This document shows positions 1 to 64,000 of a stretch of 64,000 bases of DNA, piece by piece. Source of the DNA: Dyadobacter fanqingshengii (GTDB lineage: Bacteria > Bacteroidota > Bacteroidia > Cytophagales > Spirosomataceae); assembly GCF_023822005.2 (NCBI RefSeq), contig NZ_CP098806.1, positions 3,720,001-3,784,000 of the forward strand. Reading direction: 5' to 3'. Within the stretch, counting starts at the first letter, position 1. Every line of letters begins with the position of its first letter. The translations under genes were made by a program, and so were the position numbers. Under the pieces are notes generated by a model. It did not search any database. It had not been told where the DNA came from and saw nothing but the letters and a program-made list of their open reading frames with translations.

Positions 1-149
1 GGATCGCCTGCAATTAAATCCACACATTACATTCCGGATATTCCGGCATATTTTTCATCTAAATAAAAAAATATGCGTAGCATACCAATTGAGTAACAAT
101 TTGTTAATAAAAAGTCGAGTTTTTTTTACTAAATATTTCAGCTAAAAAC

Positions 150-180
150 TTGCGTCACATATTGCCTGTACCTACATTTG
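150..180 (+). promoter_or_regulatory. Promoter of the tRNA-Gly/tRNA-Leu unit
   Basis: TTG at 150-152 is followed after 20 bp by TACATTTG at 173-180. This is a perfect match to the Bacteroidota -7 element TAnnTTTG at the expected spacing. Transcription would start near 187, about 20 bp before the mature tRNA-Gly. Confidence 0.6.
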
Positions 181-205
181 CACCACCATAATCAAAAACG
201 GTTAT

Positions 206-278
206 GCGAAAGTAGCTCAGCTGGTAGAGCGCGACCTTGCCAAGGTCGAGGTCGCGGGTTCGAACCCCGTCTTTCGCT
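206..278 (+). tRNA. tRNA-Gly (anticodon GCC)
   Basis: The 73-nt cloverleaf has acceptor arm GCGAAAG (206-212) pairing with CTTTCGC (271-277) and discriminator T278. The anticodon stem CGACC/GGTCG encloses loop TTGCCAA, which gives anticodon GCC. The T arm carries the GTTCGAAC motif. The 3' CCA is not encoded. It reads GGC/GGT glycine codons. Confidence 0.97.
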
Positions 279-288
279 CAGAGGTTAA

Positions 289-313
289 AGCACCGGAAAC
301 GGTGCTTTTTTTC
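289..313 (+). terminator. Intrinsic terminator between the two tRNAs
   Basis: A 7-bp stem AGCACCG/CGGTGCT is closed by a GAAA tetraloop and followed by a run of T. It lies between tRNA-Gly and tRNA-Leu, so some read-through or a second promoter must supply the downstream tRNA. Confidence 0.7.
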
Positions 314-343
314 TCTATATGCCATCTTATTTTCATGGCTAAT

Positions 344-429
344 GCCGGGGTGGTGGAACTGGTAGACACGCAGGACTTAAAATCCTGTGAGCCGAAACGC
401 TCGTACGGGTTCGATTCCCGTCCCCGGTA
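344..429 (+). tRNA. tRNA-Leu (anticodon TAA)
   Basis: The 86-nt class II tRNA has acceptor GCCGGGG pairing with CCCCGGT and discriminator A429. Anticodon stem CAGGA/TCCTG encloses CTTAAAA, giving anticodon TAA (UUA/UUG codons). A long variable arm (TGAGCCGAAACGCTCG) and a GGTTCGATTCC T arm are present. The terminal pair is G-U, as in the other tRNA-Leu of this window. Confidence 0.97.
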
Positions 430-430
430 C

Positions 431-463
431 AAAGCCTCTGGAATCTCACCAGAGGCTTTTTTC
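431..463 (+). terminator. Intrinsic terminator after tRNA-Leu
   Basis: An 11-bp stem AAAGCCTCTGG/CCAGAGGCTTT with a 7-nt loop is followed by T residues, immediately after the tRNA 3' end. Confidence 0.8.
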
Positions 464-535
464 TTGCTCTTATGTTTTAATTAAGCAATACTTTTCTACA
501 TTTATCATCCTGACGATTTTTCAATCTTTGCCCGC

Positions 536-1234
536 ATGAAGCTTTTGCTTATTGAAGACGAACCCAGTGTGATTTCCCTCATTCAAAGAAGTCTTTCTGC
601 TTCCGGACATGAAATAACGGTGGCGATGGATGGTAAATCGGGGCTTGAAATGGCCACACACCACGCATTCGACATGATCATGCTGGACCTGATGCTGCCT
701 GTCATCAATGGTATGGAGGTTTGCAGAAAGATCCGCAGCGCTGGTTTTAATACCCCTATCCTCATGCTTACCGCACTCGGGACAACCGAAAACATCGTTT
801 CGGGACTGGACGCCGGGGCGGACGACTATATGACGAAACCATTTAAACTGGCCGAGCTCGAAGCCCGTATCCGGACGCTGACAAGACGTGGAAAAGAAGT
901 TGAAAAAGAAAATAATGGTGTGACATTGAAAATCGCAGACCTGATCTTGAATACGGAGTCCAAGATCGTGCAAAGAAATGGCCACACCATTGACCTCACC
1001 GCCACAGAATTCCGACTGCTGGAATTTTTGATCAACAACAGAAACAAAGTGCTGAACAGAATGGAGATCCTGGAAAATGTCTGGGACATCAACTTCAATC
1101 TGGGCACGAATGTCGTGGATGTGTATATCAACTATCTTCGCAAAAAAGTGGATAAGAATCAAAAGAATAAACTAATACACACCGTTTTCGGCATGGGATA
1201 TGTGATGCGCCAATCTTATGAAGATCCAAACTAA
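536..1234 (+). CDS. OmpR/PhoB-family response regulator
   Basis: This 232-residue cytoplasmic transcription factor is the output half of the two-component system with the next gene. The receiver domain (about 1-115) shows the acidic pair E7-D8, phospho-acceptor D51 in MLDLMLP, T79 in LTAL and K101 in TKPF. The C-terminal third (about 130-225) is a winged-helix OmpR-type DNA-binding domain with DLTATEFRLLEFL and the conserved ending HTVFGMGYVM. Length and layout are normal. The histidine-kinase start codon lies 17 bp inside its 3' end, which indicates translational coupling and a dedicated pair. The regulon is unknown. The forward genes downstream (UspA-like protein and bestrophin channel) are the simplest candidate targets, but this is inference only. 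Confidence 0.93.
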   Translation: MKLLLIEDEPSVISLIQRSLSASGHEITVAMDGKSGLEMATHHAFDMIMLDLMLPVINGMEVCRKIRSAGFNTPILMLTALGTTENIVSGLDAGADDYMTKPFKLAELEARIRTLTRRGKEVEKENNGVTLKIADLILNTESKIVQRNGHTIDLTATEFRLLEFLINNRNKVLNRMEILENVWDINFNLGTNVVDVYINYLRKKVDKNQKNKLIHTVFGMGYVMRQSYEDPN

Positions 1235-2594
1235 AATTGCCCTTATTTTCACGATACTTACTTCGGGCATCATTATAGCACTGAGCATTTTCATTTATAC
1301 TTTCGGGTCGGAGAGTGTTTCCAACAGCTTTTATCATCGTCTGGAAGTCCGATCGGACATTATTGGGCACGCGGCATTACAGGAAAGCAAATCCACCACT
1401 TCTATATATTACGACATTAAGGAAAGGCATCTGGGAGACCTGCCCTTTGAACAACATCACATTATAAAAAACGGCGAGGTTGATAAGGCGAAAAGATTGA
1501 AAGAACAATTGCCTATGCCGCCTTCTTTCTATGACAACATTGTCAGGAAGGAGCCAGCCCGTTTTTTCAAGAATGACACGTCGTATGTCGGGCTGAACAT
1601 TAGCCAGGGTGGAAAAATGATCATTGTCCTGTCGTCCGCAGTGGACCTTTATGGTTTGGAAGAAATAGAGAACCTGAAAAAACTGCTTACAGTGGGGTTT
1701 TTTATTTCAATGATCTTTGTTTTCACATTTGGAAAATTGTTTTCTACACAAGTTTTCAATCCAATCAGGCGCATTGTTAGCAATGTGAAGGGAATAAGCG
1801 CGCATAATTTGCATCAGCGCCTGGAAGTTGCGGGCAGTAAGGACGAGATCGACGACCTTACGCACACGTTCAATGACATGCTCAACCGCCTTGAAATTAC
1901 ATTTGAAATACAGAATAATTTTGTGAGCAATGCCTCTCATGAGTTCAAAACGCCGCTCACCGTTATCAGTGGCGAAGCGCAACTTGGCCTTTCACAAGAG
2001 GGAATCCCGGATGCCGCGCGAAGTTCGTTTGAGGTGATTTACCGCGAAGCCGGGAAGCTGGAACATTTGGCAAACAGCATGTTAAAGCTTGCTCAAACTG
2101 GTTTCGACGGCACAAAAGAGCAATGGTCGACCATTCGTATGGATGAACTGGTGCTGTCTGTAAAAGAAGCTGTTGATAAGATCATTTCAGATAATAAGGT
2201 TGAAATTAATTTTAACCACTTGCCCGATGACGAAGCTAAACTGACCATTAACGGAAATCAGACGTTATTAACGGCGGCCTTATCCAACATTGTGCTGAAT
2301 AGTTGCAAATACTCTGATAATAAGCCGGTCAACATCATCATTTCTGCCGATGAAAAACATTCCATTGTGGAAATTGTGGATGTGGGAATAGGCATTCCGG
2401 ACCGTGAGATTGCCCAGATCTACGTGCCGTTTTTCAGGGCTTCCAATACCGAGCGCTATAAAGGTTATGGGATCGGGCTTCCGCTGGCTAACAACATTAT
2501 CAAGAAGCATAACGGGACCATAGCGGTTAATAGTCAGGTTGGTACGGGGACGAGTTTCAAAATCTTCCTACCCATCTCAAAAGCCACGCTCTAA
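1218..2594 (+). CDS. Membrane sensor histidine kinase
   Basis: This 458-residue inner-membrane kinase is predicted to phosphorylate the upstream regulator. The order is: N-terminal membrane segment (about 7-29), a roughly 125-residue periplasmic sensor region with no recognised fold, a second membrane segment (about 155-176), HAMP linker, then the HisKA dimerisation domain with phospho-acceptor H241 in NASHEFKTPLT. The ATPase domain follows, with N box near 356-363 (NIVLNSCKYS), G1 box DVGIGIPD near 388 and G2 box GYGIGLPL near 416. All catalytic boxes are intact. The architecture resembles CusS/ArlS-type kinases, but the signal cannot be read from the sequence. Confidence 0.93.
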   Translation: MKIQTKIALIFTILTSGIIIALSIFIYTFGSESVSNSFYHRLEVRSDIIGHAALQESKSTTSIYYDIKERHLGDLPFEQHHIIKNGEVDKAKRLKEQLPMPPSFYDNIVRKEPARFFKNDTSYVGLNISQGGKMIIVLSSAVDLYGLEEIENLKKLLTVGFFISMIFVFTFGKLFSTQVFNPIRRIVSNVKGISAHNLHQRLEVAGSKDEIDDLTHTFNDMLNRLEITFEIQNNFVSNASHEFKTPLTVISGEAQLGLSQEGIPDAARSSFEVIYREAGKLEHLANSMLKLAQTGFDGTKEQWSTIRMDELVLSVKEAVDKIISDNKVEINFNHLPDDEAKLTINGNQTLLTAALSNIVLNSCKYSDNKPVNIIISADEKHSIVEIVDVGIGIPDREIAQIYVPFFRASNTERYKGYGIGLPLANNIIKKHNGTIAVNSQVGTGTSFKIFLPISKATL

Positions 2595-2733
2595 TCTCTT
2601 TTTAATAATCTAATCCGGCTTTAATAACTCTCTCATTGTATTATAACACCACTTTTAATTGGTGCTAACAACCTCGCTGTAACATTGTATTATCAATTTA
2701 ATCAATGTATTTATCAACAAAAAGCGAGCAAAT

Positions 2734-3192
2734 ATGAAGACTGTAATTATCCCGGCTGACTTTTCCCCTGAAAGCTTGCAAGTAGCGCACATCCTGGCCA
2801 GAAACGCACAAGAAAAATTTTCGATCGTCTTCACACACCTTTTCCATGTGGCAGACGACATTCAGGACCTCCTTTTTTCCACTTACAGGAAAAAAGAATA
2901 TGACTTTGTTTCAGAGGCTTTTTGGGAAGAATGTCATGTTATCAAAAATCTGTATGGAAATAAGGTCCACAGCATTAAAGTAGAATTTTTTTACGGCAAC
3001 AAATTGGCTGCATTCAAAAATTTTCTTGATGCCCACGACGCCAATTTCATTGCCTATTCCGAAAATAATGGCATTCCAAAATTGTCGAAAAGCAGTCTGG
3101 ATGCGTTGCCGGTAATAAAAAAATCTGGCTTAGAACTGATCAATGTGGATAAGATAGAGGAACCAGCAAAGTCACAGGAAATATGCTTCTGA
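2734..3192 (+). CDS. UspA-like (adenine nucleotide alpha hydrolase fold) protein
   Basis: This 152-residue protein opens with a beta strand and loop typical of universal stress proteins (KTVIIPADFSPESLQVAHILA) and continues as one alternating alpha/beta domain. The usual ATP-binding GxxGS(V)xxxxxxxx(S/T) segment near the C terminus is replaced by PKLSKSSLDALPVIKKSG, so it may not bind nucleotide conventionally. Its stop overlaps the start of the bestrophin gene by 10 bp, which suggests co-expression and possibly a regulatory partnership with that channel. A specific function cannot be assigned. Confidence 0.6.
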   Translation: MKTVIIPADFSPESLQVAHILARNAQEKFSIVFTHLFHVADDIQDLLFSTYRKKEYDFVSEAFWEECHVIKNLYGNKVHSIKVEFFYGNKLAAFKNFLDAHDANFIAYSENNGIPKLSKSSLDALPVIKKSGLELINVDKIEEPAKSQEICF

Positions 3193-4094
3193 AAAAAAAC
3201 ATTCCGATCAAATACATTTTCGGCAAGATCAAATACGAAATTCTGTTCGTTGCCATTTATGGATTTGCGATTGAGATTATCTATAAAAATTTCAACATTA
3301 CAGAGATTTCGATCCCTATGACCGTGCCCACAGTGCTGGGAACGATCATTTCACTCCTGCTTGCATTCCGCTCCAACCAGGCGTACGACCGCTGGTGGGA
3401 AGCCCGTCAGATATGGGGCGCTGTGGTAAATGATTCCAGGACACTGGCCCGCCAGGTTATGTTCCTGATCGATGATCCTTATGATCCGGATCAGATAGAT
3501 GGTTTTAAAAACCGAATTATCAAACGGCAAATTGCATGGTGCTATGCATTAGCGCACGGTCTTAGAAAAGAAGATCCAATGCCTGCCATTGAAAAATATG
3601 TATCAGCAGAAGAATGCGATTCATTACAAGACTATGATAATAAGCACGTTGGACTGATCCAGTTGCATGCGCGCGATTACAATAATGCATTAAAGCAAGG
3701 CTGGGTAAACCCTTATCAGCAAATTGAGATGGACGCTACGCTCACGCGCCTGGTAGACTCGATGGGGAAATGCGAACGGATCAAAAACACCGTTTTCCCA
3801 TCGACGTATAGCCTTTACATTCATCTGGCGTTACACTTTTTCATTTTGCTGCTCCCGTTTGGACTTGTTGAACTGTTCGGTTTCCTAATGGTGCCAGTGC
3901 TGATCGTGATCACCGGATGCTTTTTCCTGATCGAAAAAATGGCGATCCATTTGCAGGATCCATTCGAAAACAAACCTACAGATACGCCTATGCTGACCAT
4001 TTCGCGAAACATTGAGCGCGATTTGAAACAAATGATGCGCGATAAGCAAATGCCGGTAATGGTGCCGCAGGTAAACTATTTTTATGTTTTGTAG
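3183..4094 (+). CDS. Bestrophin-family (UPF0187) membrane channel
   Basis: This 303-residue integral membrane protein belongs to the bacterial bestrophin/YneE family. These proteins form pentameric anion or cation channels. The hallmark segment AYDRWWEARQIWGAVVNDSR lies near residues 64-84. Hydrophobic helices occur near 18-38 and 42-62, and as a pair near 210-255. The conserved C-terminal end (LQDPFENKPTDTPM) precedes the usual cytoplasmic helix with ISRNIERDLKQM. Length is normal. It starts inside the stop region of the UspA-like gene, so the two are translationally coupled. Ion selectivity is not deducible. Confidence 0.88.
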   Translation: MLLKKNIPIKYIFGKIKYEILFVAIYGFAIEIIYKNFNITEISIPMTVPTVLGTIISLLLAFRSNQAYDRWWEARQIWGAVVNDSRTLARQVMFLIDDPYDPDQIDGFKNRIIKRQIAWCYALAHGLRKEDPMPAIEKYVSAEECDSLQDYDNKHVGLIQLHARDYNNALKQGWVNPYQQIEMDATLTRLVDSMGKCERIKNTVFPSTYSLYIHLALHFFILLLPFGLVELFGFLMVPVLIVITGCFFLIEKMAIHLQDPFENKPTDTPMLTISRNIERDLKQMMRDKQMPVMVPQVNYFYVL

Positions 4095-4162
4095 GCTCCA
4101 CGAAGGCCCTCTATTTGCATGAATTTATGCGACAATTAACTAGGAACTTGTTCTATAAATAT

Positions 4163-4192
4163 AAAAAAGACTTCCGCCTGGAAGTCTTTTTT
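4163..4192 (+). terminator. Intrinsic terminator after the bestrophin gene
   Basis: A 13-bp stem AAAAAAGACTTCC/GGAAGTCTTTTTT with a GCCT loop ends in a T run. It lies about 70 bp past the bestrophin stop and upstream of the SNF2 gene. It overlaps a short open frame (4115-4297) that is therefore unlikely to be a gene. Confidence 0.8.
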
Positions 4193-4301
4193 ATTGGTCG
4201 CTTTTCACCTATATTTGAAGTTTTCCAAAATGTAAAGAGGCACTTAAATTCCAGGAGCCGCGCTTTACAACAGCACTTCACGCCTAGCCAACTTTAAAAG
4301 A

Positions 4302-7241
4302 ATGAAAGTTTCTCCCACAGAGCCGTTTAAAATTGTTTATTCCATTCTCAATCATGAATTTTTGGGATACATTTTTGAATCCTTTGTGGTTCAATTGAAT
4401 CATCAGGGCGATTTTTCATTCCAGATCCAGAATATTTCATCCAAGAACATCAAGGAATTTCGTACGGGCATCGACCAGCGTGATGTCGAACTGGTGGGGC
4501 TGATCGATGATATTCAACAAGATGTCATCCTACGGAAATTTAATCCCAAGAAGTTAAATGCGGTAGATTTTTTCCTGAAAGTTTATGATGCTCAAAAAGG
4601 CGATAAGCTGGTTCAGGAAGCCATTGCGACCTATCTTGAAAGCTGCAAGGCGAAAATTCTTGAGAGGCTCAGCGGTAAGGAGATTTTTATCATGGGAAGC
4701 GATGGAAACCCGCTGTGGAAACCTGTCATGTGGGAACCCGAAAAGGCGACGATCCGCTTCCATTTTATCAGAAATGAGGATAATACACATTACTTCCCCA
4801 CAATCCGCCATAAGTTTCAGAAAGTTGATTTTCAATACAAAAATGCTTTTCTGATTTGCGAAGAGCCGGCCTGGCTTGTGCTGGACGGACATTTGCTGCA
4901 TTTTGAAGGTCATGTCGACGGAAAAAAGATAAAACCTTTTTTGGCAAAAAAATTCATTGCCATTCCAGGGCAGGTGGAGGAACAATATTATGGAAGATTT
5001 GTTGCGCCGCTCATTGCCTCCTATGACGTCGTTGCCAGAGGTTTTGAGATCAGAAACGTGTCTTCCACGCCCAAAACCGTCCTGACAATCTCCGAATACA
5101 GTTCCAACAAGAAGGCCCCTGCCCTTTTCCAGGATTCGGACGTGGCTGTTATCGATGAGGATGAGGACAATGATGTGGCTTTCGATTTGTCATTCCAATA
5201 TGCCAATTTCTCCTTCCATTACGACAGTTTCGCACATGCGTCGAGCGTACACATGGAAAAGAAAGGCAATGATTACCTCTTCAACAAAGTCAAACGCAGC
5301 ATTGAAATAGAAAGCCAGAATGTGGCCCTGTTGAAAGAATGGGGGCTTAACATTAGAAACGGCAAGGTCCAGATGCCCAAGTCACAGGCGTTCGGTTGGT
5401 TGCAAGGCAATGCAAATCTGCTGGCCGAAAACGGCATTGCAGTAAGGCAGAATACGAGTGATGCAAAACGCTATTTCCTCGGTTATTCTTCCATTGATAT
5501 TTCCATTCAGGAGGGGCGCGATTGGTTCGATATCAATGCAAAAGTCAAATTCGGTGAATTTGAAATTCCGTTTATCCAGCTCAGAAGCTACATATTGAAC
5601 CGTAAGAAGGAATTTTTGCTTCCTAGTGGTGAGATCGCTGTCATTCCGGAATGGTGGTTTACAAAATATTCGGAGTTCTTCTCTTTTACCGAACACGATG
5701 GCGAGAATGATCCGTTGCGGCTGCGTATGCACCATTTAGCATTGGTTCAGGAGCTGAAAGAAGAAAATCTTGCCACTGCCACGATCAGTCGAAAGCTGGA
5801 AAATCTACGGGACTTCAATCACATTGAAGCCGTCGAGCCGCCGCTGCATTTTCAAGGAACATTGCGTCCTTATCAGAAAACGGGCTACGATTGGTTAAGG
5901 TTTTTGAAACAATATCGTTTCGGCGGATGTCTTGCGGATGATATGGGTTTGGGAAAAACCGTGCAGACGCTCGCACTCTTGCAAGCTGAGAAAGAGACGG
6001 GCGTAAGAGAGCCTTCAATGCTTATTATGCCCACATCCTTGCTCTATAACTGGCAATTGGAGGCAAAAAGGTTTACCCCGGACATGAAAGTACTGCTCTA
6101 TACAGGCACCAATCGCGAAAAAGACACAGCACAATTCGATAATTACGACCTCATTTTAACGTCTTACGGCATCGTCCGTTTGGACATTGAGCTGATCCAA
6201 TCCTATCGTTTTAATTACGTAATCCTGGACGAGTCCCAGGCCATTAAAAATCCGGCTTCTATCATTACAAAAGCGGTCAGAAGACTCAATTCCGCTAATA
6301 GGCTCGTTCTTACAGGAACTCCGATTGAAAACAACACATTAGATCTCTGGTCTCAAATGTCTTTCGTCAACCCCGGATTGTTGGGCAGTCAGTCTTTTTT
6401 CAGGGATGAATTTCAAATTCCAATAGAAAAACGCGGGGATGAAGAAAAGACAAAAAGGCTTTATAATCTGATTAAACCATTCATATTAAGGAGATTAAAA
6501 TCACAGGTTGCCACCGATTTACCCGAAAAAGTCGAGAGCATTCAGTATTGCGATATGTCCGAGGAGCAGGAAAAAGCTTACGAAGAAGCGAAGGCATATT
6601 ATCGCAATATGATCTTGCAAAGCATTGATACAGAAGGCATCTCTAAATCACAGCTCGTTGTTTTACAAGGTCTTACCAAGCTCAGGCAATTGGCCAACCA
6701 TCCATCCATGGTTGATCCTGAATACACACACGGTTCAGGGAAGTTCGAGGATGTGTTGTATAAAATGCAAACTGTCATCAGTGAAAATCACAAGATCCTG
6801 ATATTCAGCCAATACATCAAGCATCTCGACCTTTTCAGGCAATTCCTGAATGAGAAAGAGATAACATATGCCTATCTGGATGGTTCAACTAAAAATCGCC
6901 AGGAGCAGGTTGAGCTTTTCCAAAACAACAATGACATTAAAATATTCCTCATATCATTAAAAGCCGGCGGCTTAGGCCTTAATCTCACCGCAGCAGATTA
7001 CGTTTTCATCCTGGACCCATGGTGGAATCCCGCCATCGAAGCCCAAGCCATAGACCGCGCCCACCGCATCGGCCAGGACCGCACGGTTTTCACTTACAAG
7101 TTTATTACTAAAAATTCTGTAGAGGAAAAGATTCTGGCGCTGCAAAGGACTAAAAAGCAGCTGGCCGATGATTTGATTTCGAATGAAGAAGGATTTATTA
7201 AGTCGCTGAGTAGGGAGGATGTGTTGAATTTACTGGCTTAA
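4302..7241 (+). CDS. SNF2-family (RapA/HepA-like) DNA-dependent ATPase
   Basis: This 979-residue protein has a full SNF2 ATPase in its C-terminal half: Walker A DDMGLGKT near 546-553, Walker B DESQ near 643 (DEAH-type variant), motif III LTGTPIENN near 670, and motifs V/VI GGLGLNLT and QAIDRAHRIGQDR near 895-927. The first 520 residues are a long family-specific region without an obvious SWIM zinc finger. Such bacterial proteins remodel protein-nucleic acid complexes, for example by recycling RNA polymerase; the exact substrate is unknown. TATATTTG at 4210-4217 is a plausible -7 promoter element for this gene, but the matching -33 box is poor. It stands alone between two terminators or repeats and is convergent with purA. 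Confidence 0.9.
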   Translation: MKVSPTEPFKIVYSILNHEFLGYIFESFVVQLNHQGDFSFQIQNISSKNIKEFRTGIDQRDVELVGLIDDIQQDVILRKFNPKKLNAVDFFLKVYDAQKGDKLVQEAIATYLESCKAKILERLSGKEIFIMGSDGNPLWKPVMWEPEKATIRFHFIRNEDNTHYFPTIRHKFQKVDFQYKNAFLICEEPAWLVLDGHLLHFEGHVDGKKIKPFLAKKFIAIPGQVEEQYYGRFVAPLIASYDVVARGFEIRNVSSTPKTVLTISEYSSNKKAPALFQDSDVAVIDEDEDNDVAFDLSFQYANFSFHYDSFAHASSVHMEKKGNDYLFNKVKRSIEIESQNVALLKEWGLNIRNGKVQMPKSQAFGWLQGNANLLAENGIAVRQNTSDAKRYFLGYSSIDISIQEGRDWFDINAKVKFGEFEIPFIQLRSYILNRKKEFLLPSGEIAVIPEWWFTKYSEFFSFTEHDGENDPLRLRMHHLALVQELKEENLATATISRKLENLRDFNHIEAVEPPLHFQGTLRPYQKTGYDWLRFLKQYRFGGCLADDMGLGKTVQTLALLQAEKETGVREPSMLIMPTSLLYNWQLEAKRFTPDMKVLLYTGTNREKDTAQFDNYDLILTSYGIVRLDIELIQSYRFNYVILDESQAIKNPASIITKAVRRLNSANRLVLTGTPIENNTLDLWSQMSFVNPGLLGSQSFFRDEFQIPIEKRGDEEKTKRLYNLIKPFILRRLKSQVATDLPEKVESIQYCDMSEEQEKAYEEAKAYYRNMILQSIDTEGISKSQLVVLQGLTKLRQLANHPSMVDPEYTHGSGKFEDVLYKMQTVISENHKILIFSQYIKHLDLFRQFLNEKEITYAYLDGSTKNRQEQVELFQNNNDIKIFLISLKAGGLGLNLTAADYVFILDPWWNPAIEAQAIDRAHRIGQDRTVFTYKFITKNSVEEKILALQRTKKQLADDLISNEEGFIKSLSREDVLNLLA

Positions 7242-7426
7242 CGCTTGTCAGGATGAAGTCAGCTCGCTGCCAGAGCCTGTCAGTCCTTTGCCTTCCTTGA
7301 ACCCTAAAGCTTGTCAGCCTGAGCGTAGTCGAAGGCGCGTTACTCCTTGGTAACGTGCCTTCGACTACGCTCAGGCTGACAAAAAAGTGGGCGCTCAGGC
7401 TGACAGAGCAAGTAACCTTACTTCTT
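7242..7426. repeat. REP-like inverted-repeat element in a convergent gap
   Basis: A near-perfect 70-nt hairpin spans 7312-7381. The outer arm TGTCAGCCTGAGCGTAGTCG recurs inverted as CGACTACGCTCAGGCTGACA, and the inner stem continues through GGCGCGTTAC/GGTAACGTGCC with a TCCTT loop. Degenerate fragments of the same unit flank it (7243-7258, 7277-7283, 7391-7406). A closely related copy occupies the other repeat-bearing convergent gap at 33674-33742. The element separates the converging SNF2 and purA genes and may act as a bidirectional terminator. Confidence 0.85.
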
Positions 7427-8722
7427 CTAAACCGACAGCGCCGAAGCCTCCCGACTAATCAACGCCTCTCTATCCGGCCCGGTAGAAATAAACGTAATCG
7501 GCAATTTCAATTCTTCTTCCAGGAACTTCACGTATGCCAGCAACTCCTCGGGAATTGCATCGAAATCGTGGATTCCGTCTAATGATTGCTGCCAGCCTTT
7601 AAAATCTTTGTAAACAGGCTCAACTGTTTCATCGCACAAATCGTATGGCAGGTGATCAGTTAGGGAGCCGTCTGGCAGGCGGTAATTGGTGCAGACGCGG
7701 ATGTTGTCAAAGATTGTCAATACATCCACTTTCATCATAATCAACTGCGTAACGCCGTTGATCATGATTGCATATTTCAATGCAGGCAGGTCAAGCCAGC
7801 CGCAACGACGTGGACGTCCGGTTGTAGCACCGAACTCGCGGCCTTCCTGGCGCATTTTTTCGCCTGTTTCTTCTAATAGTTCTGTTGGGAAAGGTCCGCT
7901 TCCTACGCGTGTGCAGTAAGCTTTGAAAATCCCGAAAACCTCTCCGATCTGGCTTGGTGCAATGCCAAGACCGGTGCAAGCGCCAGCCGTCATTGTTGTG
8001 GAGCTTGTTACAAATGGATATGATCCGAAATCAATGTCCAGCAAAGAGCCTTGTGCGCCTTCTGCCAAAACTGTTTTTGATGCTGCTAACGCCTCATTAA
8101 CAACATATTCGCTATCCACCAATGTGAACTGCTTCATGAATTCGATCGCACCGAAGAAGTTTTCTTCTGATTTTGCAAGCACTTCCGAGTAATCAAATGC
8201 GTAGAAATCAAGGATTGTCTTGTGTGCGTCAACAAGCTTTTTATATTTAGCCGCAAAATTTGGAGAAAGAACATCCCCTACGCGCAGGCCTAATCTTGCC
8301 ACTTTATCCTGATAAGCCGGTCCAATTCCTCTCAAAGTTGAGCCGATCTTGGAATCACCTTTCGAGCGTTCGTAAGCAGCGTCCAGCAAGGAGTGGGTAG
8401 GAACAATAATCGATGCTTTTTTGGAAACATACAGATTACTGATCAGGTCAAGGTTGTATTTGGCGAGATTCTCAATTTCTCTTTTGAAAACAATGGGGTC
8501 TAAAACGACTCCGTTTCCGATAATGTTCTGGATATCGCTGCGGAAAATACCTGATGGAATTTGGTGCAAAACATGCTTAATTCCATCAAATTCCAATGTA
8601 TGACCAGCATTAGGCCCTCCCTGAAAACGGGCTACAACCTGATAACGTGGTGCCAGGACATCCACAATTTTACCTTTTCCCTCGTCTCCCCATTGAAGAC
8701 CAAGTAATACGTCAACTTTCAT
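7427..8722 (-). CDS. purA: Adenylosuccinate synthetase
   Basis: This cytosolic enzyme joins IMP and aspartate using GTP, the first step from IMP to AMP. The 431 residues match the family length. The N terminus has the P-loop signature GLQWGDEGKGK with catalytic D13, then GPNAGHT with H41. Further along are GSTLRGIGPAYQDK and the GTP-site region TTGRPRRCGW. The start codon is the one that places GDEGKGK at residues 12-18, as in E. coli. It is convergent with the SNF2 gene. The Fur-family gene is upstream on the same strand, 75 bp away. Confidence 0.98.
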   Translation of the reverse strand: MKVDVLLGLQWGDEGKGKIVDVLAPRYQVVARFQGGPNAGHTLEFDGIKHVLHQIPSGIFRSDIQNIIGNGVVLDPIVFKREIENLAKYNLDLISNLYVSKKASIIVPTHSLLDAAYERSKGDSKIGSTLRGIGPAYQDKVARLGLRVGDVLSPNFAAKYKKLVDAHKTILDFYAFDYSEVLAKSEENFFGAIEFMKQFTLVDSEYVVNEALAASKTVLAEGAQGSLLDIDFGSYPFVTSSTTMTAGACTGLGIAPSQIGEVFGIFKAYCTRVGSGPFPTELLEETGEKMRQEGREFGATTGRPRRCGWLDLPALKYAIMINGVTQLIMMKVDVLTIFDNIRVCTNYRLPDGSLTDHLPYDLCDETVEPVYKDFKGWQQSLDGIHDFDAIPEELLAYVKFLEEELKLPITFISTGPDREALISREASALSV

Positions 8723-8797
8723 TCAATTTATGATTACTGAAACTAATATGGTGTAAGGTTGGCCGGGCAAACGAATGCTGCCCGGCCCAATGTTGTA

Positions 8798-9298
8798 TTA
8801 TCTGTCTTCGTAAACAGCAGAAGTTTCCCGGACCTCGTTCCGGTTCTGGCAGTTTTCTTTGGTGCAGTTTCCATAAAAAATAAGCGAATGGTGCATCACG
8901 CTGAAATTCAGCATTTCACCGACCATATTCTGAATAGACTGGATCCGTGGATCGCAGAATTCCATCACTTTATGGCAATCCGTGCAGATCAGGTGATCAT
9001 GCTGTTTGTTGCCATAGGATTTTTCGAATTGCGCGAGGTTTTTGCCAAACTGGTGTTTGGTAACCAGGTCACAATCCACGAGAACGTCTAATGTATTGTA
9101 AACTGTCGCGCGGCTAACTCGGTAACGCTTGTTTTTCATGCTGATGTAAAGCTCGTCTACATCGAAGTGATCTTCCCTGGTGTAGATCTCTTCCAGGATC
9201 GCAAAGCGCTCTGGCGTTTTACGCAGTCCTTTATTTTCCAGGTAAGCCGTTAAGATTTTCTTTGCGGCTTCAAAATTCGGTTTGCTGGCTTGTGGCAT
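8798..9298 (-). CDS. Fur/PerR-family metal-dependent repressor
   Basis: This 166-residue transcription factor has an N-terminal winged helix (about 20-90: LRKTPERFAILEEIY and the recognition region RVSRATVYNTLDVL). The C-terminal dimerisation half has the metal-site motif HDHLIC and the structural-zinc pair CTDC near 113-116. A second pair is spaced NCTKENC instead of CxxC. It could be a Fur, PerR or Zur type; the sequence alone does not decide. A second and clearly different Fur-family gene lies at 23312-23731 in a likely zinc locus, so this one is more probably the iron or peroxide sensor. Confidence 0.88.
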   Translation of the reverse strand: MPQASKPNFEAAKKILTAYLENKGLRKTPERFAILEEIYTREDHFDVDELYISMKNKRYRVSRATVYNTLDVLVDCDLVTKHQFGKNLAQFEKSYGNKQHDHLICTDCHKVMEFCDPRIQSIQNMVGEMLNFSVMHHSLIFYGNCTKENCQNRNEVRETSAVYEDR

Positions 9299-9414
9299 AT
9301 CTCTGATATTCTTGCGCGAAAATACGCTTTTTTACTTAAATCACAGTCACTTTCACAGTCTTAGTTCAGACTATCCAATTTTATAACACATGAGCATGCT
9401 AATCGTCACTATGG
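9299..9414. promoter_or_regulatory. Gap between rel 3' end and the Fur-family gene, with a direct repeat
   Basis: The 116-bp region upstream of the Fur-family gene contains an 8-bp direct repeat TCACAGTC at 9341-9348 and 9353-9360 (12-bp period). Next to it is AGTCT-N6-AGACT on the minus strand. It must hold the Fur-family promoter. A repeated site on one DNA face could be a regulator site, but no known box is matched. Confidence 0.35.
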
Positions 9415-11706
9415 TTATTTGCCGCTCAGGTTTGTGTCAAAACGCTGCACATTGTAAACGCCTTCCACCTGCTCCAATTTACCAATCAAAATATCTAAGT
9501 GCTTGGTGTCCTGTACATAAAGCTTGATATCACCATTGAAAACTCCATCTTTTGTATCAATGGTGAGCCCTCTCATATTAATATGCAGCTCATTGGAAAT
9601 GATCCTCGTGACATCATTCACCAAGCCCACCCGATCGGTTCCGGAAAGGTAAAGTCCGGCCAGGAATGCCTCGTCCTTGCCCGATTCCCATTTGGCCTTG
9701 ATAATGCGGTTTCCGTGTTTGGACATTAGTTCCGCGGCATTCGGGCAGGTTGTTCTGTGGATTTTAATGCCTTCATTAATGGTCACAAAACCAAAAACGT
9801 CATCACCCGCAATCGGATTGCAGCAGACAGCGAGTTTGTAATCGATTTTATCCATGTCGTCACCGATCAGGAGCGTGTCGCTGTCCGCCCGGTCGCCATG
9901 AATGTGTTTCAAAAACTTGGTTAATGTCTTCCCATCGCCAGATCCTGTTGCAGGAGCAGGATTCGCTGTTGTGCTATCCGTAGCCTTGCGCTCTTTTGCC
10001 TCCTTATCGCGCTTAAATCGTTTTAATTCATCAAGTTGAATGTAACCTTTTCCTATTCTGTAAAAGAAATCGGCTGCTGTTTTACATTCAAAAAACGCTC
10101 TCAACTGATTAACAACTTCCGCTGTAAGCTCAATCCCAAGAATTTTTAGCTTTTTCTCAACCATCTGACGACCGTCCGTTTCGTAACGACGATTATCTTC
10201 TTTGAGAAAATCCTTAATCCGTGCACGTGCTTTGGATGTTACGACAATGCGCAGCCAGTCTTCATTCGGTTTTTGCTTGCCGGAAGTGATGATTTCAATC
10301 TGATCGCCATTATTCAGCACATAACTGATCGGAACCAGGATCCCGCCCACTTTGGCGGCCATGCAGTGCGCCCCAACTTCCGAGTGGATATCAAATGCAA
10401 AGTCCAGCGCCGTGGCACCGCTTTGCAGCACTTTCAATTCTCCTTTTGGTGTAAAAACAAAAACCTCTTCATTGAATAAATTGCTCCTGAACTCATCCAG
10501 GAATTCAATAGCGGCCGTTTTGTCCCCAAAACCATTCTCCAATGTCTCCCTAACCTGCGTGATCCATTGTTCAATGTTGCCTCGCACTTTGGTGTCATTG
10601 CCTTTATATTTCCAGTGCGCCGCATAACCTTTCTCCGCAATCTCATCCATACGCGAAGTCCGGATCTGCACTTCCACCCACTGCCCGCTTTTGCTCATTA
10701 CCGTCGAGTGCAATGATTGGTAACCATTCGCACGCGGCGTGCTCAGGAAGTCCTTCAACCGGTCCGGGTTAGGCTTATAATGGTCTGTTACAATGGAATA
10801 AGCCTGCCAGCAGATCGCTTTTTCCCTGTCATTTTCAGCCGACGATTCTAAAACAATCCTGATGGCAAAAAGGTCATAGATTTCTTCAAAAGGCTTATTC
10901 TGTTTTTTCATCTTATTCCAAATCGAATAAATCGACTTGGGACGGCCTTTCAGAATGAAATTTAACCCGGCAGCTTCCAGATCCTGGGCAATAGGCTCCA
11001 TGAACTTCGCAATGAAGCGGTCACGAATGCCTTTGGTTTCTCTCAGCTTTCTCGCAATGGCTCGATACTCCTGCGGCTCGGTATATTTCAGATAGAGTTC
11101 TTCCAGCTCAGATTTAATGCTGTAAAGCCCAAGCCTGTGCGCAAGCGGCGCATATATGAAGATTGTTTCAGAAGCGATTTTAAGCTGCTTGTCGCGCGGC
11201 ATGCTGTCCAGCGTCCGCATATTGTGCAGCCTGTCAGCCAGCTTTACCAGGATCACACGCACGTCATCCGACAGCGTGAGCAGCATTTTACGGAAATTTT
11301 CGGCCTGTTGGGAGGATCCGTATTCAAATCGGCCCGAAATCTTGGTCAGGCCATCAATGATCTTCGCTACTTTCTTCCCGAAAAGCCGCTCAATGTCCTC
11401 GATACGCATATCCGTATCCTCAACAACATCATGAAGCAATGCGGCAACAATGCCAGTCGTACCCAATCCAATTTCTTCAACAACGATCTGGGCAACGGCA
11501 AGCGGATGATAGATATAAGGTTCCCCCGACCGGCGACGCATGTCCTTATGCGCGTCAACGGAGGTGTAAAAGGCTTTTTTGATTAATTTTGCATCATTAT
11601 CCTTCAAAAAGGGCTTGGCTGTTCGTAATAACCTCCGGTATTTTTTGAGAATATCCTTACGCTCCTGTTCCAGATCAATGGTGAGGGGTTCAACGAGTTG
11701 CTCCAC
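9415..11706 (-). CDS. rel: Bifunctional (p)ppGpp synthetase/hydrolase Rel
   Basis: This 763-residue enzyme makes and degrades the stringent-response alarmone. The N-terminal HD hydrolase domain has H53, H67 and the H92-D93 pair in LLHDVVEDT. The synthetase domain has GRPKSIYSIWNKM and YQSLHSTV. The loop motif RLKD (residues 316-319) is the RxKD form found in bifunctional Rel/SpoT rather than the acidic form of RelA. A TGS domain (EEVFVFTPKGEL) and a C-terminal ACT domain (GLVNDVTRIISNELHINMRG) follow. All catalytic regions look intact. It is divergent from the tRNA-Leu gene, and its promoter must lie in 11707-11876. Confidence 0.96.
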   Translation of the reverse strand: MEQLVEPLTIDLEQERKDILKKYRRLLRTAKPFLKDNDAKLIKKAFYTSVDAHKDMRRRSGEPYIYHPLAVAQIVVEEIGLGTTGIVAALLHDVVEDTDMRIEDIERLFGKKVAKIIDGLTKISGRFEYGSSQQAENFRKMLLTLSDDVRVILVKLADRLHNMRTLDSMPRDKQLKIASETIFIYAPLAHRLGLYSIKSELEELYLKYTEPQEYRAIARKLRETKGIRDRFIAKFMEPIAQDLEAAGLNFILKGRPKSIYSIWNKMKKQNKPFEEIYDLFAIRIVLESSAENDREKAICWQAYSIVTDHYKPNPDRLKDFLSTPRANGYQSLHSTVMSKSGQWVEVQIRTSRMDEIAEKGYAAHWKYKGNDTKVRGNIEQWITQVRETLENGFGDKTAAIEFLDEFRSNLFNEEVFVFTPKGELKVLQSGATALDFAFDIHSEVGAHCMAAKVGGILVPISYVLNNGDQIEIITSGKQKPNEDWLRIVVTSKARARIKDFLKEDNRRYETDGRQMVEKKLKILGIELTAEVVNQLRAFFECKTAADFFYRIGKGYIQLDELKRFKRDKEAKERKATDSTTANPAPATGSGDGKTLTKFLKHIHGDRADSDTLLIGDDMDKIDYKLAVCCNPIAGDDVFGFVTINEGIKIHRTTCPNAAELMSKHGNRIIKAKWESGKDEAFLAGLYLSGTDRVGLVNDVTRIISNELHINMRGLTIDTKDGVFNGDIKLYVQDTKHLDILIGKLEQVEGVYNVQRFDTNLSGK

Positions 11707-11799
11707 TGCTATATTTTAATTGGTATGCTTCACCAAAATAACAAATTTTGACGACATTTTTCAATTTAATTTTACCTGAAAATAAAATTTTTGAAAAAG

Positions 11800-11832
11800 T
11801 TTGCATCTCTATAAAAAATAAGAATACCTTTG
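11800..11832 (+). promoter_or_regulatory. Promoter of tRNA-Leu(TAG)
   Basis: TTTG at 11800-11803 and TACCTTTG at 11825-11832 are separated by 21 bp, matching the Bacteroidota -33/-7 pattern. The predicted start is about 35 bp upstream of the mature tRNA. Confidence 0.6.
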
Positions 11833-11876
11833 CACTCCCAATTCGACAAAAGGCGTCGAAAAAGGCAAATAAGTGA

Positions 11877-11958
11877 GCGGGCGTGGCGGAACTGGTAGAC
11901 GTGCTAGACTTAGGATCTAGTGCCGCAAGGCGTGGGGGTTCGATTCCCTCCGCCCGTA
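11877..11958 (+). tRNA. tRNA-Leu (anticodon TAG)
   Basis: The 82-nt class II tRNA has acceptor GCGGGCG/CGCCCGT and discriminator A11958. Anticodon stem CTAGA/TCTAG encloses CTTAGGA, giving anticodon TAG (CUN codons). The variable arm is TGCCGCAAGGCG and the T arm is GGTTCGATTCC. CCA is not encoded. Confidence 0.97.
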
Positions 11959-12036
11959 CGAATAACAAGGGAATGACGGGGCGTCAAGATTCCTATCTCG
12001 ATAAGAAAGATGAACTGCTCCGAAGTAAAACCCGTC

Positions 12037-12073
12037 AAATGCCCTCAGGACATAGTTTTGAGGGCATTTTTGT
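12037..12073 (+). terminator. Intrinsic terminator after tRNA-Leu
   Basis: Stem AAATGCCCTCA pairs with TGAGGGCATTT, has a 12-nt loop, and is followed by TTTGTTTTT. It lies about 80 bp downstream of the tRNA and just before the trigger factor gene. Confidence 0.75.
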
Positions 12074-12123
12074 TTTTCTTTTCTATTTAATCTAAAAGGT
12101 TTTTACCATAGCATAAGCGACAC

Positions 12124-13473
12124 ATGGAAGTTGTATTAGAACAAAATTCGCCAACATTAGCCTCTCTGAAAGTAACGTTGACAAAAGACGATTATCAGCC
12201 AAAAATTGATAAGACGATCAAGGATTACTCCAAGAAGGTTAACCTGAAAGGCTTTCGTCCGGGTAAAGTGCCATCCCATGTGATTCAACGCATGTATGGT
12301 AAGAGTATTCTGGTTGATGAGGTGAACAACCTGTTAAGCACTGCGGTAAGCAGCTACATCAGAGAAAACAAATTGCAAGTGGTTGGTGACCCTGTTCCCA
12401 ACCGCGAAAAAGCTGCGGAAGTAAACTGGGACAGCCCAAGCGAGCTGGAATTCATTTACGACCTGGGTGTTGCAACCGATTTCGATGTTAATTTTTCTGA
12501 GCTTCCTGCTGTGAAACGTTACACTATTAATGTGGACGATGCAGAACTGAATAAAACCATTGAAAGTCTGCGTGAGCGTTTTGCTGAAAATATCCACCCT
12601 GAAGTAAGTGAAGAAGGTGATATGATCTTCGGAGAATTGAAACAGGAATCTTCTGAATTCACAACCCGCACTGCCATTCCTACCAAACAGGTGAAATCAG
12701 ACGCGCTGGCGAAATTCATCGGTGTTAAAAAAGGCGACGAAGTTGTTTTTGACATTCAAAATACATTTTCCGACGAAGCTGCAATTGCGCATGTTACAGG
12801 AAAGAAAAAGGAAGATGTTGCAGAACTTTCTGGTGACTTCACATTGGTTGTTGAAGACGTAACCCGTTCAGCAGCATCAGAATTGAACCAGGATCTTTTT
12901 GACAAAGTTTTAGGCGTAGGACAAGTTGAAAGCGAAGAGCAGTTCAACGAGAAATTGCTTGAAATCATCAAAGGCAATTACGAGCGCGAAACAGAAGCAT
13001 TGCTTCGTCGTGATATCGAGAATGCTTTATTGGAAAGCATTAACATTGAACTTCCAGGTGACTTTCTGAAAGATTGGCTGGAGCGCACAAACGAAGGCAA
13101 ATTTACCCGCGATCAGATCGAAGAGCAATTCGAAGATTTCAAAAAATCATTGAAATTGAGCCTGATCAAAAATAAAGTGGCTGACAGAGAAAGCGTTAAA
13201 GTAGAATATCCTGAAATCCTTGAATTTACCCGCAACATGGTGAAAGGACAATTCGGAATCTACGGCGACGACGACAGCATGAAAGAAACAATTGATCGCG
13301 TAGCGCAGGGTTATCTTGCGGACAAAGAGCGTGATAACTATACCAATGTTTTCAATCAGGTTTTTGATAACAAAGTAATGGAGATCATCCGCAGCCAGGT
13401 TTCTACGGATGAGCAGACCATTGAAGTAAGTGAATTTGAAAAACTGGCGAAAGGCGAAGAAGTAGCTGCTTAA
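12124..13473 (+). CDS. tig: Trigger factor (ribosome-associated chaperone)
   Basis: This 449-residue chaperone binds nascent chains at the ribosome exit. The N-terminal ribosome-binding domain carries the signature GFRPGKVP near residues 42-49. A PPIase-like middle region (about 150-245) appears degenerate for FKBP catalytic residues, as is common in Bacteroidota. The C-terminal helical arms run to the acidic end. It is followed by clpP and clpX on the same strand with only an opposite-strand XRE gene between, echoing the classical tig-clpP-clpX order. It has its own terminator. Confidence 0.94.
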   Translation: MEVVLEQNSPTLASLKVTLTKDDYQPKIDKTIKDYSKKVNLKGFRPGKVPSHVIQRMYGKSILVDEVNNLLSTAVSSYIRENKLQVVGDPVPNREKAAEVNWDSPSELEFIYDLGVATDFDVNFSELPAVKRYTINVDDAELNKTIESLRERFAENIHPEVSEEGDMIFGELKQESSEFTTRTAIPTKQVKSDALAKFIGVKKGDEVVFDIQNTFSDEAAIAHVTGKKKEDVAELSGDFTLVVEDVTRSAASELNQDLFDKVLGVGQVESEEQFNEKLLEIIKGNYERETEALLRRDIENALLESINIELPGDFLKDWLERTNEGKFTRDQIEEQFEDFKKSLKLSLIKNKVADRESVKVEYPEILEFTRNMVKGQFGIYGDDDSMKETIDRVAQGYLADKERDNYTNVFNQVFDNKVMEIIRSQVSTDEQTIEVSEFEKLAKGEEVAA

Positions 13474-13496
13474 TCCGTTTCAATAATATTTTTTTT

Positions 13497-13527
13497 CACC
13501 GTCCGGGCACCGCCCGGCGGTGTTTTT
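13497..13527. terminator. Bidirectional terminator between tig and the XRE gene
   Basis: GC-rich stem CACCGTCCGGGC/GCCCGGCGGTG with an ACC loop is followed by TTTTT on the plus strand. It is preceded by a T/A-rich run that could serve the minus strand poorly. It lies between convergent genes and overlaps the last codon of the minus-strand gene. Confidence 0.7.
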
Positions 13528-13906
13528 ATTTAAAGCCTATCCTTTCGCGTTCTTCGCCAATGTGACGAATGATCCCGTCACCAAACCATTGCTTGAATTT
13601 CATTTTCCACTGATCGAGATCGTTCTGCATTCTCCTGTTTTCGGCCAGTAACCGCGTGTTTTCCTGCCGAAGCCACTCTGTTTCTGACATGGAAAGTGAG
13701 TCGAAACCCAACAGTTCGGAAAGCGGCACATCGAGTAATTTCGCTATATTTTCAACCCTGGAAACAGATAATTCGGTTCTTCCCCTTTCCAGGTCGCCGT
13801 ATGCGGTGGTGGACAGGCTGAGCATGTCCGCCATATTTTCCTGAGAAAGGCCCTTTTGCAGCCGGATCAGGCGGATTCGTTCTGATAAGTTTGATGCGAC
13901 ATTCAT
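13526..13906 (-). CDS. XRE-family transcriptional regulator with C-terminal coiled coil
   Basis: This 126-residue protein has an N-terminal Cro/C1-type helix-turn-helix (about 8-64: ERIRLIRLQKGLSQENMADML, then AYGDLERGRTE). A heptad-like helix rich in Glu, Arg and Gln (about 76-110) suggests dimerisation. It sits on the opposite strand between tig and clpP. Targets are unknown. The palindrome CGATAATTTATCG at 13988-14000, 82 bp upstream of its start and in the gap shared with clpP, is a candidate operator. Confidence 0.88.
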   Translation of the reverse strand: MNVASNLSERIRLIRLQKGLSQENMADMLSLSTTAYGDLERGRTELSVSRVENIAKLLDVPLSELLGFDSLSMSETEWLRQENTRLLAENRRMQNDLDQWKMKFKQWFGDGIIRHIGEERERIGFK

Positions 13907-13987
13907 AGCTATAATATGTTATTCTGCTTTTGAATCAATTCATAATGCAATGTAATCAAGACCTCGATTGCTGACTCTCGCAATTTT

Positions 13988-14000
13988 CGATAATTTATCG
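13988..14000. promoter_or_regulatory. Perfect palindrome in the XRE/clpP divergent gap
   Basis: CGATAA-T-TTATCG is a perfect 13-bp inverted repeat. It lies between the divergently transcribed XRE regulator and clpP, so it could control either. The operator role is an inference from position and symmetry only. Confidence 0.3.
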
Positions 14001-14156
14001 CTTCAATAGACAAGGATTATTCAATGAAATAATCAATTTTGTGAAGTCCAAATGACAAACAGGGCCGATTATAATCAGAAACTAACATATAGCGCTTTTT
14101 GTTCTTTTAGTTATTTGCCCTTTAATTATAATTTCAATTAAAATTTAAATTGATCG

Positions 14157-14831
14157 ATGAACCACGGAAATGAATTTAGAAAATATGCCGTTCACCACCT
14201 TGGAATGAATGGCCTTACAGTTGACGGTTACGTAAACCACACCATTGAAAATATGACGCGCTCGGTCATTGAAGAGCGTCCGATGAACTTCCGTGAAGTC
14301 GATGTATTCTCGCGCCTTATGGCCGACCGCATTATTTTTATGGGAACTGGTGTTGACGATAACATTGCCAACATCATTGTTGCACAGCTTTTGTTCCTCG
14401 AATCTGCCGATGCAAAAAAAGACATCCTGATGTACATTAACAGCCCGGGAGGTTCTGTTTACGCTGGATTAGGGATTTATGACACCATGCAATATGTGCG
14501 TCCGGACGTTGCAACGGTTTGTACAAGCCTTGCAGCTTCTATGGGAGCGGTGTTGCTTGCAGGCGGTGCAGCTGGCAAGAGATCAGCACTTCCACATGCC
14601 CGCGTCATGATCCACCAGCCATCGGGTGGTGCGCAGGGAACGTCTGTTGACATTGAAATCACTACACGTGAAATCGTAAAATTACGTCACGAGTTGTACG
14701 AAATCCTTGCCAACCACACGGGTCAAACTCCTGAGCAAATTGCGATCGACTCCGACCGAGATAAATGGTTAAAAGCCTTAGAAGCAAAGGAATACGGCTT
14801 GATCGACGAAGTTTTGACAAGAGACAAATAA
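14157..14831 (+). CDS. clpP: ATP-dependent Clp protease proteolytic subunit
   Basis: This 224-residue serine peptidase forms the ClpP barrel and degrades proteins unfolded by ClpX, encoded just downstream. The catalytic triad is visible: S128 in AASMGA, H153 in MIHQPSGG, and D202 in DSDRDKW. The oxyanion-strand sequence [14 protein letters not shown] is conserved. The N-terminal extension before [12 protein letters not shown] is typical for Bacteroidota ClpP and is probably processed. A strong terminator and a 253-bp gap separate it from clpX, so the two genes may have separate promoters. Confidence 0.97.
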
Positions 14832-14844
14832 CGATCATAAAATC

Positions 14845-14888
14845 CAATAAGAGCCGCCCGGACAAGCTGTTGTCCGGGCGGCTCTTAT
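14845..14888 (+). terminator. Strong intrinsic terminator after clpP
   Basis: A perfect 20-bp stem (14845-14864 with 14869-14888) around core GAGCCGCCCGGACAA, closed by GCTG. The 3' flank is TTATTATAA rather than a clean T run. It lies between clpP and clpX and should limit read-through. Confidence 0.75.
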
Positions 14889-15084
14889 TATAAGGGTTAT
14901 ATGCAATTTGGTAACCCGGACAAAAAACCGGAAATTTGTAATTGTCACTACATGAATGAATGTCGGAAAGATTTTGAAACAATAATTTCTGTCTTCTTGT
15001 TAATGTGACTTCTGGTTTGTTTTATCCGTTCAGGACTTGCCAGTCGGCGGCAAACCGGCAAATTTTTAAAATATATCAAAATCA

Positions 15085-16329
15085 ATGGCACAAGTTAGTT
15101 GTTCGTTCTGCGGACGTAAGAAAAACGAAGTAGATCTTTTACTTTCCGGAATCGATGCACACATATGTAATCACTGCATAGCGCAGGGACATCAGGTTAT
15201 AACAGAGGAGTTGGGCTCCAAAGAAGATAAAAAGGAGAAAAAAACGAAGTTGCCCAAGCTTAAACCCATTCCTCCACACGAAATCAAGCATTTTCTCGAA
15301 CAATATGTGATCGGCCAGGACGAAGCAAAACGCTCATTGGCAGTCGCCGTTTACAATCATTACAAACGTCTGAATCAGCCTAGTACAGAGGATGATGTGG
15401 TGATTGAAAAATCAAATATCATTATGGTGGGCGAAACCGGAACGGGTAAAACTTATCTGGCCAAATCCATCGCACGCATTCTGCAAGTTCCTTTCTGCGT
15501 TGCGGATGCAACAGTTGTAACGGAAGCGGGTTATGTGGGTGAAGATGTAGAAACAATTTTGACAAGATTACTGCAAGCTGCGGACTACAATGTGGAAGCA
15601 GCAGAGCGCGGAATTGTTTACATTGATGAAATTGATAAAATCGCCCGTAAGTCGGACAATCCTTCGATTACGCGCGACGTGAGTGGCGAAGGCGTTCAGC
15701 AGGCACTTTTGAAGTTATTGGAAGGCTCTTCTGTAAATGTTCCACCACAAGGCGGCCGCAAGCACCCGGATCAAAAAATGATCACTTTAAACACGGAAAA
15801 CATTCTGTTCATTTGCGGTGGCGCATTCGACGGCATTGAAAGGCACATTGGAAAACGCATTAACACGCGCCCGATCGGTTTTTCAGGCGATAACCGGATC
15901 ATAGAGATTTTTGATAAAGGAAATCTGATGCGCTATGTGACCGCTATGGATCTTAAATCATTTGGTCTGATCCCCGAATTAATTGGTCGTCTGCCTGTTT
16001 TGACCCATTTAAATCCATTGGATCGTGAAACATTGCGCCGGATTTTAACGGAGCCTAAAAATGCTTTGGTAAAACAATACGCCAAACTCTTCTCCATGGA
16101 AGGCATAACCTTGCATTTTGAAGATGAAGTGCTCGATTTCATCGTAGATCAGGCGATGACTTACAAACTTGGGGCACGCGGCTTGCGCGCAATATGCGAG
16201 TCGATTATGACCGATGCCATGTTTGATCTGCCTTCTCAAAAAGACGTAAAAGAATTCACGCTATCGCTGGATTACGCGAAAGACAAGTTCGAGAAATCTT
16301 CCATGTCATTACTACGCTCAGTGGCTTAG
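15085..16329 (+). CDS. clpX: ATP-dependent protease ATP-binding subunit ClpX
   Basis: This 414-residue AAA+ unfoldase feeds ClpP. The N-terminal zinc-binding domain has C6/C9 and C28/C31. Walker A reads GETGTGKT near 115-123, the pore loop GYVGED follows, and Walker B is [10 protein letters not shown] near 177-186. The ClpP-docking IGF loop is present in RPIGFSG near 264. Sensor 2 lies in GARGLRA. Length is normal. It is the third member of the tig-clpP-clpX block and ends at a terminator. Confidence 0.97.
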
Positions 16330-16351
16330 AAAAGCGATTAACAATATTTAT

Positions 16352-16390
16352 AACGCCCTGCTTTCCTAATCGGAATTCAGGGCGTTTTAC
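16352..16390 (+). terminator. Intrinsic terminator after clpX
   Basis: Stem AACGCCCTG (16352-16360) pairs with CAGGGCGTT (16378-16386). The 17-nt loop contains a minor inner TTCC/GGAA helix. TTTAC follows. Confidence 0.65.
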
Positions 16391-16435
16391 TTTCTATGGC
16401 AATAGTCCTATTTTGCATTAAAATTAAATTGAAAA

Positions 16436-17212
16436 ATGGAAAATTGGTTAGCAAACAAGTCTATTGTAATTATTGGAGGAACGACTGGTTTGGGCTTTTC
16501 TGCTGCTAAGGCTTTTGTTAGAAATGGTGCCAATGTGGTTGTTGTAGGCCGAAACCCTGAAAACTGCCTCGTTGCCGAGCTGCATCTGGGCAATACGGCC
16601 CGTGCCAAACAAGGAGACGCTACGCACCCGCAAACTGCTTTGGACGCCATTCAGCTCTGTATTCGTGAATTCGGAAGTTTTGACGGGCTATATCACGTTG
16701 CTGGCGGAAGCGGTGAGCAATTTGGCGATGGTCCTTTGCACGAACTGTCGCTCGAAGGATGGAATAAGACGCTTGATCTGAATTTAACTTCCCTAATGCT
16801 CTCAAACCAGGCTGCTATCCGCACGTTTATGGGGATGAACAAAGGCGGGAGCATATTGAATATGAGTTCCGTGCTGGCCCATGCGCCCGCGTCGCAGCAT
16901 TTCGCCAATCACGCCTATGCCACGGCGAAGTCCGCGGTGATCGGTTTTTCCAAATCCATTGCAGCTTCCTATGCTTCTAAAAACATCCGGGTAAATGTTT
17001 TAACACCGGGCATTATCGAAGGTGTGGAAAACAGCACCGAAGCATCCGATAAATTCATAAAAAGCAAACAGCCACTCGATGGCGGTCGTTACGGCCTGCC
17101 CAGCGATCTGGACGGTGTTTCGGTTTATTTTATGTCTGATTACGCACGATTTACTACCGGGCAGATATTCACCGTGGATGGCGGTTGGGAGATTACGGAT
17201 GGACAATTTTAG
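16436..17212 (+). CDS. Short-chain dehydrogenase/reductase (SDR)
   Basis: This 258-residue NAD(P)-dependent oxidoreductase has a Rossmann glycine motif GGTTGLG near 14-20. The usual NAAG is replaced by HVAGGSG. The active site has S in NMSSVLAHAP and the YATAK catalytic pair. The C terminus FTTGQIFTVDGGW is typical of classical SDRs. The substrate is not deducible. It lies between clpX and a PfkB kinase without an obvious operon link (133 bp to the next start). Confidence 0.88.
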   Translation: MENWLANKSIVIIGGTTGLGFSAAKAFVRNGANVVVVGRNPENCLVAELHLGNTARAKQGDATHPQTALDAIQLCIREFGSFDGLYHVAGGSGEQFGDGPLHELSLEGWNKTLDLNLTSLMLSNQAAIRTFMGMNKGGSILNMSSVLAHAPASQHFANHAYATAKSAVIGFSKSIAASYASKNIRVNVLTPGIIEGVENSTEASDKFIKSKQPLDGGRYGLPSDLDGVSVYFMSDYARFTTGQIFTVDGGWEITDGQF

Positions 17213-17345
17213 CAATTACAAACCTTAGTTGTGTGAAGAAATTGAGTCAGCTGCACCAAACGTCACTTTTTTTCTTTTATTCGCGTAAATTCGTTCAATA
17301 AGTCGTTCAGGCTTGTTGGTTTTTAACTCACGCAATACAAAAAAT

Positions 17346-18305
17346 ATGGCAACCGGCCCCATTGTAACGCTTACCATTAATCCCGCGCTTGATAAAAGTT
17401 CAAATGTTTCACGCATTGTGCCCGACAATAAACTGCGCTGCGATGCCCCGAACTTTGAAGCAGGCGGCGGCGGCATTAATGTTGCCAAAGCCGTGCACAG
17501 ACTGGGTGGAAATCCGATAGCCATATTTACGATAGGCGGCCCTACGGGTCAGCGCCTGCATAAATTGGTGAAGGCCGAAGGGGTTGAAACCATGGTGATT
17601 GAAACGAAACAGTGGACAAGGGAGAATTTCCATGTGCTGGAAACGAGCACCGGATTCCAATATCGCTTCGGAATGCCTGGAACAGAAATGATGCCTACCG
17701 AAGTGAGGTCTATTTTGGAAACATTGGAAGAACTGGATCCGAAACCTTCCTACATTATAGCCAGCGGAAGTTTGCCGCCGGGTGTTCCGGTCGATTTTTA
17801 TGGACAAATTGCTAAAATAGCCAACCAGCAGGGCGCGAGATTCATTGCGGATACATCCGGTGACGCGCTCCGTTATGCAACAGAATCAGGAATATATTTA
17901 TTAAAACCCAACATTGACGAGCTAAGCGAGCTCGTAGGCGTCGAAAAACTGGAACTGGATGAAGTGGATGACGCCGCAAGAGCATTAATTATTCGTGGTC
18001 AATGCGAAATTGTAGTTGTTTCCATGGGAGCAATGGGTGCCATGCTGGTGACAGAAGATCAGGTTGAACATATCCCTGCCCCGCCGGTTGAACCGAAAAG
18101 CACAGTTGGCGCCGGTGATAGCATGCTTGCCGGCATTATATGGACATTGTCTCAGGGAAAATCCGTGCGGGAAGCGGTGCGAATGGGTGTTGCCTGTGGC
18201 ACTGCGGCTACAATGAACTCAGGAAGTGAGCTGTTTAAAATGCAGGACGTGAACCGGCTTCTCGACTGGCTCAACCGTTACGGCAAACGTTATTCGGCGA
18301 GCTGA
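17346..18305 (+). CDS. PfkB-family sugar kinase (1-phosphofructokinase/6-phosphofructokinase II type)
   Basis: This 320-residue ribokinase-fold enzyme should phosphorylate a sugar phosphate with ATP. The start at 17346 (MATGPIVTLTINPALD) fits the family. The in-frame upstream ATG at 17313 would add an atypical 11 residues. GGGGINVAKAVHRLGG is PfkB signature 1, and GAGDSMLAGIIW is signature 2 with the catalytic base Asp. The opening TLTINPALD and sequence IASGSLPPGVP are characteristic of the PfkB/FruK/LacC subgroup rather than ribokinase. The exact substrate (fructose-6-P, fructose-1-P or tagatose-6-P) is open. Confidence 0.88.
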   Translation: MATGPIVTLTINPALDKSSNVSRIVPDNKLRCDAPNFEAGGGGINVAKAVHRLGGNPIAIFTIGGPTGQRLHKLVKAEGVETMVIETKQWTRENFHVLETSTGFQYRFGMPGTEMMPTEVRSILETLEELDPKPSYIIASGSLPPGVPVDFYGQIAKIANQQGARFIADTSGDALRYATESGIYLLKPNIDELSELVGVEKLELDEVDDAARALIIRGQCEIVVVSMGAMGAMLVTEDQVEHIPAPPVEPKSTVGAGDSMLAGIIWTLSQGKSVREAVRMGVACGTAATMNSGSELFKMQDVNRLLDWLNRYGKRYSAS

Positions 18306-18375
18306 TTTTTTCATTGCCAAAAGGTAAAATAGTAAGAAATTATTGCAACTGCCTTTTGCATAAAAAACATTCGTC

Positions 18376-19437
18376 ATGCCTGAACAACATACCCGCCGCG
18401 ACTTTGCAAAACTAACAGCGCTTACCGCTGCTGCCATAACATTTAAGCCCTTTTACATTCTTCATGCGAAGCCAAAGGTAGATGGCGAAGTAATCGGCCA
18501 TGGATCTTACAAGTACAAGGTCCATCAGGGCTGGGGTAACCTGGATGCAGCCAAGTTTCCTGTCAACAACTGCCACGAAATGGTGCAGGACAGCAAGGGA
18601 AGGCTGATCATGGTGGGCGATGAAATCAAAAACAACATTCTCATTTACGACAGGTCGGGCAAATTGCTGGAAACCTGGGGTCACGAATTTCCCGGCGGGC
18701 ATGGTCTGACGCTCTGGAATGCGAATGGCGAGGAATTCCTCTTTATCAGTGACCCTAACATTGGAAAAGTATTTAAAACTGACTTGAAAGGTAAAATTTT
18801 GCTCACCATCGAGCACCCTTCCAAAGTTGGGGCTTATAAAGAAGCCGATCCGTTCAAGCCAACGGAAACCGCCATTGGACCGGATGGAACAATCTACGTT
18901 GCGGATGGCTACGGCTCTCAGTGGATTTTGAGATACAACCAGAAAGGAGAATTCATTGATAAATTCGGTGGTTCGGGAGATGGAGACGCACAGTTTTCAA
19001 CAGCACACGGCATAGCCATCGATTACCGCGACAAGGCCAATCCAACATTGATAGTAACATCCCGCGCACACAACGCCTTCAAAAAATTCACATTAGACGG
19101 GAAATATCTGAGCACATTATTCCTTCCGGGAGCCTTTGTTTGTCGCCCTGTGTTCCATGGCGATACACTTTTTGCAGGGGTTTGCTGGTCGAGGCTGCGT
19201 TATCTCAACCAAACGCCGAACTCCGGTTTTGTGACCATTATTGATAAAAACAACAAGGTAATCTCGAATCCGGGCGGCACAAAGCCCGTTTACGAAAACG
19301 GCGAATTGCAGTTAATGTTACAGGAAAAACCCATTTTCATGCATTGCCACGATGTTTGCGTGGACAATGACGAGAACATTTATGTATGCCAGTGGAATGC
19401 CAAGAAAACGTATCCGGTAAAGCTGGAAAGAGTTTAA
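18376..19437 (+). CDS. Tat-exported NHL-repeat (six-bladed propeller) protein
   Basis: This 353-residue protein has an N-terminal Tat signal, TRRDFAKLTALTAAA, so it is exported folded. The mature part carries repeated NHL-like strands (KNNILIYDRSGKLLETWG, GTIYVADGYGSQWILRYNQKGEFIDKFGG, ENIYVCQWNAKKTYPVKLERV) forming a six-bladed beta-propeller. Bacterial relatives are often annotated as 6-bladed propellers or peptidyl-alpha-hydroxyglycine alpha-amidating lyase-like. Conserved His and Cys residues (HGLTLW, AHGIAID, MHCHDVCVD) could bind metal. Activity is unproven. It is convergent with the membrane-protein gene that follows. Confidence 0.8.
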   Translation: MPEQHTRRDFAKLTALTAAAITFKPFYILHAKPKVDGEVIGHGSYKYKVHQGWGNLDAAKFPVNNCHEMVQDSKGRLIMVGDEIKNNILIYDRSGKLLETWGHEFPGGHGLTLWNANGEEFLFISDPNIGKVFKTDLKGKILLTIEHPSKVGAYKEADPFKPTETAIGPDGTIYVADGYGSQWILRYNQKGEFIDKFGGSGDGDAQFSTAHGIAIDYRDKANPTLIVTSRAHNAFKKFTLDGKYLSTLFLPGAFVCRPVFHGDTLFAGVCWSRLRYLNQTPNSGFVTIIDKNNKVISNPGGTKPVYENGELQLMLQEKPIFMHCHDVCVDNDENIYVCQWNAKKTYPVKLERV

Positions 19438-19463
19438 AAGAATCCTCAGGCTGGTTCGCTTCC

Positions 19464-20222
19464 TCAGCGGATCAGCTTGATTGTAATTCCATTGACAACC
19501 ATTGTCCCGATGGTTAAGATCCCGTAAGCCGCTCCAATGGACATTTGCGGCACGAGCATCGCAACACCAACCAGGAAAGCCACAAATCCATATCCCGCCA
19601 AAAGCAACCCATAAAGAATCCGCACCGCCGCGTCAGAGCCTTGCTGCGAATGCGTGAAAACAGCCAATGTTGACGTCATAATAGGAAAAGGCGTCAGGAT
19701 TCCGCTCCAAGTCGGGCCGAGATAATCGGCAGCCTGCGTCAATAACACCACAAAAAACGTCGCAACGAGCATGCGCAGAGGAATGTCATACACCGGCTGC
19801 TTTCTGGATTCAGCCTTCCCTTTTGGTTTTGGAAAGAAATATAAAACCGCCGTTAGCACAACGAGATTCAGCAAAACCGCGGAAACCAGAGAAATGGTGT
19901 TTCCCAAAGACAAAACCGCAACGATAAAAAAGACCACATAACTGATCAAAACGGTGGGTAACCATGAAAGGCGCGATGAAACGATGGAGTAAACCAATGC
20001 AAAAAGCATTGTTCCGACCGAGCCTAATAACGCAGAAGTAATTGTGGACGCCGCGAATAATGGCCCGTGTTCCAGTGCGATAAAAAATGAGATCGGTCCG
20101 GCGACCCAGGGAAATCCGCCGATCCAGCCTCCCAGCCCTTCCCCCCATTTTCTCACAGCAAGTGTCACTCCGGCGATGAGCGGGGGCATAAGCAATATTT
20201 TAGCAAGAAGCAGATCAGACAA
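19464..20222 (-). CDS. Polytopic membrane protein of unknown function
   Basis: This 252-residue protein is almost entirely hydrophobic, with about eight predicted membrane helices and one basic cytoplasmic loop (FPKPKGKAESRKQ near 130-142). A glycine/tryptophan-rich opening (KWGEGLGGWIGGFPWVAGPISFF) is its most distinctive segment. I do not recognise the family with confidence. It is convergent with the NHL gene and divergent from the TonB receptor gene, whose operator region is 75 bp beyond its start. Confidence 0.75.
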   Translation of the reverse strand: MSDLLLAKILLMPPLIAGVTLAVRKWGEGLGGWIGGFPWVAGPISFFIALEHGPLFAASTITSALLGSVGTMLFALVYSIVSSRLSWLPTVLISYVVFFIVAVLSLGNTISLVSAVLLNLVVLTAVLYFFPKPKGKAESRKQPVYDIPLRMLVATFFVVLLTQAADYLGPTWSGILTPFPIMTSTLAVFTHSQQGSDAAVRILYGLLLAGYGFVAFLVGVAMLVPQMSIGAAYGILTIGTMVVNGITIKLIR

Positions 20223-20305
20223 AGCAGCAGGCGTAAATTGTAATTACAAATTTACATTTCAGCCATTAAATCGCTGTTAAAATCCTGAAATTGTTCCTGC
20301 TTTTA

Positions 20306-20337
20306 TTTGCAACACAGTTGCAGATAGTATACTTTTG
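20306..20337 (+). promoter_or_regulatory. Promoter with overlapping Zur-type operator for the TonB receptor
   Basis: The palindrome TGCAAC-ACA-GTTGCA (20308-20322) overlaps the -33 element TTTG (20306-20309). Twenty bp on is TACTTTTG (20330-20337), a perfect TAnnTTTG -7 box. The same palindrome-plus-promoter arrangement precedes the MerC-like gene at 23857-23897. Binding there would block RNA polymerase. The cognate regulator is inferred to be the Fur-family protein at 23312-23731. A second inverted repeat GTAACA-N6-TGTTAC lies at 20345-20362. Confidence 0.7.
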
Positions 20338-20396
20338 CAACATTGTAACACCTTAATGTTACGCAAACCTCTGTTATCAGGCATATCGTGCTGGCA

Positions 20397-22718
20397 ATGA
20401 ACCGGATTGTTTTCAGTTTTCTTATTGTAATTACTTCCTTTACCGCACGTGCCCAAACGACGGATTGCGCTTGTTTTGTGAAGGGAGTGGTTAAAGATCA
20501 GCACACCGGACAGCCGATCGTAGGCGCAACCGTTTTGATAGTTGGTCAGAACAGCGGCGTTTTTACAGATGAAAACGGACGTTATGAGCTGCGCAATCTC
20601 TGCCCCGGCGCTTATACATTGGAATGCAGGATCATTGGTTATAACCCTTTTCGCGAAAAGCTGGACTTAACGGCAGGGCATGAAGAAAACTTCAATCTGC
20701 TGGAACAGGAAGTACATTTAAAAGATGTGGAAATAACCGCGCACAGGACCGACGCGCCAAGTTCTCAGCCATTGTCGACCATTAGCGGCAGCGATCTTGA
20801 AAAAACCCGTGGACAAAATCTGGCCGAAAGTTTGAAAGGATTTACAGGCGTAACGTCTCTACAAACCGGCTCATCGATCTCCAAACCCGTTATTCACGGC
20901 CTGCATAGCAATAGAATTCTCATTATGAACAATGGCGTGCGCCAGGAGGGCCAGCAGTGGGGATCCGAACACGCACCCGAAATTGACCCTTTTATAGCAA
21001 CAAGATTATCTGTCGTGAAAGGCGCGGCTGGCGTGCGTTATGGCTCCGATGCGATCGGTGGCGTTATTCTCGTGGAGCCGGAAGAGCTTCCTTTTGATAA
21101 GTCATTAAGCGGCGAATTGAATGCGGTGGGTTTTACCAATGGCAGACAAGGCGTTTTGTCGGGCACTCTGCAAGGCGGCATTAAGGGTTTCAAAGGTTTT
21201 GGATGGAGAGCGCAGGGAACGATGAAAAGAGGCGGAAACATCAGAACACCGGGTTATTTCCTGGATAATACGGGAATCAGTGAAAAGAATTTTTCGCTTG
21301 CAGCAGGTTACAGGAATAAGGGTTTAGGAATTGATGTCTTTTACAGTCGTTTCGATACCAAAATCGGCATATTTTCCGGTTCACACATTGGCAGCGTAAC
21401 GGATCTGTTGAATGTGATTGAAAATGGTGAGCCGTTCGTGAAATCGGGGTTCAGTTATGACATTGCCCGGCCGAATCAGAATGTGAGCCATGAGCTCATG
21501 AAGGCCGAAACACATTATCATTTTCAAAATGGCAACCGTTTTCAATGGACCATTGCGCGGCAATTGAATGACCGGAATGAGTTTGATTTACATCGGCCCA
21601 GAAACGATTCCATAGCGGCCCTGAACCATCCCGAACTGACTTTTAAGCTCACAACATTAACCAACGATGTGATCTGGGACCATAAGCCTATTGCCGGAAA
21701 ACTGGCTGGCCAGCTTGGAATCAGCACATTATACCAATATAACTTAATGGACGGCCGGCCGCTGATCCCGAACTTTAACCAATTTAATATTGGATTTTTC
21801 TGGATGGAGCGCTATGTAAAGAATGGTTGGGAGCTGGAAGCGGGCGTGCGTTACGATTACCGCACATTAACGTCTTTCAGGATTGTGAACCGGGAAAAAG
21901 TGTCCCAGGATTTCAAATTTTCCAACTTTTCAGGGACGTTGGGTGCAACCAGAAATTTCTCGGAAAGATTTTCCGCGAGGCTGAATTTCGGAACGGCATG
22001 GCGTGCACCTAATGTAAGCGAACTGTTTAGCGACGGCGTGCATCATGGCGCTGCGGCTTTTGAAAAAGGCGATGCAACTTTACAGCCCGAAAAGGCGCTT
22101 AACACCATTGCCAGCCTCAAATATGCCAGCCCGAGGTTTACTGCCGAGCTAGGCGGTTACTATAACATGATCTCGGATTTTATCTATCTCAAACCACAAC
22201 CTGAACCTATATTGACCGTCCGCGGCGCATTTCCTTATTTTAAATACACGCAAACGGACGCGACTTTTAAGGGAATTGATCTTTCTGCAAGTTGGGAAAT
22301 TGTCAAATACACAACAGTTTCGAGCAAGCTGAGTTATCTGCGCGTGTATGACCAGCGGAATGACAATTATCTGGTTATGATCCCTTCCAACCGGATCGAC
22401 AATCAGATCAAATATGAATTGCCGGAGGACGCTAAGTGGCATAAGGCCTATTTCTCAATTGGCAATCTGTTCGTAGCACAGCAAAAGCGTGTGCCGCCGG
22501 CGAGTGATTTTCTGGCGCCGCCCAAAGCCTATTCGCTGTGGAATGTGCAAGCGGGGTCGACATTCAATCTTTCCGAAAAACAACAGCTGGAAGTGGGCAT
22601 CGCTGTCCAAAATCTATTCAATGTTGCCTATCGCGATTACCTGAACCGCTTTCGCTATTATGCCGATGATATGGGCCGCAATATTTCGCTGCGCCTGAAA
22701 TGGAAGTTTGGCGCTTAA
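20397..22718 (+). CDS. TonB-dependent outer-membrane receptor (putative zinc/metal uptake)
   Basis: This receptor of about 773 residues should import a ligand through the outer membrane using TonB energy. I chose ATG 20397; a GTG at 20388 would add three residues. Order: signal peptide ending at ARAQ, carboxypeptidase-regulatory-like beta domain (VKGVVKDQHTGQPIVGATVLI), TonB-box region near KDVEITAHR, plug domain (GTSLQT..HGLHSNRILIMNNGVRQEG, SVVKGAAGVRYGSDAIGGVI), then a 22-strand-type barrel ending in the aromatic strand ISLRLKWKFGA. Context (Zur-like regulator, MerC-like protein, shared palindromic operator) points to zinc, in the manner of ZnuD. That specificity is inferred, not read from the receptor. 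Confidence 0.9.
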   Translation: MNRIVFSFLIVITSFTARAQTTDCACFVKGVVKDQHTGQPIVGATVLIVGQNSGVFTDENGRYELRNLCPGAYTLECRIIGYNPFREKLDLTAGHEENFNLLEQEVHLKDVEITAHRTDAPSSQPLSTISGSDLEKTRGQNLAESLKGFTGVTSLQTGSSISKPVIHGLHSNRILIMNNGVRQEGQQWGSEHAPEIDPFIATRLSVVKGAAGVRYGSDAIGGVILVEPEELPFDKSLSGELNAVGFTNGRQGVLSGTLQGGIKGFKGFGWRAQGTMKRGGNIRTPGYFLDNTGISEKNFSLAAGYRNKGLGIDVFYSRFDTKIGIFSGSHIGSVTDLLNVIENGEPFVKSGFSYDIARPNQNVSHELMKAETHYHFQNGNRFQWTIARQLNDRNEFDLHRPRNDSIAALNHPELTFKLTTLTNDVIWDHKPIAGKLAGQLGISTLYQYNLMDGRPLIPNFNQFNIGFFWMERYVKNGWELEAGVRYDYRTLTSFRIVNREKVSQDFKFSNFSGTLGATRNFSERFSARLNFGTAWRAPNVSELFSDGVHHGAAAFEKGDATLQPEKALNTIASLKYASPRFTAELGGYYNMISDFIYLKPQPEPILTVRGAFPYFKYTQTDATFKGIDLSASWEIVKYTTVSSKLSYLRVYDQRNDNYLVMIPSNRIDNQIKYELPEDAKWHKAYFSIGNLFVAQQKRVPPASDFLAPPKAYSLWNVQAGSTFNLSEKQQLEVGIAVQNLFNVAYRDYLNRFRYYADDMGRNISLRLKWKFGA

Positions 22719-22754
22719 AATGATTTTTTACTCAATTACATAAATCCGTTAAAT

Positions 22755-23309
22755 ATGAAAATGACCCGCAGAATTTCCTGGACGTTACTTTTGGCTGTGG
22801 CCATGTCTTTTACGCAATGTAAAGACGCGGGAGATGATGTCCAGATCGATGATGAAAATGAATTGATCACTTCTGTAACATTGAAATTTACCGAGGAAGG
22901 CACGACTAACACAACCTCATTTTCTTACAAAGATGCCGACGGAGATGGTGGAAATGCGCCTACTCGGTTTGACACCATCGCATTGAAGCCCAATAAAACC
23001 TACACATTGGCGATCGAGTTGCTGGACGAAAGCAAAACGCCTGCCAGTAACATTACGGAAGAAGTTGCAGAGGAATCGGACGAGCATTTATTTGTTTACA
23101 CCCCTACGCCATCCACATTGCTGACTTATACTTACGGGGATAAGGACATTAACAATTACGTGATCGGATTGACGGGCAAAGCAGTTACAACTGCGGTGGG
23201 AACGGGGAAACTGAGGGTGCAGCTGCGTCATCAGCCGGAATCAAAAAATGGCACGCCAAGCCCTGGCAGCGACGATGTAAGTCTGGAATTTACTTTAAAA
23301 GTGCAGTAA
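22755..23309 (+). CDS. Secreted lipoprotein, partner of the TonB receptor
   Basis: This 184-residue protein has a lipoprotein signal ending in the lipobox SFTQC. A beta-rich domain follows, containing DADGDGGNAP and an acidic central stretch (EEVAEESDEHLF). It begins 36 bp after the TonB receptor gene, so it is very likely co-transcribed. Similar small lipoproteins accompany metal-type TonB receptors in Bacteroidota, where they may present or sense the ligand. No enzymatic motif is visible. It converges with the Zur-like gene, with only 2 bp between stops. Confidence 0.75.
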   Translation: MKMTRRISWTLLLAVAMSFTQCKDAGDDVQIDDENELITSVTLKFTEEGTTNTTSFSYKDADGDGGNAPTRFDTIALKPNKTYTLAIELLDESKTPASNITEEVAEESDEHLFVYTPTPSTLLTYTYGDKDINNYVIGLTGKAVTTAVGTGKLRVQLRHQPESKNGTPSPGSDDVSLEFTLKVQ

Positions 23310-23311
23310 AA

Positions 23312-23731
23312 TTAATTGCACTTGGGGCAAACTCCCTGGATCAGCAAATTGAAGTTTTCAGGCTGATAACCCTTTGGCAGTTGAACGGCAGGAATGTGCA
23401 GATTCTCAAGACAATTGGTTTCTCCACATTCACTGCATTTGAAATGAATATGGTCGTGGTGATGCTTTTCTTCTGAGCAGTTGTGCGAGCATAATGCGTA
23501 GCGCAAGCCTTCGTCGTCCAGCACTTTATGAATGATGCCTTTTTCAAGAAAGGTTTTTAACGTGCGGTAAATGGTTACGCGGTCGTAATTTTCGCCCAGC
23601 GCTCCTTCCAGATCACCGTGGGATAATGCATTTTTTTTACTGATAAATGTCGAAAGCACATCTTCACGGCATGTGGTTGTTCTCAGGTGATGCCCTTTCA
23701 ATGTTTCTCTTAACTGATCCATTGTTTCCAA
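23312..23731 (-). CDS. Fur-family regulator, Zur-like
   Basis: This 139-residue winged-helix repressor has the recognition helix region YDRVTIYRTLKTFLEKG. A His-rich metal site (KHHHDHIHFKC) and two zinc-knuckle pairs, CSEC and CPKC, are present; the latter forms the extreme C terminus. Its position between a TonB receptor operon and a MerC-like gene, both with the TGCAAC-N3-GTTGCA palindrome, suggests zinc sensing (Zur). It differs clearly from the other Fur-family gene at 8798-9298, which has longer and differently spaced cysteines. Its own promoter must lie in 23732-23916, beside the palindrome at 23857, so autoregulation is plausible. Confidence 0.85.
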   Translation of the reverse strand: METMDQLRETLKGHHLRTTTCREDVLSTFISKKNALSHGDLEGALGENYDRVTIYRTLKTFLEKGIIHKVLDDEGLRYALCSHNCSEEKHHHDHIHFKCSECGETNCLENLHIPAVQLPKGYQPENFNLLIQGVCPKCN

Positions 23732-23856
23732 TAGTTGATATTTTTTCTATTCTTTTTATAAAACCCTTCCCTTCAAAGTTAAGTTCTAATGCCGTCAATT
23801 TCAAAGTCTATTTGGTCAACACGTAAAAGGAAGCACACCGGGGTGAAAAATAATTG

Positions 23857-23897
23857 TGCAACTTTGTTGCAACTGATTAAGGTTAGGTTTATTTTTG
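23857..23897 (+). promoter_or_regulatory. Promoter with Zur-type operator for the MerC-like gene
   Basis: The palindrome TGCAAC-TTT-GTTGCA (23857-23871) contains TTG (23867-23869) of a -33 element. Twenty bp later is TATTTTTG (23890-23897), a perfect -7 box. The predicted leader before ATG 23917 is only about 12 nt. The identical half-sites recur at 20308-20322. Confidence 0.7.
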
Positions 23898-23916
23898 CAA
23901 CATTATTGTATAAAGG

Positions 23917-24309
23917 ATGAAAGCGGAACACTCACATAGCAAAGCAGATTATATCGGAATCCTGGGTTCTGTGTTATGCATTGTGCATTGCCTGCTCATG
24001 CCAGCATTGGCATTTGGCACTACCCTGGGCTCGCATCACGAACATGCAGGATTGGTTTCACTTGATTATCTTTTTATAGTAATCAACGGGATTGCCGTGT
24101 TTTACGCAACCAAGAACCATAAATCGTTGGTAGTAAGGACTATTTTGTGGGGGGCACTAGCATTGTTCTCTGTTTCCCTGATCTTTGAAGCAGCGCATCC
24201 GATTTTCACCTGGTTGGGCTATATTGGCTCCGGTTTGCTGATCATCGGGCATTTGGTCAATCTGTACATTTGCCAGATCGCACCGAAGATGAAGTGGAAA
24301 GTTTCCTGA
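23917..24309 (+). CDS. MerC-domain small membrane protein
   Basis: This 130-residue inner-membrane protein has four predicted helices. The first carries the MerC-type vicinal-Cys motif CIVHCLLMPALAFG near residues 22-35. MerC in mercury operons moves Hg(II). In Bacteroidota this family commonly sits next to a Fur/Zur-type regulator, and no other mer gene is present here. A role in zinc handling is therefore more likely than mercury resistance. His residues at both ends (EHSHSK, SHHEHAG) support metal contact. Confidence 0.82.
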   Translation: MKAEHSHSKADYIGILGSVLCIVHCLLMPALAFGTTLGSHHEHAGLVSLDYLFIVINGIAVFYATKNHKSLVVRTILWGALALFSVSLIFEAAHPIFTWLGYIGSGLLIIGHLVNLYICQIAPKMKWKVS

Positions 24310-24311
24310 TT

Positions 24312-25562
24312 TTACTTGTCGTATTCTACTTCAAACCGACTTAAATCCGGCCTATTCGGCCTTTTTCGGCTCAATTCGTATTCAAAAATGGTCTTGCCTA
24401 AATCGGCCATAAACGGAAAGCCAACCGTTTCATAATCATATTTATTGTCGTTAAAGATCTCGTCTTCATTACAATAAATAACCGCCGTCAGCATAAATTC
24501 AATTCCCTTTTCAAAATCGGCGATGTAGGCATTGTCCAGAAGAAAACCGTAAGCATCCCCAACCTTATTAAAAAGGCGAATGTGCCTTGGTAACCGCGTT
24601 TTAGTGGCGCCAAAAAGCAGGAATTTGGCATATCCATCATAGTAATCGTCCGTGTAATGTTCAGGAAAACTCGTTTCGACCGGAAATTGAGACATATACT
24701 GATACATAAACCGATAATCCTCCGGGGTAAGATTAAAGCGCTGGCTTGCAGGCATTTGATCTGGAAAAAACAATGTTTTCAGCAACCGGTGCTGGTCTTC
24801 CAGTGCAAAGTAATTTTTGCTCGAAAAATCAAAAGGTTCATTGACCAGTTCATCCCCTTTCATATAACCCTTACCTTTTAGAATAGGCTCCGGCGATTTC
24901 AGCTCTTTTGCCGCATACTTCGCAGGTTGTTCTAAAATCACTTTCCCGTCTTTCTCAAACCGGATTGGATTGGTATATCGGTTATTTTCAGGTCCTAAGG
25001 GTGATTCCAGCCTGTGCGTGATCCTCACATTCGTAAAGCCTTTTTTGTGCAGGGAATCATTGAATTCTTCCTGCCCTATAAACTCGTATAACCTGTTAAA
25101 TGCATCGTTATCACTCACCAGCAGGATCTTTTTAGCATAATGTGCTACGGAAGGAAGGCCGGCTTCTGCTGTGGAATCTGATTTTACTGAGGTTTGCTCA
25201 GGCCTGTCTGCGCCAGTAAACATTGGCGTGTTCTTGTCGATGCCCAGCTTATTCAGTTTTTCAAATGCCAGTGCAACGGCGGGAAGCTTTACGGTGCTTG
25301 CGGGGTAAAAATATTGCGCATTGTTGACATGATAGCGGTGAGTTGTAAAATGCGGCTCGTTCTTGCGGTTTCTGTCAATCTTCGTATACAGAATCTGGAT
25401 CTGATATTTGTCGGGGTTTTTGAGGATTTCGGCGAACCTTTCCGGGTGCTTTTTTAGTAGTTTTTCAATAAAATGATCGGCCTGAAATTGTGCTGAAGAA
25501 GGCAATGCAACCAATGATAAAAGCAAGTGTAGCAACAATTTATAACCTCTAAACAAAATCAT
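24312..25562 (-). CDS. Periplasmic serine hydrolase, class A beta-lactamase-like
   Basis: This 416-residue exported protein has a signal peptide ending near residue 24 (LPSSAQ). The serine-hydrolase signatures S89-T-V-K92 in YPASTVKLPA and S150-D-N152 in LLVSDNDAFN match the SxxK and SDN boxes of class A beta-lactamases. A clear KTG box is absent; FNKVGDAYGFL may correspond, so beta-lactamase activity is doubtful. The length exceeds that of true class A enzymes by over 100 residues. A peptidase or esterase acting on cell-wall or peptide substrates is possible. Confidence 0.8.
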   Translation of the reverse strand: MILFRGYKLLLHLLLSLVALPSSAQFQADHFIEKLLKKHPERFAEILKNPDKYQIQILYTKIDRNRKNEPHFTTHRYHVNNAQYFYPASTVKLPAVALAFEKLNKLGIDKNTPMFTGADRPEQTSVKSDSTAEAGLPSVAHYAKKILLVSDNDAFNRLYEFIGQEEFNDSLHKKGFTNVRITHRLESPLGPENNRYTNPIRFEKDGKVILEQPAKYAAKELKSPEPILKGKGYMKGDELVNEPFDFSSKNYFALEDQHRLLKTLFFPDQMPASQRFNLTPEDYRFMYQYMSQFPVETSFPEHYTDDYYDGYAKFLLFGATKTRLPRHIRLFNKVGDAYGFLLDNAYIADFEKGIEFMLTAVIYCNEDEIFNDNKYDYETVGFPFMADLGKTIFEYELSRKRPNRPDLSRFEVEYDK

Positions 25563-25677
25563 GGAAATCCCCGGGCACGTGTAAAACGAAGATACAATAT
25601 TTATTTTAAAGGGTTAACGGAATTATATTTTACTGATAACGGCCTTTACTTATTTGAATGTAAACAATGGCGAAATA

Positions 25678-27396
25678 ATGGAAGAAAATAAATTGCGCAG
25701 CCGCGGCTGGTTCGGGAAGTCGGGCAAGGATGGATTTATATACAGGGCCTGGATGAAAAACCAAGGCTATCCTGCAGATGAGTTTGAAGGACGACCTGTG
25801 ATCGGTATTTGCAATACATTTTCTGAATTAACGCCTTGTAATGGTCATTTTCGGGAGTTAGCGGAATCGGTTAAACGCGGTGTCTGGGAAGCTGGTGGCT
25901 TTCCGCTGGAATTCCCGGTCATGTCCCTGGGCGAAACATTGATGAAGCCCACAGCCATGCTTTTCCGTAATCTGGCGAGTATGGATGTGGAAGAGTCGAT
26001 CCGCGCAAACCCGGTTGACGGCGTTGTGCTGCTGTGTGGCTGCGACAAAACCACGCCATCGCTTGTCATGGGCGCTGCCAGCGTTGACATTCCCACCATC
26101 GTAGTCTCAGGCGGACCCATGCTGACCGGCCGTTACAGAGGCAAAAGCATTGGCACCAGCGATATCTGGCGTTTCAGTGAGCTGCACCGTAAAGGCGATC
26201 TCTCTCAGGACGAGTTTGCTACGGCCGAAGCTTGCATGTGCCGCAGCAACGGCCATTGCGCGGTGATGGGAACTGCCTCCACAATGGCCTGTATGGTCGA
26301 GTCGCTGGGCTTGACATTGCCTGAAAATGCGGCGATTCCAGCTGCGGATTCGCGGAGAAAAGTGCTCGCGCAACTGTCAGGACGCAGAATTGTACAGATG
26401 GTGCACGAAGATCTGCGCCTTTCTCAGATATTGACAAAAGAAGCTTTTGAGAACGCGATTATGCTGAATGCAGCAATTGGCGGCTCAACAAATTTTGTAA
26501 TACACCTTCTGGCCATTGCGGGAAGAATCGGCGTCGACCTTTCGCTGGATCATTTCAATGACCTTTGTGCAAAAGTCCCCTTACTGCTCAATTTGCAGCC
26601 TTCCGGTGGTTATTTCATGGAGGATTTCTATTATGCCGGCGGATTACCTGTCGTGATCAAGGAAATGCTCTCACTATTGCATCCGAATGTGATCACAGCC
26701 AATGGTAAAACAATGGCCGAAAATTGCAGCACAGCTGAATGCTTCGACCCGGAAGTGATCGGGACGCTGGCAGAGCCGGTTAAAGACCTTACCGGGCTGG
26801 CCGTTGTACGTGGTAACCTCTGCGTTAACGGAGCGGTTATCAAACCATCCGCATCATTAAAACCGGAACTGATGCAGCATCGCGGGCGGGCCATTGTGTT
26901 TGAAGATATTGATGATTACAAAGCGCGCCTGGACGATCCGGACCTGGATGTGGATGAAAACAGCGTTTTGGTCCTTAAAAACGTGGGACCTAAAGGTTAT
27001 CCGGGGATGCCGGAAGTTGGAAATATGTCCTTGCCAAAAAAATTACTGGCACAAGGCGTGATCGATATGGTTCGGATTTCCGATGGCCGTATGAGCGGAA
27101 CGGGATTTGGAACGGTTGTTTTGCATATTTCACCGGAAGCAGCTGTGGGTGGAACGCTCGCTTTGGTGAGGGACGGCGATTACATTGTACTCGACGTGGA
27201 AAACCGGAAACTCCACCTGGAAGTGTCTGATGAAGAGCTGGATGAGCGCAGCAAATCGTGGAAACCACTTAATTTGGGCTATAACAGGGGCTATGTAAAC
27301 CTGCATATCAACCATGTGATGCAAGCGCACGAGGGTGCAGATCTTGATTTTCTAAAAGGAAGATCAGGGGATAAAGTAACGAGAGATTCGCATTAA
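25678..27396 (+). CDS. IlvD/Edd-family sugar-acid dehydratase
   Basis: This enzyme of about 572 residues needs an Fe-S cluster; ligand cysteines are in CNTFSELTPCN, LLCGCDKTTPS and CMCRSNGHCAVMGTAST. I prefer ATG 25678 (MEENKLRSRGWFG); ATG 25654 in frame would add eight residues. The opening RSRGWFGKSGKDGFIYRAWMKNQG is characteristic of the pentonate/hexonate dehydratase branch (L-arabinonate, D-xylonate or galactonate) rather than branched-chain amino-acid IlvD. An SDR gene follows 42 bp later with no strong terminator; only a small GGCCG/CGGCC hairpin lies between. This suggests an oxidative, non-phosphorylating sugar pathway. The exact substrate is open. Confidence 0.85.
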   Translation: MEENKLRSRGWFGKSGKDGFIYRAWMKNQGYPADEFEGRPVIGICNTFSELTPCNGHFRELAESVKRGVWEAGGFPLEFPVMSLGETLMKPTAMLFRNLASMDVEESIRANPVDGVVLLCGCDKTTPSLVMGAASVDIPTIVVSGGPMLTGRYRGKSIGTSDIWRFSELHRKGDLSQDEFATAEACMCRSNGHCAVMGTASTMACMVESLGLTLPENAAIPAADSRRKVLAQLSGRRIVQMVHEDLRLSQILTKEAFENAIMLNAAIGGSTNFVIHLLAIAGRIGVDLSLDHFNDLCAKVPLLLNLQPSGGYFMEDFYYAGGLPVVIKEMLSLLHPNVITANGKTMAENCSTAECFDPEVIGTLAEPVKDLTGLAVVRGNLCVNGAVIKPSASLKPELMQHRGRAIVFEDIDDYKARLDDPDLDVDENSVLVLKNVGPKGYPGMPEVGNMSLPKKLLAQGVIDMVRISDGRMSGTGFGTVVLHISPEAAVGGTLALVRDGDYIVLDVENRKLHLEVSDEELDERSKSWKPLNLGYNRGYVNLHINHVMQAHEGADLDFLKGRSGDKVTRDSH

Positions 27397-27438
27397 AAAT
27401 GGGCCGTTTATCGGCCTGTTTGCCATAACAATATTATA

Positions 27439-28233
27439 ATGGGCAGCCAATTATTTGATAATCAAGTAGCAATTGTAACAGGTGCAGGACAAGGAATTGG
27501 GTTTGTGATAGCCAAACAACTTGCATCGCAGGGCGCTTGCGTGATCCTTAACGACTTTGATGAGGATCTTGCGAAAGAGGCTGCAAAAAAAATCCGCGAT
27601 TCGGAAGGAGAATGTGTTGCATTTGCCGGCGATGCCTCGAAGCTTGAAGTCATAGAAGGAATGGTGGAGGAAGCGGTCAAATGTTTTGGAAAACTATCCA
27701 TTGTGGTTGCCAATGCCGGCATTACGCTTTTTGGAGACTTTTTTACCTATCCCGAGGAGAATTTAAGAAAGGTCCTCGAAGTAAATCTGATGGGATCTTT
27801 CTTACTGACACAAGCGGCTTCGCGTCAAATGCGCACACAAAAAACGGGAGGCAGAATATTGCTGATGTCGTCAGTTGTGGGACATCAGGCACACCAGTTC
27901 TTAGCTGCGTATGCGATGACAAAAGCGGGGTTGGAAATGTTGGCCAAAAATCTCGTACTGGAACTGTCCCCACATGGCATTACTATTAACACGGTTGCAC
28001 CGGGAGCAACGCTTACCGAGAGAACATTAGCAGAAGATCCGACCTATCCCAAAATGTGGTCTGCAATTACGCCGATGGGCCGTCCGGCGATTTGTGAAGA
28101 CATTGCTAATGCCGCATTATTCCTTCTCTCGCCGCATTCAGGGCACATTACAGGGCAAAGCCTTGTGGTGGACGGCGGCTGGACTTCTGTAAGTCCCTTG
28201 CCCGACCTAAGCAATCTGCATGTAAAAAAGTAG
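27439..28233 (+). CDS. SDR oxidoreductase, sugar dehydrogenase-like
   Basis: This 264-residue classical SDR has TGAGQGIG (about 14-21), the NAG motif in VVANAGITLFG, catalytic S in LLMSSVVGHQ and Y/K in YAMTKAG, and the C terminus HITGQSLVVDGGW. It is co-directional with the sugar-acid dehydratase 42 bp upstream. It probably oxidises a related sugar to the lactone or acid, or handles the keto-acid product, but this is inferred from the pairing. It converges with the next gene with only 4 bp between stops. Confidence 0.87.
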   Translation: MGSQLFDNQVAIVTGAGQGIGFVIAKQLASQGACVILNDFDEDLAKEAAKKIRDSEGECVAFAGDASKLEVIEGMVEEAVKCFGKLSIVVANAGITLFGDFFTYPEENLRKVLEVNLMGSFLLTQAASRQMRTQKTGGRILLMSSVVGHQAHQFLAAYAMTKAGLEMLAKNLVLELSPHGITINTVAPGATLTERTLAEDPTYPKMWSAITPMGRPAICEDIANAALFLLSPHSGHITGQSLVVDGGWTSVSPLPDLSNLHVKK

Positions 28234-28237
28234 AAAA

Positions 28238-28954
28238 TCAGTCTTCCATTCCCTGGGAAAACAGCTGGGCTTCCAGGTCGTCAATGTTTCCGTCCTTGGA
28301 AACAAAAAGTTCGCGTGGCTTGGAAGAAGCGACGGGAACAACCGTCATAAATGTGCGATATTGTTCGTCGCTGATGATTTTGAGCGCCAGCGCCCTTTTT
28401 AGCAACATAGGAAATGGCACTTTGAAGAAATTGGCAATATCGGAAGCAAGAAAACCGGGTATTTTGGAAATGTCATTCCTGAAAAAGCTTTCCACATCTT
28501 CAAAAGGCAGCAACGCGTCAAATATCAATTGCTCCGAACGCGCAGCAAGCGACATTGTATTGGCGTATAATGTTTGCAAGCCTAATGACACCGTCAGTAA
28601 ATGAATGTGATAATTACGCTCATTGATCTCGGAGGCCGCATTGACAAACACCCATCCCTTTTGGCGGAATATTGCTGAAAACCCTTTAAATGCCGGATCA
28701 ACATTATGAAGCTGAGCAATCTTAATTCCCTCAGGATAAGGCAATTTATGACCGATCTGATGAACGATATCCTGTGCATAGGAAATGTCGGCAACCTCGC
28801 CGGCAGGTTCGATCATCCAATCTCCATTCACTAATCCTTCAAAAAGCTGGTCAGCCAGGCGCTGACTTTCCACTTGACCAAGATGCAGGACGATCCGGTG
28901 GCCGCGTACCGAGAAATCGAGAAGTAGCTGGTTCTTTGGTTGCTTTTTACCCAT
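28238..28954 (-). CDS. Degenerate ImmA/IrrE-like protein lacking the zinc motif
   Basis: This 238-residue cytoplasmic protein has no exact name I recognise, but its middle and C terminus match the plan of ImmA/IrrE (COG2856) peptidases. GFSAIFRQKGWVFVNAASEINERNYHIHLL occupies the place of the strand plus R-x2-F-T-L-A-H-E-L-G-H helix. Then EQLIFDALLPFEDVESF and FLASDIANFFKVPFPMLLKRALALKIIS match the FAxxLLMP and LAxxFxVSxxAxxxRLxxLGLI blocks. The HExxH zinc site is replaced by LTVSL, so it is probably a non-catalytic relative. No XRE partner gene adjoins it. Function unknown. Confidence 0.55.
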   Translation of the reverse strand: MGKKQPKNQLLLDFSVRGHRIVLHLGQVESQRLADQLFEGLVNGDWMIEPAGEVADISYAQDIVHQIGHKLPYPEGIKIAQLHNVDPAFKGFSAIFRQKGWVFVNAASEINERNYHIHLLTVSLGLQTLYANTMSLAARSEQLIFDALLPFEDVESFFRNDISKIPGFLASDIANFFKVPFPMLLKRALALKIISDEQYRTFMTVVPVASSKPRELFVSKDGNIDDLEAQLFSQGMED

Positions 28955-29026
28955 AGTGTTTGGAAGTTGAGGTCAGAACTTCAAAGATACAGCCTTGCGC
29001 ATTCCGCAGCAAAACCTTTCGGCTTT

Positions 29027-29611
29027 TTATCTCCAGTTCAATGTGTTCAAAAGCTGGATCATATCCTTTTGCAGATAATCAATGACAGGCGCCAGCGAAT
29101 CATTTTTTGTGGCAGTCGGGAAGTAAATAGCGCCGCGCATGAAGTGCTTTGTGCTGTCCGTGGTGTAAAATTGATACGGGCTTGGCACATCGCCCTCAAT
29201 CTTGAAAAGAATGGCTGTTTTACCGGTTTTACTCAAAACCCGCTGCTCCTGAATGGCAGAAGCCCGGATTTGATGCTTACTGGCGAGCTTATAGGAGTCA
29301 TCAATGTAGGATTTCAGCAGGGCAGGATTATTGCCAATTTCCTTGTAAGTGATTTGAATGTTGGCCTTAAACTGAGGATAATTGATAAAAATCCAGTCCT
29401 TACCTGCCGTCCGAAAAGTGTCGGGTAAAGCTTCGGCATATTTGGAAATCTCGAAAGTGTAGGGATGCGATTGGGTCAATTTCTGATAAGCGTGTGGCGG
29501 CAGATCCACGCGATTAAATCCTTTCGGCCTGGGCACATAACGCTCTTCTTTTTTATTACATGATGTCAATACAGTGCAAATGACAGAGAAAAGCAGTATT
29601 TTTTTTAGCAT
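29027..29611 (-). CDS. gldD: Gliding-motility lipoprotein GldD
   Basis: This 194-residue lipoprotein has a signal ending in lipobox VLTSC. The family hallmark RPKGFNRVDLPPHAYQKL (about 28-45) is followed by HPYTFEISKYA and the C-terminal region containing KHFMRGAIYFPT and YLQKDMIQLLNTLNW. GldD is associated with gliding motility and type IX secretion in Bacteroidota, and fits the porZ and PorU2-like genes elsewhere in the window. It stands between the ImmA-like gene and glmS on the minus strand. Confidence 0.88.
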   Translation of the reverse strand: MLKKILLFSVICTVLTSCNKKEERYVPRPKGFNRVDLPPHAYQKLTQSHPYTFEISKYAEALPDTFRTAGKDWIFINYPQFKANIQITYKEIGNNPALLKSYIDDSYKLASKHQIRASAIQEQRVLSKTGKTAILFKIEGDVPSPYQFYTTDSTKHFMRGAIYFPTATKNDSLAPVIDYLQKDMIQLLNTLNWR

Positions 29612-29694
29612 TGAAATAATGTCTTTGGAGAAACTGGACGCGCAAACTTAACGAAAACAATTTTACATTATTTCCTGCTCAGGTTGTGTAAAAC

Positions 29695-29731
29695 AAAAAG
29701 CGAAATTGCCCGTAAGACAACTTCGCTTTTT
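29695..29731 (-). terminator. Intrinsic terminator after glmS
   Basis: Read on the minus strand, AAAAAGCGAA pairs with TTCGCTTTTT across a 17-nt loop and is followed by GTTTT. It lies 19 bp past the glmS stop. Confidence 0.65.
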
Positions 29732-29749
29732 GGAATGATCAATCAAATG

Positions 29750-31588
29750 CTACTCAACCGTCACTGATTTCGCAAGATTTCGCGGCTGATCTACATTTCT
29801 GCCGCGCATAACGGCAATATAATAAGACAATAACTGCAGCGGGATCACCGAAACAAGCGGCGTAAGCAATTCATGAACCCTTGGAACCTCGATCACAAAG
29901 TCAACCATGCCAGGAATAAGCGTATCGCCCTCAGTAACAATGGCTATAACCCGCCCCTTCCGCGCTTTCACCTCCTGAATGTTGGAGACGATCTTCTCGT
30001 AAGAACCGTCTTTGGTTGCCAGGAAAACCACTGGCATATCCTCATCGATCAATGCAATAGGTCCGTGCTTCATTTCCGCGGCCGGATAACCTTCTGCGTG
30101 GATGTAAGAAATCTCCTTTAATTTGAGCGCTCCTTCCAGCGCAACCGGGAAGTTCAGCCCTCTTCCCAGGTAAATAAAGTTGCGTGCATAGGTGAAAATA
30201 AATGCAATCTCTTTGATTTTATCCGCATTCTCGAACACCTTTTCAACCTTCGCCGGAATCGTTTCGAGCTCAATCAATAACTGACGATAAGTTTCTTCGG
30301 AAATAGTGCCTTTCCGTTTCGCGGTTGCGATGGCGATTAATGTGAGCACAGTAACCTGCGCCGTGAATGCCTTTGTACTCGCAACCCCGATCTCAGGACC
30401 CGCATGCGTATATGCGCCTGCATGCGTTGCACGTGCAATGGAAGAGCCCACAACATTGCAAACGCCGAATATCGTCGCACCTTTAGACTTAGCCAGCTCG
30501 ATAGCGGCCAACGTATCAGCCGTTTCGCCCGACTGTGAAATGGCGATAACAACGTCTTTTTCATTGATAACCGGGTTTCTGTAACGGAACTCCGATGCGT
30601 ATTCGACCTCAACATTAACCCGGGCAAGTTCTTCGAACAGATATTCTGCCACAAGGCCAGCATGCCAGGAAGTGCCACAACCTACTATTACGATCCTCTC
30701 GGATTCTGCCAGTTTGTCGAGATAATTGCTTAGTCCGCCCAGTTGCAAATGTGCGTCGTCCGCACGCAACCTTCCGCGCATACTATCTGCGATGGAGCGC
30801 GGCTGTTCAAAAATCTCTTTGATCATGAAATGGTCGTAACCACCTTTTTCGATGGTTTCCAGCTCCATTTCCAGTTTCTGGATATAAGGGATTGTTTCGG
30901 TATTGTCGAGATTTTGTATGCTCAACCGCCCTTCACTGATCACTGCAACCTCATAATCATCGAGATAGACCACATCTTTGGTGTATTCAATGATGGGCGT
31001 TGCATCAGATGCGAAGAAAAATTCATCTTCTCCAATGCCGATCACCAATGGACTTCCTTTGCGCGCTGCGATCAGCTGACCGGGATGATCCAATGACATC
31101 ACGACGATCGCGTAAGCGCCTACTACTTCTTTCAGCGCGAGTTTTACCGCTGATTCGAGCGAGCCGCCGGTTTCCTGCTGAATATCTTCTATAAAATGAA
31201 TGAGAACCTCTGTGTCCGTATCACTCAGAAATTTGTGACCTTTTGTAACCAGATTCTGTTTAATCGAAGCGTAATTTTCTATAATCCCGTTGTGAATGAT
31301 AGAAAGCCTGCGATTGTTGGAATAATGTGGATGTGCGTTTACATCATTAGGTTCGCCGTGTGTTGCCCAGCGGGTGTGCCCGATGCCAATCGTGGCGGTT
31401 AAATGTTTAGAAGCCAGCTCGCTTTCGAGGTCGGATACTTTGCCTTTTTTCTTATAAATATCCAACTTCTCATTTTCCAGCAAAGCAATTCCCGAACTGT
31501 CATATCCCCGGTATTCAAGCCTTTTCAGACCTTTCACAATTAAAGGATAAGCCTCTCTGCTTCCCACATAAGCTACAATTCCACACAT
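29750..31588 (-). CDS. glmS: Glutamine-fructose-6-phosphate aminotransferase (isomerizing)
   Basis: This 612-residue enzyme makes glucosamine-6-phosphate, the first step of UDP-GlcNAc synthesis for peptidoglycan and LPS. The N-terminal nucleophile C2 (MCGIVAYVG) and glutaminase residues in GHTRWATHGEPN are present. Two SIS domains follow (CGTSWHAG and SQSGETADTLAA; LGRGLNFPVALEGALKLKEISY). The C terminus is the invariant RNLAKSVTVE. No ribozyme-like glmS riboswitch is recognisable in the 223-bp upstream gap, consistent with the phylum. Confidence 0.98.
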   Translation of the reverse strand: MCGIVAYVGSREAYPLIVKGLKRLEYRGYDSSGIALLENEKLDIYKKKGKVSDLESELASKHLTATIGIGHTRWATHGEPNDVNAHPHYSNNRRLSIIHNGIIENYASIKQNLVTKGHKFLSDTDTEVLIHFIEDIQQETGGSLESAVKLALKEVVGAYAIVVMSLDHPGQLIAARKGSPLVIGIGEDEFFFASDATPIIEYTKDVVYLDDYEVAVISEGRLSIQNLDNTETIPYIQKLEMELETIEKGGYDHFMIKEIFEQPRSIADSMRGRLRADDAHLQLGGLSNYLDKLAESERIVIVGCGTSWHAGLVAEYLFEELARVNVEVEYASEFRYRNPVINEKDVVIAISQSGETADTLAAIELAKSKGATIFGVCNVVGSSIARATHAGAYTHAGPEIGVASTKAFTAQVTVLTLIAIATAKRKGTISEETYRQLLIELETIPAKVEKVFENADKIKEIAFIFTYARNFIYLGRGLNFPVALEGALKLKEISYIHAEGYPAAEMKHGPIALIDEDMPVVFLATKDGSYEKIVSNIQEVKARKGRVIAIVTEGDTLIPGMVDFVIEVPRVHELLTPLVSVIPLQLLSYYIAVMRGRNVDQPRNLAKSVTVE

Positions 31589-31756
31589 ATTTTAAAGATT
31601 AAGTTTGAGTGTATGTTAAATGATACGGTGCAAATAAATAGCAATCAGGAATGCTTAACAAGCTATCTTCTAATTAATTACTAAAAATTATCCAATTATC
31701 CGGGAGTGCTCGAACACGCGGGTGATATATTGTTAGAAAGGATTTTAGGGTTAGGC

Positions 31757-31790
31757 ACAAAAAAATGGCGACCGTTATGGTCGCCATCGT
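31757..31790 (-). terminator. Intrinsic terminator after the glycogen-synthase-like gene
   Basis: On the minus strand, ATGGCGACC pairs with GGTCGCCAT across a 5-nt loop and is followed by TTTTTTGTG. It lies just past the stop at 31812. Confidence 0.8.
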
Positions 31791-31811
31791 TTTCAGTGAA
31801 TATGATCTGAA

Positions 31812-32618
31812 TCAGTTCATCAAATCTGTATAAAGATTGTAATAGGATTCCGAGAATTTCTCATCCTGCTCATCCAGTTCAACACGTTTTGGCGCATTGT
31901 TAAAGATTTGATTAAGGCTTTCGCTGCAATGTTCGTCCGCTTTCAAAACTGCGTCCGCATATGCACAACCGATTTTAACGAATCCTTCAAAGTCATTGGA
32001 GCGCAAATGAGCCAAAGCTTCATCGCTAACATCCATTGCTTTTGCTTTGTTGTGTAAATCGGCGTCAAATTTGTAGTCAAAAGCATTGTTATGTACCGTA
32101 AACACACTTTTCGTATCCTTGAACATGGGATCGTTGCGATAAGTGGTTTTCAAATACAATGGAATCAAGGCTGTCATCCAGTCGTTGCAATGCACTACAT
32201 CCGGCGCCCAACCCAATTTTTTTACGGTTTCCAATACACCTTTGCAGAAGAAAATGGCACGCTCGTCATTGTCATCGTAAAAGTTATTCTCCTTATCGAA
32301 GAACACCGATTTGCGGTGAAAATAATCGTCATTGTCTATAAAATACACTTGTAGCTTGGCATTCGGAATGGAAGCAACTTTTATGATCAATGGCTTTTCT
32401 TCATCTCCCACGGTAATGTTTATACCTGACAGTCGAACTACTTCATGAAGCCTGTTTTTGCGTTCATTGATAAGACCAAAGCGGGGCACGAGAATTCTGA
32501 TTTCGGCACCTCGCTCCTGCATTGCCTGAGGAAGTTTTCTTACGTAATCGGCAACATCGGTGGTTTGGAGGAAGGGATTGATTTCACTGGCTACATATAA
32601 AATTCGTAGTTTCTCCAT
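31812..32618 (-). CDS. Single-domain glycogen/starch synthase-like protein (GT5 N-domain only)
   Basis: This 268-residue protein matches only the N-terminal Rossmann domain of GlgA-type glycosyltransferase family 5: RILYVASEINPFLQTTDVADYVRKLPQAM, VHCNDWMTALIPLYLK, SVFTVHNNAF. Full GlgA has about 480 residues. Two features argue against synthase activity. The acceptor/ADP-glucose loop KTGGLADV is replaced by QTTDVADYV, and the whole C-terminal nucleotide-sugar domain is absent. It is divergent from panC. I recall short GlgA-like genes beside panC in other Bacteroidota, so this is likely a conserved, repurposed protein rather than a local truncation. Confidence 0.75.
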   Translation of the reverse strand: MEKLRILYVASEINPFLQTTDVADYVRKLPQAMQERGAEIRILVPRFGLINERKNRLHEVVRLSGINITVGDEEKPLIIKVASIPNAKLQVYFIDNDDYFHRKSVFFDKENNFYDDNDERAIFFCKGVLETVKKLGWAPDVVHCNDWMTALIPLYLKTTYRNDPMFKDTKSVFTVHNNAFDYKFDADLHNKAKAMDVSDEALAHLRSNDFEGFVKIGCAYADAVLKADEHCSESLNQIFNNAPKRVELDEQDEKFSESYYNLYTDLMN

Positions 32619-32652
32619 AGATCCTTTTAGCAGTTTGTGAAAAAAAGTTTTG

Positions 32653-32684
32653 CAAAATTATACAAAAAAAATGGCAAAATCAAA
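32653..32684 (-). promoter_or_regulatory. Promoter of the glycogen-synthase-like gene
   Basis: On the minus strand, TTTG (complement of 32681-32684) is followed after 20 bp by TAATTTTG (complement of 32653-32660), a perfect Bacteroidota promoter. Transcription would begin about 30 nt before the start codon. The inverted repeat CCAAACT (32692-32698)/AGTTTGG (32717-32723) lies just upstream, between this gene and panC. Confidence 0.6.
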
Positions 32685-32825
32685 AAATATTCCAAACTAA
32701 ATGTAATATTGCGCTCAGTTTGGGATTTCCCATTCCAAATAATTTTCATCGCCTGTCAGTTGCCTCACTTATTATTTAAAAGCAACATTCATGGTTTGAT
32801 TACTCCCTCTGATTTCACTTTTTCA

Positions 32826-33668
32826 ATGGAAGTATTTACTTCAATCAAAGGCCTTCGTAGTTTCCTCGACCAACAACTCTTACAGCAAAAGACAATCGGC
32901 CTGATCCCCACAATGGGCGCCTTGCACGAAGGCCACATTTCGCTCGTTGATGCATCGATTAAAGAGAACGACGTTACTGTTGCCAGTATTTTCGTCAATC
33001 CGACGCAGTTCAATAACCCGGAAGATCTGCTGAAATATCCGCGTACCATGGAAGAAGACTGCGCCATGCTCGAACGGGCCGGCTGCACAGCCGTTTTCGC
33101 GCCTTCCGTGGAAGAAATGTATCCTGAAAAGTCTTCCTTACTAATTAATTTCGGCTTGCTGGAAAGTGTAATGGAAGGCGCTTCCCGGCCAGGACATTTT
33201 AATGGAGTAGGGATTGTCGTTTCCAAGCTCTTTCACATTGTTTCGCCACACCGCGCCTATTTTGGTCAAAAGGATTTGCAGCAAGTTTCTATCATAAAAA
33301 GACTGGTCGCTGATCTGGCATTTAATCTCGAACTCATCGTCTGCCCAACCATCAGAGAGACCGATGGTCTGGCAATGTCATCGCGCAACCGCAGGCTTAA
33401 TGAGGCCGAGCGCAACATTGCACCGCATATTTACAGGATTTTGGAAGAGTCAAAAAAGGACTTGAAAGCAGGTAAGGATATAAACGAAGTCGCTGCAATG
33501 GCAACCCATGCATTCAACATTATCCCGGAATTTACGCTTGACTATTTTGAAGTAGCCGACGTAAAAACATTGCAGCCCATTTCCGCAATCGGAATAGCTG
33601 GGACGAATGCAATCTGTGTAGCGGCGTTTTTAGGGCCGGTGCGGTTGATTGATAATGTTGTGTTTTAA
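32826..33668 (+). CDS. panC: Pantoate-beta-alanine ligase
   Basis: This 280-residue enzyme joins pantoate and beta-alanine with ATP in pantothenate synthesis. The start at 32826 (MEVFTSIKGLRSFL) matches the family; an open frame continues 63 codons upstream but is low-complexity and unrelated. The nucleotidyl-transferase motif GALHEGHISLV is followed by PTQFNNPEDLLKYPRT, RPGHFNGVGIVVSKLFHIV and FGQKDLQQ. The KMSKS equivalent is GLAMSSRNRRL. panD, the beta-alanine producer, is at 35437-35787, separated by one opposite-strand oxidoreductase gene. Confidence 0.97.
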   Translation: MEVFTSIKGLRSFLDQQLLQQKTIGLIPTMGALHEGHISLVDASIKENDVTVASIFVNPTQFNNPEDLLKYPRTMEEDCAMLERAGCTAVFAPSVEEMYPEKSSLLINFGLLESVMEGASRPGHFNGVGIVVSKLFHIVSPHRAYFGQKDLQQVSIIKRLVADLAFNLELIVCPTIRETDGLAMSSRNRRLNEAERNIAPHIYRILEESKKDLKAGKDINEVAAMATHAFNIIPEFTLDYFEVADVKTLQPISAIGIAGTNAICVAAFLGPVRLIDNVVF

Positions 33669-33673
33669 TGACT

Positions 33674-33742
33674 TGTCATGCTGAGCGTAGTCGAAGGCAC
33701 GCTACTCCTTGGTAACGTGCTTCGACTACGCTCAGCATGACA
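33674..33742. repeat. REP-like inverted repeat, second copy
   Basis: TGTCATGCTGAGCGTAGTCG at the left arm recurs inverted at the right arm as CGACTACGCTCAGCATGACA. An inner stem GCACGCTAC/GGTAACGTGC and loop TCCTT match the element at 7312-7381. The few differences are mirrored in both arms (AT for CC), so pairing is kept. It begins 6 bp after the panC stop, in a convergent gap. Confidence 0.88.
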
Positions 33743-33767
33743 GGATAGGGTTAACGCCCTACAACCC

Positions 33768-35246
33768 TTAAGATAACTTCCAGTCTCCTCTGTATTTCCT
33801 CTTCACAAACTGGTTCGCCTCGTCGAAGTTTGTAATCTTCATATTGTTACCATCCCAAAGCAACTTCTTACGTCCAGGATAATCGAATCCTTTGCCGTCT
33901 GCTTTTGCTGTGCGCAGGTTGTAGCTGCGGATTCCGAGATTACCCATGATGACAGTCTCTGTCAATGGACCTGCGTAATCGAATGATGATGTTAACGCTT
34001 TGTGCTCTTTGCTGTTAAAACCTGCTTTGCAAGCGTCTGTCCAGGAAACGTGGTGGCCGAATTCTGTCATCGGTGTGTATTTGTTTCCAAAATCACCTTG
34101 CTTGTATTCCAGCTTCGTACCGTCGTTCAGATAGAGTTTTGGCGTAATTCCATATGTTCCGCAAGTCATAACGCCTTTTTCCCCGATTAATAACACACCA
34201 TTGCTGCTATCCGGCTCTCCCAGCGGATCGTTTGCAGGAATAATGTCTGGATGGAATGGACGCAAACCGCCGTCGTGCCAGGTTAACGTCACTTCGGATT
34301 TGTTGATCTTATTTGCCGGGAATTTCAATTGGACGCGTGACGATGGCGGGCAGCCCTCGGGAATGTATTCTGCGGTCCAGTCTTTAATAAACACCTGGCC
34401 AACGCTGCATTCGAGCTCGGTTGGATAACCCAGTCCCAATGTACGGAAAGCCGGGTCGATCAGGTGGCAACCCATGTCGCCCAATGCACCCGTTCCGAAA
34501 TTCCACCAGCCTCTCCATTTGAATGGATGCCATGCCGGGTTATAATCAACCCATTCGGCAGAACCTACCCAAAGTTCCCAATCAAGGTCGGCAGGAACTT
34601 CGTGCTTGCCTGTCGGAACGGGTATTCCTTGCGGCCAAACCGGACGGTTTGTCCAAACGTGCGCCTCATGAACATTGCCGATCAGGCCTTTGCTAAACCA
34701 TTCTTTCATCTGGGTTTGCGCAGGGTTTGAAGCACCCTGGTTTCCCATTTGGGTTACTACTTTGTATTTACGCGCTGCTTCCGTAAGCATACGCGCTTCG
34801 TAAATGTCGTGCGTCAATGGCTTTTGCACATATACGTGCTTGCCGCGCTGCATAGCGGCCATTGCAATAATGGCATGCATATGGTCTGTTGTTGAAACGG
34901 TCACGGCATCAATGTCCTTTTCCATTTCATCAAACATCTTCCTGAAATCCTTGTATTTCTTCGCGTCGGGATGCAGCTCAAAATTCTTTTTGACCTGAGC
35001 CTGTCCCCAATCCACGTCGCATAATGCTACAAGATTTTCTGCGCCTTTATTCCATGCATTGTTTGTATCTGAAAATCCTTTTCCGCCAACCCCTATTCCT
35101 GCAATATTTAGTTTATCACTCGGTGCTACGAAGCCTTTGCCCAGCACATGACGTGGGACAATAAAGAAACTTCCAATCGCTGCTGCCGTCGTTTTTTGCA
35201 AAAACTCCCGGCGCTTTACATCTTTTGGGTTATTTTCTGAACGCAT
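33768..35246 (-). CDS. Tat-exported Gfo/Idh/MocA-family oxidoreductase
   Basis: This 492-residue NAD(P)-dependent oxidoreductase is exported through Tat. The N terminus MRSENNPKDVKRREFLQKTTAAAIGSFF carries the twin-arginine motif, which also fixes the start at 35246 rather than the longer frame to 35321. A Rossmann domain follows (LNIAGIGVGGKG, LVALCDVDWGQ, STTDHMHAIIAMAAMQRGKHVYVQKPLTHDIYEA, with QKP for the usual EKP). The C-terminal domain contains GTGALGDMGCHLIDP. Such secreted enzymes in Bacteroidota act on sugars or glycans. The substrate is unknown. It interrupts the panC-panD neighbourhood on the other strand. Confidence 0.88.
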   Translation of the reverse strand: MRSENNPKDVKRREFLQKTTAAAIGSFFIVPRHVLGKGFVAPSDKLNIAGIGVGGKGFSDTNNAWNKGAENLVALCDVDWGQAQVKKNFELHPDAKKYKDFRKMFDEMEKDIDAVTVSTTDHMHAIIAMAAMQRGKHVYVQKPLTHDIYEARMLTEAARKYKVVTQMGNQGASNPAQTQMKEWFSKGLIGNVHEAHVWTNRPVWPQGIPVPTGKHEVPADLDWELWVGSAEWVDYNPAWHPFKWRGWWNFGTGALGDMGCHLIDPAFRTLGLGYPTELECSVGQVFIKDWTAEYIPEGCPPSSRVQLKFPANKINKSEVTLTWHDGGLRPFHPDIIPANDPLGEPDSSNGVLLIGEKGVMTCGTYGITPKLYLNDGTKLEYKQGDFGNKYTPMTEFGHHVSWTDACKAGFNSKEHKALTSSFDYAGPLTETVIMGNLGIRSYNLRTAKADGKGFDYPGRKKLLWDGNNMKITNFDEANQFVKRKYRGDWKLS

Positions 35247-35360
35247 CTGATTTGATAGTGAAAAGATAAAGTGGATAATATTGTTTAAAGCATACTTGTC
35301 ATGATAATTACTTGCAGCCACCCGAATTACGGGCGGGAACCGTAACCATAACGGCGATGT

Positions 35361-35392
35361 TTTGAAGGCTGTATATTATTCCCTTAACTTTG
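35361..35392 (+). promoter_or_regulatory. Promoter of panD
   Basis: TTTG (35361-35364), a 20-bp spacer and TAACTTTG (35385-35392) form a complete Bacteroidota -33/-7 promoter about 45 bp upstream of the panD start. Confidence 0.65.
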
Positions 35393-35436
35393 GGGTGAAT
35401 AAGCATTAATAAATTCCCGACTTACATTACCTGGTA

Positions 35437-35787
35437 ATGCAAATAACACTAATGAAATCGAAGATTCACCGGGTTAAGGTGACTCAGGCGGAGTTGAATT
35501 ACGTAGGCAGCATTACGATCGACGAAGACTTGATAGATGCCGCCGGACTGGTTGAAAATGAACAAGTTCACATTGTCAATAACAATAACGGGGAACGCTT
35601 TGTAACCTATGTGATCAAAGGCGAAAGAGGCTCAGGAATGATCTGTCTGAATGGAGCGGCCGCCAGAAGGGTTCAGATCGGCGACATTATCATCATCATT
35701 GCATACGGCTCCATGAGCCAGGAAGAGGCTAGGACATTCAAGCCGATGGTCGTCTTTCCGGATCATAATAACCATCTTGTGGTCTAA
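35437..35787 (+). CDS. panD: Aspartate 1-decarboxylase
   Basis: This 116-residue pyruvoyl enzyme converts aspartate to beta-alanine for PanC. The sequence [23 protein letters not shown] contains the Gly-Ser self-cleavage site (GS at about 25-26), where Ser becomes the pyruvoyl cofactor. The conserved segments [33 protein letters not shown] and IIIIAYG follow. Length is normal. It starts a forward run with the YbhN-like gene 41 bp downstream, under the promoter at 35361-35392. Confidence 0.97.
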
Positions 35788-35828
35788 ACTTCCTTTCTTT
35801 ACAGGTTCGCAAAATCTTTTAAACAGCT

Positions 35829-36860
35829 ATGAAAAGCGCTTTACGTTATATTATATCGCTTGCGCTGGCAGGCGGCCTGATCTGGTTTGTGTTTAAGGAC
35901 ATCAACTTCGCAGAAATGCTCGACAGGTTTGCCAAATCAGACTGGCGATGGATTGCGCTGTCATGTCTTTTATTACTCGGTGCTCACATTACAAGAGCAT
36001 GGCGCTGGGGAATGTTGATGGAACCGCTCGGCCACAAACCTGGACTTTTTAACAGCTCCATTTCTGTTTTAACCGGTTATTTTGCCAATTATATTGTGCC
36101 AAGAATGGGCGAAGTTACCCGTTGCGGAACATTATACAGACTGGAACGCATCCCCGTAAACCTCAGTTTCGGAACGGTTGTCGCTGAACGTATATTCGAC
36201 GTGCTGATTTTGTTGATCATGATCGGCTTGAATTTTATTCTCGAATTTGACCGCCTCAGCAAGTTTTTCACCGATTTTTTTCAAAGTAAAGTTCCAGGCG
36301 GACAGGGGGATTCGGCCGCGACGCTGTTAGGTATACTTACTGCTTTTCTGCTTCTTGGTGTCATTGGCGCGTACTTCGTTTATAAAAATGCTGCGCTAAG
36401 ACAAAAAATCCTAAAAAACGCTTTTGCTGAAAAGATCGTAACGTTTGGGAAGGGCATGCTGGATGGATTTTTAAGTATTCGTAAATTGAAGAGCCCGGGT
36501 CTATTTATCTTAAGCACAGTTGGCATTTGGATTTTATATTATTTGGTTTCCTATGTGCTGTTTTTCTGCATTCCTGAAACGTCTAATCTGGGACCATTGG
36601 CTGGCTTGACATTGTTAGTTGTAGGCGCGATTGGCATGACAGCACCAACGCAAGGCGGAATTGGCGCGTATCATTTACTTGTTGGTAACGTAATGATTTT
36701 GTATGGTTTATCCCAAAATGATGGCATTACGCTGGCTACGTTCATTCATGGTGCCCAAATGATTTTTATGCTGATCATCGGCGCACTTGCCTTTCTATAC
36801 GTTTTAGTACAAAACAAAAAATCGGTCGCCGAAAATAGTCAGGTCCCTATCGAAAATTAA
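35829..36860 (+). CDS. YbhN/LPG-synthase-TM-like (UPF0104) membrane protein
   Basis: This 343-residue polytopic protein has seven to eight membrane helices. It carries the family pattern: an N-terminal helix plus ARAWRWGMLMEPLG near 56-70, PRMGEVTRCGTLYRLERIPVNLSFGTVVAERIFDV in the central loop, and GAIGMTAPTQGGIGAYHLLVG near the C terminus. Relatives are the flippase part of lysyl-phosphatidylglycerol synthase (MprF); stand-alone proteins like this lack the transferase and probably move lipids. It follows panD by 41 bp and may share its promoter. Confidence 0.82.
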   Translation: MKSALRYIISLALAGGLIWFVFKDINFAEMLDRFAKSDWRWIALSCLLLLGAHITRAWRWGMLMEPLGHKPGLFNSSISVLTGYFANYIVPRMGEVTRCGTLYRLERIPVNLSFGTVVAERIFDVLILLIMIGLNFILEFDRLSKFFTDFFQSKVPGGQGDSAATLLGILTAFLLLGVIGAYFVYKNAALRQKILKNAFAEKIVTFGKGMLDGFLSIRKLKSPGLFILSTVGIWILYYLVSYVLFFCIPETSNLGPLAGLTLLVVGAIGMTAPTQGGIGAYHLLVGNVMILYGLSQNDGITLATFIHGAQMIFMLIIGALAFLYVLVQNKKSVAENSQVPIEN

Positions 36861-36941
36861 TTGTTGTTTTTATAGTCCGGTCATATCAAAACTGCGTATG
36901 ATACCGTATTATCATTACCCAAATCCTATTCAGCTGATCCG

Positions 36942-37430
36942 ATGAGCCTTACCGAAAGCAAGATTTTAAGACTAGAAGAAGCCGTTTCAACCGTGGAAGA
37001 CTGGCAGCGTGCCGGCCAGAAAGTAGTTTTTACAAATGGCTGCTTCGACATTGTTCACCTTGGCCACATTGATTACCTGGAAAAAGCGCGCGCATTGGGA
37101 GACAGGCTTGTACTGGGTTTAAATACAGATGCCTCGGTAAGCCGCCTCAAAGGACCATTGCGCCCGGTTGTGAATGAGTATGCAAGAGCCAGATTGATGG
37201 CAGCCCTTTCTTTCATTGATGCTGTCATTTTGTTCGACGAACCGACGCCTAGTCAGTTGATTGAAGCTGTAAAGCCTGACATTTTGGTCAAAGGAGACGA
37301 TTATACCGTTGAAACTATTGCTGGCGCGGATTTTGTTTTAGGTAAAGGAGGTGAGGTAAAAACGATCGCTCTCGTGCAGGGTTACTCGACTACCGCGCTG
37401 ATTGAGAAAATAAAACAAGGATATAACTAA
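36942..37430 (+). CDS. rfaE2: D-glycero-beta-D-manno-heptose 1-phosphate adenylyltransferase
   Basis: This 162-residue protein corresponds to the C-terminal (cytidylyltransferase-like) domain of HldE as a stand-alone enzyme. It activates heptose-1-phosphate with ATP for LPS core synthesis. The nucleotide-binding motif TNGCFDIVHLGHIDYL has the HxGH signature near 38-41. LGLNTDASVSRLKGPLRPV and PDILVKGDDY are conserved. The kinase half (RfaE1) is not in this window. The next gene begins 8 bp downstream, so the two are likely co-transcribed. Confidence 0.92.
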   Translation: MSLTESKILRLEEAVSTVEDWQRAGQKVVFTNGCFDIVHLGHIDYLEKARALGDRLVLGLNTDASVSRLKGPLRPVVNEYARARLMAALSFIDAVILFDEPTPSQLIEAVKPDILVKGDDYTVETIAGADFVLGKGGEVKTIALVQGYSTTALIEKIKQGYN

Positions 37431-37437
37431 CACAAAT

Positions 37438-38118
37438 ATGGCTGGTGCATATGTAATTGGTATTTTGGTGATGCTTATTAGCCTTTATGTGCAATGGCGT
37501 CTCAAACGTAAATTTGAAGAATATTCGCAAGTTGGGCTAAGCAATGGCATGAGCGGTAAAGAAATCGCGGAAACCATGCTTCGTGAAAGCGGAATATACG
37601 ATGTAAGGGTTTTATCTGTCGAAGGACGGCTTACTGACCACTACAACCCTCAGGATAAGACAGTTAACCTGAGCCCCGATGTGTATCATGGACGAAGCGT
37701 ATCGGCTGCGGCTGTGGCTTCCCACGAATGCGGTCACGCGGTGCAACACGCAACAGCGTATAAATGGTTACAATTAAGGTCGCAACTGGTGCCCTTTTTG
37801 AGCATCGCATCATCCTACATGCAGTGGATTATTTTAGGTGGAATTGTCTTGTTGAACACAACGCCGATTCCTCTAATGGTGGGTGTAGCATTATTTGCAG
37901 CAACAACATTGTTCAGTTTTATAACACTTCCTGTTGAGTACGACGCTAGTAACAGAGCGCTTGCCTGGATCCAGAAAAACAGGATTGTGAATGAGCGGGA
38001 ATATGCAATGTCTGCGGACGCTCTTAAATGGGCTGCCCGGACATACTTGGTAGCTGCAATCGGTTCATTAGCAACATTGCTTTATTACGTAAGCTTGCTG
38101 ATGGGAAGAAGGGATTAA
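37438..38118 (+). CDS. YugP-type membrane zinc metallopeptidase
   Basis: This 226-residue membrane protein has an N-terminal helix, the zinc-binding motif SHECGHAVQH (HExxH) near residues 98-107, and then three further helices. The third ligand is likely an acid in LPVEYDASNRALAW near 163-176. The family (DUF2268-unrelated, YugP/zinc_peptidase 2) is widespread but of unknown substrate. It is tightly linked to the heptose-phosphate adenylyltransferase gene. A bidirectional terminator follows. Confidence 0.88.
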   Translation: MAGAYVIGILVMLISLYVQWRLKRKFEEYSQVGLSNGMSGKEIAETMLRESGIYDVRVLSVEGRLTDHYNPQDKTVNLSPDVYHGRSVSAAAVASHECGHAVQHATAYKWLQLRSQLVPFLSIASSYMQWIILGGIVLLNTTPIPLMVGVALFAATTLFSFITLPVEYDASNRALAWIQKNRIVNEREYAMSADALKWAARTYLVAAIGSLATLLYYVSLLMGRRD

Positions 38119-38149
38119 CAAAGCGTTTGTCCTGACAAGCTAACAGGCG

Positions 38150-38183
38150 AAAGGGCTGAGAAATTAGGTTTCTCAGCCCTTTT
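38150..38183. terminator. Bidirectional intrinsic terminator
   Basis: A perfect 14-bp stem AAAGGGCTGAGAAA/TTTCTCAGCCCTTT with a 5-nt loop has A and T runs on either side. It lies between the convergent metallopeptidase and FG-GAP genes. Confidence 0.8.
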
Positions 38184-39353
38184 CTATTTCTTCTTCTGAT
38201 TCCAATACACCACCACATTATGCGTCGAACGTCCCGATGCTAGAATGTCCAGGTCGCCGTCTCCGTCCAAATCTGCTGCCGCAATATCTTCACATGCGAT
38301 CTTGATTTTTTCGTCCAGCGCGTACTCCTGCCACTTTTTGCCTTCCGGATCTGATCCTACATAAATTCTGACGCCTGTTTCTCCGGTTACATTAGGATTA
38401 CGCCATCCCATCACCACCTGATCGCGGCCTTGTCCGAAGAAATCCGCGCATACCAGCGCGTGACCCTCCTTTATTTTATCGGTCAGAACCGTTCTGTTAT
38501 CTTTTGAGTAAACCACCAGACTCGTGCCGTGCATAGGCTCGATCGTGGCTGTGAATAATTGGTTTTTGCCCAAACTTCCCGTTCTGATCTCCCCTACTCC
38601 GGTTCCCGGCACCATCCAAGTCCCCGATGGCGCCCATCCATCTGCACCATTCAAGAAAACCTGAACACCTTCTTTCCCTGCCACTGCCAGTCCGAGCATT
38701 CTGCCGGGCACTTCCATGGGCTGCAAATTGTGCGTCATGTGCATGCCGGTTTCCACCAATTCATAACCCCAAATCCCCGTTTTCTTCTCAGGAACATCGA
38801 AAACAATCAGTTTTACACCGGCGCCTTCTCCACCCGAATTGCCTTCGCCGTGCAACGGAAGTACAGCGAGCTGAAAACCACCATCTGCTTTTTTCACCCA
38901 CTGCATTCGATGGATCGTAACCTCATGATGTAAACGAACCGGCTCCCAAAGCTGGGTGCGGTCATTTGGGGCAGACAGATAATACACTGCACCGGATTGC
39001 TTCAAATTCTTGGTTTCCGATGGGTTCCATTGTGCCCCTACCGCCACTTCCACTTTCCCATCCCCGTCAATATCCCGGGCTGCTATGCATACATTATCCT
39101 GCTCGGTCAGATCCCTTGCAATTACGTAACGCGTCCATTTGTCAGCTTTTTTTCCTGGGTTTTTATACCAGACAATTTCCTTTTTATCTGCCAGTAAAAT
39201 ATCCAGCTTTCCGTCCCCATCCACATCACCGGACGTAACGCCATAGCCGATGCTGATCTTGTCATCAATAACTTCCCCAACAAAAGTCGCGGTTTGGGCA
39301 ACCGTTTTTGCTGCAATCAGTGAAAGGGTAAAAAGTAATAATTTTCTGTTCAT
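38184..39353 (-). CDS. Secreted FG-GAP/VCBS-repeat protein
   Basis: This 389-residue protein has a signal peptide ending near VAQ and then FG-GAP blades with calcium-loop sequences DVDGDGKLDIL, DIDGDGKVEVA and DLDGDGDLDILASG (DxDxDG). Such repeats form integrin-like beta-propellers used for binding or as scaffolds around secreted sugar-active enzymes. A similar gene lies at 60255-61460 in a catabolic cluster, but here there is no enzyme neighbour on the same strand. It is divergent from gcvT. Confidence 0.85.
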   Translation of the reverse strand: MNRKLLLFTLSLIAAKTVAQTATFVGEVIDDKISIGYGVTSGDVDGDGKLDILLADKKEIVWYKNPGKKADKWTRYVIARDLTEQDNVCIAARDIDGDGKVEVAVGAQWNPSETKNLKQSGAVYYLSAPNDRTQLWEPVRLHHEVTIHRMQWVKKADGGFQLAVLPLHGEGNSGGEGAGVKLIVFDVPEKKTGIWGYELVETGMHMTHNLQPMEVPGRMLGLAVAGKEGVQVFLNGADGWAPSGTWMVPGTGVGEIRTGSLGKNQLFTATIEPMHGTSLVVYSKDNRTVLTDKIKEGHALVCADFFGQGRDQVVMGWRNPNVTGETGVRIYVGSDPEGKKWQEYALDEKIKIACEDIAAADLDGDGDLDILASGRSTHNVVVYWNQKKK

Positions 39354-39450
39354 AATCTCTGTTTCAGGGCATTTATCTCCCTAATTATTTAAGCATATTT
39401 TTTCACAATATACTTCAAAAAGTGCACAGCAGCATTTGAAAAAAGACTTT

Positions 39451-39484
39451 TTTGTGTGGCTTTGATCGGCTTTACCTACTTTTG
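39451..39484 (+). promoter_or_regulatory. Probable promoter of gcvT
   Basis: TACTTTTG (39477-39484) is a perfect -7 element. TTTG at 39451-39454 is the best -33 candidate, but the 22-bp spacing is slightly long. The start codon is about 28 bp downstream. Confidence 0.45.
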
Positions 39485-39512
39485 TAAATTATTGTGAACC
39501 AATTTACCATTC

Positions 39513-40595
39513 ATGAAAACCGTCCCTTTACATCAGGTCCATATTGATCTGGGCGCCAAAATGGTCCCATTTGCAGGTTTTGAAATGCCTGTACGCTATT
39601 CCTCGGATCTGGATGAACACCACACTGTAAGAAATAATGTAGGCGTTTTTGACGTCTCTCACATGGGGGAATTCAGCGTTAAAGGCCCGAAAGCACTTGA
39701 TCTGATTCAAAAGGTTACTTCGAATGATGCCTCGGCTTTGTTTGACGGAAAAGTCCAGTACAGTTACCTGCCCAACGGACAAGGCGGCGTTGTGGATGAT
39801 CTGCTGGTTTACAGAATAAAAGAAGACGAATATTTTTTGGTTGTGAATGCATCCAACATAGATAAGGACTGGAACTGGATCCAAAGCCACAATGCAGAGG
39901 GCGTCTCAATGGAAAATATTTCCGACGAACTATGCCTTTTTGCAGTGCAGGGCCCTAATGCAACACCCACATTACAAAAGCTGACCTCGGTTGATCTGGG
40001 AGCGATGGATTATTATACATTCAAGATTGGCGAAATGGCTGAGATTTCGGATGTAATAATTTCAGCAACAGGTTACACCGGCGCAGGTGGATTTGAAATA
40101 TATGTCAAAAATGCAGACGCAGTTAAAATGTGGAAAGCCATATTTGAAGCCGGCGCCGAATTTGGCATAAAACCTGTGGGATTAGGCGCACGCGACACAT
40201 TAAGACTTGAAAAAGGCTTTTGTTTATACGGAAATGACATTGATGACAACACATCGCCACTGGAAGCCGGCTTAGGTTGGGTTACCAAATTTACAAAAGA
40301 CTTCATCGACGCGAAAGAACTAAAAGAACAGAAAGAAGCTGGTTTGGAGAAGAAACTGGTTGGTTTTGAAATGATCGACAGAGGAATCCCGCGCGGACAT
40401 TATGAGCTGTGCGATGAAACCGGCACCAAATTGGGAGAAGTGACTTCGGGCACACAATCGCCCACATTGCAAAAAGGAATTGGCATGGGTTATGTGCCAA
40501 CTGCATTTGCCAAACCCGAGACGGAAATTTTTGTAAAGGTCCGCGACAAATTATTGAAGGCAAAAGTTGTTAAACTTCCTTTTGTAAAAAACTAA
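39513..40595 (+). CDS. gcvT: Glycine cleavage system T protein (aminomethyltransferase)
   Basis: This 360-residue enzyme transfers the aminomethyl-derived one-carbon unit to tetrahydrofolate, releasing ammonia. The opening [27 protein letters not shown] and the segment [16 protein letters not shown] are diagnostic, with folate-site regions [15 protein letters not shown] and [20 protein letters not shown]. The conserved ending has [21 protein letters not shown]. Length is normal. The other gcv genes are elsewhere. comB follows 40 bp later. Confidence 0.97.
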
Positions 40596-40635
40596 TCATC
40601 TTCCCAAAACCACTCCACAGAATCGATTGCATTAT

Positions 40636-41346
40636 ATGAAACAACTTGATGTTTGCCTTACACCCGACCTGCTTCATTTACACAAACTGAATAATTCAAT
40701 TGTAGTCGTAGCGGATGTTTTCAGGGCTACTTCGTGCATGGTTACCGGCCTCGCTTATGGTGTGAAAAGCATTACGCCAGTTGCAAGTGTTGAAGAATGT
40801 AAATTTTTACAGGACAAGGGTTTCATCGCTGCTGCGGAACGCGATGCACGGAAAGTGGAAGGCTTTGATCTGGACAATTCGCCTTTCAGCTATATGAATG
40901 AGCGGCTGATCGGCTCACAGATTGCAATGACAACCACCAATGGAACGTTATCCATTTCCAAAGCGAAAGCCTCAGCCGTAAAAGTAATGATCGGATCATT
41001 CCTGAACCTGGGTGCATTAGCAAATCATTTACGTTCGGAACCTTATGACATTCTGGTGCTTTGTGCTGGCTGGAAAGGCAGGCCCAACCTGGAAGACACG
41101 CTTTTCGCAGGTGCACTTGCGGACGCATTGAAAGACGAGTTTATGCTTTTGGAAGACGGCACTTTAATGGCGCAGCGGCTATATGACCAGAGCCGCGACA
41201 ATTTGCTGGCGAGCGTTTCCAATTCATCTCACGTACGCAGGTTACAACGTTTGGGAATCCAGAAAGATATATCTTATTGTCTTCAGAGAGATCTGTATGA
41301 CATTGTTCCCGTTTTACGCGGAAGCACCTTGGTTGCAATGCATTAA
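40636..41346 (+). CDS. comB: 2-phosphosulfolactate phosphatase family protein
   Basis: This 236-residue Mg-dependent acid phosphatase of the ComB family starts at ATG 40636; a TTG three codons earlier is less likely. Conserved segments: VVVADVFRATSCMVTGLAYG, AAERDARKVEGFDLDNSP, TTTNGTLSISKA and VLCAGWKGRPNLEDTLFAG. In archaea it acts in coenzyme M synthesis. In Bacteroidota the substrate is uncertain; sulfonolipid or sulfolactate metabolism is a possibility. It sits in a forward run gcvT-comB-Ig protein-porZ-udk with short gaps. Confidence 0.9.
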   Translation: MKQLDVCLTPDLLHLHKLNNSIVVVADVFRATSCMVTGLAYGVKSITPVASVEECKFLQDKGFIAAAERDARKVEGFDLDNSPFSYMNERLIGSQIAMTTTNGTLSISKAKASAVKVMIGSFLNLGALANHLRSEPYDILVLCAGWKGRPNLEDTLFAGALADALKDEFMLLEDGTLMAQRLYDQSRDNLLASVSNSSHVRRLQRLGIQKDISYCLQRDLYDIVPVLRGSTLVAMH

Positions 41347-41369
41347 GTTAAAAAACTAACAATTCTTAC

Positions 41370-43382
41370 ATGTTCAGATTCGTCTTTATCATTTTTTGTG
41401 GGTTAATGATTTTTTCAAATCAGGCCAATGCCCAGCGAAGAACAAGTTCACCTAAAAGACAAATTCTTGCTCCAAAGAAAAAAGCTACGGCAGCCCCCAA
41501 GCCAGCTGTTACGCCTACCCCAGACTCTATTGCAACTCCTCAGGCAACACAGGCAGCACCGGTAGCAACACCCACTGCAGATACAGCAACCGCTGTGCGT
41601 GACGCCGTCCGGGACACGATTATAACTCCGGACAGCAGCAACATTGAAATTTCCTCGGACACGCTCACGGAAAAAGAAGCCGAAGAGCGGCTCGCCAAAA
41701 CCGAACCGGCCGCTGACAGCGTAAAGTCCTTTAAAATTATTATTGACGATATTTCTTACTTGTCCGTTTGCCCGGGAACGACCATTAACATTCCTTTTAA
41801 AACAGTTGGCCCCTACGATGAGGGCAACACATTCATTGCGCAACTGATTGATGCAAACGGAAAATCAGTTCCTATATCATTGCCAGTCAGCAAAAGTCCG
41901 GTTAAGGCTGTCATTCCTTCTTATAAAATAGGTGGCGAAGTTTACCGGATACAAATTGTAGCTTCGGTTCCGGTTGTACGGAGCCAGGAAGTGCCGATCC
42001 GCTTGTTACAAAATGCCAGCGCAAGGCTCGAGGTGATCGACGGAACGCAATCTGTGCGCATTATGCCGGGGCAGGATGTTAATTTGAAAGTGAATTTTAC
42101 GGGAGCAGGGCCCTGGTCTTTCCTGATGTCGGATAGCACAGTGGTTTATCAAACATTGTCCAATCCGCATTATCTGACTGTGAAACCGAAAGATGTAAAA
42201 GCTTATAAATTAATGGGCGTTGCCAATGCCTGCGGCAGCGGAGCTGTTTCGGGAGAAGCCATTGTGAATGTTAATAACAATCCCGAACCGAAACTGGAAT
42301 TAAAGGAAGTGGAGAAAATCGCGAAACTTTGCAGCGGCATCCCATTTCAGGTTCCGTTCAACGCAACAGGGAAATATAAGGATGGAAACAAATTCGTTGT
42401 ACAAATCGCGGAACGGACCGGTGCTTTTAAAACCATCTCAACACCCGATACAACGGGCTACATTACGACGCAAATTCCAACAAATTACAAACCCGGCGAA
42501 TACAAATTGCGCGTAGTTTCTTCTGCGCCTTATCTGGTAAGCCAAACGACGAACATTACCATTGTTTCGCCTACTGTTGCGACTTTGCAAAGGGATTCTT
42601 TAAGATTGGGTGAAAATGAAACAGGTGAACTGACAGTGAAATTTACCGGCGGCGGGCCTTGGTTTGTGTTGCTTTCTGACGGAACCTATGAAAATAACAT
42701 TCAGGAATCGCCCTACAAAATGAAGGTTAAACCAGTTTTTGACACGAATTATCAGATCACTTCCGCAGGAGGCTTGTGTGGTGTGGGCAAATTTTCAGGA
42801 GCCGCAAAAGTTTCTGTTAAGAGTCCACCCGCGAGCATAACATTGGAAAAACTGCCTCAAAACATGGTTTGTGCTGGCTCGACCATTGAAATACCCTACA
42901 AGACAGAAGGGCGTTATAACCCTAATAACAAATTCTCTGTTCAAATCACGGATAAATCGGGACGGTTTGTGAGCTTGCCGACGACGGTAACACCTACCGC
43001 AATGAAAGTAAAAATCAACAATGCGGCGCAGGGCGACACCATCCGGACACAAAAAATACGGATCATTTCTTCGTCTCCGGCCGTTTCAAGCGCCATTGAA
43101 GAACTGGATGTGATTGCACCGGACAAGGCTTCGGGAGAAGTATCCGGCAAAGGCACTATAACCGCCGGAAGGACGACGCGCATTCAGCTGAAATTCAAGA
43201 ACGGATTACCGCCCTGGTCATTCACATTATCGGATGGAACCGCCATCAACGGAACATTCCTGAATCCATACCTGATCTCCGTTTCACCGGCTACGACCAC
43301 AGAATACACGATCAGTTCACTGAAGAGCGGTTGCGGCACGGGAACAGGAAAAGGTTCGGCAGTAGTTACGGTTTCCAATTAA
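41370..43382 (+). CDS. Secreted protein with three bipartite Ig-like repeats
   Basis: This 670-residue protein has a signal peptide ending near NANAQ, a Pro/Thr/Ala-rich linker (about 25-80), and three tandem units of about 180 residues. Each unit has a first half starting Cys-P/S/A-G and containing a VQI-T/A-G core (CPGTTINIPFKT, CSGIPFQVPFNA, CAGSTIEIPYKT). The second half starts with GPW or PPW and ends in a Cys-G motif (GPWSFLMSDS, GPWFVLLSDG, PPWSFTLSDG). The repeated Cys pairs suggest disulfides. The folds look like beta-sandwich adhesion modules. I know no named family. It directly precedes porZ (34-bp gap), so it may be linked to the T9SS cell surface. Confidence 0.75.
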   Translation: MFRFVFIIFCGLMIFSNQANAQRRTSSPKRQILAPKKKATAAPKPAVTPTPDSIATPQATQAAPVATPTADTATAVRDAVRDTIITPDSSNIEISSDTLTEKEAEERLAKTEPAADSVKSFKIIIDDISYLSVCPGTTINIPFKTVGPYDEGNTFIAQLIDANGKSVPISLPVSKSPVKAVIPSYKIGGEVYRIQIVASVPVVRSQEVPIRLLQNASARLEVIDGTQSVRIMPGQDVNLKVNFTGAGPWSFLMSDSTVVYQTLSNPHYLTVKPKDVKAYKLMGVANACGSGAVSGEAIVNVNNNPEPKLELKEVEKIAKLCSGIPFQVPFNATGKYKDGNKFVVQIAERTGAFKTISTPDTTGYITTQIPTNYKPGEYKLRVVSSAPYLVSQTTNITIVSPTVATLQRDSLRLGENETGELTVKFTGGGPWFVLLSDGTYENNIQESPYKMKVKPVFDTNYQITSAGGLCGVGKFSGAAKVSVKSPPASITLEKLPQNMVCAGSTIEIPYKTEGRYNPNNKFSVQITDKSGRFVSLPTTVTPTAMKVKINNAAQGDTIRTQKIRIISSSPAVSSAIEELDVIAPDKASGEVSGKGTITAGRTTRIQLKFKNGLPPWSFTLSDGTAINGTFLNPYLISVSPATTTEYTISSLKSGCGTGTGKGSAVVTVSN

Positions 43383-43416
43383 AACGCAAAAAGGCAGCTT
43401 ATCGCCGCAAAAGGAA

Positions 43417-45240
43417 GTGATCATGAAACGGCTGGTTTTGTTTGTGCTTCTTTGCGGCGCCCTATCTCAGATGGGTATGGGCCAGAATGTGGCATTGGGC
43501 CAGTGGGAAACGCATTTCAATTATCTTTCCGCGAAGCACATAGTTCGGGTTAATGATCACATTTTTTGCGCTTCGCATAACGGCCTTTTCAGCATTCATA
43601 CCATTGATAAGCATATCAAAACCTGGTCAAAATCAGACGGTCTGACGAGCACTGGAATCAGCAGCATGGCTTTTGATCAGGAGCAGAATCTTTTGCTTCT
43701 GGCGTATAGGGATGGCAATGTTGATTTGGTTTATCTGGATCAATCCGTGCAGCCCGAACAAATTATCAGTTGGCCCGTTTTTGCGCAGAATCCCGATTTA
43801 CCAGAAAATAAGAACATCAAGCGTGTCATTTTGCGGGAAAATCTCGCCTACCTCTGTACTGGTTTTGGCATTGTGGTTCTGGACATCAAAAATCAGCAGG
43901 TCGAAGAAACCTACCGTTATATCGGAACCAATGGGACGCAAGTATCTGTAAGCGACATTGCCTTTGCTGGTGACTCACTATTTGCGGTAACGGCGCAGGG
44001 AATTCTTGCAACTTCCATGTCTCCGGCTGTTAACAGGCAGTATTTTGCCAATTGGAAAACAGTTGCGACGCCGGCAAAAGCGGTAGCCATTGCGGCCAGT
44101 GCTGCTCAGCTTTATATAGGTTGTGCAGGCAGGGGTTTATACCAAAGAGAAAAAGGGAACTGGAAATCTGTCTTCCTATCAAGCAGCCAAACGTATTTTT
44201 TAAATGCATCAGAAAATGAACTCACCGCCACATTGGATGATCGGGTCATTTTATTCAACCAAAAAAACGAGGCGAAAACATTCACTAGCCCTTTGTTCAA
44301 AGCTCCTGAGGAATCAGTTCAGATAAATAGTGAAAGGTTTTGGATCGCCGATGCAAAAAATGGTTTGCTCCATAACGAAAACCAGGCATTTCAATCTTTC
44401 GCTCCCCTACAAGCCGACACCACTATTTTCCCAAGAAGAGATTCTTCCATTATTGATTTGAATGCACTCAGCTGGACAAGACTTCCGGAATATCTGGGCG
44501 GCGGCATATTGGTCAAAAACACTCAGAATCAGCAACGTATTCTTACAACAAATTTGGGAAGCGGCAGTTTGCCTTCTTCTATTGTTAATAGTCTGGCCAT
44601 TGATGTGGATGGAAACATTTGGTTTGCGAGCGATAAAGGAGTTGGCTATTTTGTTACTGATGACATTCTGAATGCGGCGAGGGTCGATGCTGTTTTGCCT
44701 ATTTACGGCCAGCGAAGACTTTTTGCCAATGAAAAATGCACTGCAATTGCTATTGAACCAGGCAATCGAAAATGGATAGGCACACGAAACGGCTTGTATC
44801 TGTTCAATGAAGATGGGACTGAGTTGATCCAAAAAATTTCTGCAGCCGACAGTCCTTTACCCTCCGATTCAATCAGCGCATTGCAATGCGACTCCGAAAA
44901 AGGCATTTTGTTTATTGATACACCCAATGGAATGGTTTCGTACAGAAGCAATTCCACAACCTCGTCTGAGGATTTTTCGGGTGTAAAGATATTTCCCAAC
45001 CCGGTGCAGCCCGGATATGGAGGGACGATTGGCATAACTGGCTTGATGAATGATTCGGTCGTTAAAATCACTGAACTTTCCGGCCGCCTGATTTACGAAA
45101 CAAAGTCGCAAGGAGGCACCGCTTCCTGGGATCTGAATGATTACACCGGCAGACGTGCCAAAGGCGGAATTTATATGGTCCTCATTGTGACCTCCGACGG
45201 GAATGAGAAGTTTGCCGGAAAACTGGCCGTAATAAACTGA
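43417..45240 (+). CDS. porZ: PorZ-like type IX secretion surface protein
   Basis: This 607-residue exported protein opens with ALGQWETHFNYLSAKHIVRVNDHIFCASHNGLFSI and contains two-component-regulator-type propeller blades (SDGLTSTGISSMAFD, IDVDGNIWFASDKGVGYF, NRKWIGTRNGLYLFNEDG). A C-terminal beta domain follows (VKIFPNPVQPGYGGTIGITG ... GGIYMVLIVTSDGNEKFAGKLAVI). This is the layout of PorZ, which works with PorU, PorV and PorQ to attach T9SS cargo to anionic LPS. The sorting-type domain is retained on the surface. The udk start lies 4 bp after its stop. Confidence 0.85.
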   Translation: MIMKRLVLFVLLCGALSQMGMGQNVALGQWETHFNYLSAKHIVRVNDHIFCASHNGLFSIHTIDKHIKTWSKSDGLTSTGISSMAFDQEQNLLLLAYRDGNVDLVYLDQSVQPEQIISWPVFAQNPDLPENKNIKRVILRENLAYLCTGFGIVVLDIKNQQVEETYRYIGTNGTQVSVSDIAFAGDSLFAVTAQGILATSMSPAVNRQYFANWKTVATPAKAVAIAASAAQLYIGCAGRGLYQREKGNWKSVFLSSSQTYFLNASENELTATLDDRVILFNQKNEAKTFTSPLFKAPEESVQINSERFWIADAKNGLLHNENQAFQSFAPLQADTTIFPRRDSSIIDLNALSWTRLPEYLGGGILVKNTQNQQRILTTNLGSGSLPSSIVNSLAIDVDGNIWFASDKGVGYFVTDDILNAARVDAVLPIYGQRRLFANEKCTAIAIEPGNRKWIGTRNGLYLFNEDGTELIQKISAADSPLPSDSISALQCDSEKGILFIDTPNGMVSYRSNSTTSSEDFSGVKIFPNPVQPGYGGTIGITGLMNDSVVKITELSGRLIYETKSQGGTASWDLNDYTGRRAKGGIYMVLIVTSDGNEKFAGKLAVIN

Positions 45241-45244
45241 AACT

Positions 45245-45886
45245 ATGACAACCCCAGAATTTGCACCCTATATCGTAGGCATTACCGGCGGAAGCGCATC
45301 GGGCAAAACCTTTTTTATGAAGAGCCTGATCGATTCTTTTGAAAAAGAAGAAATTACCCGAATTTCCCAGGACAATTATTACCGCCCCATTCACGAAATC
45401 CCGAGGGATGAAAATGGCGTAGAAAATTTTGATCTTCCCGAGACCATTGACCACCACTTATTTGCCGAACACATTGCCTTATTGCGGGCAGGACGGGAGG
45501 TGCATCAAAAAGAGTATACATTCAATAATCCGCTGATCAAACCTGAGATCCTTGTTTTTGAGCCGAGGCCCATTATCATTGTCGAAGGCATTTTTGTTTT
45601 TTATTTCCCCGAGATCGCCAGGCTGATAGACCTGAAAATATTTGTGGATGCCAAAGAGCATGTTAAAATAAAACGGAGAATTATTCGTGATAATAACGAA
45701 CGCGGCTATGACCTGGACGACGTGCTCTATCGCTGGGAACATCATGTAGCGCCAACGTATGACAAGTTTATACTGCCGCTGCGCTCCGAAGCCGATATGA
45801 TCATCAACAACAACACCCGCTTTGATACTGGCCTGGAAGTTTTGAAAGGTTTTTTGAAAGGAAAACTGGCGGAGCGGAAAATTTGA
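45245..45886 (+). CDS. udk: Uridine kinase
   Basis: This 213-residue enzyme phosphorylates uridine and cytidine in pyrimidine salvage. It has a P-loop GITGGSASGKTFF near 12-24, then ISQDNYYRPIHEIPRDENGVENFDLPETID. IIVEGIFVF forms the Walker B region, and KIKRRIIRDNNERGYDLDDVLYRWEHHVAPTYDKFI the lid. It starts 4 bp after porZ, so it is co-transcribed. The 3' end overlaps the longest frame of the next gene, but that gene's likely start is 56 bp further on. Confidence 0.93.
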   Translation: MTTPEFAPYIVGITGGSASGKTFFMKSLIDSFEKEEITRISQDNYYRPIHEIPRDENGVENFDLPETIDHHLFAEHIALLRAGREVHQKEYTFNNPLIKPEILVFEPRPIIIVEGIFVFYFPEIARLIDLKIFVDAKEHVKIKRRIIRDNNERGYDLDDVLYRWEHHVAPTYDKFILPLRSEADMIINNNTRFDTGLEVLKGFLKGKLAERKI

Positions 45887-45942
45887 CAAGCTTTGTTTAT
45901 TTTTACATATTATATATTTTTTACAATATCCTCCATAAAGCA

Positions 45943-46647
45943 ATGATCAATTTTACACACATTAGCAGATCGGGCATTTATTCATTTTTGTTGATAGGCC
46001 TGCTATTTTCCTGCAAGCACGACCGCACTGAACCGGTTGATTCTTACAGCTATTATCCTTTGGAAATTGGTCGGTTTCTGATCTATGACGTTAAGGAAGA
46101 GGTTTATTCGGCAGGACAGGCCAATCCTGTAAAAAAGAGTTGGCAGGAGAAAGACGAGGTTGACAGGGTTTCAACCGATGAAAAAGGGATTTCTACTTAC
46201 ACCATTTCCAGATCGAGAAGAAATATCGCAACTGAATACTGGCAGAAGGAAAAAGAATTTACCGTGCAAAAATATCCCGATAAGCTGCTGACCAACATTG
46301 ATAACCAGACATTCTTTTCGCTGGCTTTCCCTGTTAACTCCAAAGTTGAGTGGAACGGAAACAGCTACAATAGTTTGGATGCACAAAATTACCATTACGA
46401 AGATTTGAACAAGCCGGTCCAGGTTGGGGCTCAGTCTTTTGACAAGGTGCTGGTAGTCGTGGAACGGAAAGACACTTCGATAATAAACCGATACATTGGT
46501 GTAAAGCAATACGCCTTGGGCGTAGGCCTGATTTCTGATGACCAGACGGCCTTTGAGCTCTGTCAAAGCGAGGATTGCATAGGTTCCGGTAAAATCGAAT
46601 CCGGGACGCACAGGAGCCGGATTATTGTAGAATTCGGTAAACGTTGA
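45943..46647 (+). CDS. Lipoprotein of unknown function
   Basis: This 234-residue protein begins at ATG 45943 with MINFTHISRSGIYSFLLIGLLFSCKHDR, a signal with lipobox LFSC. The upstream in-frame ATG at 45883 would add a hydrophobic but unconvincing 20 residues. The mature part begins with YYPLEIGRFLIYDVKEEVY, resembling small beta-barrel lipoproteins of Bacteroidota, and ends GSGKIESGTHRSRIIVEFGKR. No catalytic motif is visible. It is the last gene before the lasso locus, 132 bp upstream of that precursor gene, and appears unrelated to it. Confidence 0.75.
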   Translation: MINFTHISRSGIYSFLLIGLLFSCKHDRTEPVDSYSYYPLEIGRFLIYDVKEEVYSAGQANPVKKSWQEKDEVDRVSTDEKGISTYTISRSRRNIATEYWQKEKEFTVQKYPDKLLTNIDNQTFFSLAFPVNSKVEWNGNSYNSLDAQNYHYEDLNKPVQVGAQSFDKVLVVVERKDTSIINRYIGVKQYALGVGLISDDQTAFELCQSEDCIGSGKIESGTHRSRIIVEFGKR

Positions 46648-46711
46648 TAGTACAATTTACGCTTCTCAGCAAATATTAAACTTGTTTTTTTCACATTGTG
46701 TGGCTTTAAAG

Positions 46712-46742
46712 TTTGCAAATTAAATTTATCTGAGTAAATTTA
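46712..46742 (+). promoter_or_regulatory. Promoter of the lasso-peptide operon
   Basis: TTTG (46712-46715), a 19-bp spacer and TAAATTTA (46735-46742, 7 of 8 positions of TAnnTTTG) form a Bacteroidota-type promoter. The predicted start is near 46749, about 30 nt before the precursor ATG. It indicates that the precursor has its own transcript rather than depending on the upstream lipoprotein gene. Confidence 0.6.
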
Positions 46743-46779
46743 CGCCGGATACTGGTATTAATCACATAACTAATTCAAA

Positions 46780-46929
46780 ATGAAAACAGTGAATTCGCAC
46801 TCTACACAGACAAAGAAGTCTTATCGCAAACCAACCTTGAACAGGTTCGGAAATGTTGCTAAATTGACAAAAGGAAAATTAGGCAGCGCTGCTGATCTTG
46901 GCCCTACGTTTGATTTCGACGGACTTTGA
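46780..46929 (+). CDS. Lasso-peptide precursor (A gene)
   Basis: The 49-residue peptide begins MKTVNSHSTQTKKS. The segment YRKPTLNRFGNVAKLTK then fits the leader-recognition motif YxxPxLxxxGxxxxxTx exactly, with Y15, P18, L20, G24 and T30. Thr at -2 places cleavage after K31. The core GKLGSAADLGPTFDFDGL (18 residues) starts with Gly1 and has Asp8, the right distance for a Gly1-Asp8 isopeptide ring of eight residues. F13 and F15 are possible tail plugs. The cyclase gene starts 24 bp after the stop. Leader and core are both intact. What remains inferred is that the product is made, since no leader-binding or protease gene is nearby. Confidence 0.88.
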   Translation: MKTVNSHSTQTKKSYRKPTLNRFGNVAKLTKGKLGSAADLGPTFDFDGL

Positions 46930-46953
46930 TCTGAGATTAAATAACTTCCCCTG

Positions 46954-48909
46954 GTGATTATTCAAGGTGTAGTTAGTTTTGATAATCTTCCGTGTGCAAG
47001 TACCGAAGACAAAATTAATGACATTATAACCTGGGAGAATGGATGGTTCTCATCCGTAACATTAACCCCTAGTACGAGGCTGCAACATGTCTTCGCATTA
47101 GGGGTTAATTTTTTGGGTAACCGGGAGCCGGAATATTTAAACCAAACATACGCTGGTAAATCGACTGGCTTTCAGTTCGATTCCGATTTATCAAATCCTG
47201 AATCAGATTTCGATCCAGGCAATTTTGGTGCTTGGTTTGATGAAACTCGCCAAACGCTTTACCTAACCAGGGATGTTTTTGGGGTTATTCCCACTTACTA
47301 TCTTTATGTTCCGGACTCTTTCGTGGCATTTTCGACTAGCCTCGTCTCTTTGATTAAAATGCCCGTATGTCGCCCCTATTTACAGCTGGACTCCGATAGA
47401 ATCGTTTCTTATTCCCGTTTTCGGGGTGATCAGTCTGGTAGTTATTCCTCTGGGACTTTTTTTAAAAATATTAAGACTGTTCTTCCCGGACACATTATTT
47501 CCGTATCGTCAGATAATATTACAAGCAGGCCGTTTGCCCGCTTTGATCCTGATAAATGGAACCATTTGCATTCAATTGAAGAATATGGGCGAGCCTTCAA
47601 AGATCTTTTTTTCAAATCCGTTGAGCGGACCATTGGGCGTGATGAAGCGAAAGTTGGCTCGCACCTGAGTGGTGGGATGGACTCATCCTCCATCAGTGCG
47701 GTTGCCAAGGCACTCGACCCGGGACTTGCATTGCATACGCTATATTTGGATACAAAAACAAAATATTCAGATGAGATTGGATTTGCTGGGGAAGTCGCGG
47801 AAAAAATCGGTTCGATACACCACGAAGTGCCTCCTTCCAATGAAGATTTTGAAATAATATCCCGCTACACATCTGTTTACGGGCATCCGGAATGTATGGT
47901 TATAAGCCCTTCGTCTCAGGGAAGTCTGATGGAATTTGCAAGTCATCTCGGATGTAAAGTTCTATTGATAGGTCATGATGGCGACTCTGTCGTGGGAAGC
48001 GGCCTCGAAAAATTGACAAAAGCCTACTTTGAGAGAGATTGGTCTCACCTGAGAGCGCTAATCCTGAAAAGAGCTCCATACGCTTCTTTAAGCCGTGTAA
48101 TTCCTCAGTGGGAGATTCTAAATCCGGGTGAGAAGATTAGCAGATACACAAAGCATTTGATTGTCAGCAAGTTCTTTGAGCAGCTCAAACGGCTCAAACC
48201 TTTGGAAATAGGGAAGCTCCTTATTGAATCTTCAAGGCAAATGAATGTTTCAATATGGCATTTTTTCACAGCGGGGATGGAAAGGCTTTGGAAAAAGCTC
48301 ATCAAAACAAAAACACTTGAAGGGACAATTCTTAAACAGGAATTTGCTGCCGTTCATGTAGCCAAACGGGAAAATCTGGCTGACTTACTTAGAGGAGATT
48401 TACCGCTGACATACAAAGTATGGTTTGACGATGTTTTTAACGGTCAGACTATTATCGCCAGTGAGCAATTTTTTGCACTGGGAAATCATTATGCCTTGGA
48501 AAACCGGTTCCCATTTTATGATAAGGACCTCTTTGAACTATGCATTTCAGTTCCGATGGAGGTGAAATTCGGCAGAGGAATTGGACGTGAACATTTCAGA
48601 GAAGCAATGAAAGGTCTGCTGCCTGAGTCTGTGAGAAGCAGGGCTGGCAAAGCCAATTTTAGCATATATGGCCGGGAAGCGGCCCTTCGGCTATATCATC
48701 AATCAACCGGGCTAATGCAGGATGACAGTAACTTTGTCTGGCACTTTGTGGATAAGCAAAAGTATCTCAATTCAGCGGCGATTCTGGTGGACCAACACGC
48801 GTCCGAATCCAATCACACACTGTCCCAATTCCATGTAACACGCGCTATATCACTTGCAATTTGGTTTGACTGGCTGAAAAAGAACGATTTACTTCCGACA
48901 ACTTCGTAG
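46954..48909 (+). CDS. Lasso-peptide cyclase (asparagine-synthetase-like C protein)
   Basis: This 651-residue protein starts at GTG 46954; a stop codon lies 12 bp upstream in frame and no ATG is near. The N-terminal glutaminase-like domain opens MIIQGVVSF without the catalytic Cys2 of asparagine synthetase B (MCGI). It therefore cannot use glutamine, as expected for a lasso cyclase. The synthetase domain has the PP-loop SHLSGGMDSSSISA (about 240-253), the ATP-site region KVLLIGHDGDSVVGSG, and the late block LENRFPFYDKDLFELC plus GIGREHFREAMKGLLPESVRSRAGKANF. It would activate Asp8 by adenylation and close the ring with Gly1. It is 24 bp downstream of the precursor. No B1, B2 or transporter gene adjoins it. 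Confidence 0.85.
   Translation: MIIQGVVSFDNLPCASTEDKINDIITWENGWFSSVTLTPSTRLQHVFALGVNFLGNREPEYLNQTYAGKSTGFQFDSDLSNPESDFDPGNFGAWFDETRQTLYLTRDVFGVIPTYYLYVPDSFVAFSTSLVSLIKMPVCRPYLQLDSDRIVSYSRFRGDQSGSYSSGTFFKNIKTVLPGHIISVSSDNITSRPFARFDPDKWNHLHSIEEYGRAFKDLFFKSVERTIGRDEAKVGSHLSGGMDSSSISAVAKALDPGLALHTLYLDTKTKYSDEIGFAGEVAEKIGSIHHEVPPSNEDFEIISRYTSVYGHPECMVISPSSQGSLMEFASHLGCKVLLIGHDGDSVVGSGLEKLTKAYFERDWSHLRALILKRAPYASLSRVIPQWEILNPGEKISRYTKHLIVSKFFEQLKRLKPLEIGKLLIESSRQMNVSIWHFFTAGMERLWKKLIKTKTLEGTILKQEFAAVHVAKRENLADLLRGDLPLTYKVWFDDVFNGQTIIASEQFFALGNHYALENRFPFYDKDLFELCISVPMEVKFGRGIGREHFREAMKGLLPESVRSRAGKANFSIYGREAALRLYHQSTGLMQDDSNFVWHFVDKQKYLNSAAILVDQHASESNHTLSQFHVTRAISLAIWFDWLKKNDLLPTTS
47061..47115 (+). 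terminator. Terminator-like hairpin inside the cyclase reading frame
   Basis: ATTAACCCCTA (47061-47071) and TAGGGGTTAAT (47099-47109) form a perfect 11-bp stem around a 27-nt loop, followed by TTTTT. It lies about 110 nt into the cyclase gene. It may attenuate transcription so that precursor transcript exceeds cyclase transcript. The long loop makes efficiency uncertain. Confidence 0.4.
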
Positions 48910-48929
48910 CACCCACTCGCGACTAACAG

Positions 48930-51900
48930 CTATTTTAGGATTACCACTCTGCCGGAGAAAATTTTTCGCGTCTCAGTTCCCGTTTTTAAATTCAGCTTAT
49001 AAACATACGTTCCGGACGGAATATGTAGGTCCGGGATCCAATACCAGTCCTTTGTTCCAGCACTTCCTAATTGAACGTCCCCTTCATCCAGAGCAACCCC
49101 TTTAAGCGAATACATTGTCCAGTGAACCGATTGTTCAGCCTCTTTGCTCCCGGCGTCTAAACGGAACCTAACATAGGACGAAGCTGGGTTTGGGCTTACT
49201 GTGAGCTGATTTTCCTGATTTTCCTCTATTACCTTAAATACAATGCGATAGGGGTTGGCCGAAGCATTGGAAGATGCATCTTTTGCATTAACCAGTAATT
49301 CATATGTGCCTGGTTTCAAGTCCTGAGCTTGGTAAGTTATCGTTATAGATCTCTCTGTTAAGGACGATATTTTAAGACCATTGCCTGAATAGGAAAGCTT
49401 AGTAAAGTCACAATCGCTGCCCTCGCAAGGCTTGATGAAAACATTGACCAGTGAAGTGTCGGGAGACAAAATGCGATCATCCTCGAGCTTAATAGCGATC
49501 GATGTACCGGGATCGACCACGTCATTATTTTCAATAATTCTATCATCGAATTTAACTTCCAAAACCGGCGCAATCAAATCCTTCAACGGAGCACTTGGGT
49601 AGAAATTTAATGTTTTGGCGACATCCCATTCAACAATAAGCTCGGAATTATTATTCCCTTTGCTCAACTCTGGCAGCGTATTAACAGGGTCTATTTTGAA
49701 AAGAATCCGCTTAATATTTTTTCTGTTTGCAAATGAGAATGATAGTGTATCCTGATAAGCCATAGCAGAAACGGTCTCATTTTTTATTTCATTTTTACCA
49801 TCGTTGTATTGTATTTCGACTTGGACAGGCACTTTTTGATCCTTCATGTAGCGCCCTTCATTTGCTAACTGAACAACTGCCCGAATGGTGGCTGAGTTGT
49901 CGATCGTTTTACCGGCGGATTCAGAATAGAGCAGAATAGCATCATTTGCCCCAACGGCGTAGTCAGGCTTACTTACTGTGACCACTTTAATTGCCGGATC
50001 GCCTTGCAACAATGATTGATGAATGTTCGCGATGTCGTATTGATTGGCACCGGCACTCACAATCTTCTGGGCAACTACGGCCTGGACTCTGCCGATAGAA
50101 GCGCTGGAAGTCGCTTCGTCTGCAAACATTGTGTTGTAGAGATTACTCAGGTATTTGCTGGATGAACTCACATAACTTTCAAATGAATTGGCAACCAAGG
50201 CAACCGTGCCCTTTTTCGGCGTTAGTATCCAATCCATAGATAACGGTCTCCGGTCTGATGCAGTCGGACTGGTGTTATACCTGGCCGCAAAAACGTTTCC
50301 TACACCGCATCCATTGAAAAACATGAAAGGATATTTCTTATAATTATTGTACCCCCTGTCAGCGTCTGTAATGTAGCCCATATCCAGGTCGGTAACAGTT
50401 GCAGACCCATGTCCGAAATAAGTGATCATGCCGACGCCCTCGTTAACTTGCGGCGTAATGTTCACCTTTTCAACCTCGGAAATGGCCTGCTGCTTTACAA
50501 AAGGCGTTACACGCCCGCCAACAAACCCATTTTCAACAGCCGGTTTGAGCGTTTCAAGCACATTTTTTAGCTGAGTTATTTCACTCGCTGACTTTCCTCC
50601 ATTCAAATGTAAAATCTGCTTTCTCCAACCCAGTTCCTCACCATCATTCAATTCATATTCTTTTACTTTTTCCAAATAGTCCTTAATGTGCTGATCTGTC
50701 ATTGCGGGCAAGCGACCTACGCTCAAAGCGGGAACGTCACGGCTTACCCCGCCTAGTCCTTCAACCAAAAGAATGTCTGAGGCTGGAAACCCGATAGTTG
50801 GAACCTCTTCCGGCAGTTCTTTTTTCATGCGTTCGGTCAATGATATTGATTTCCCGATCAGAAAAAGGGATTTGTTCTTTACCCCATCTGAAATCATATA
50901 ATCAGCGAATCGACGAATACCGAGCGGACTAGGTTCACCGTAATTAAACTGATTATACACATCCTTAATGTTCGCCACCACTGTTTTAAAGCCTCCGCCC
51001 GTTTGTGAAGCACGATACGCAGCATATTCAGTCGATCCGGCCAGCAAATTTTCACCACTCACAATCATGTAGTTCGCGGCTTTCGGATCAAACCTTTGAA
51101 ATGTAACAGCACTGACCTTCGTTGCAGGAACTGCGATTACCTCATTTGTAACCAATAATTTTGACGTCTTACCTGATTTTCGGGGAACCATGAAATTGGC
51201 GACATTACCAGCGATGACACGCAATGTGTCTGTTATATCATAAACTTTTACGCCCGCCGGTGCGCCCGTAGTCGCAACTTTGCTTAATATGCCTGCTTGC
51301 GGGTCAAGGGTTAATTCAACCGATTTTTTGGAAGCTATTGAGAAATTTTGCGGATAACTCACCGTGAAGTAAGCCAGCGAAAACCGCTCGTATTGATCGG
51401 TGCTAACCGACTTCAATGCAATAACCCCTTTAAAATTGGCATCCAAATCTGCTTTTTCAATTTCAAATTCACCATCTACCCCCTCGAAATTGGAACTGGC
51501 CAGGACTTTCGCCAACCTAAGCGTTTGTTCCGTTTTGCCGATGTAGACCTCCACTTTTCTTTCATTATTACTTCTCCCATGCACGAGCAATTTCACCTTT
51601 GGCTTGATGGAGTTGCTCACCAAATTGGTTAATTGTATGGGATATACCGACTGCACATTTTTTAATATGTTAGGCCCGGTCCTGCTGGCGCCTTTCTCGA
51701 AAAAGCTGTTGAAGAAGTTGGGGCGAAGCGGGCTGTTTGCGCCGAGCGAATAGTCTGTGCTGAGCACTGTGGACATCTTTGCTATGTGATACCCCACCGC
51801 CGGAGTCGATTCATTGACTGCCCTGGTGACAGTTTCAGCCCGAAGTGACTTAGAAGACGATACAGTAAGGAAATAAGCAGATTCGTCAGAATAAATGCTG

Positions 51901-52250
51901 TAAAATGGGTTCAGCCTGGAACTCATGGGGCGATATAACAGGGAGTCGCTTTCTCCGGTATTTGGAACACCATAGAATGATATTTCCTTATTCTCAATAA
52001 TGATAGCGACCTGCTTTCCTAAATGCCAGAGTTGTAATTTTTCTGGTTGATTAACCGGGAAGGATGCAGGAAGAACAGAAAATGGCACTTTGTGTATCCC
52101 TTTCGCATTCACTGCGATCTTTACGTAGGGTTGCTCGTAATTTATCCAGCTATTCGCATAAGGTGCAGCTGATTGCGCAAATCCTTCCCTGATGCAAAGG
52201 AATGTAAGCGAAATAGAAAAAAGAAGATGGAGAGTGTGTTTTATCATCAT
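48930..52250 (-). CDS. PorU2-like C25 peptidase with T9SS sorting domain
   Basis: This 1106-residue exported protein starts at ATG 52250 (MMIKHTLHLLFSISLTF) with signal cleavage near FAQS; the longer frame from 52298 adds a non-signal stretch. The N-terminal beta region carries LQLWHLGKQVAI and FYGVPNTGESDSLLYRP. The gingipain C25 domain has the caspase-like dyad H614 in TYFGHGS and C648 in FNGCGVG. The C terminus is a type A sorting domain (LTVSPNPASSYVRF ... SGTYVYKL ... IFSGRVVILK). The architecture fits the PorU2-type relatives of the T9SS sortase. It is one of two tandem paralogues, each with its own terminator region, and is convergent with the lasso cyclase. Confidence 0.85.
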   Translation of the reverse strand: MMIKHTLHLLFSISLTFLCIREGFAQSAAPYANSWINYEQPYVKIAVNAKGIHKVPFSVLPASFPVNQPEKLQLWHLGKQVAIIIENKEISFYGVPNTGESDSLLYRPMSSRLNPFYSIYSDESAYFLTVSSSKSLRAETVTRAVNESTPAVGYHIAKMSTVLSTDYSLGANSPLRPNFFNSFFEKGASRTGPNILKNVQSVYPIQLTNLVSNSIKPKVKLLVHGRSNNERKVEVYIGKTEQTLRLAKVLASSNFEGVDGEFEIEKADLDANFKGVIALKSVSTDQYERFSLAYFTVSYPQNFSIASKKSVELTLDPQAGILSKVATTGAPAGVKVYDITDTLRVIAGNVANFMVPRKSGKTSKLLVTNEVIAVPATKVSAVTFQRFDPKAANYMIVSGENLLAGSTEYAAYRASQTGGGFKTVVANIKDVYNQFNYGEPSPLGIRRFADYMISDGVKNKSLFLIGKSISLTERMKKELPEEVPTIGFPASDILLVEGLGGVSRDVPALSVGRLPAMTDQHIKDYLEKVKEYELNDGEELGWRKQILHLNGGKSASEITQLKNVLETLKPAVENGFVGGRVTPFVKQQAISEVEKVNITPQVNEGVGMITYFGHGSATVTDLDMGYITDADRGYNNYKKYPFMFFNGCGVGNVFAARYNTSPTASDRRPLSMDWILTPKKGTVALVANSFESYVSSSSKYLSNLYNTMFADEATSSASIGRVQAVVAQKIVSAGANQYDIANIHQSLLQGDPAIKVVTVSKPDYAVGANDAILLYSESAGKTIDNSATIRAVVQLANEGRYMKDQKVPVQVEIQYNDGKNEIKNETVSAMAYQDTLSFSFANRKNIKRILFKIDPVNTLPELSKGNNNSELIVEWDVAKTLNFYPSAPLKDLIAPVLEVKFDDRIIENNDVVDPGTSIAIKLEDDRILSPDTSLVNVFIKPCEGSDCDFTKLSYSGNGLKISSLTERSITITYQAQDLKPGTYELLVNAKDASSNASANPYRIVFKVIEENQENQLTVSPNPASSYVRFRLDAGSKEAEQSVHWTMYSLKGVALDEGDVQLGSAGTKDWYWIPDLHIPSGTYVYKLNLKTGTETRKIFSGRVVILK

Positions 52251-52268
52251 TAATTTTTTTTCAAAAAT

Positions 52269-52314
52269 ACAAAAAGCATAGGCTGCAGTGTGTGACACAA
52301 CCTATGCTTTTTTT
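52269..52314 (-). terminator. Terminator between the two PorU2-like genes
   Basis: On the minus strand, AAAAAAAGCATAGG pairs with CCTATGCTTTTT across an 18-nt loop. It follows the first-transcribed gene (52325-55354). A TATTTTTG -7-like box overlaps the far end of the stem region just upstream of ATG 52250, so the second gene probably has its own promoter. Confidence 0.7.
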
Positions 52315-52324
52315 GCTGATTATT

Positions 52325-55300
52325 TTATTGTTTAACTAGTTTCCTCGAAATCACGTCGCCATTTTCAGTCAGGATTTCAACAATATATTCGCCGGAAGCC
52401 AGGTTTGAGATGTCCAATGTTAATTTGGTTTCGTTTCTTCTAACCACTCTTCCTTTGATATCCACCAAATTCCAGCTTTTTATCGCAACCGGCAGATCCA
52501 ACTTAATTTCTACAAAATCACTGGATGGATTCGGAGAAACGACAAGTGAATTCGTGTAAGGTCTGTTAACCGACACAATGGATGAAAGCGTCTTTTTACC
52601 CTCCTCGGTTTTTCCCTCGGAAACTTTATCTACTTGCACCAGGCGGTAATAACTTGTTCCTGGCAACGGCTTGTTGTCAAAGAATTTGTAAACGCTTTCG
52701 GTAGCCATGTCACCATTTCCTTCCACATACCCGATTTGCTCAAAATTCTTGGCATTATAGCTTCTTTCCACAAGGAAATGGCTGTTGTTTGTCTCGGAAT
52801 TCGTTTTCCAAGCAACTTCAACAGAACTGGCCGAAACCAGCTTCGCTTCGAAATAAGACAAGTCAACCGGCATACTTCCTTCCGTGCTGATCAGGATCCT
52901 AAGCGCCGGATCTCCCAGTAACAATGTCTGGTGCATTTGCGCTTGTCTTTTGCTGTAAGAAGCAGAAGCTATTCTCGCATTTTCATCTGCACCAAGTCTG
53001 TATGGATTGGGATTGTTTTTGGTTTCAATAGCCGTCTTGCGTAGAATCTGGCCGATAGTAAGGCGGTTCTTATCGCTTTGCCCGAAAATAATTGGGTAAA
53101 GCTCTTGCAGATATTCATTGCAGCTCTGGTTGTATCCGGCCCATGTGTTCCCAAACACGGCAACAGCGCCTCTTTTAGGATTTAATAGCCAGTCAAGTGA
53201 TTGGGCACGCGAAGAGCTAACATTAACCGTTTCATTAAACTGGTTGTTAAATACGTTCAGGATATCACAGCCATTGTAATACATGATCGCGAATTTACCT
53301 ACCCCCGCGTCTACGTTCTGATCCGTGTATCCTTTTGCGTTGTCTGAAACGTAGCCAAAGTTGTAGTCTGTTTGATAAGGCGCACTGTGTCCAAAATAGG
53401 TGATCATTCCTACGCCTGAATTAATAGCCGCAGAAATATCTAAAGGCTGTATTACATCACCATTCTGGGTCTTGTTTCTAACATCAATGGTTCCTCCAAA
53501 AGCTCCGGTGACAGCGTTACCTGCAGTAGCCAAGTTTCCGGAATGTATCCCAACTTCGCTAAGACTTTTTCCGCCGCTCACATGAAGCACTTTTTTTCGC
53601 CAGTCCAGTCCCGTTGTCGAGTTTTCGTACACTTCCACTTTCTTAAGATATGCACGAGCCTGCGCATTGTTGATTGCAGGAATCCGTCCCACGGGAATTG
53701 CCTCTACATCCTGAGGCTGACCACCCAGACCTTCAACTAGCAGAAAATCAGATCCAGGAAAACCAACGGTTGGCACTTCATCCACCAATTCCTTGGCTAC
53801 AATTTTATCATTTCTTGTGATCGACTTTCCTAAAAGCAACAAGTATTTTTCCAAGTTGCCATCAGAAACCATATAATCCACAAAGCGCCGGATTGCCACA
53901 GGGCTAGGCTCACCATAGTTGAACTGGTTGTAAATATCAGTAATGTTAAAGATGGTTGGAGCCTTGTACTTTTCGCCTGGGGTTTGTTCAGTACGATATT
54001 TTCTGAAATCTTCCGCGGCATCCAGAAGCGTTGTATTGGATATAATCAGATAATTGTAATCGGACTTATTATAGTTGGTAAAACTAACCGGGTTAATTTT
54101 GGCATCAGCGACCGTTGTTGGTGTCTGATTCGTTGCCAGTAAAACCAGCTCGTTCGCATTGGGTCTTGAGAAAACCAAACTCGCCGCTGTACCATTGATA
54201 ATCCGAGGCTTATCAATGTCCGTAATATCATAAAATTTCAGTGTACCGGCAGGCGCACCAGCGATAACGATTTTATTTTTTACCCCTTGTGAAGTCGCAG
54301 CAAAACGGAACTCGGCAGAAGCCGCGCTCAGCATATTGATTTGCTGATTGTAAGTTACATTGTAATAAGTCAGGGAAATCACATCATAAATGGTGTTGCC
54401 CTGGATATTTTCCGGACTGGCATCGGTCTTGAAACCCAACAAACCCTTGCCGTTTGCATCCAGGTCAGTTTCTTCCAGGTCAAAGTTGAACTTGCCGAAA
54501 GTGAAACCGGCAATGTATACCATGCCTACCTCTCTCAGGTTGGCAGCATCTTTTCCAACGTAAATATGAATGTTCCTGGAATCACCCGGATTTGAAGGAA
54601 AGAAGGTCCGCCCGTTGATCAACACTTCCACCTTAGGCTTATCTGTGCCAGATCTGGATTTAAGTGTAAAATCAAAGTCTTTTGTAGCATCTTTCGTGTG
54701 GATCGGATGGGTGGCACTGTCAAAAAGCCGCGGACCTGTCCTTGTCTTTCCATCCTCAAAAAAACTATTCTGGTCAATGGGTCGCAAAGGAATCGTTGTC
54801 GCATGCGAGTACTCGTTCGCCAACTGATAATTTTTTGACTCCGTTCTGATGTGCTGCGTTAAAGTAACCGACGAAGCATCACTTAATGTCTCTTCCGGAG
54901 CGCGGTCACCATTAGCAGATCCAACCGTTAAAAAGTACGAGCTTTCATCCGAATACATGCTGTAATACGGATTCGCCCTCGATGACGTCGGCCTGAAAAG
55001 CAGTTCGTCTGATTTGCCATCATTCGGCACGCCATAAAAAAGCAACTCAGCATTATCGACTTTCAGGATATTAACCTGCTTGCCCCTGTGCCAGAGCTGC
55101 AATTTGGCCTTATCCGCATTTTTGATCTCATTGGGCAACTTTGCAGAAGTCATTGCCACCCGGTAAACGCCTTTGGTCAATGCTCCGCTTACCACACCCA
55201 CATTAATCTTAACCCAGGGCTGGGAATATTTCCCTGCCAGCCAGTCATTCCCATAGGTTCCGCTCCACTGAGCCTGCACTTTTAAATTAATAGTGGTGAA

Positions 55301-55354
55301 TGAACAAACCAGTACCAATAAAAAAATAGTTTTTGTAAAAATTCTTGCTCTCAT
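52325..55354 (-). CDS. PorU2-like C25 peptidase with T9SS sorting domain (paralogue)
   Basis: This 1009-residue paralogue of the neighbouring gene has a signal peptide ending at VQAQ. LQLWHRGKQVNI and FYGVPNDGKSDELLFRPTSS are near-identical landmarks. The C25 catalytic H656 (TYFGHSA) and C696 (YYNGCDI) are present. A fibronectin-like insert (VSWEVAWKTNSETNNSHFLVERS-type) occurs in the C-terminal third: VEVAWKTNSETNNSHFLVER. The sorting domain VVSPNPSSDFVEIKL closes it. It lacks one beta module present in the sister protein. It lies upstream on the minus strand, with a 75-bp gap containing a terminator, so expression may be independent. Confidence 0.87.
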   Translation of the reverse strand: MRARIFTKTIFLLVLVCSFTTINLKVQAQWSGTYGNDWLAGKYSQPWVKINVGVVSGALTKGVYRVAMTSAKLPNEIKNADKAKLQLWHRGKQVNILKVDNAELLFYGVPNDGKSDELLFRPTSSRANPYYSMYSDESSYFLTVGSANGDRAPEETLSDASSVTLTQHIRTESKNYQLANEYSHATTIPLRPIDQNSFFEDGKTRTGPRLFDSATHPIHTKDATKDFDFTLKSRSGTDKPKVEVLINGRTFFPSNPGDSRNIHIYVGKDAANLREVGMVYIAGFTFGKFNFDLEETDLDANGKGLLGFKTDASPENIQGNTIYDVISLTYYNVTYNQQINMLSAASAEFRFAATSQGVKNKIVIAGAPAGTLKFYDITDIDKPRIINGTAASLVFSRPNANELVLLATNQTPTTVADAKINPVSFTNYNKSDYNYLIISNTTLLDAAEDFRKYRTEQTPGEKYKAPTIFNITDIYNQFNYGEPSPVAIRRFVDYMVSDGNLEKYLLLLGKSITRNDKIVAKELVDEVPTVGFPGSDFLLVEGLGGQPQDVEAIPVGRIPAINNAQARAYLKKVEVYENSTTGLDWRKKVLHVSGGKSLSEVGIHSGNLATAGNAVTGAFGGTIDVRNKTQNGDVIQPLDISAAINSGVGMITYFGHSAPYQTDYNFGYVSDNAKGYTDQNVDAGVGKFAIMYYNGCDILNVFNNQFNETVNVSSSRAQSLDWLLNPKRGAVAVFGNTWAGYNQSCNEYLQELYPIIFGQSDKNRLTIGQILRKTAIETKNNPNPYRLGADENARIASASYSKRQAQMHQTLLLGDPALRILISTEGSMPVDLSYFEAKLVSASSVEVAWKTNSETNNSHFLVERSYNAKNFEQIGYVEGNGDMATESVYKFFDNKPLPGTSYYRLVQVDKVSEGKTEEGKKTLSSIVSVNRPYTNSLVVSPNPSSDFVEIKLDLPVAIKSWNLVDIKGRVVRRNETKLTLDISNLASGEYIVEILTENGDVISRKLVKQ

Positions 55355-55704
55355 AAATCTCCCGTTAGTGTATCCCTTTTAAGTAAATCTGCTATCTAAT
55401 ATATAAGTGTTTTATATATATTTATGTGCACAAAATAAATAATAAAGCTACGATAAGTTGAATAGTAGAACAACTTTTTAGTAAAAATTCTATGGCGCAC
55501 CTAGTAGTTTACGTGACAGCGGGTAGCTGGCCGACTTCGGGATTGACATCGCAGATTTTTGGTACAATTTTTATATCACTATACGAAAGCGAAATTTGTA
55601 GTGCCTGTGTGTGGAAGTAACCCCTCCAAAACTTAGGTATTTGTGACATTTCCTATTTTATTTGTCTTAAATCTATTCACTGTTTAACTAAAACGTATAC
55701 TACT
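55355..55704. other. 350-bp non-coding gap
   Basis: The AT-rich gap lies between the divergent PorU2-like and collagen-like genes. It must hold both promoters. An alternating TA run with TATATATATTTA around 55411-55423 is the only conspicuous structure. No tRNA, recognisable RNA or reading frame with coding character is seen. Confidence 0.5.
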
Positions 55705-56283
55705 ATGCTTAAAAAATTAATGGTGGTCGCCTGGCTTGGTCTGATTGGTCTATCCCTGGGTTGCGACGGAGAGAAGGGCGATGTTGGTCCGGCCGGACCT
55801 GCGGGACCTGCTGGTGCAGTTGGCCCTAAAGGTGACTCTGGCGTTGCAGGAAAAGACGGTATTAGTGCCAAAGAGCTTGTGACAGGACAAGTTGAAAGCA
55901 CAAATGGCGGATATACGCTGGGTAAAAATAATTTAACAGCAGCGGACACTGCAATGTTATCAAAAAGTGTGGTAGTTGTGTTTATCAAGGCTCAGAACCT
56001 ATGGTGGGCAGTGCCGGGAAAAGTTGATTTTGCTGTTGGCAAGTCTACAACCTTCAATTTTATTACGCTTCTGAGAGGCAATCAATTCTTCATTGATATC
56101 AGACCTGTTTCCTGGACTGATGGAGGTGATAAAGCGCCGGAACGTGTGTTTCAAAGCATAAGAGCGGTTATTATACCATCTGAGAAATTCAGACGTAATG
56201 CCGAAGTGGACTGGAACAACTACGAAGAAGTTGTTTCAACGCTGGGACTTACGGATAAGGACATAATCAAGGCGGATCTATAA
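55705..56283 (+). CDS. Collagen-like lipoprotein
   Basis: This 192-residue lipoprotein has a signal ending in lipobox LSLGC. It then has an uninterrupted run of GXY triplets (GEKGDVGPAGPAGPAGAVGP, continuing KGDSGVAGKDG; residues about 22-52), followed by a globular beta domain of unknown fold with Trp-rich core (NLWWAVPGKVDF, DIRPVSWTD). Bacterial collagen-like proteins trimerise through such triplets, so a surface stalk with a trimeric head is likely. No partner genes adjoin it; mqo is next after a terminator. Confidence 0.82.
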   Translation: MLKKLMVVAWLGLIGLSLGCDGEKGDVGPAGPAGPAGAVGPKGDSGVAGKDGISAKELVTGQVESTNGGYTLGKNNLTAADTAMLSKSVVVVFIKAQNLWWAVPGKVDFAVGKSTTFNFITLLRGNQFFIDIRPVSWTDGGDKAPERVFQSIRAVIIPSEKFRRNAEVDWNNYEEVVSTLGLTDKDIIKADL

Positions 56284-56303
56284 GTTCCGATTACCCTGAT
56301 TTT

Positions 56304-56350
56304 TAAGGAAGCATAATGCGTTTAACGTGATTGTGCTTCCTTATTTTTTT
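56304..56350 (+). terminator. Intrinsic terminator after the collagen-like gene
   Basis: A perfect 10-bp stem TAAGGAAGCA/TGCTTCCTTA with a 20-nt loop is followed by a run of T (56344-56350). Confidence 0.75.
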
Positions 56351-56530
56351 ATCCGATTTTAACCCATCCAAGTTTTAATTGCCCGCAATCAAGAACTTGT
56401 AACCAGCCATAACTTTTCTTTTTTAAATTAAACTATTTTCGGGGCAAGATGTGTTAACTACATTGTAGCAATTAATTTATTGTACTATTCCGGGCTAGCT
56501 AGCCCATGTATCATACCATTTTTTTCTCCG

Positions 56531-58057
56531 ATGATTACCAAAAATTCTTCAAAGACGATCTCCCCTGACATTGTTTTGATAGGGGCCGGTATCATGAGTG
56601 CAACTCTTGGAGTTTTGCTTAAAAAATTGAGTCCGTCCATCACAATCTCTATTTTCGAAAGGCTGGACCGGGTTACCGCCGAAAGTTCTGACCCATGGAA
56701 TAATGCAGGAACCGGACATTCTGCTTTCTGCGAATTGAATTACACGCCACAGCTGGAAGACGGCTCGGTAGACACAAAAAAGGCGATTAAAATTGCTGAG
56801 TCCTTCGAAGTTTCAAAAGAATTCTGGTCTTACCTTGTGGAAACCGGCATTATCGATTCCCCTGACGCATTTATCCACAACATCCCACATCTTAGCTTCG
56901 TGTGGGGAAATGATAATGTAGAATACCTTAGGAAACGTTACGACGGTCTTACCAAACATCATCTTTTCAAAGGAATGGAATATACCGAGGACAAAAGCGA
57001 GATCAACTCATGGATTCCTTTGGTTATGGAGGGGCGCGATCCGGAAGAAAAAGTCGCAGCAACGAAAATGGACCTGGGCACGGATGTCAACTTCGGAACG
57101 CTTACCAAATTCATGTTCGAATATCTTGAAAAACAGGAAGGCGTAAATCTTTATCTGAATCATGAAGTGGATGATTTCGAAAAGAAAAAAGATGGCTCTT
57201 GGATCATAGAAGTGAAAGATCGCGCTACCCGAAAAACTTCAAAGGTTCAAACCAAGTTTGTTTTCATCGGAGCAGGTGGCGGATCATTGCCGCTTCTTGA
57301 AAAATCTAATATTCCTGAGGGTAAAGGTTTTGGTGGTTTCCCGGTAAGCGGCCAATGGCTGGTTTGCAACAATCAGGAGGTCATTGAAAAACATCAGGCG
57401 AAAGTCTATGGAAAAGCTTCTGTTGGCTCACCGCCGATGTCGGTGCCGCATTTGGACACACGAATGATTGATGGCAAAAAAGCACTGCTATTTGGGCCTT
57501 ATGCCGGTTTCTCAACTAAATTCCTAAAAAACGGATCATTCCTGGATCTGCCTTTGTCCATTAAGCTAGATAACATCAGACCGATGCTAGCAGCAGGAAT
57601 CCATAACATTCCTTTGACCAAATATCTGATCGACCAGGTAAGACAATCTCCGCAAGATCGGTTGGAGGCTTTGAAAGATTATTTGCCTGAGGCGAAATTG
57701 GAAGACTGGGACCTGGAAATGGCCGGTCAGCGGGTGCAGGTGATTAAAAAAGACAAAAAAGTAGGCGGCGTGCTCGAATTCGGAACGGAGATGGTGACAG
57801 CGGCCGACGGTTCATTGGCAGCATTACTGGGAGCTTCCCCGGGCGCGTCAACGGCTGTTTCGATCATGTTGGAACTTATTCAGAAGTGCTTCAAAGAGGC
57901 AAAATCAGAAGACTGGCAGGCAGAATTTAAAAAGATCATCCCATCATTTGGCAAGTCACTGGCAAAAGACGCAGAGCTGGCCGCGAAGACGCGCGCTTGG
58001 ACGACGGAGGTTTTAGAACTGGGCGCTTCGCATTATTCGGAGGAGTTTAGTGCTTAG
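56531..58057 (+). CDS. mqo: Malate:quinone oxidoreductase
   Basis: This 508-residue membrane-associated FAD enzyme oxidises malate to oxaloacetate and feeds electrons to the quinone pool, replacing or complementing NAD-dependent malate dehydrogenase. The start at 56531 (MITKNSSKTISPDIVLIG) places the FAD motif VLIGAGIMSATLG at about 14-26; the longer frame from 56480 is not supported. Further family blocks: ERLDRVTAESSDPWNNAGTGHSAFCELNYTP, LGTDVNFGTLTKFMFEYL and VFIGAGGGSLPLLEKSNIPEGKGFGGFPVSG, with GPYAGFSTKFLKNGS near the C terminus. It stands alone, bounded by terminators. Confidence 0.97.
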   Translation: MITKNSSKTISPDIVLIGAGIMSATLGVLLKKLSPSITISIFERLDRVTAESSDPWNNAGTGHSAFCELNYTPQLEDGSVDTKKAIKIAESFEVSKEFWSYLVETGIIDSPDAFIHNIPHLSFVWGNDNVEYLRKRYDGLTKHHLFKGMEYTEDKSEINSWIPLVMEGRDPEEKVAATKMDLGTDVNFGTLTKFMFEYLEKQEGVNLYLNHEVDDFEKKKDGSWIIEVKDRATRKTSKVQTKFVFIGAGGGSLPLLEKSNIPEGKGFGGFPVSGQWLVCNNQEVIEKHQAKVYGKASVGSPPMSVPHLDTRMIDGKKALLFGPYAGFSTKFLKNGSFLDLPLSIKLDNIRPMLAAGIHNIPLTKYLIDQVRQSPQDRLEALKDYLPEAKLEDWDLEMAGQRVQVIKKDKKVGGVLEFGTEMVTAADGSLAALLGASPGASTAVSIMLELIQKCFKEAKSEDWQAEFKKIIPSFGKSLAKDAELAAKTRAWTTEVLELGASHYSEEFSA

Positions 58058-58097
58058 CCATGCAGTGTTTTGACTAGTTGATTAATTTATAAATAGC

Positions 58098-58129
58098 AAA
58101 AGCCCTGGATTTAGATTCAGGGCTTTTTT
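58098..58129 (+). terminator. Intrinsic terminator after mqo
   Basis: Stem AAAAGCCCTG pairs with CAGGGCTTTT across a 10-nt loop and is followed by more T residues. Confidence 0.8.
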
Positions 58130-58240
58130 GCATTTGACCGTATACTAACCCTATCTCACCGAAGGCTCATCGGTTTCATTCTTATTAGTCTTTATCGTCC
58201 AAATTGGACTTCCAAATGTTTCACACTATTCACAAAACCG

Positions 58241-59317
58241 ATGAGAAAACTAATAACTCCGCTAGCCATCTCGGCAGCACTTTTATTCGCCAGCCAAAAT
58301 TCGTTCGCGCAAAACGTGGGTATCAACACCCAGCAACCCGATCCAAGCGCCGCTCTTGACATTGTAGGGACAGATAAGGGCTTGCTTATTCCCCGTGTTT
58401 CGCTGCAATCGCTGATAGACAATGTAACGGTTCCCAATCCCGCAAATGCATTGCTGATATACAATACGAATGCAGCAATCGGAAAAGCTGGTTTCTACTA
58501 TAATTCCGGAACGTCCCAAAGTCCCATATGGAGTCCTATTGGAGATCTGGCACTTCCCTATGCAAAAACAGGAAATGGTCCCGGGGCAGCATTTTTCATT
58601 GAAAACACAAACGATGCACCGACATCCTCAGCCATTACAGGCAACAGTGTGGATGCGATCGGGCTACGAGGTGTTTCTCAAAATGGAAGAGGGGTCGTAG
58701 GCTCTGCTATTTCAAACGGAATCGGTGTATTCGCTTCAAGTGCAAATACAAATGGCACAGCGCTTGAAGTAAGCGGACCAGTTAAAATCTCGGGTCCTGG
58801 TCAGTCTCCTGGGAATGGAAAAGTGCTTATGTCGGATGGGAGTGGGAACGCTACTTGGGAGAATATTTCTGGGAATGTTGCTTTTCGGGCGAGTGGAATT
58901 TTGGGAGGCGGAAATCAAATTATACCACTACACTCTGAGATCAAAGTTGCATTTGCAAATGAAGCTTACGATTTAGGATCTAATTACAATAATTCCAATC
59001 AAACTCCTCATAGTACATTTATCGCTCCAAGTGATGGAATATACCATTTTGATGCATCCGTTGGATCTGCCTGTGGAAGTGGTTGCGACTTTAAAACACG
59101 ACTAAACTTAATTTTGACTAGAAACGGATCTTCGTCTATAATCGAACAAACCGGTGCGTATGGAGGAGGTCAAACATTTAATTTCTTATCTGTTGATGTA
59201 GCACTAAATCAAGGTGACTTATTGCATTTGCAACTTATATATGATACCTCAACGACATCCGAAAATATCATTATGCAATCAGGAAATTTTAACGGAAGGC
59301 TAGTAATTCCCGAATAA
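58241..59317 (+). CDS. Secreted phage-tail-fibre-like protein with C-terminal C1q-like domain
   Basis: This 358-residue protein has a signal peptide ending at SFAQ. A segment common in secreted Bacteroidota proteins follows (NVGINTQQPDPSAALDIVGTDKGLLIPRVS), then Gly/Ser/Asn-rich beta repeats (GRGVVGSAISNGIGVFASSANTNG). The C-terminal region of about 130 residues (VAFRASGILGGGNQIIP ... APSDGIYHFDASVG ... LNQGDLLHLQLIYD) has the C1q/TNF-like fold signature and probably trimerises as a binding head. Base composition drops sharply at the start of this C-terminal domain, suggesting it was swapped in. Function is likely surface adhesion. Confidence 0.72.
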   Translation: MRKLITPLAISAALLFASQNSFAQNVGINTQQPDPSAALDIVGTDKGLLIPRVSLQSLIDNVTVPNPANALLIYNTNAAIGKAGFYYNSGTSQSPIWSPIGDLALPYAKTGNGPGAAFFIENTNDAPTSSAITGNSVDAIGLRGVSQNGRGVVGSAISNGIGVFASSANTNGTALEVSGPVKISGPGQSPGNGKVLMSDGSGNATWENISGNVAFRASGILGGGNQIIPLHSEIKVAFANEAYDLGSNYNNSNQTPHSTFIAPSDGIYHFDASVGSACGSGCDFKTRLNLILTRNGSSSIIEQTGAYGGGQTFNFLSVDVALNQGDLLHLQLIYDTSTTSENIIMQSGNFNGRLVIPE

Positions 59318-59407
59318 ATCAATTTCATGCTGTCCGACCTAGGTCATATAATTACCATAAAACGGGAAAAGAATGTATAACGGCTGGCATCCTCTTCTTT
59401 AGATTTC

Positions 59408-60253
59408 TCAAAACGCCAACCCCCTCAAAAACCGCAACCCATCAACCGCAATCGCCTCCTTAGAAGGCTCCACCTGCCTCCAAATCGAGGCGGCCTTTGC
59501 GATGATTTTCACGTCTGGGGTGAATGATTCTATGACGATGTCGCCCTGGTAGTTAATGTTGTCCAAAGCTGCGAAGATGCGGTCCCAGTTGATTTGGTCG
59601 CCGCCGGGGGTTCCGCGGTCGCCGCCGGATGCGTGTAGGAGCGCCAGTTTATTGCCGGCTAGTTTTATGGCGAGTGCGGGGTCTTTTTCTTCAAGGTTCA
59701 TGTGGAAAGAGTCCAGATGCACCATTAATGCTTCGCTTCCAACATCTGCGATCAGTTTGAGGACTTGTTCGCAGGTGTTTATGAAGTCTGTTTCGTAGCG
59801 GTTCAAAGGCTCCAATGCCAATTTTACATTGTGCTGCGCTGCATAATCACCGAGTATTTTCAGATTTTTCACAGCCGCGCGCCATTGCTTTTCCCTTTTG
59901 TCATCGGGATAGAGGTCAGCCCTTCCGACAGACGAATAGATCGGCCCGGCAACAAGCTGGCTTCCTAAAATCGGCGCAATGTCGATTAATGTCTGAATGT
60001 ATTCCAGTGAAGTAACCTGCTCCTTCCGGTTGCCACGCAAGTCGCGTCCGGGACCGGTTGCTGCGCATACCGAGCGGCACTCCAGCTCATTTTCATCGAG
60101 CGCTTTTCTGATATATGCGGCATTAATGTTCGATGGTTCCTCCACCGCGATCTCCACAAAATCAAATCCCCATTCCTTGAACTTCGGAAAAAAGGAAACG
60201 CTTTCATTCGTAAATGGCGAGGAAAACAAATATGTATTAATGCCGAATTTCAT
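59408..60253 (-). CDS. Sugar phosphate isomerase/epimerase (TIM barrel, ketose 3-epimerase-like)
   Basis: This 281-residue enzyme starts at ATG 60253 (MKFGINTYLFSSPFTNES), which fits the family; a longer frame to 60322 is not needed. The xylose-isomerase-like TIM barrel shows the metal-site residues in order: E in LALEPLNRYETDF, D in MVHLDSFHMN, H in LLHASGGDRGTPGGD, E in DIVIESF. This is the pattern of D-psicose/D-tagatose 3-epimerases. It begins 1 bp after the FG-GAP gene and is the third gene of the minus-strand cluster with the HEAT/cytochrome protein. The sugar is unknown. Confidence 0.88.
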   Translation of the reverse strand: MKFGINTYLFSSPFTNESVSFFPKFKEWGFDFVEIAVEEPSNINAAYIRKALDENELECRSVCAATGPGRDLRGNRKEQVTSLEYIQTLIDIAPILGSQLVAGPIYSSVGRADLYPDDKREKQWRAAVKNLKILGDYAAQHNVKLALEPLNRYETDFINTCEQVLKLIADVGSEALMVHLDSFHMNLEEKDPALAIKLAGNKLALLHASGGDRGTPGGDQINWDRIFAALDNINYQGDIVIESFTPDVKIIAKAASIWRQVEPSKEAIAVDGLRFLRGLAF

Positions 60254-60254
60254 A

Positions 60255-61460
60255 CTAGCGACTTTGAGTAAAGATGCGAACGCCTTTTTTATTTCCGGTA
60301 ACGATATCCAGAAGGCCGTCATTGTTCAGGTCTTCCACGGTAACGTGCAAGCCTACGCCCGAATCATTGTCAATTTCGTGCCTGGTCCAGCTTGGAACTT
60401 TTCCCGGCTTGTATTCAAACCAATAAATCACGGCCGGCTCAAATTCGCCCGGGTCATTTCCATGGTGGGCGAAATATCTTTTTCCTGTGATGAAATCCAT
60501 GTTTCCGTCGCCATTAATGTCGGCTAGCGCAAGTCCGTGCGTTTGCGAAAATGTGTTGTCGATGCTATGGTGACGCCAGGTTGCATTGCCTTGTTCATCT
60601 TTGCCCTGCTCATGCCACCAAATGCCGTAATCATGCGCCGACGCACTCAAAACATCGTTCAGGCCGTCGCCGTTGAGGTCCATGACATACATTTGTGAAC
60701 AATCTTTTCCCAGATCGGCGGAATGAAATTTCCAATCCGCATCTTTGGCGACCTCGGCTGGTCCTGCTGCCGGACCTTCCCACCAGCCGTTTCTTACCAA
60801 AACATCTTTCCTACCGTCGCCATTAATGTCGCCATAACCAATGCCGTGCGTGTACATGTGCGTAGCATTGTTTGCATCATTGCTGATCGTAAATTTCTCC
60901 CATTCCGTCTCCCCTTTTTTGGAGGGACAACGGAGCCAGATCACCTTTTTGGCGGTAGGATCATTGCCTAACAAGTCCAGACGACCATCTCCATCAATGT
61001 CCACCAGCATAGGCGACTCATTTCCTACCGAAGAATGGATCACGTGGGTGGGCCAGTAACCGGCTTTTCCTTTTGGGTTTTCGTGCCAAACAGACGCTTT
61101 TCCCGGCCAGTCGATCCGGATCAGGTCAATCCAGCCGTCCTGGTTCACGTCCATGGCGAAATCCAGAAATGAATCGCTATATCCTCCATTAACAATGAAT
61201 GAATCGGGTTTTGCAAGCTCGTGGGCCTTCCAACTGGGTGCTTCAAACCAATAAGCGCCGGCTAAGATGTCCTTTTTGCCATCCTTGTTCACGTCGCCCA
61301 TGGCCGCGCCTTCGGAAATGAATTTTTTAATCAGAACCTGCTTTTTAAATGAGACTGCCCCGCCCTTTTTCTGTTTGGTCTGTGCTTGTGAAGCATAGGC
61401 CGAAAGCAGTAAAACCTGGATCAGGCAAAGCCATTTGAATTGTTTTGCAATTGTTCTCAT
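60255..61460 (-). CDS. Secreted FG-GAP/VCBS-repeat protein
   Basis: This 401-residue exported protein has a signal peptide ending near ASQAQ and at least five FG-GAP calcium loops (GDVNKDGKKDIL, DVNQDGWIDLI, DIDGDGRLDLL, DINGDGRKDVL, DLNNDGLLDIV). It probably forms a seven-bladed propeller. It sits 1 bp from the isomerase gene and downstream of the HEAT/cytochrome gene, so all three are likely one operon. This pattern is shared with planctomycete-style sugar oxidation clusters. It is distinct from, but analogous to, the protein at 38184-39353. Confidence 0.87.
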   Translation of the reverse strand: MRTIAKQFKWLCLIQVLLLSAYASQAQTKQKKGGAVSFKKQVLIKKFISEGAAMGDVNKDGKKDILAGAYWFEAPSWKAHELAKPDSFIVNGGYSDSFLDFAMDVNQDGWIDLIRIDWPGKASVWHENPKGKAGYWPTHVIHSSVGNESPMLVDIDGDGRLDLLGNDPTAKKVIWLRCPSKKGETEWEKFTISNDANNATHMYTHGIGYGDINGDGRKDVLVRNGWWEGPAAGPAEVAKDADWKFHSADLGKDCSQMYVMDLNGDGLNDVLSASAHDYGIWWHEQGKDEQGNATWRHHSIDNTFSQTHGLALADINGDGNMDFITGKRYFAHHGNDPGEFEPAVIYWFEYKPGKVPSWTRHEIDNDSGVGLHVTVEDLNNDGLLDIVTGNKKGVRIFTQSR

Positions 61461-61517
61461 TTACTAAGGATTTAGATTTCTATTATTAAAATGAAAAGGC
61501 CAGCAATTTTACTGCCG

Positions 61518-64000
61518 TTATTTTACACTCAGCAGATAATCAAGCAATGCATAAAAGTCTTTTTCAGGAATGATATTTCTAAACTGATCGGGCATTAATG
61601 TATATTTCGACGCACGATATTCTTTCATTTCGTTTTTCGCCACTGCAAATTCCTGACCGGTTAAGTCCGCAAAAACGAGCGTTTCACCCTCTGTCCGGCG
61701 ATAAAGTCCGGTTAATGTCTTATCGTCTTTCAATGTAATGTTATAAGTCCTGAAAGCCTCCGTTATATTTCTGTTCGGGTCAAGTATTTTTTGGGTTAAT
61801 GCTTTATGGCCCCAATTTCCAATGCCGTCAAGCTGCGGTCCTACCATGCCTCCCGAACCCTGGATCTGATGGCAAGCGCTGCAATTTTGAACAAAAACAG
61901 CTTTTCCAGGCACATTAACACTGCCTGTTGGCTTAAATAAGGCAATCCGGTCATCGATCAGCTTTTGTCTCACCACGCGCTCATCCGCTCCTGCGGCGAG
62001 AAATTTGTCCATTTGCTTTTGCTGATCCGATTTAGCATTGATCGAAAACCGCTCTTTAACTGGAATTTCGTTGGCAATTTCCACATTCACCTCTTCTTCT
62101 TTAAAGGCATTCAACAGATACGTTATACCCTCGGAAGTGCTCGCCAAAACCGTCGCAATCGCAACTTGCAGGTTCCTCGCTCCGCCAGCCATTTGTTTTT
62201 TCAACATTTCAAAAACCGGGGTTGAAGGTTCCTGACCGATTAGCTCAGCCAGTTTCTCGCGCAACGCAGGAAGCTCAGCCGGATTGTTGAACAAATCTGC
62301 CAACAATTTTCCGTTGGTTTCAGGATCAATGCGCATTAATGCAGCCGCAGCGGCGCTTCTTACAGCAGTTTCGAGCCAGGTCAGTTTTAAAATTCTTTGC
62401 AAATCCGGCTCGTTTGATTTTAACTTATATTCCGCGGCTATATCAGCAGCCAAAACACGCTGAGAAACAAGCAATGCCGGGTTTTTGGCGGGTTTTTCCT
62501 TCTTATCGGGAATGTTACTCAGGAACGACGTGGCCAATTTTGCCCCCCAGTCCTTCATTTTCTGCCCCGGTTCCGCACCGCTTTGTTTCACACCTGCGCG
62601 AATGGTTTTATATAATGACAATTGCGTTTCATGCTCATTTACAAATTTTCTGTTGATCAGATCAATCGCCTGGTCCAGCTGATAAGGCAGCACATAACGC
62701 CCGATATGTTCGAGATTTTTCACTAATATTTTGGAAGGCAAATCGTGACGAAGCGTGTAATCAAGCAGAAATGCTGCGGCAGAACTGGACGGAACATCCA
62801 GCATGGCCCGCGTTAACAATGCCAGTTGCGGCTCATTCCAGGCCATGGCAGGCACACGCCACATCACACCCGGATTTCGCAGATTATTCCGCACACCAAG
62901 GAGGGCCGTGTAGCGCAAATGAGTGTCCAGCGAATCTGTTGTCTCAAACAATTCCATTAGTGGCGCTAAATTTTCGGCATCTGGAAACCGCGTCAACACT
63001 TCGGCAGCACTGCGTTGAATAAAGGGATCATTGCTTTTTAAAGCCTTGATAACGAATGCTTTCTGCTTCTCAAATGAACTCTTATTTTCTCCCACGATTC
63101 TCAGCGCATGGATTTGGATCAATGCATTGTTGTGGTTTAATGCTTTTTCCAATGCTGTATTATCCAGTGCATTAAGCCTGTGCAAAATCCACAAACCGTG
63201 GATATAAGCCGTAGGATCAGCCGTGGCCAGCATTGTTTTTACGGGTTCGACTGCTTTGTTTTTCCAGGAATCTACGATCCGGTCGGCCACTTTCATCCGC
63301 GTGTTTATTTGGGGATGGGTTAATCCAACAAGCAGTTGTTCTATCGACGCCTTTGACCAATCGGTTACCGGCATATTGGCGTGCGGCTGATCTCCCTTAT
63401 AAGTGATTTTCCAGATTCTGCCGCTAACCCGGTCGCGCCCGGGATGGTTCAGCGCCACTTCGTAATGTCCGATGATGCGGTTATAAAAATCGGCAATGTA
63501 TAATGCGCCGTCCGGGCCAAGTTTCACATCAACGGGCCGAAACCAGGGGTCCTTGCTCATCAAAAACGGCTCTTCCTTCTTCGAAACGGGCGTTGTTCCA
63601 TTGTAAGTCATTGTATTCCGGTCGATGCGGCAGGTTACCACGTCTCCGGTGAAAAAGCTGTTTCTGTATGGTTCTGGAAAATGTGTCCCCGTGTAATACA
63701 CGAGCCCTGCGAGTGCGGTGGAGCCTAATTCATAGCTCATCATTTCCGGTGCGAAGCCCAGTCCGGCCGGTGCTTTTTTGCCGAAATGCGGATAATCGCC
63801 ACCGAAAATGAGCTGCGCAATGGGTTTTGTATGGCAATCAACCGAAAACAGATAACCCTTTTCATCAAATGCATAACCAAATGGATTCACCCTGCCGAAC
63901 GTCGTTTGCTCCACGCGGCTGCCATCCATTTTCACACGAAATGTATTTCCAGAAATCATTTTCACGGAATCGCCATCGGTTCCGGCAATATTGGAAGTGT
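61518..64000 (-). CDS. Membrane-bound dehydrogenase-like protein with HEAT repeats and cytochrome c domain (5' end beyond window)
   Basis: The gene runs off the window edge; the frame stays open past ATG 63965 to 64000 with coherent sequence (NIAGTDGDSVKM), so the true start lies outside. The visible part is over 820 residues. It has a sorbosone-dehydrogenase-like beta-propeller (GGDYPHFGKKAPAGLGFAPEMM, DVKLGPDGALYIADFYNRIIGHYEVALNHPGRDRVSGRIWKI), a HEAT-repeat region, and a C-terminal cytochrome c motif CSACH in FVQNCSACHQIQGSGGMVGPQLDGIG with distal Met in TLMPDQF. This architecture is a periplasmic sugar or alcohol dehydrogenase-type electron donor to the respiratory chain. It heads the cluster with the FG-GAP protein and isomerase. 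Confidence 0.85.
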   Translation of the reverse strand, partial: TSNIAGTDGDSVKMISGNTFRVKMDGSRVEQTTFGRVNPFGYAFDEKGYLFSVDCHTKPIAQLIFGGDYPHFGKKAPAGLGFAPEMMSYELGSTALAGLVYYTGTHFPEPYRNSFFTGDVVTCRIDRNTMTYNGTTPVSKKEEPFLMSKDPWFRPVDVKLGPDGALYIADFYNRIIGHYEVALNHPGRDRVSGRIWKITYKGDQPHANMPVTDWSKASIEQLLVGLTHPQINTRMKVADRIVDSWKNKAVEPVKTMLATADPTAYIHGLWILHRLNALDNTALEKALNHNNALIQIHALRIVGENKSSFEKQKAFVIKALKSNDPFIQRSAAEVLTRFPDAENLAPLMELFETTDSLDTHLRYTALLGVRNNLRNPGVMWRVPAMAWNEPQLALLTRAMLDVPSSSAAAFLLDYTLRHDLPSKILVKNLEHIGRYVLPYQLDQAIDLINRKFVNEHETQLSLYKTIRAGVKQSGAEPGQKMKDWGAKLATSFLSNIPDKKEKPAKNPALLVSQRVLAADIAAEYKLKSNEPDLQRILKLTWLETAVRSAAAAALMRIDPETNGKLLADLFNNPAELPALREKLAELIGQEPSTPVFEMLKKQMAGGARNLQVAIATVLASTSEGITYLLNAFKEEEVNVEIANEIPVKERFSINAKSDQQKQMDKFLAAGADERVVRQKLIDDRIALFKPTGSVNVPGKAVFVQNCSACHQIQGSGGMVGPQLDGIGNWGHKALTQKILDPNRNITEAFRTYNITLKDDKTLTGLYRRTEGETLVFADLTGQEFAVAKNEMKEYRASKYTLMPDQFRNIIPEKDFYALLDYLLSVK

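Follow-up and report, generated by a model that had tools for sequence, protein, structure and literature searches.

A predicted lasso-peptide precursor and cyclase in Dyadobacter lie far from the only lasso-type leader peptidase gene of the genome

How could a lasso peptide be matured if neither a leader peptidase nor a recognition protein is encoded beside its precursor and cyclase? This question is raised by a 49-codon open reading frame in a 64-kb stretch of the Dyadobacter fanqingshengii genome, referred to here as the window (G000:C1:3720001-3784000; genome 6.27 Mb, 99.73% complete). Lasso mining generally seeks the genes A, B and C together, and a split system would appear as an 'orphan' A-C pair and an 'orphan' B1-B2 pair at separate places. 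The first-pass annotation had recognized a precursor and a cyclase in the window, which stands, but it had overlooked that the recognition and protease genes are absent: the list of long open reading frames of the window contains no B1 or B2 near C and no leader peptidase. The features of the locus are the following.

45943-46647, plus strand: LP, lipoprotein-like gene directly 5' of A, a conserved neighbour
46712-46743, plus strand: promoter-like element TTTG-N19-TAAATTTAC, 5' of A
46780-46929, plus strand: A, probable lasso precursor gene, 49 codons (NF033521 match and conservation)
46780-46872, plus strand: predicted leader, residues 1-31, with the RRE motif Y15-P18-L20-G24 and Thr30 at position -2
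46873-46926, plus strand: predicted core GKLGSAADLGPTFDFDGL, 18 aa, with Gly1 and Asp8 as predicted macrolactam
46954-48909, plus strand: C, lasso-type cyclase, asparagine-synthetase-like, 651 aa (PF00733, NF033535)
48930-52298, minus strand: porU2-like type IX secretion gene converging on C (NF052324, 888.8 bits)

Gene A runs from the ATG at 46780 to the TGA at 46929, exactly the position and length first given for it, and encodes the 49-aa peptide MKTVNSHSTQTKKSYRKPTLNRFGNVAKLTKGKLGSAADLGPTFDFDGL. Its leader matches the RRE-recognition signature YxxPxLxxxGxxxxxTx at every position and is followed by Gly1 and Asp8; translation of the frame thus bore out the original description, including Thr at -2. 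In six frames, the full motif with Gly1 and Asp or Glu at position 8 has a single match in the window, and none was found in 200 first-order Markov sequences of window length, in which the leader motif alone occurs on average 0.015 times per 64 kb. Against the NCBIfam model NF033521 (lasso_leader_L3), A scores 21.2 bits and passes the cut-off of 19, and it is the only precursor match in the genome, adjoining C. Class II lasso peptides are defined by a Cys-free core; Cys is absent from the core GKLGSAADLGPTFDFDGL, and the C-terminal residue of the precursor is Leu. A chance open reading frame can be ruled out by the 0 of 200 Markov sequences together with the conservation in relatives described below. 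The 49-codon frame is real and, as far as its sequence can tell, very probably a lasso-peptide precursor. Calling it unannotated, on the other hand, was not correct, as the family is already known: besides the NF033521 match, 13 of 120 listed relatives, 12 of them from Dyadobacter, carry the NCBI name 'lasso RiPP family leader peptide-containing protein'. Since NCBI already names this precursor family in Dyadobacter, the peptide counts as a new addition to it.

Relatives of the genus offered the places where the precursor interpretation could have failed, either by loss of the motif and of Gly1/Asp8 next to a retained cyclase or by loss of the reading frame. Neither loss is the rule. All 17 aligned genus precursors share Y15, P18, L20, G24, T30, G32 (core Gly1) and D39 (core Asp8), and 25 of 29 named Dyadobacter loci have both Gly1 and Asp8. 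Among the resulting 46 A-C loci (the 17 aligned genus loci plus the 29 named ones, 37 distinct DNA sequences), 42, the window's own included, keep motif, Thr-2, Gly1 and Asp8 together. The G1/D8 exceptions are L070 (an extra copy in D. bucti), L079 (D. diqingensis), L090 (D. frigoris) and L091 (Dyadobacter sp. CY312). In the precursors of L090, L091 and L070, E1, N1 or L1 replaces Gly1 and the Asp is shifted; the adjoining C frames are open. The set of 46 omits some extra precursors, namely L108 and L122 (Leaf189 and D. crusticola), in which GKLGSxxD is kept with Thr at -4 and -3, as well as one precursor each from D. tibetensis (its second) and D. bucti (its fourth). The A frame itself was found in 35 of 35 distinct Dyadobacter genomes (33 plus G076 and G145). 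Between the precursor in the window and its nearest relative (G087), the compared leader and ring differ by four synonymous and no non-synonymous changes, and the tail by one amino-acid change. Over 226 pairs, pN/pS was 0.37 for the leader and 0.43 for the ring, by which measure A is under purifying selection. Conservation, selection, the NF033521 match and the adjoining C gene all support the lasso-precursor interpretation.

The downstream gene also fits its first description, starting with GTG at 46954, 24 nt past the stop codon of A, and lacking the glutaminase cysteine, as its N-terminus reads (M)IIQGVV without Cys2. C scores 117.5 bits against PF00733 (Asn_synthase), over the cut-off, and 210 bits against the lasso cyclase model NF033535, which is under the cut-off of 525 of a model that is by its name (lass_lactam_cya) of the cyanobacterial type. 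Of a glutaminase domain, no more than a fragment is seen, under the cut-off (22.1 bits, cut-off 25). All 14 aligned genus sequences share the LSGGxDSSS motif, which reads LSGGMDSSS in the window. We considered C as the housekeeping enzyme and rejected this, as a separate Asn_synthase gene with 298 bits is located at C1:60867-62000. The third and last synthetase match of the genome, at 3914021, is weak (22.4 bits); the start of this gene reads like argininosuccinate synthase.

Two further genes accompany the pair. The LP family has three invariant Cys residues (24, 207 and 212) in 15 aligned members, adjoins many C genes and was matched in 24 of 26 Dyadobacter porU2 loci. However, it is found in 111 of 150 family genomes, including some without a C match, and a role of LP as dedicated lasso immunity or export gene is therefore unsupported. 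The porU2-like gene shares its locus with C at 27 Dyadobacter loci out of 29 (the exceptions being L070 and L071) and at 10 of 11 named Spirosoma loci. From its sequence and position, it is a conserved neighbour of C and at most a possible member of the pathway. A second, tandem PorU2-like gene lies at 52325-55354 on the minus strand (NF052324, 578.6 bits), and PorZ is encoded at 43417-45240 of the window.

The genes absent from the window are found elsewhere on the same contig, in a minus-strand run at G000:C1:3160712-3163498, with B2 located 604 kb from C. B1 and B2 are adjacent (C1:3162784-3163498) and come first in the run, whose members are, in order:

B1, minus strand: RRE, 89 aa, the only PqqD/RRE match (PF05402, above cut-off) in the genome
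B2, minus strand: leader peptidase, 146 aa, the only lasso B2 match in the genome
K, minus strand: HprK-like kinase, 305 aa
N, minus strand: nucleotidyltransferase-like, 378 aa (NTP_transf_5)

B2, a transglutaminase-like protease, reaches 82.1 bits against NF033537 (cut-off 33), and its Cys85 and His119 are invariant in 10 of 10 aligned sequences. B1 stays under the cut-off of the lasso-specific model NF033536 (66.5 bits, cut-off 80) and matches the solved TbiB1 at 3.8e-10. K remains below the Pfam Hpr_kinase_C cut-off (21 bits, cut-off 33.3); its P-loop GxPGxGKS is invariant in 10 of 10 aligned sequences. No synthetase or precursor match was found near this run, and the other B loci of Dyadobacter likewise have no C match, nor does any ORF within 1.5 kb carry the full leader motif. 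At all genus B loci covered (16 unnamed and 26 named, with overlap between the two sets), the matches to B1, B2, K and N are grouped, and 24 of the 26 named ones also carry an aldehyde dehydrogenase gene.

The promoter-like element 5' of A gave no link between the two places. Its TTG, TA and TTTAC columns are the same in all 13 aligned upstream regions, which were chosen from the 46 loci, and its spacing varies, being shorter in L099, for example; it resembles the Bacteroidota -33/-7 consensus. The pattern has one match in the window, compared with a mean of 0.12 in shuffled sequences (at least one match in 10 of 100). It is not matched in 20 kb around B1-B2, so that co-regulation of A-C and B1-B2 is unsupported.

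The separation is not peculiar to this genome. All 17 own-genus genomes among the matches listed for 150 family genomes have both C and B2, never within 20 kb of each other; the two are on one contig in eight (559 kb to 2.36 Mb apart) and on other contigs in nine. In the named Dyadobacter genomes, exactly one B2 scored above the cut-off (27 of 27), and C and B2 are again far apart or on other contigs in all 27. As nine genomes are common to the two sets, A-C is apart from B1-B2 in 35 of 35 distinct Dyadobacter genomes. Since a different contig in a draft assembly gives no distance, the claim of a split is carried by the same-contig cases and by the flanks of C: a tblastn search of 31 Dyadobacter C loci gave no B1, B2, K or N match in the 17-18 kb around C. 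The two genes nevertheless tend to occur in the same genomes. Among the 150 family genomes, 54 have both, 4 only C, 14 only B2 and 78 neither (p 1e-22; outside the genus 37, 4, 14 and 78, p 6e-17), where the p values are a guide only because the genomes are related. A C match without a B2 above the cut-off was thus seen in 4 of 58 genomes, one of these assemblies being 83% complete. In the window genome, A, B and C are not in one locus, as is commonly expected of a lasso system; this lowers the case for a standard lasso cluster, not for a lasso system, because clustering is the usual layout and no chemical requirement.

In other genera, the genes can be contiguous. C lies within 20 kb of B2 in 9 of 11 g5 genomes and 5 of 9 g32 genomes, and unlinked C and B2 also occur in g4, g12, g18, g20 and others. 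B1 is present in the C locus in 9 of 11 named Spirosoma loci, four of these with all six genes. Altogether, seven loci hold all six families: L095 (Fibrisoma), L097 and L121 (Runella) and L098, L102, L103 and L110 (Spirosoma). The contiguity elsewhere is incomplete, as at three Spirosoma loci (L100, L105 and L112) C is accompanied by B1, K and N but a B2 match is missing; in these genomes B2 may lie elsewhere too. Spirosoma loci L109 and L115 are near contig ends. The one-locus layouts of relatives (B1 with C in those nine Spirosoma loci) and of the cyanobacterial outgroup are the reason why the split layout looks derived, a polarity read from gene layouts and not from a tree. The order aldehyde dehydrogenase-B1-B2, with K, is also seen in G003 (L064) and in Arundinibacter (L154), so the separation of the loci may predate Dyadobacter. 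In Rhabdobacter roseus (L096), an intermediate-looking stretch of about 17 kb holds B2, a 354-aa gene, two large genes, A, C, LP, porU2, K and N.

Taken together, we regard it as highly probable that A is a lasso precursor and C its macrolactam synthetase, with B1-B2-K-N acting in trans from 604 kb away. Following established lasso biosynthesis, B1 would bind the YxxPxL...G leader and present it, B2 would cut after Lys31, with Thr at -2, and C would adenylate Asp8 and close the Gly1-Asp8 ring around the tail. K, and perhaps N too, may add a phosphate or sugar, for which the conserved ring Ser is a candidate site. An exporter did not stand out in the gene lists of the two loci. That both loci are kept throughout the genus fits such an interaction and does not prove it.

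According to PMC9266682, paeninodin and pseudomycoidin combine precursor, leader protease and macrolactam synthetase with a kinase and a nucleotidyltransferase, and their ring is formed on Asp/Glu at positions 7-9. The Dyadobacter system resembles them in its tailoring-type genes K and N and in the predicted ring on Asp8, and differs in that A-C and B1-B2-K-N are at two loci. PadeK and PsmK are described there as phosphorylating the C-terminal Ser (PMC9266682). For K, such a target is unsupported: a C-terminal Ser is present in 7 of the 46 precursors, and that of the window has Leu at this end; in contrast, a GS dipeptide near the ring, inside the first 11 core residues, is present in 46 of 46. 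The seven one-locus relatives from Spirosoma, Runella and Fibrisoma have the same six families and a related leader motif, and five of them (not L095 and L121) have porU2 in the locus. Where the window has Gly1 and Asp8, however, their precursors, except that of L121, read T-x-K-x-G-S-x-x-D, which would place Asp at 7 after Lys1 if the Thr is at -2. The precursors of L097, L098, L102, L103, L110 and other Spirosoma and Runella loci thus either start their core with an uncommon residue or are cleaved at a different site. The core of L121 (Runella) looks different from both the other one-locus relatives and the window.

The layout leaves room for other readings. Given that A-C and B1-B2 are physically separate and that the promoter pattern of A is unmatched near B1-B2, A-C might mature independently, for instance with another protease, and B1-B2-K-N might belong to a different RiPP. 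We hold this to be unlikely: the only precursor match of the genome is the one at C, the Dyadobacter B loci offer neither a C match nor a nearby ORF with the full leader motif as an alternative client, B2 is of the lasso family, and in seven loci of relatives the B genes share one locus with A and C. It is quite improbable, too, that C makes another isopeptide or a cyclic unthreaded peptide and no true lasso. Threading cannot be read from sequence and C scores under the cut-off of the lasso cyclase model, but the precursor has a lasso-type layout (leader motif, Thr-2, G1, D8 and an 18-aa core) and the B2 family points the same way.

The separation of core genes could also be the first step of loss, leaving A-C as the decaying remnant of a broken-up cluster whose peptide is no longer made. 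The four of 46 precursors with broken G1/D8 and the divergence of C (median identity of 36% to the window gene over 26 loci) would be in line with this. Yet all 59 C frames used for the tree below are open over more than 400 aa, B1 has a median identity of 80% over 26 loci, the promoter-like columns do not vary in the 13 aligned regions, leader and ring show the pN/pS values given above, and both loci are kept in all 35 distinct genomes. We therefore consider decay very improbable and continue with the reading in which B1-B2-K-N act on A in trans.

Precedents for parts of this arrangement exist. Citrulassin is a lasso pathway depending on an out-of-cluster gene, a tailoring deiminase, with the rest of the cluster called canonical (PMC12971885), whereas in Dyadobacter the core genes themselves are split. 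In lanthipeptides, maturation proteases are reported to be unclustered and encoded elsewhere in the genome (PMC8960859); the leader protease lies elsewhere in both cases, and the RiPP class and the protease differ. These two appear to be the closest precedents among the sources covered. No lasso A-C/B1-B2 split is described in the titles, abstract beginnings and passages returned by a full-text search, outside of which the large 2017 lasso survey falls. The NF033521 annotation covers A and is silent on the split and on which B1-B2 serves it. The unusual part is the split layout with a shared B module, not the precursor family.

That the B module is shared is suggested by genomes with more than one cassette. 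Precursor searches in 36 genomes gave one match in 32 and more in four: two each in Leaf189, D. crusticola and D. tibetensis (the last being weak, E 0.006) and four in D. bucti. The corresponding C matches number two, two, two (the second of D. tibetensis being partial) and three, while each of the four genomes has one B2 and one RRE match. From the two or three C genes but single B1-B2 of these genomes, we infer that one B1-B2 module probably serves several A-C cassettes in trans. The fourth precursor-like match of D. bucti, at G151 C11:1048291-1048413, has no C match on its contig.

In a quick tree of 59 C frames, made without bootstrap and omitting L103, L109, L119 and all but six non-Bacteroidota loci, the genes from the Dyadobacter porU2 loci group with the D. 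bucti extras in a single clade (SH-aLRT 100). The extra C genes of Leaf189 and D. crusticola belong instead to a clade with sequences from Spirosoma, Runella, Fibrisoma and Arundinibacter, in which Spirosoma validum (L100) is their neighbour (support 92). This suggests, as far as C sequences can indicate it, that Leaf189 and D. crusticola acquired an A-C pair without B genes. Median identities to the proteins of the window genome were 80% for B1, 62% for B2 and 64% for K, compared with 36% for C, 49% for porU2 and 90% for udk (26 porU2 loci, not L070, L071 and L079; 26 of 27 B loci, not G167). These values fit a system in which the recognition side is conserved while core and cyclase change.

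It is thus possible, and we offer this only tentatively, that Dyadobacter has a two-module system, in which a constant B1-B2-K-N hub recognizes related leaders and serves, in trans, the maturation of several A-C cassettes that evolve fast and can be exchanged, some of which came from Spirosoma-like donors without B genes. K would then modify the conserved ring Ser, not a C-terminal one, and the peptide would be a core trait of the genus, not a sporadic antibiotic. If such a hub exists, a single RRE-protease pair works with several cyclases whose cores differ, which would amount to combinatorial RiPP biosynthesis in nature and would open leader portability to direct testing. In D. sediminis (G153, C1:412821-413350), a second RRE (57.3 bits) lies beside a weak B2-like match (25 bits, below the cut-off), possibly as part of another RiPP system.
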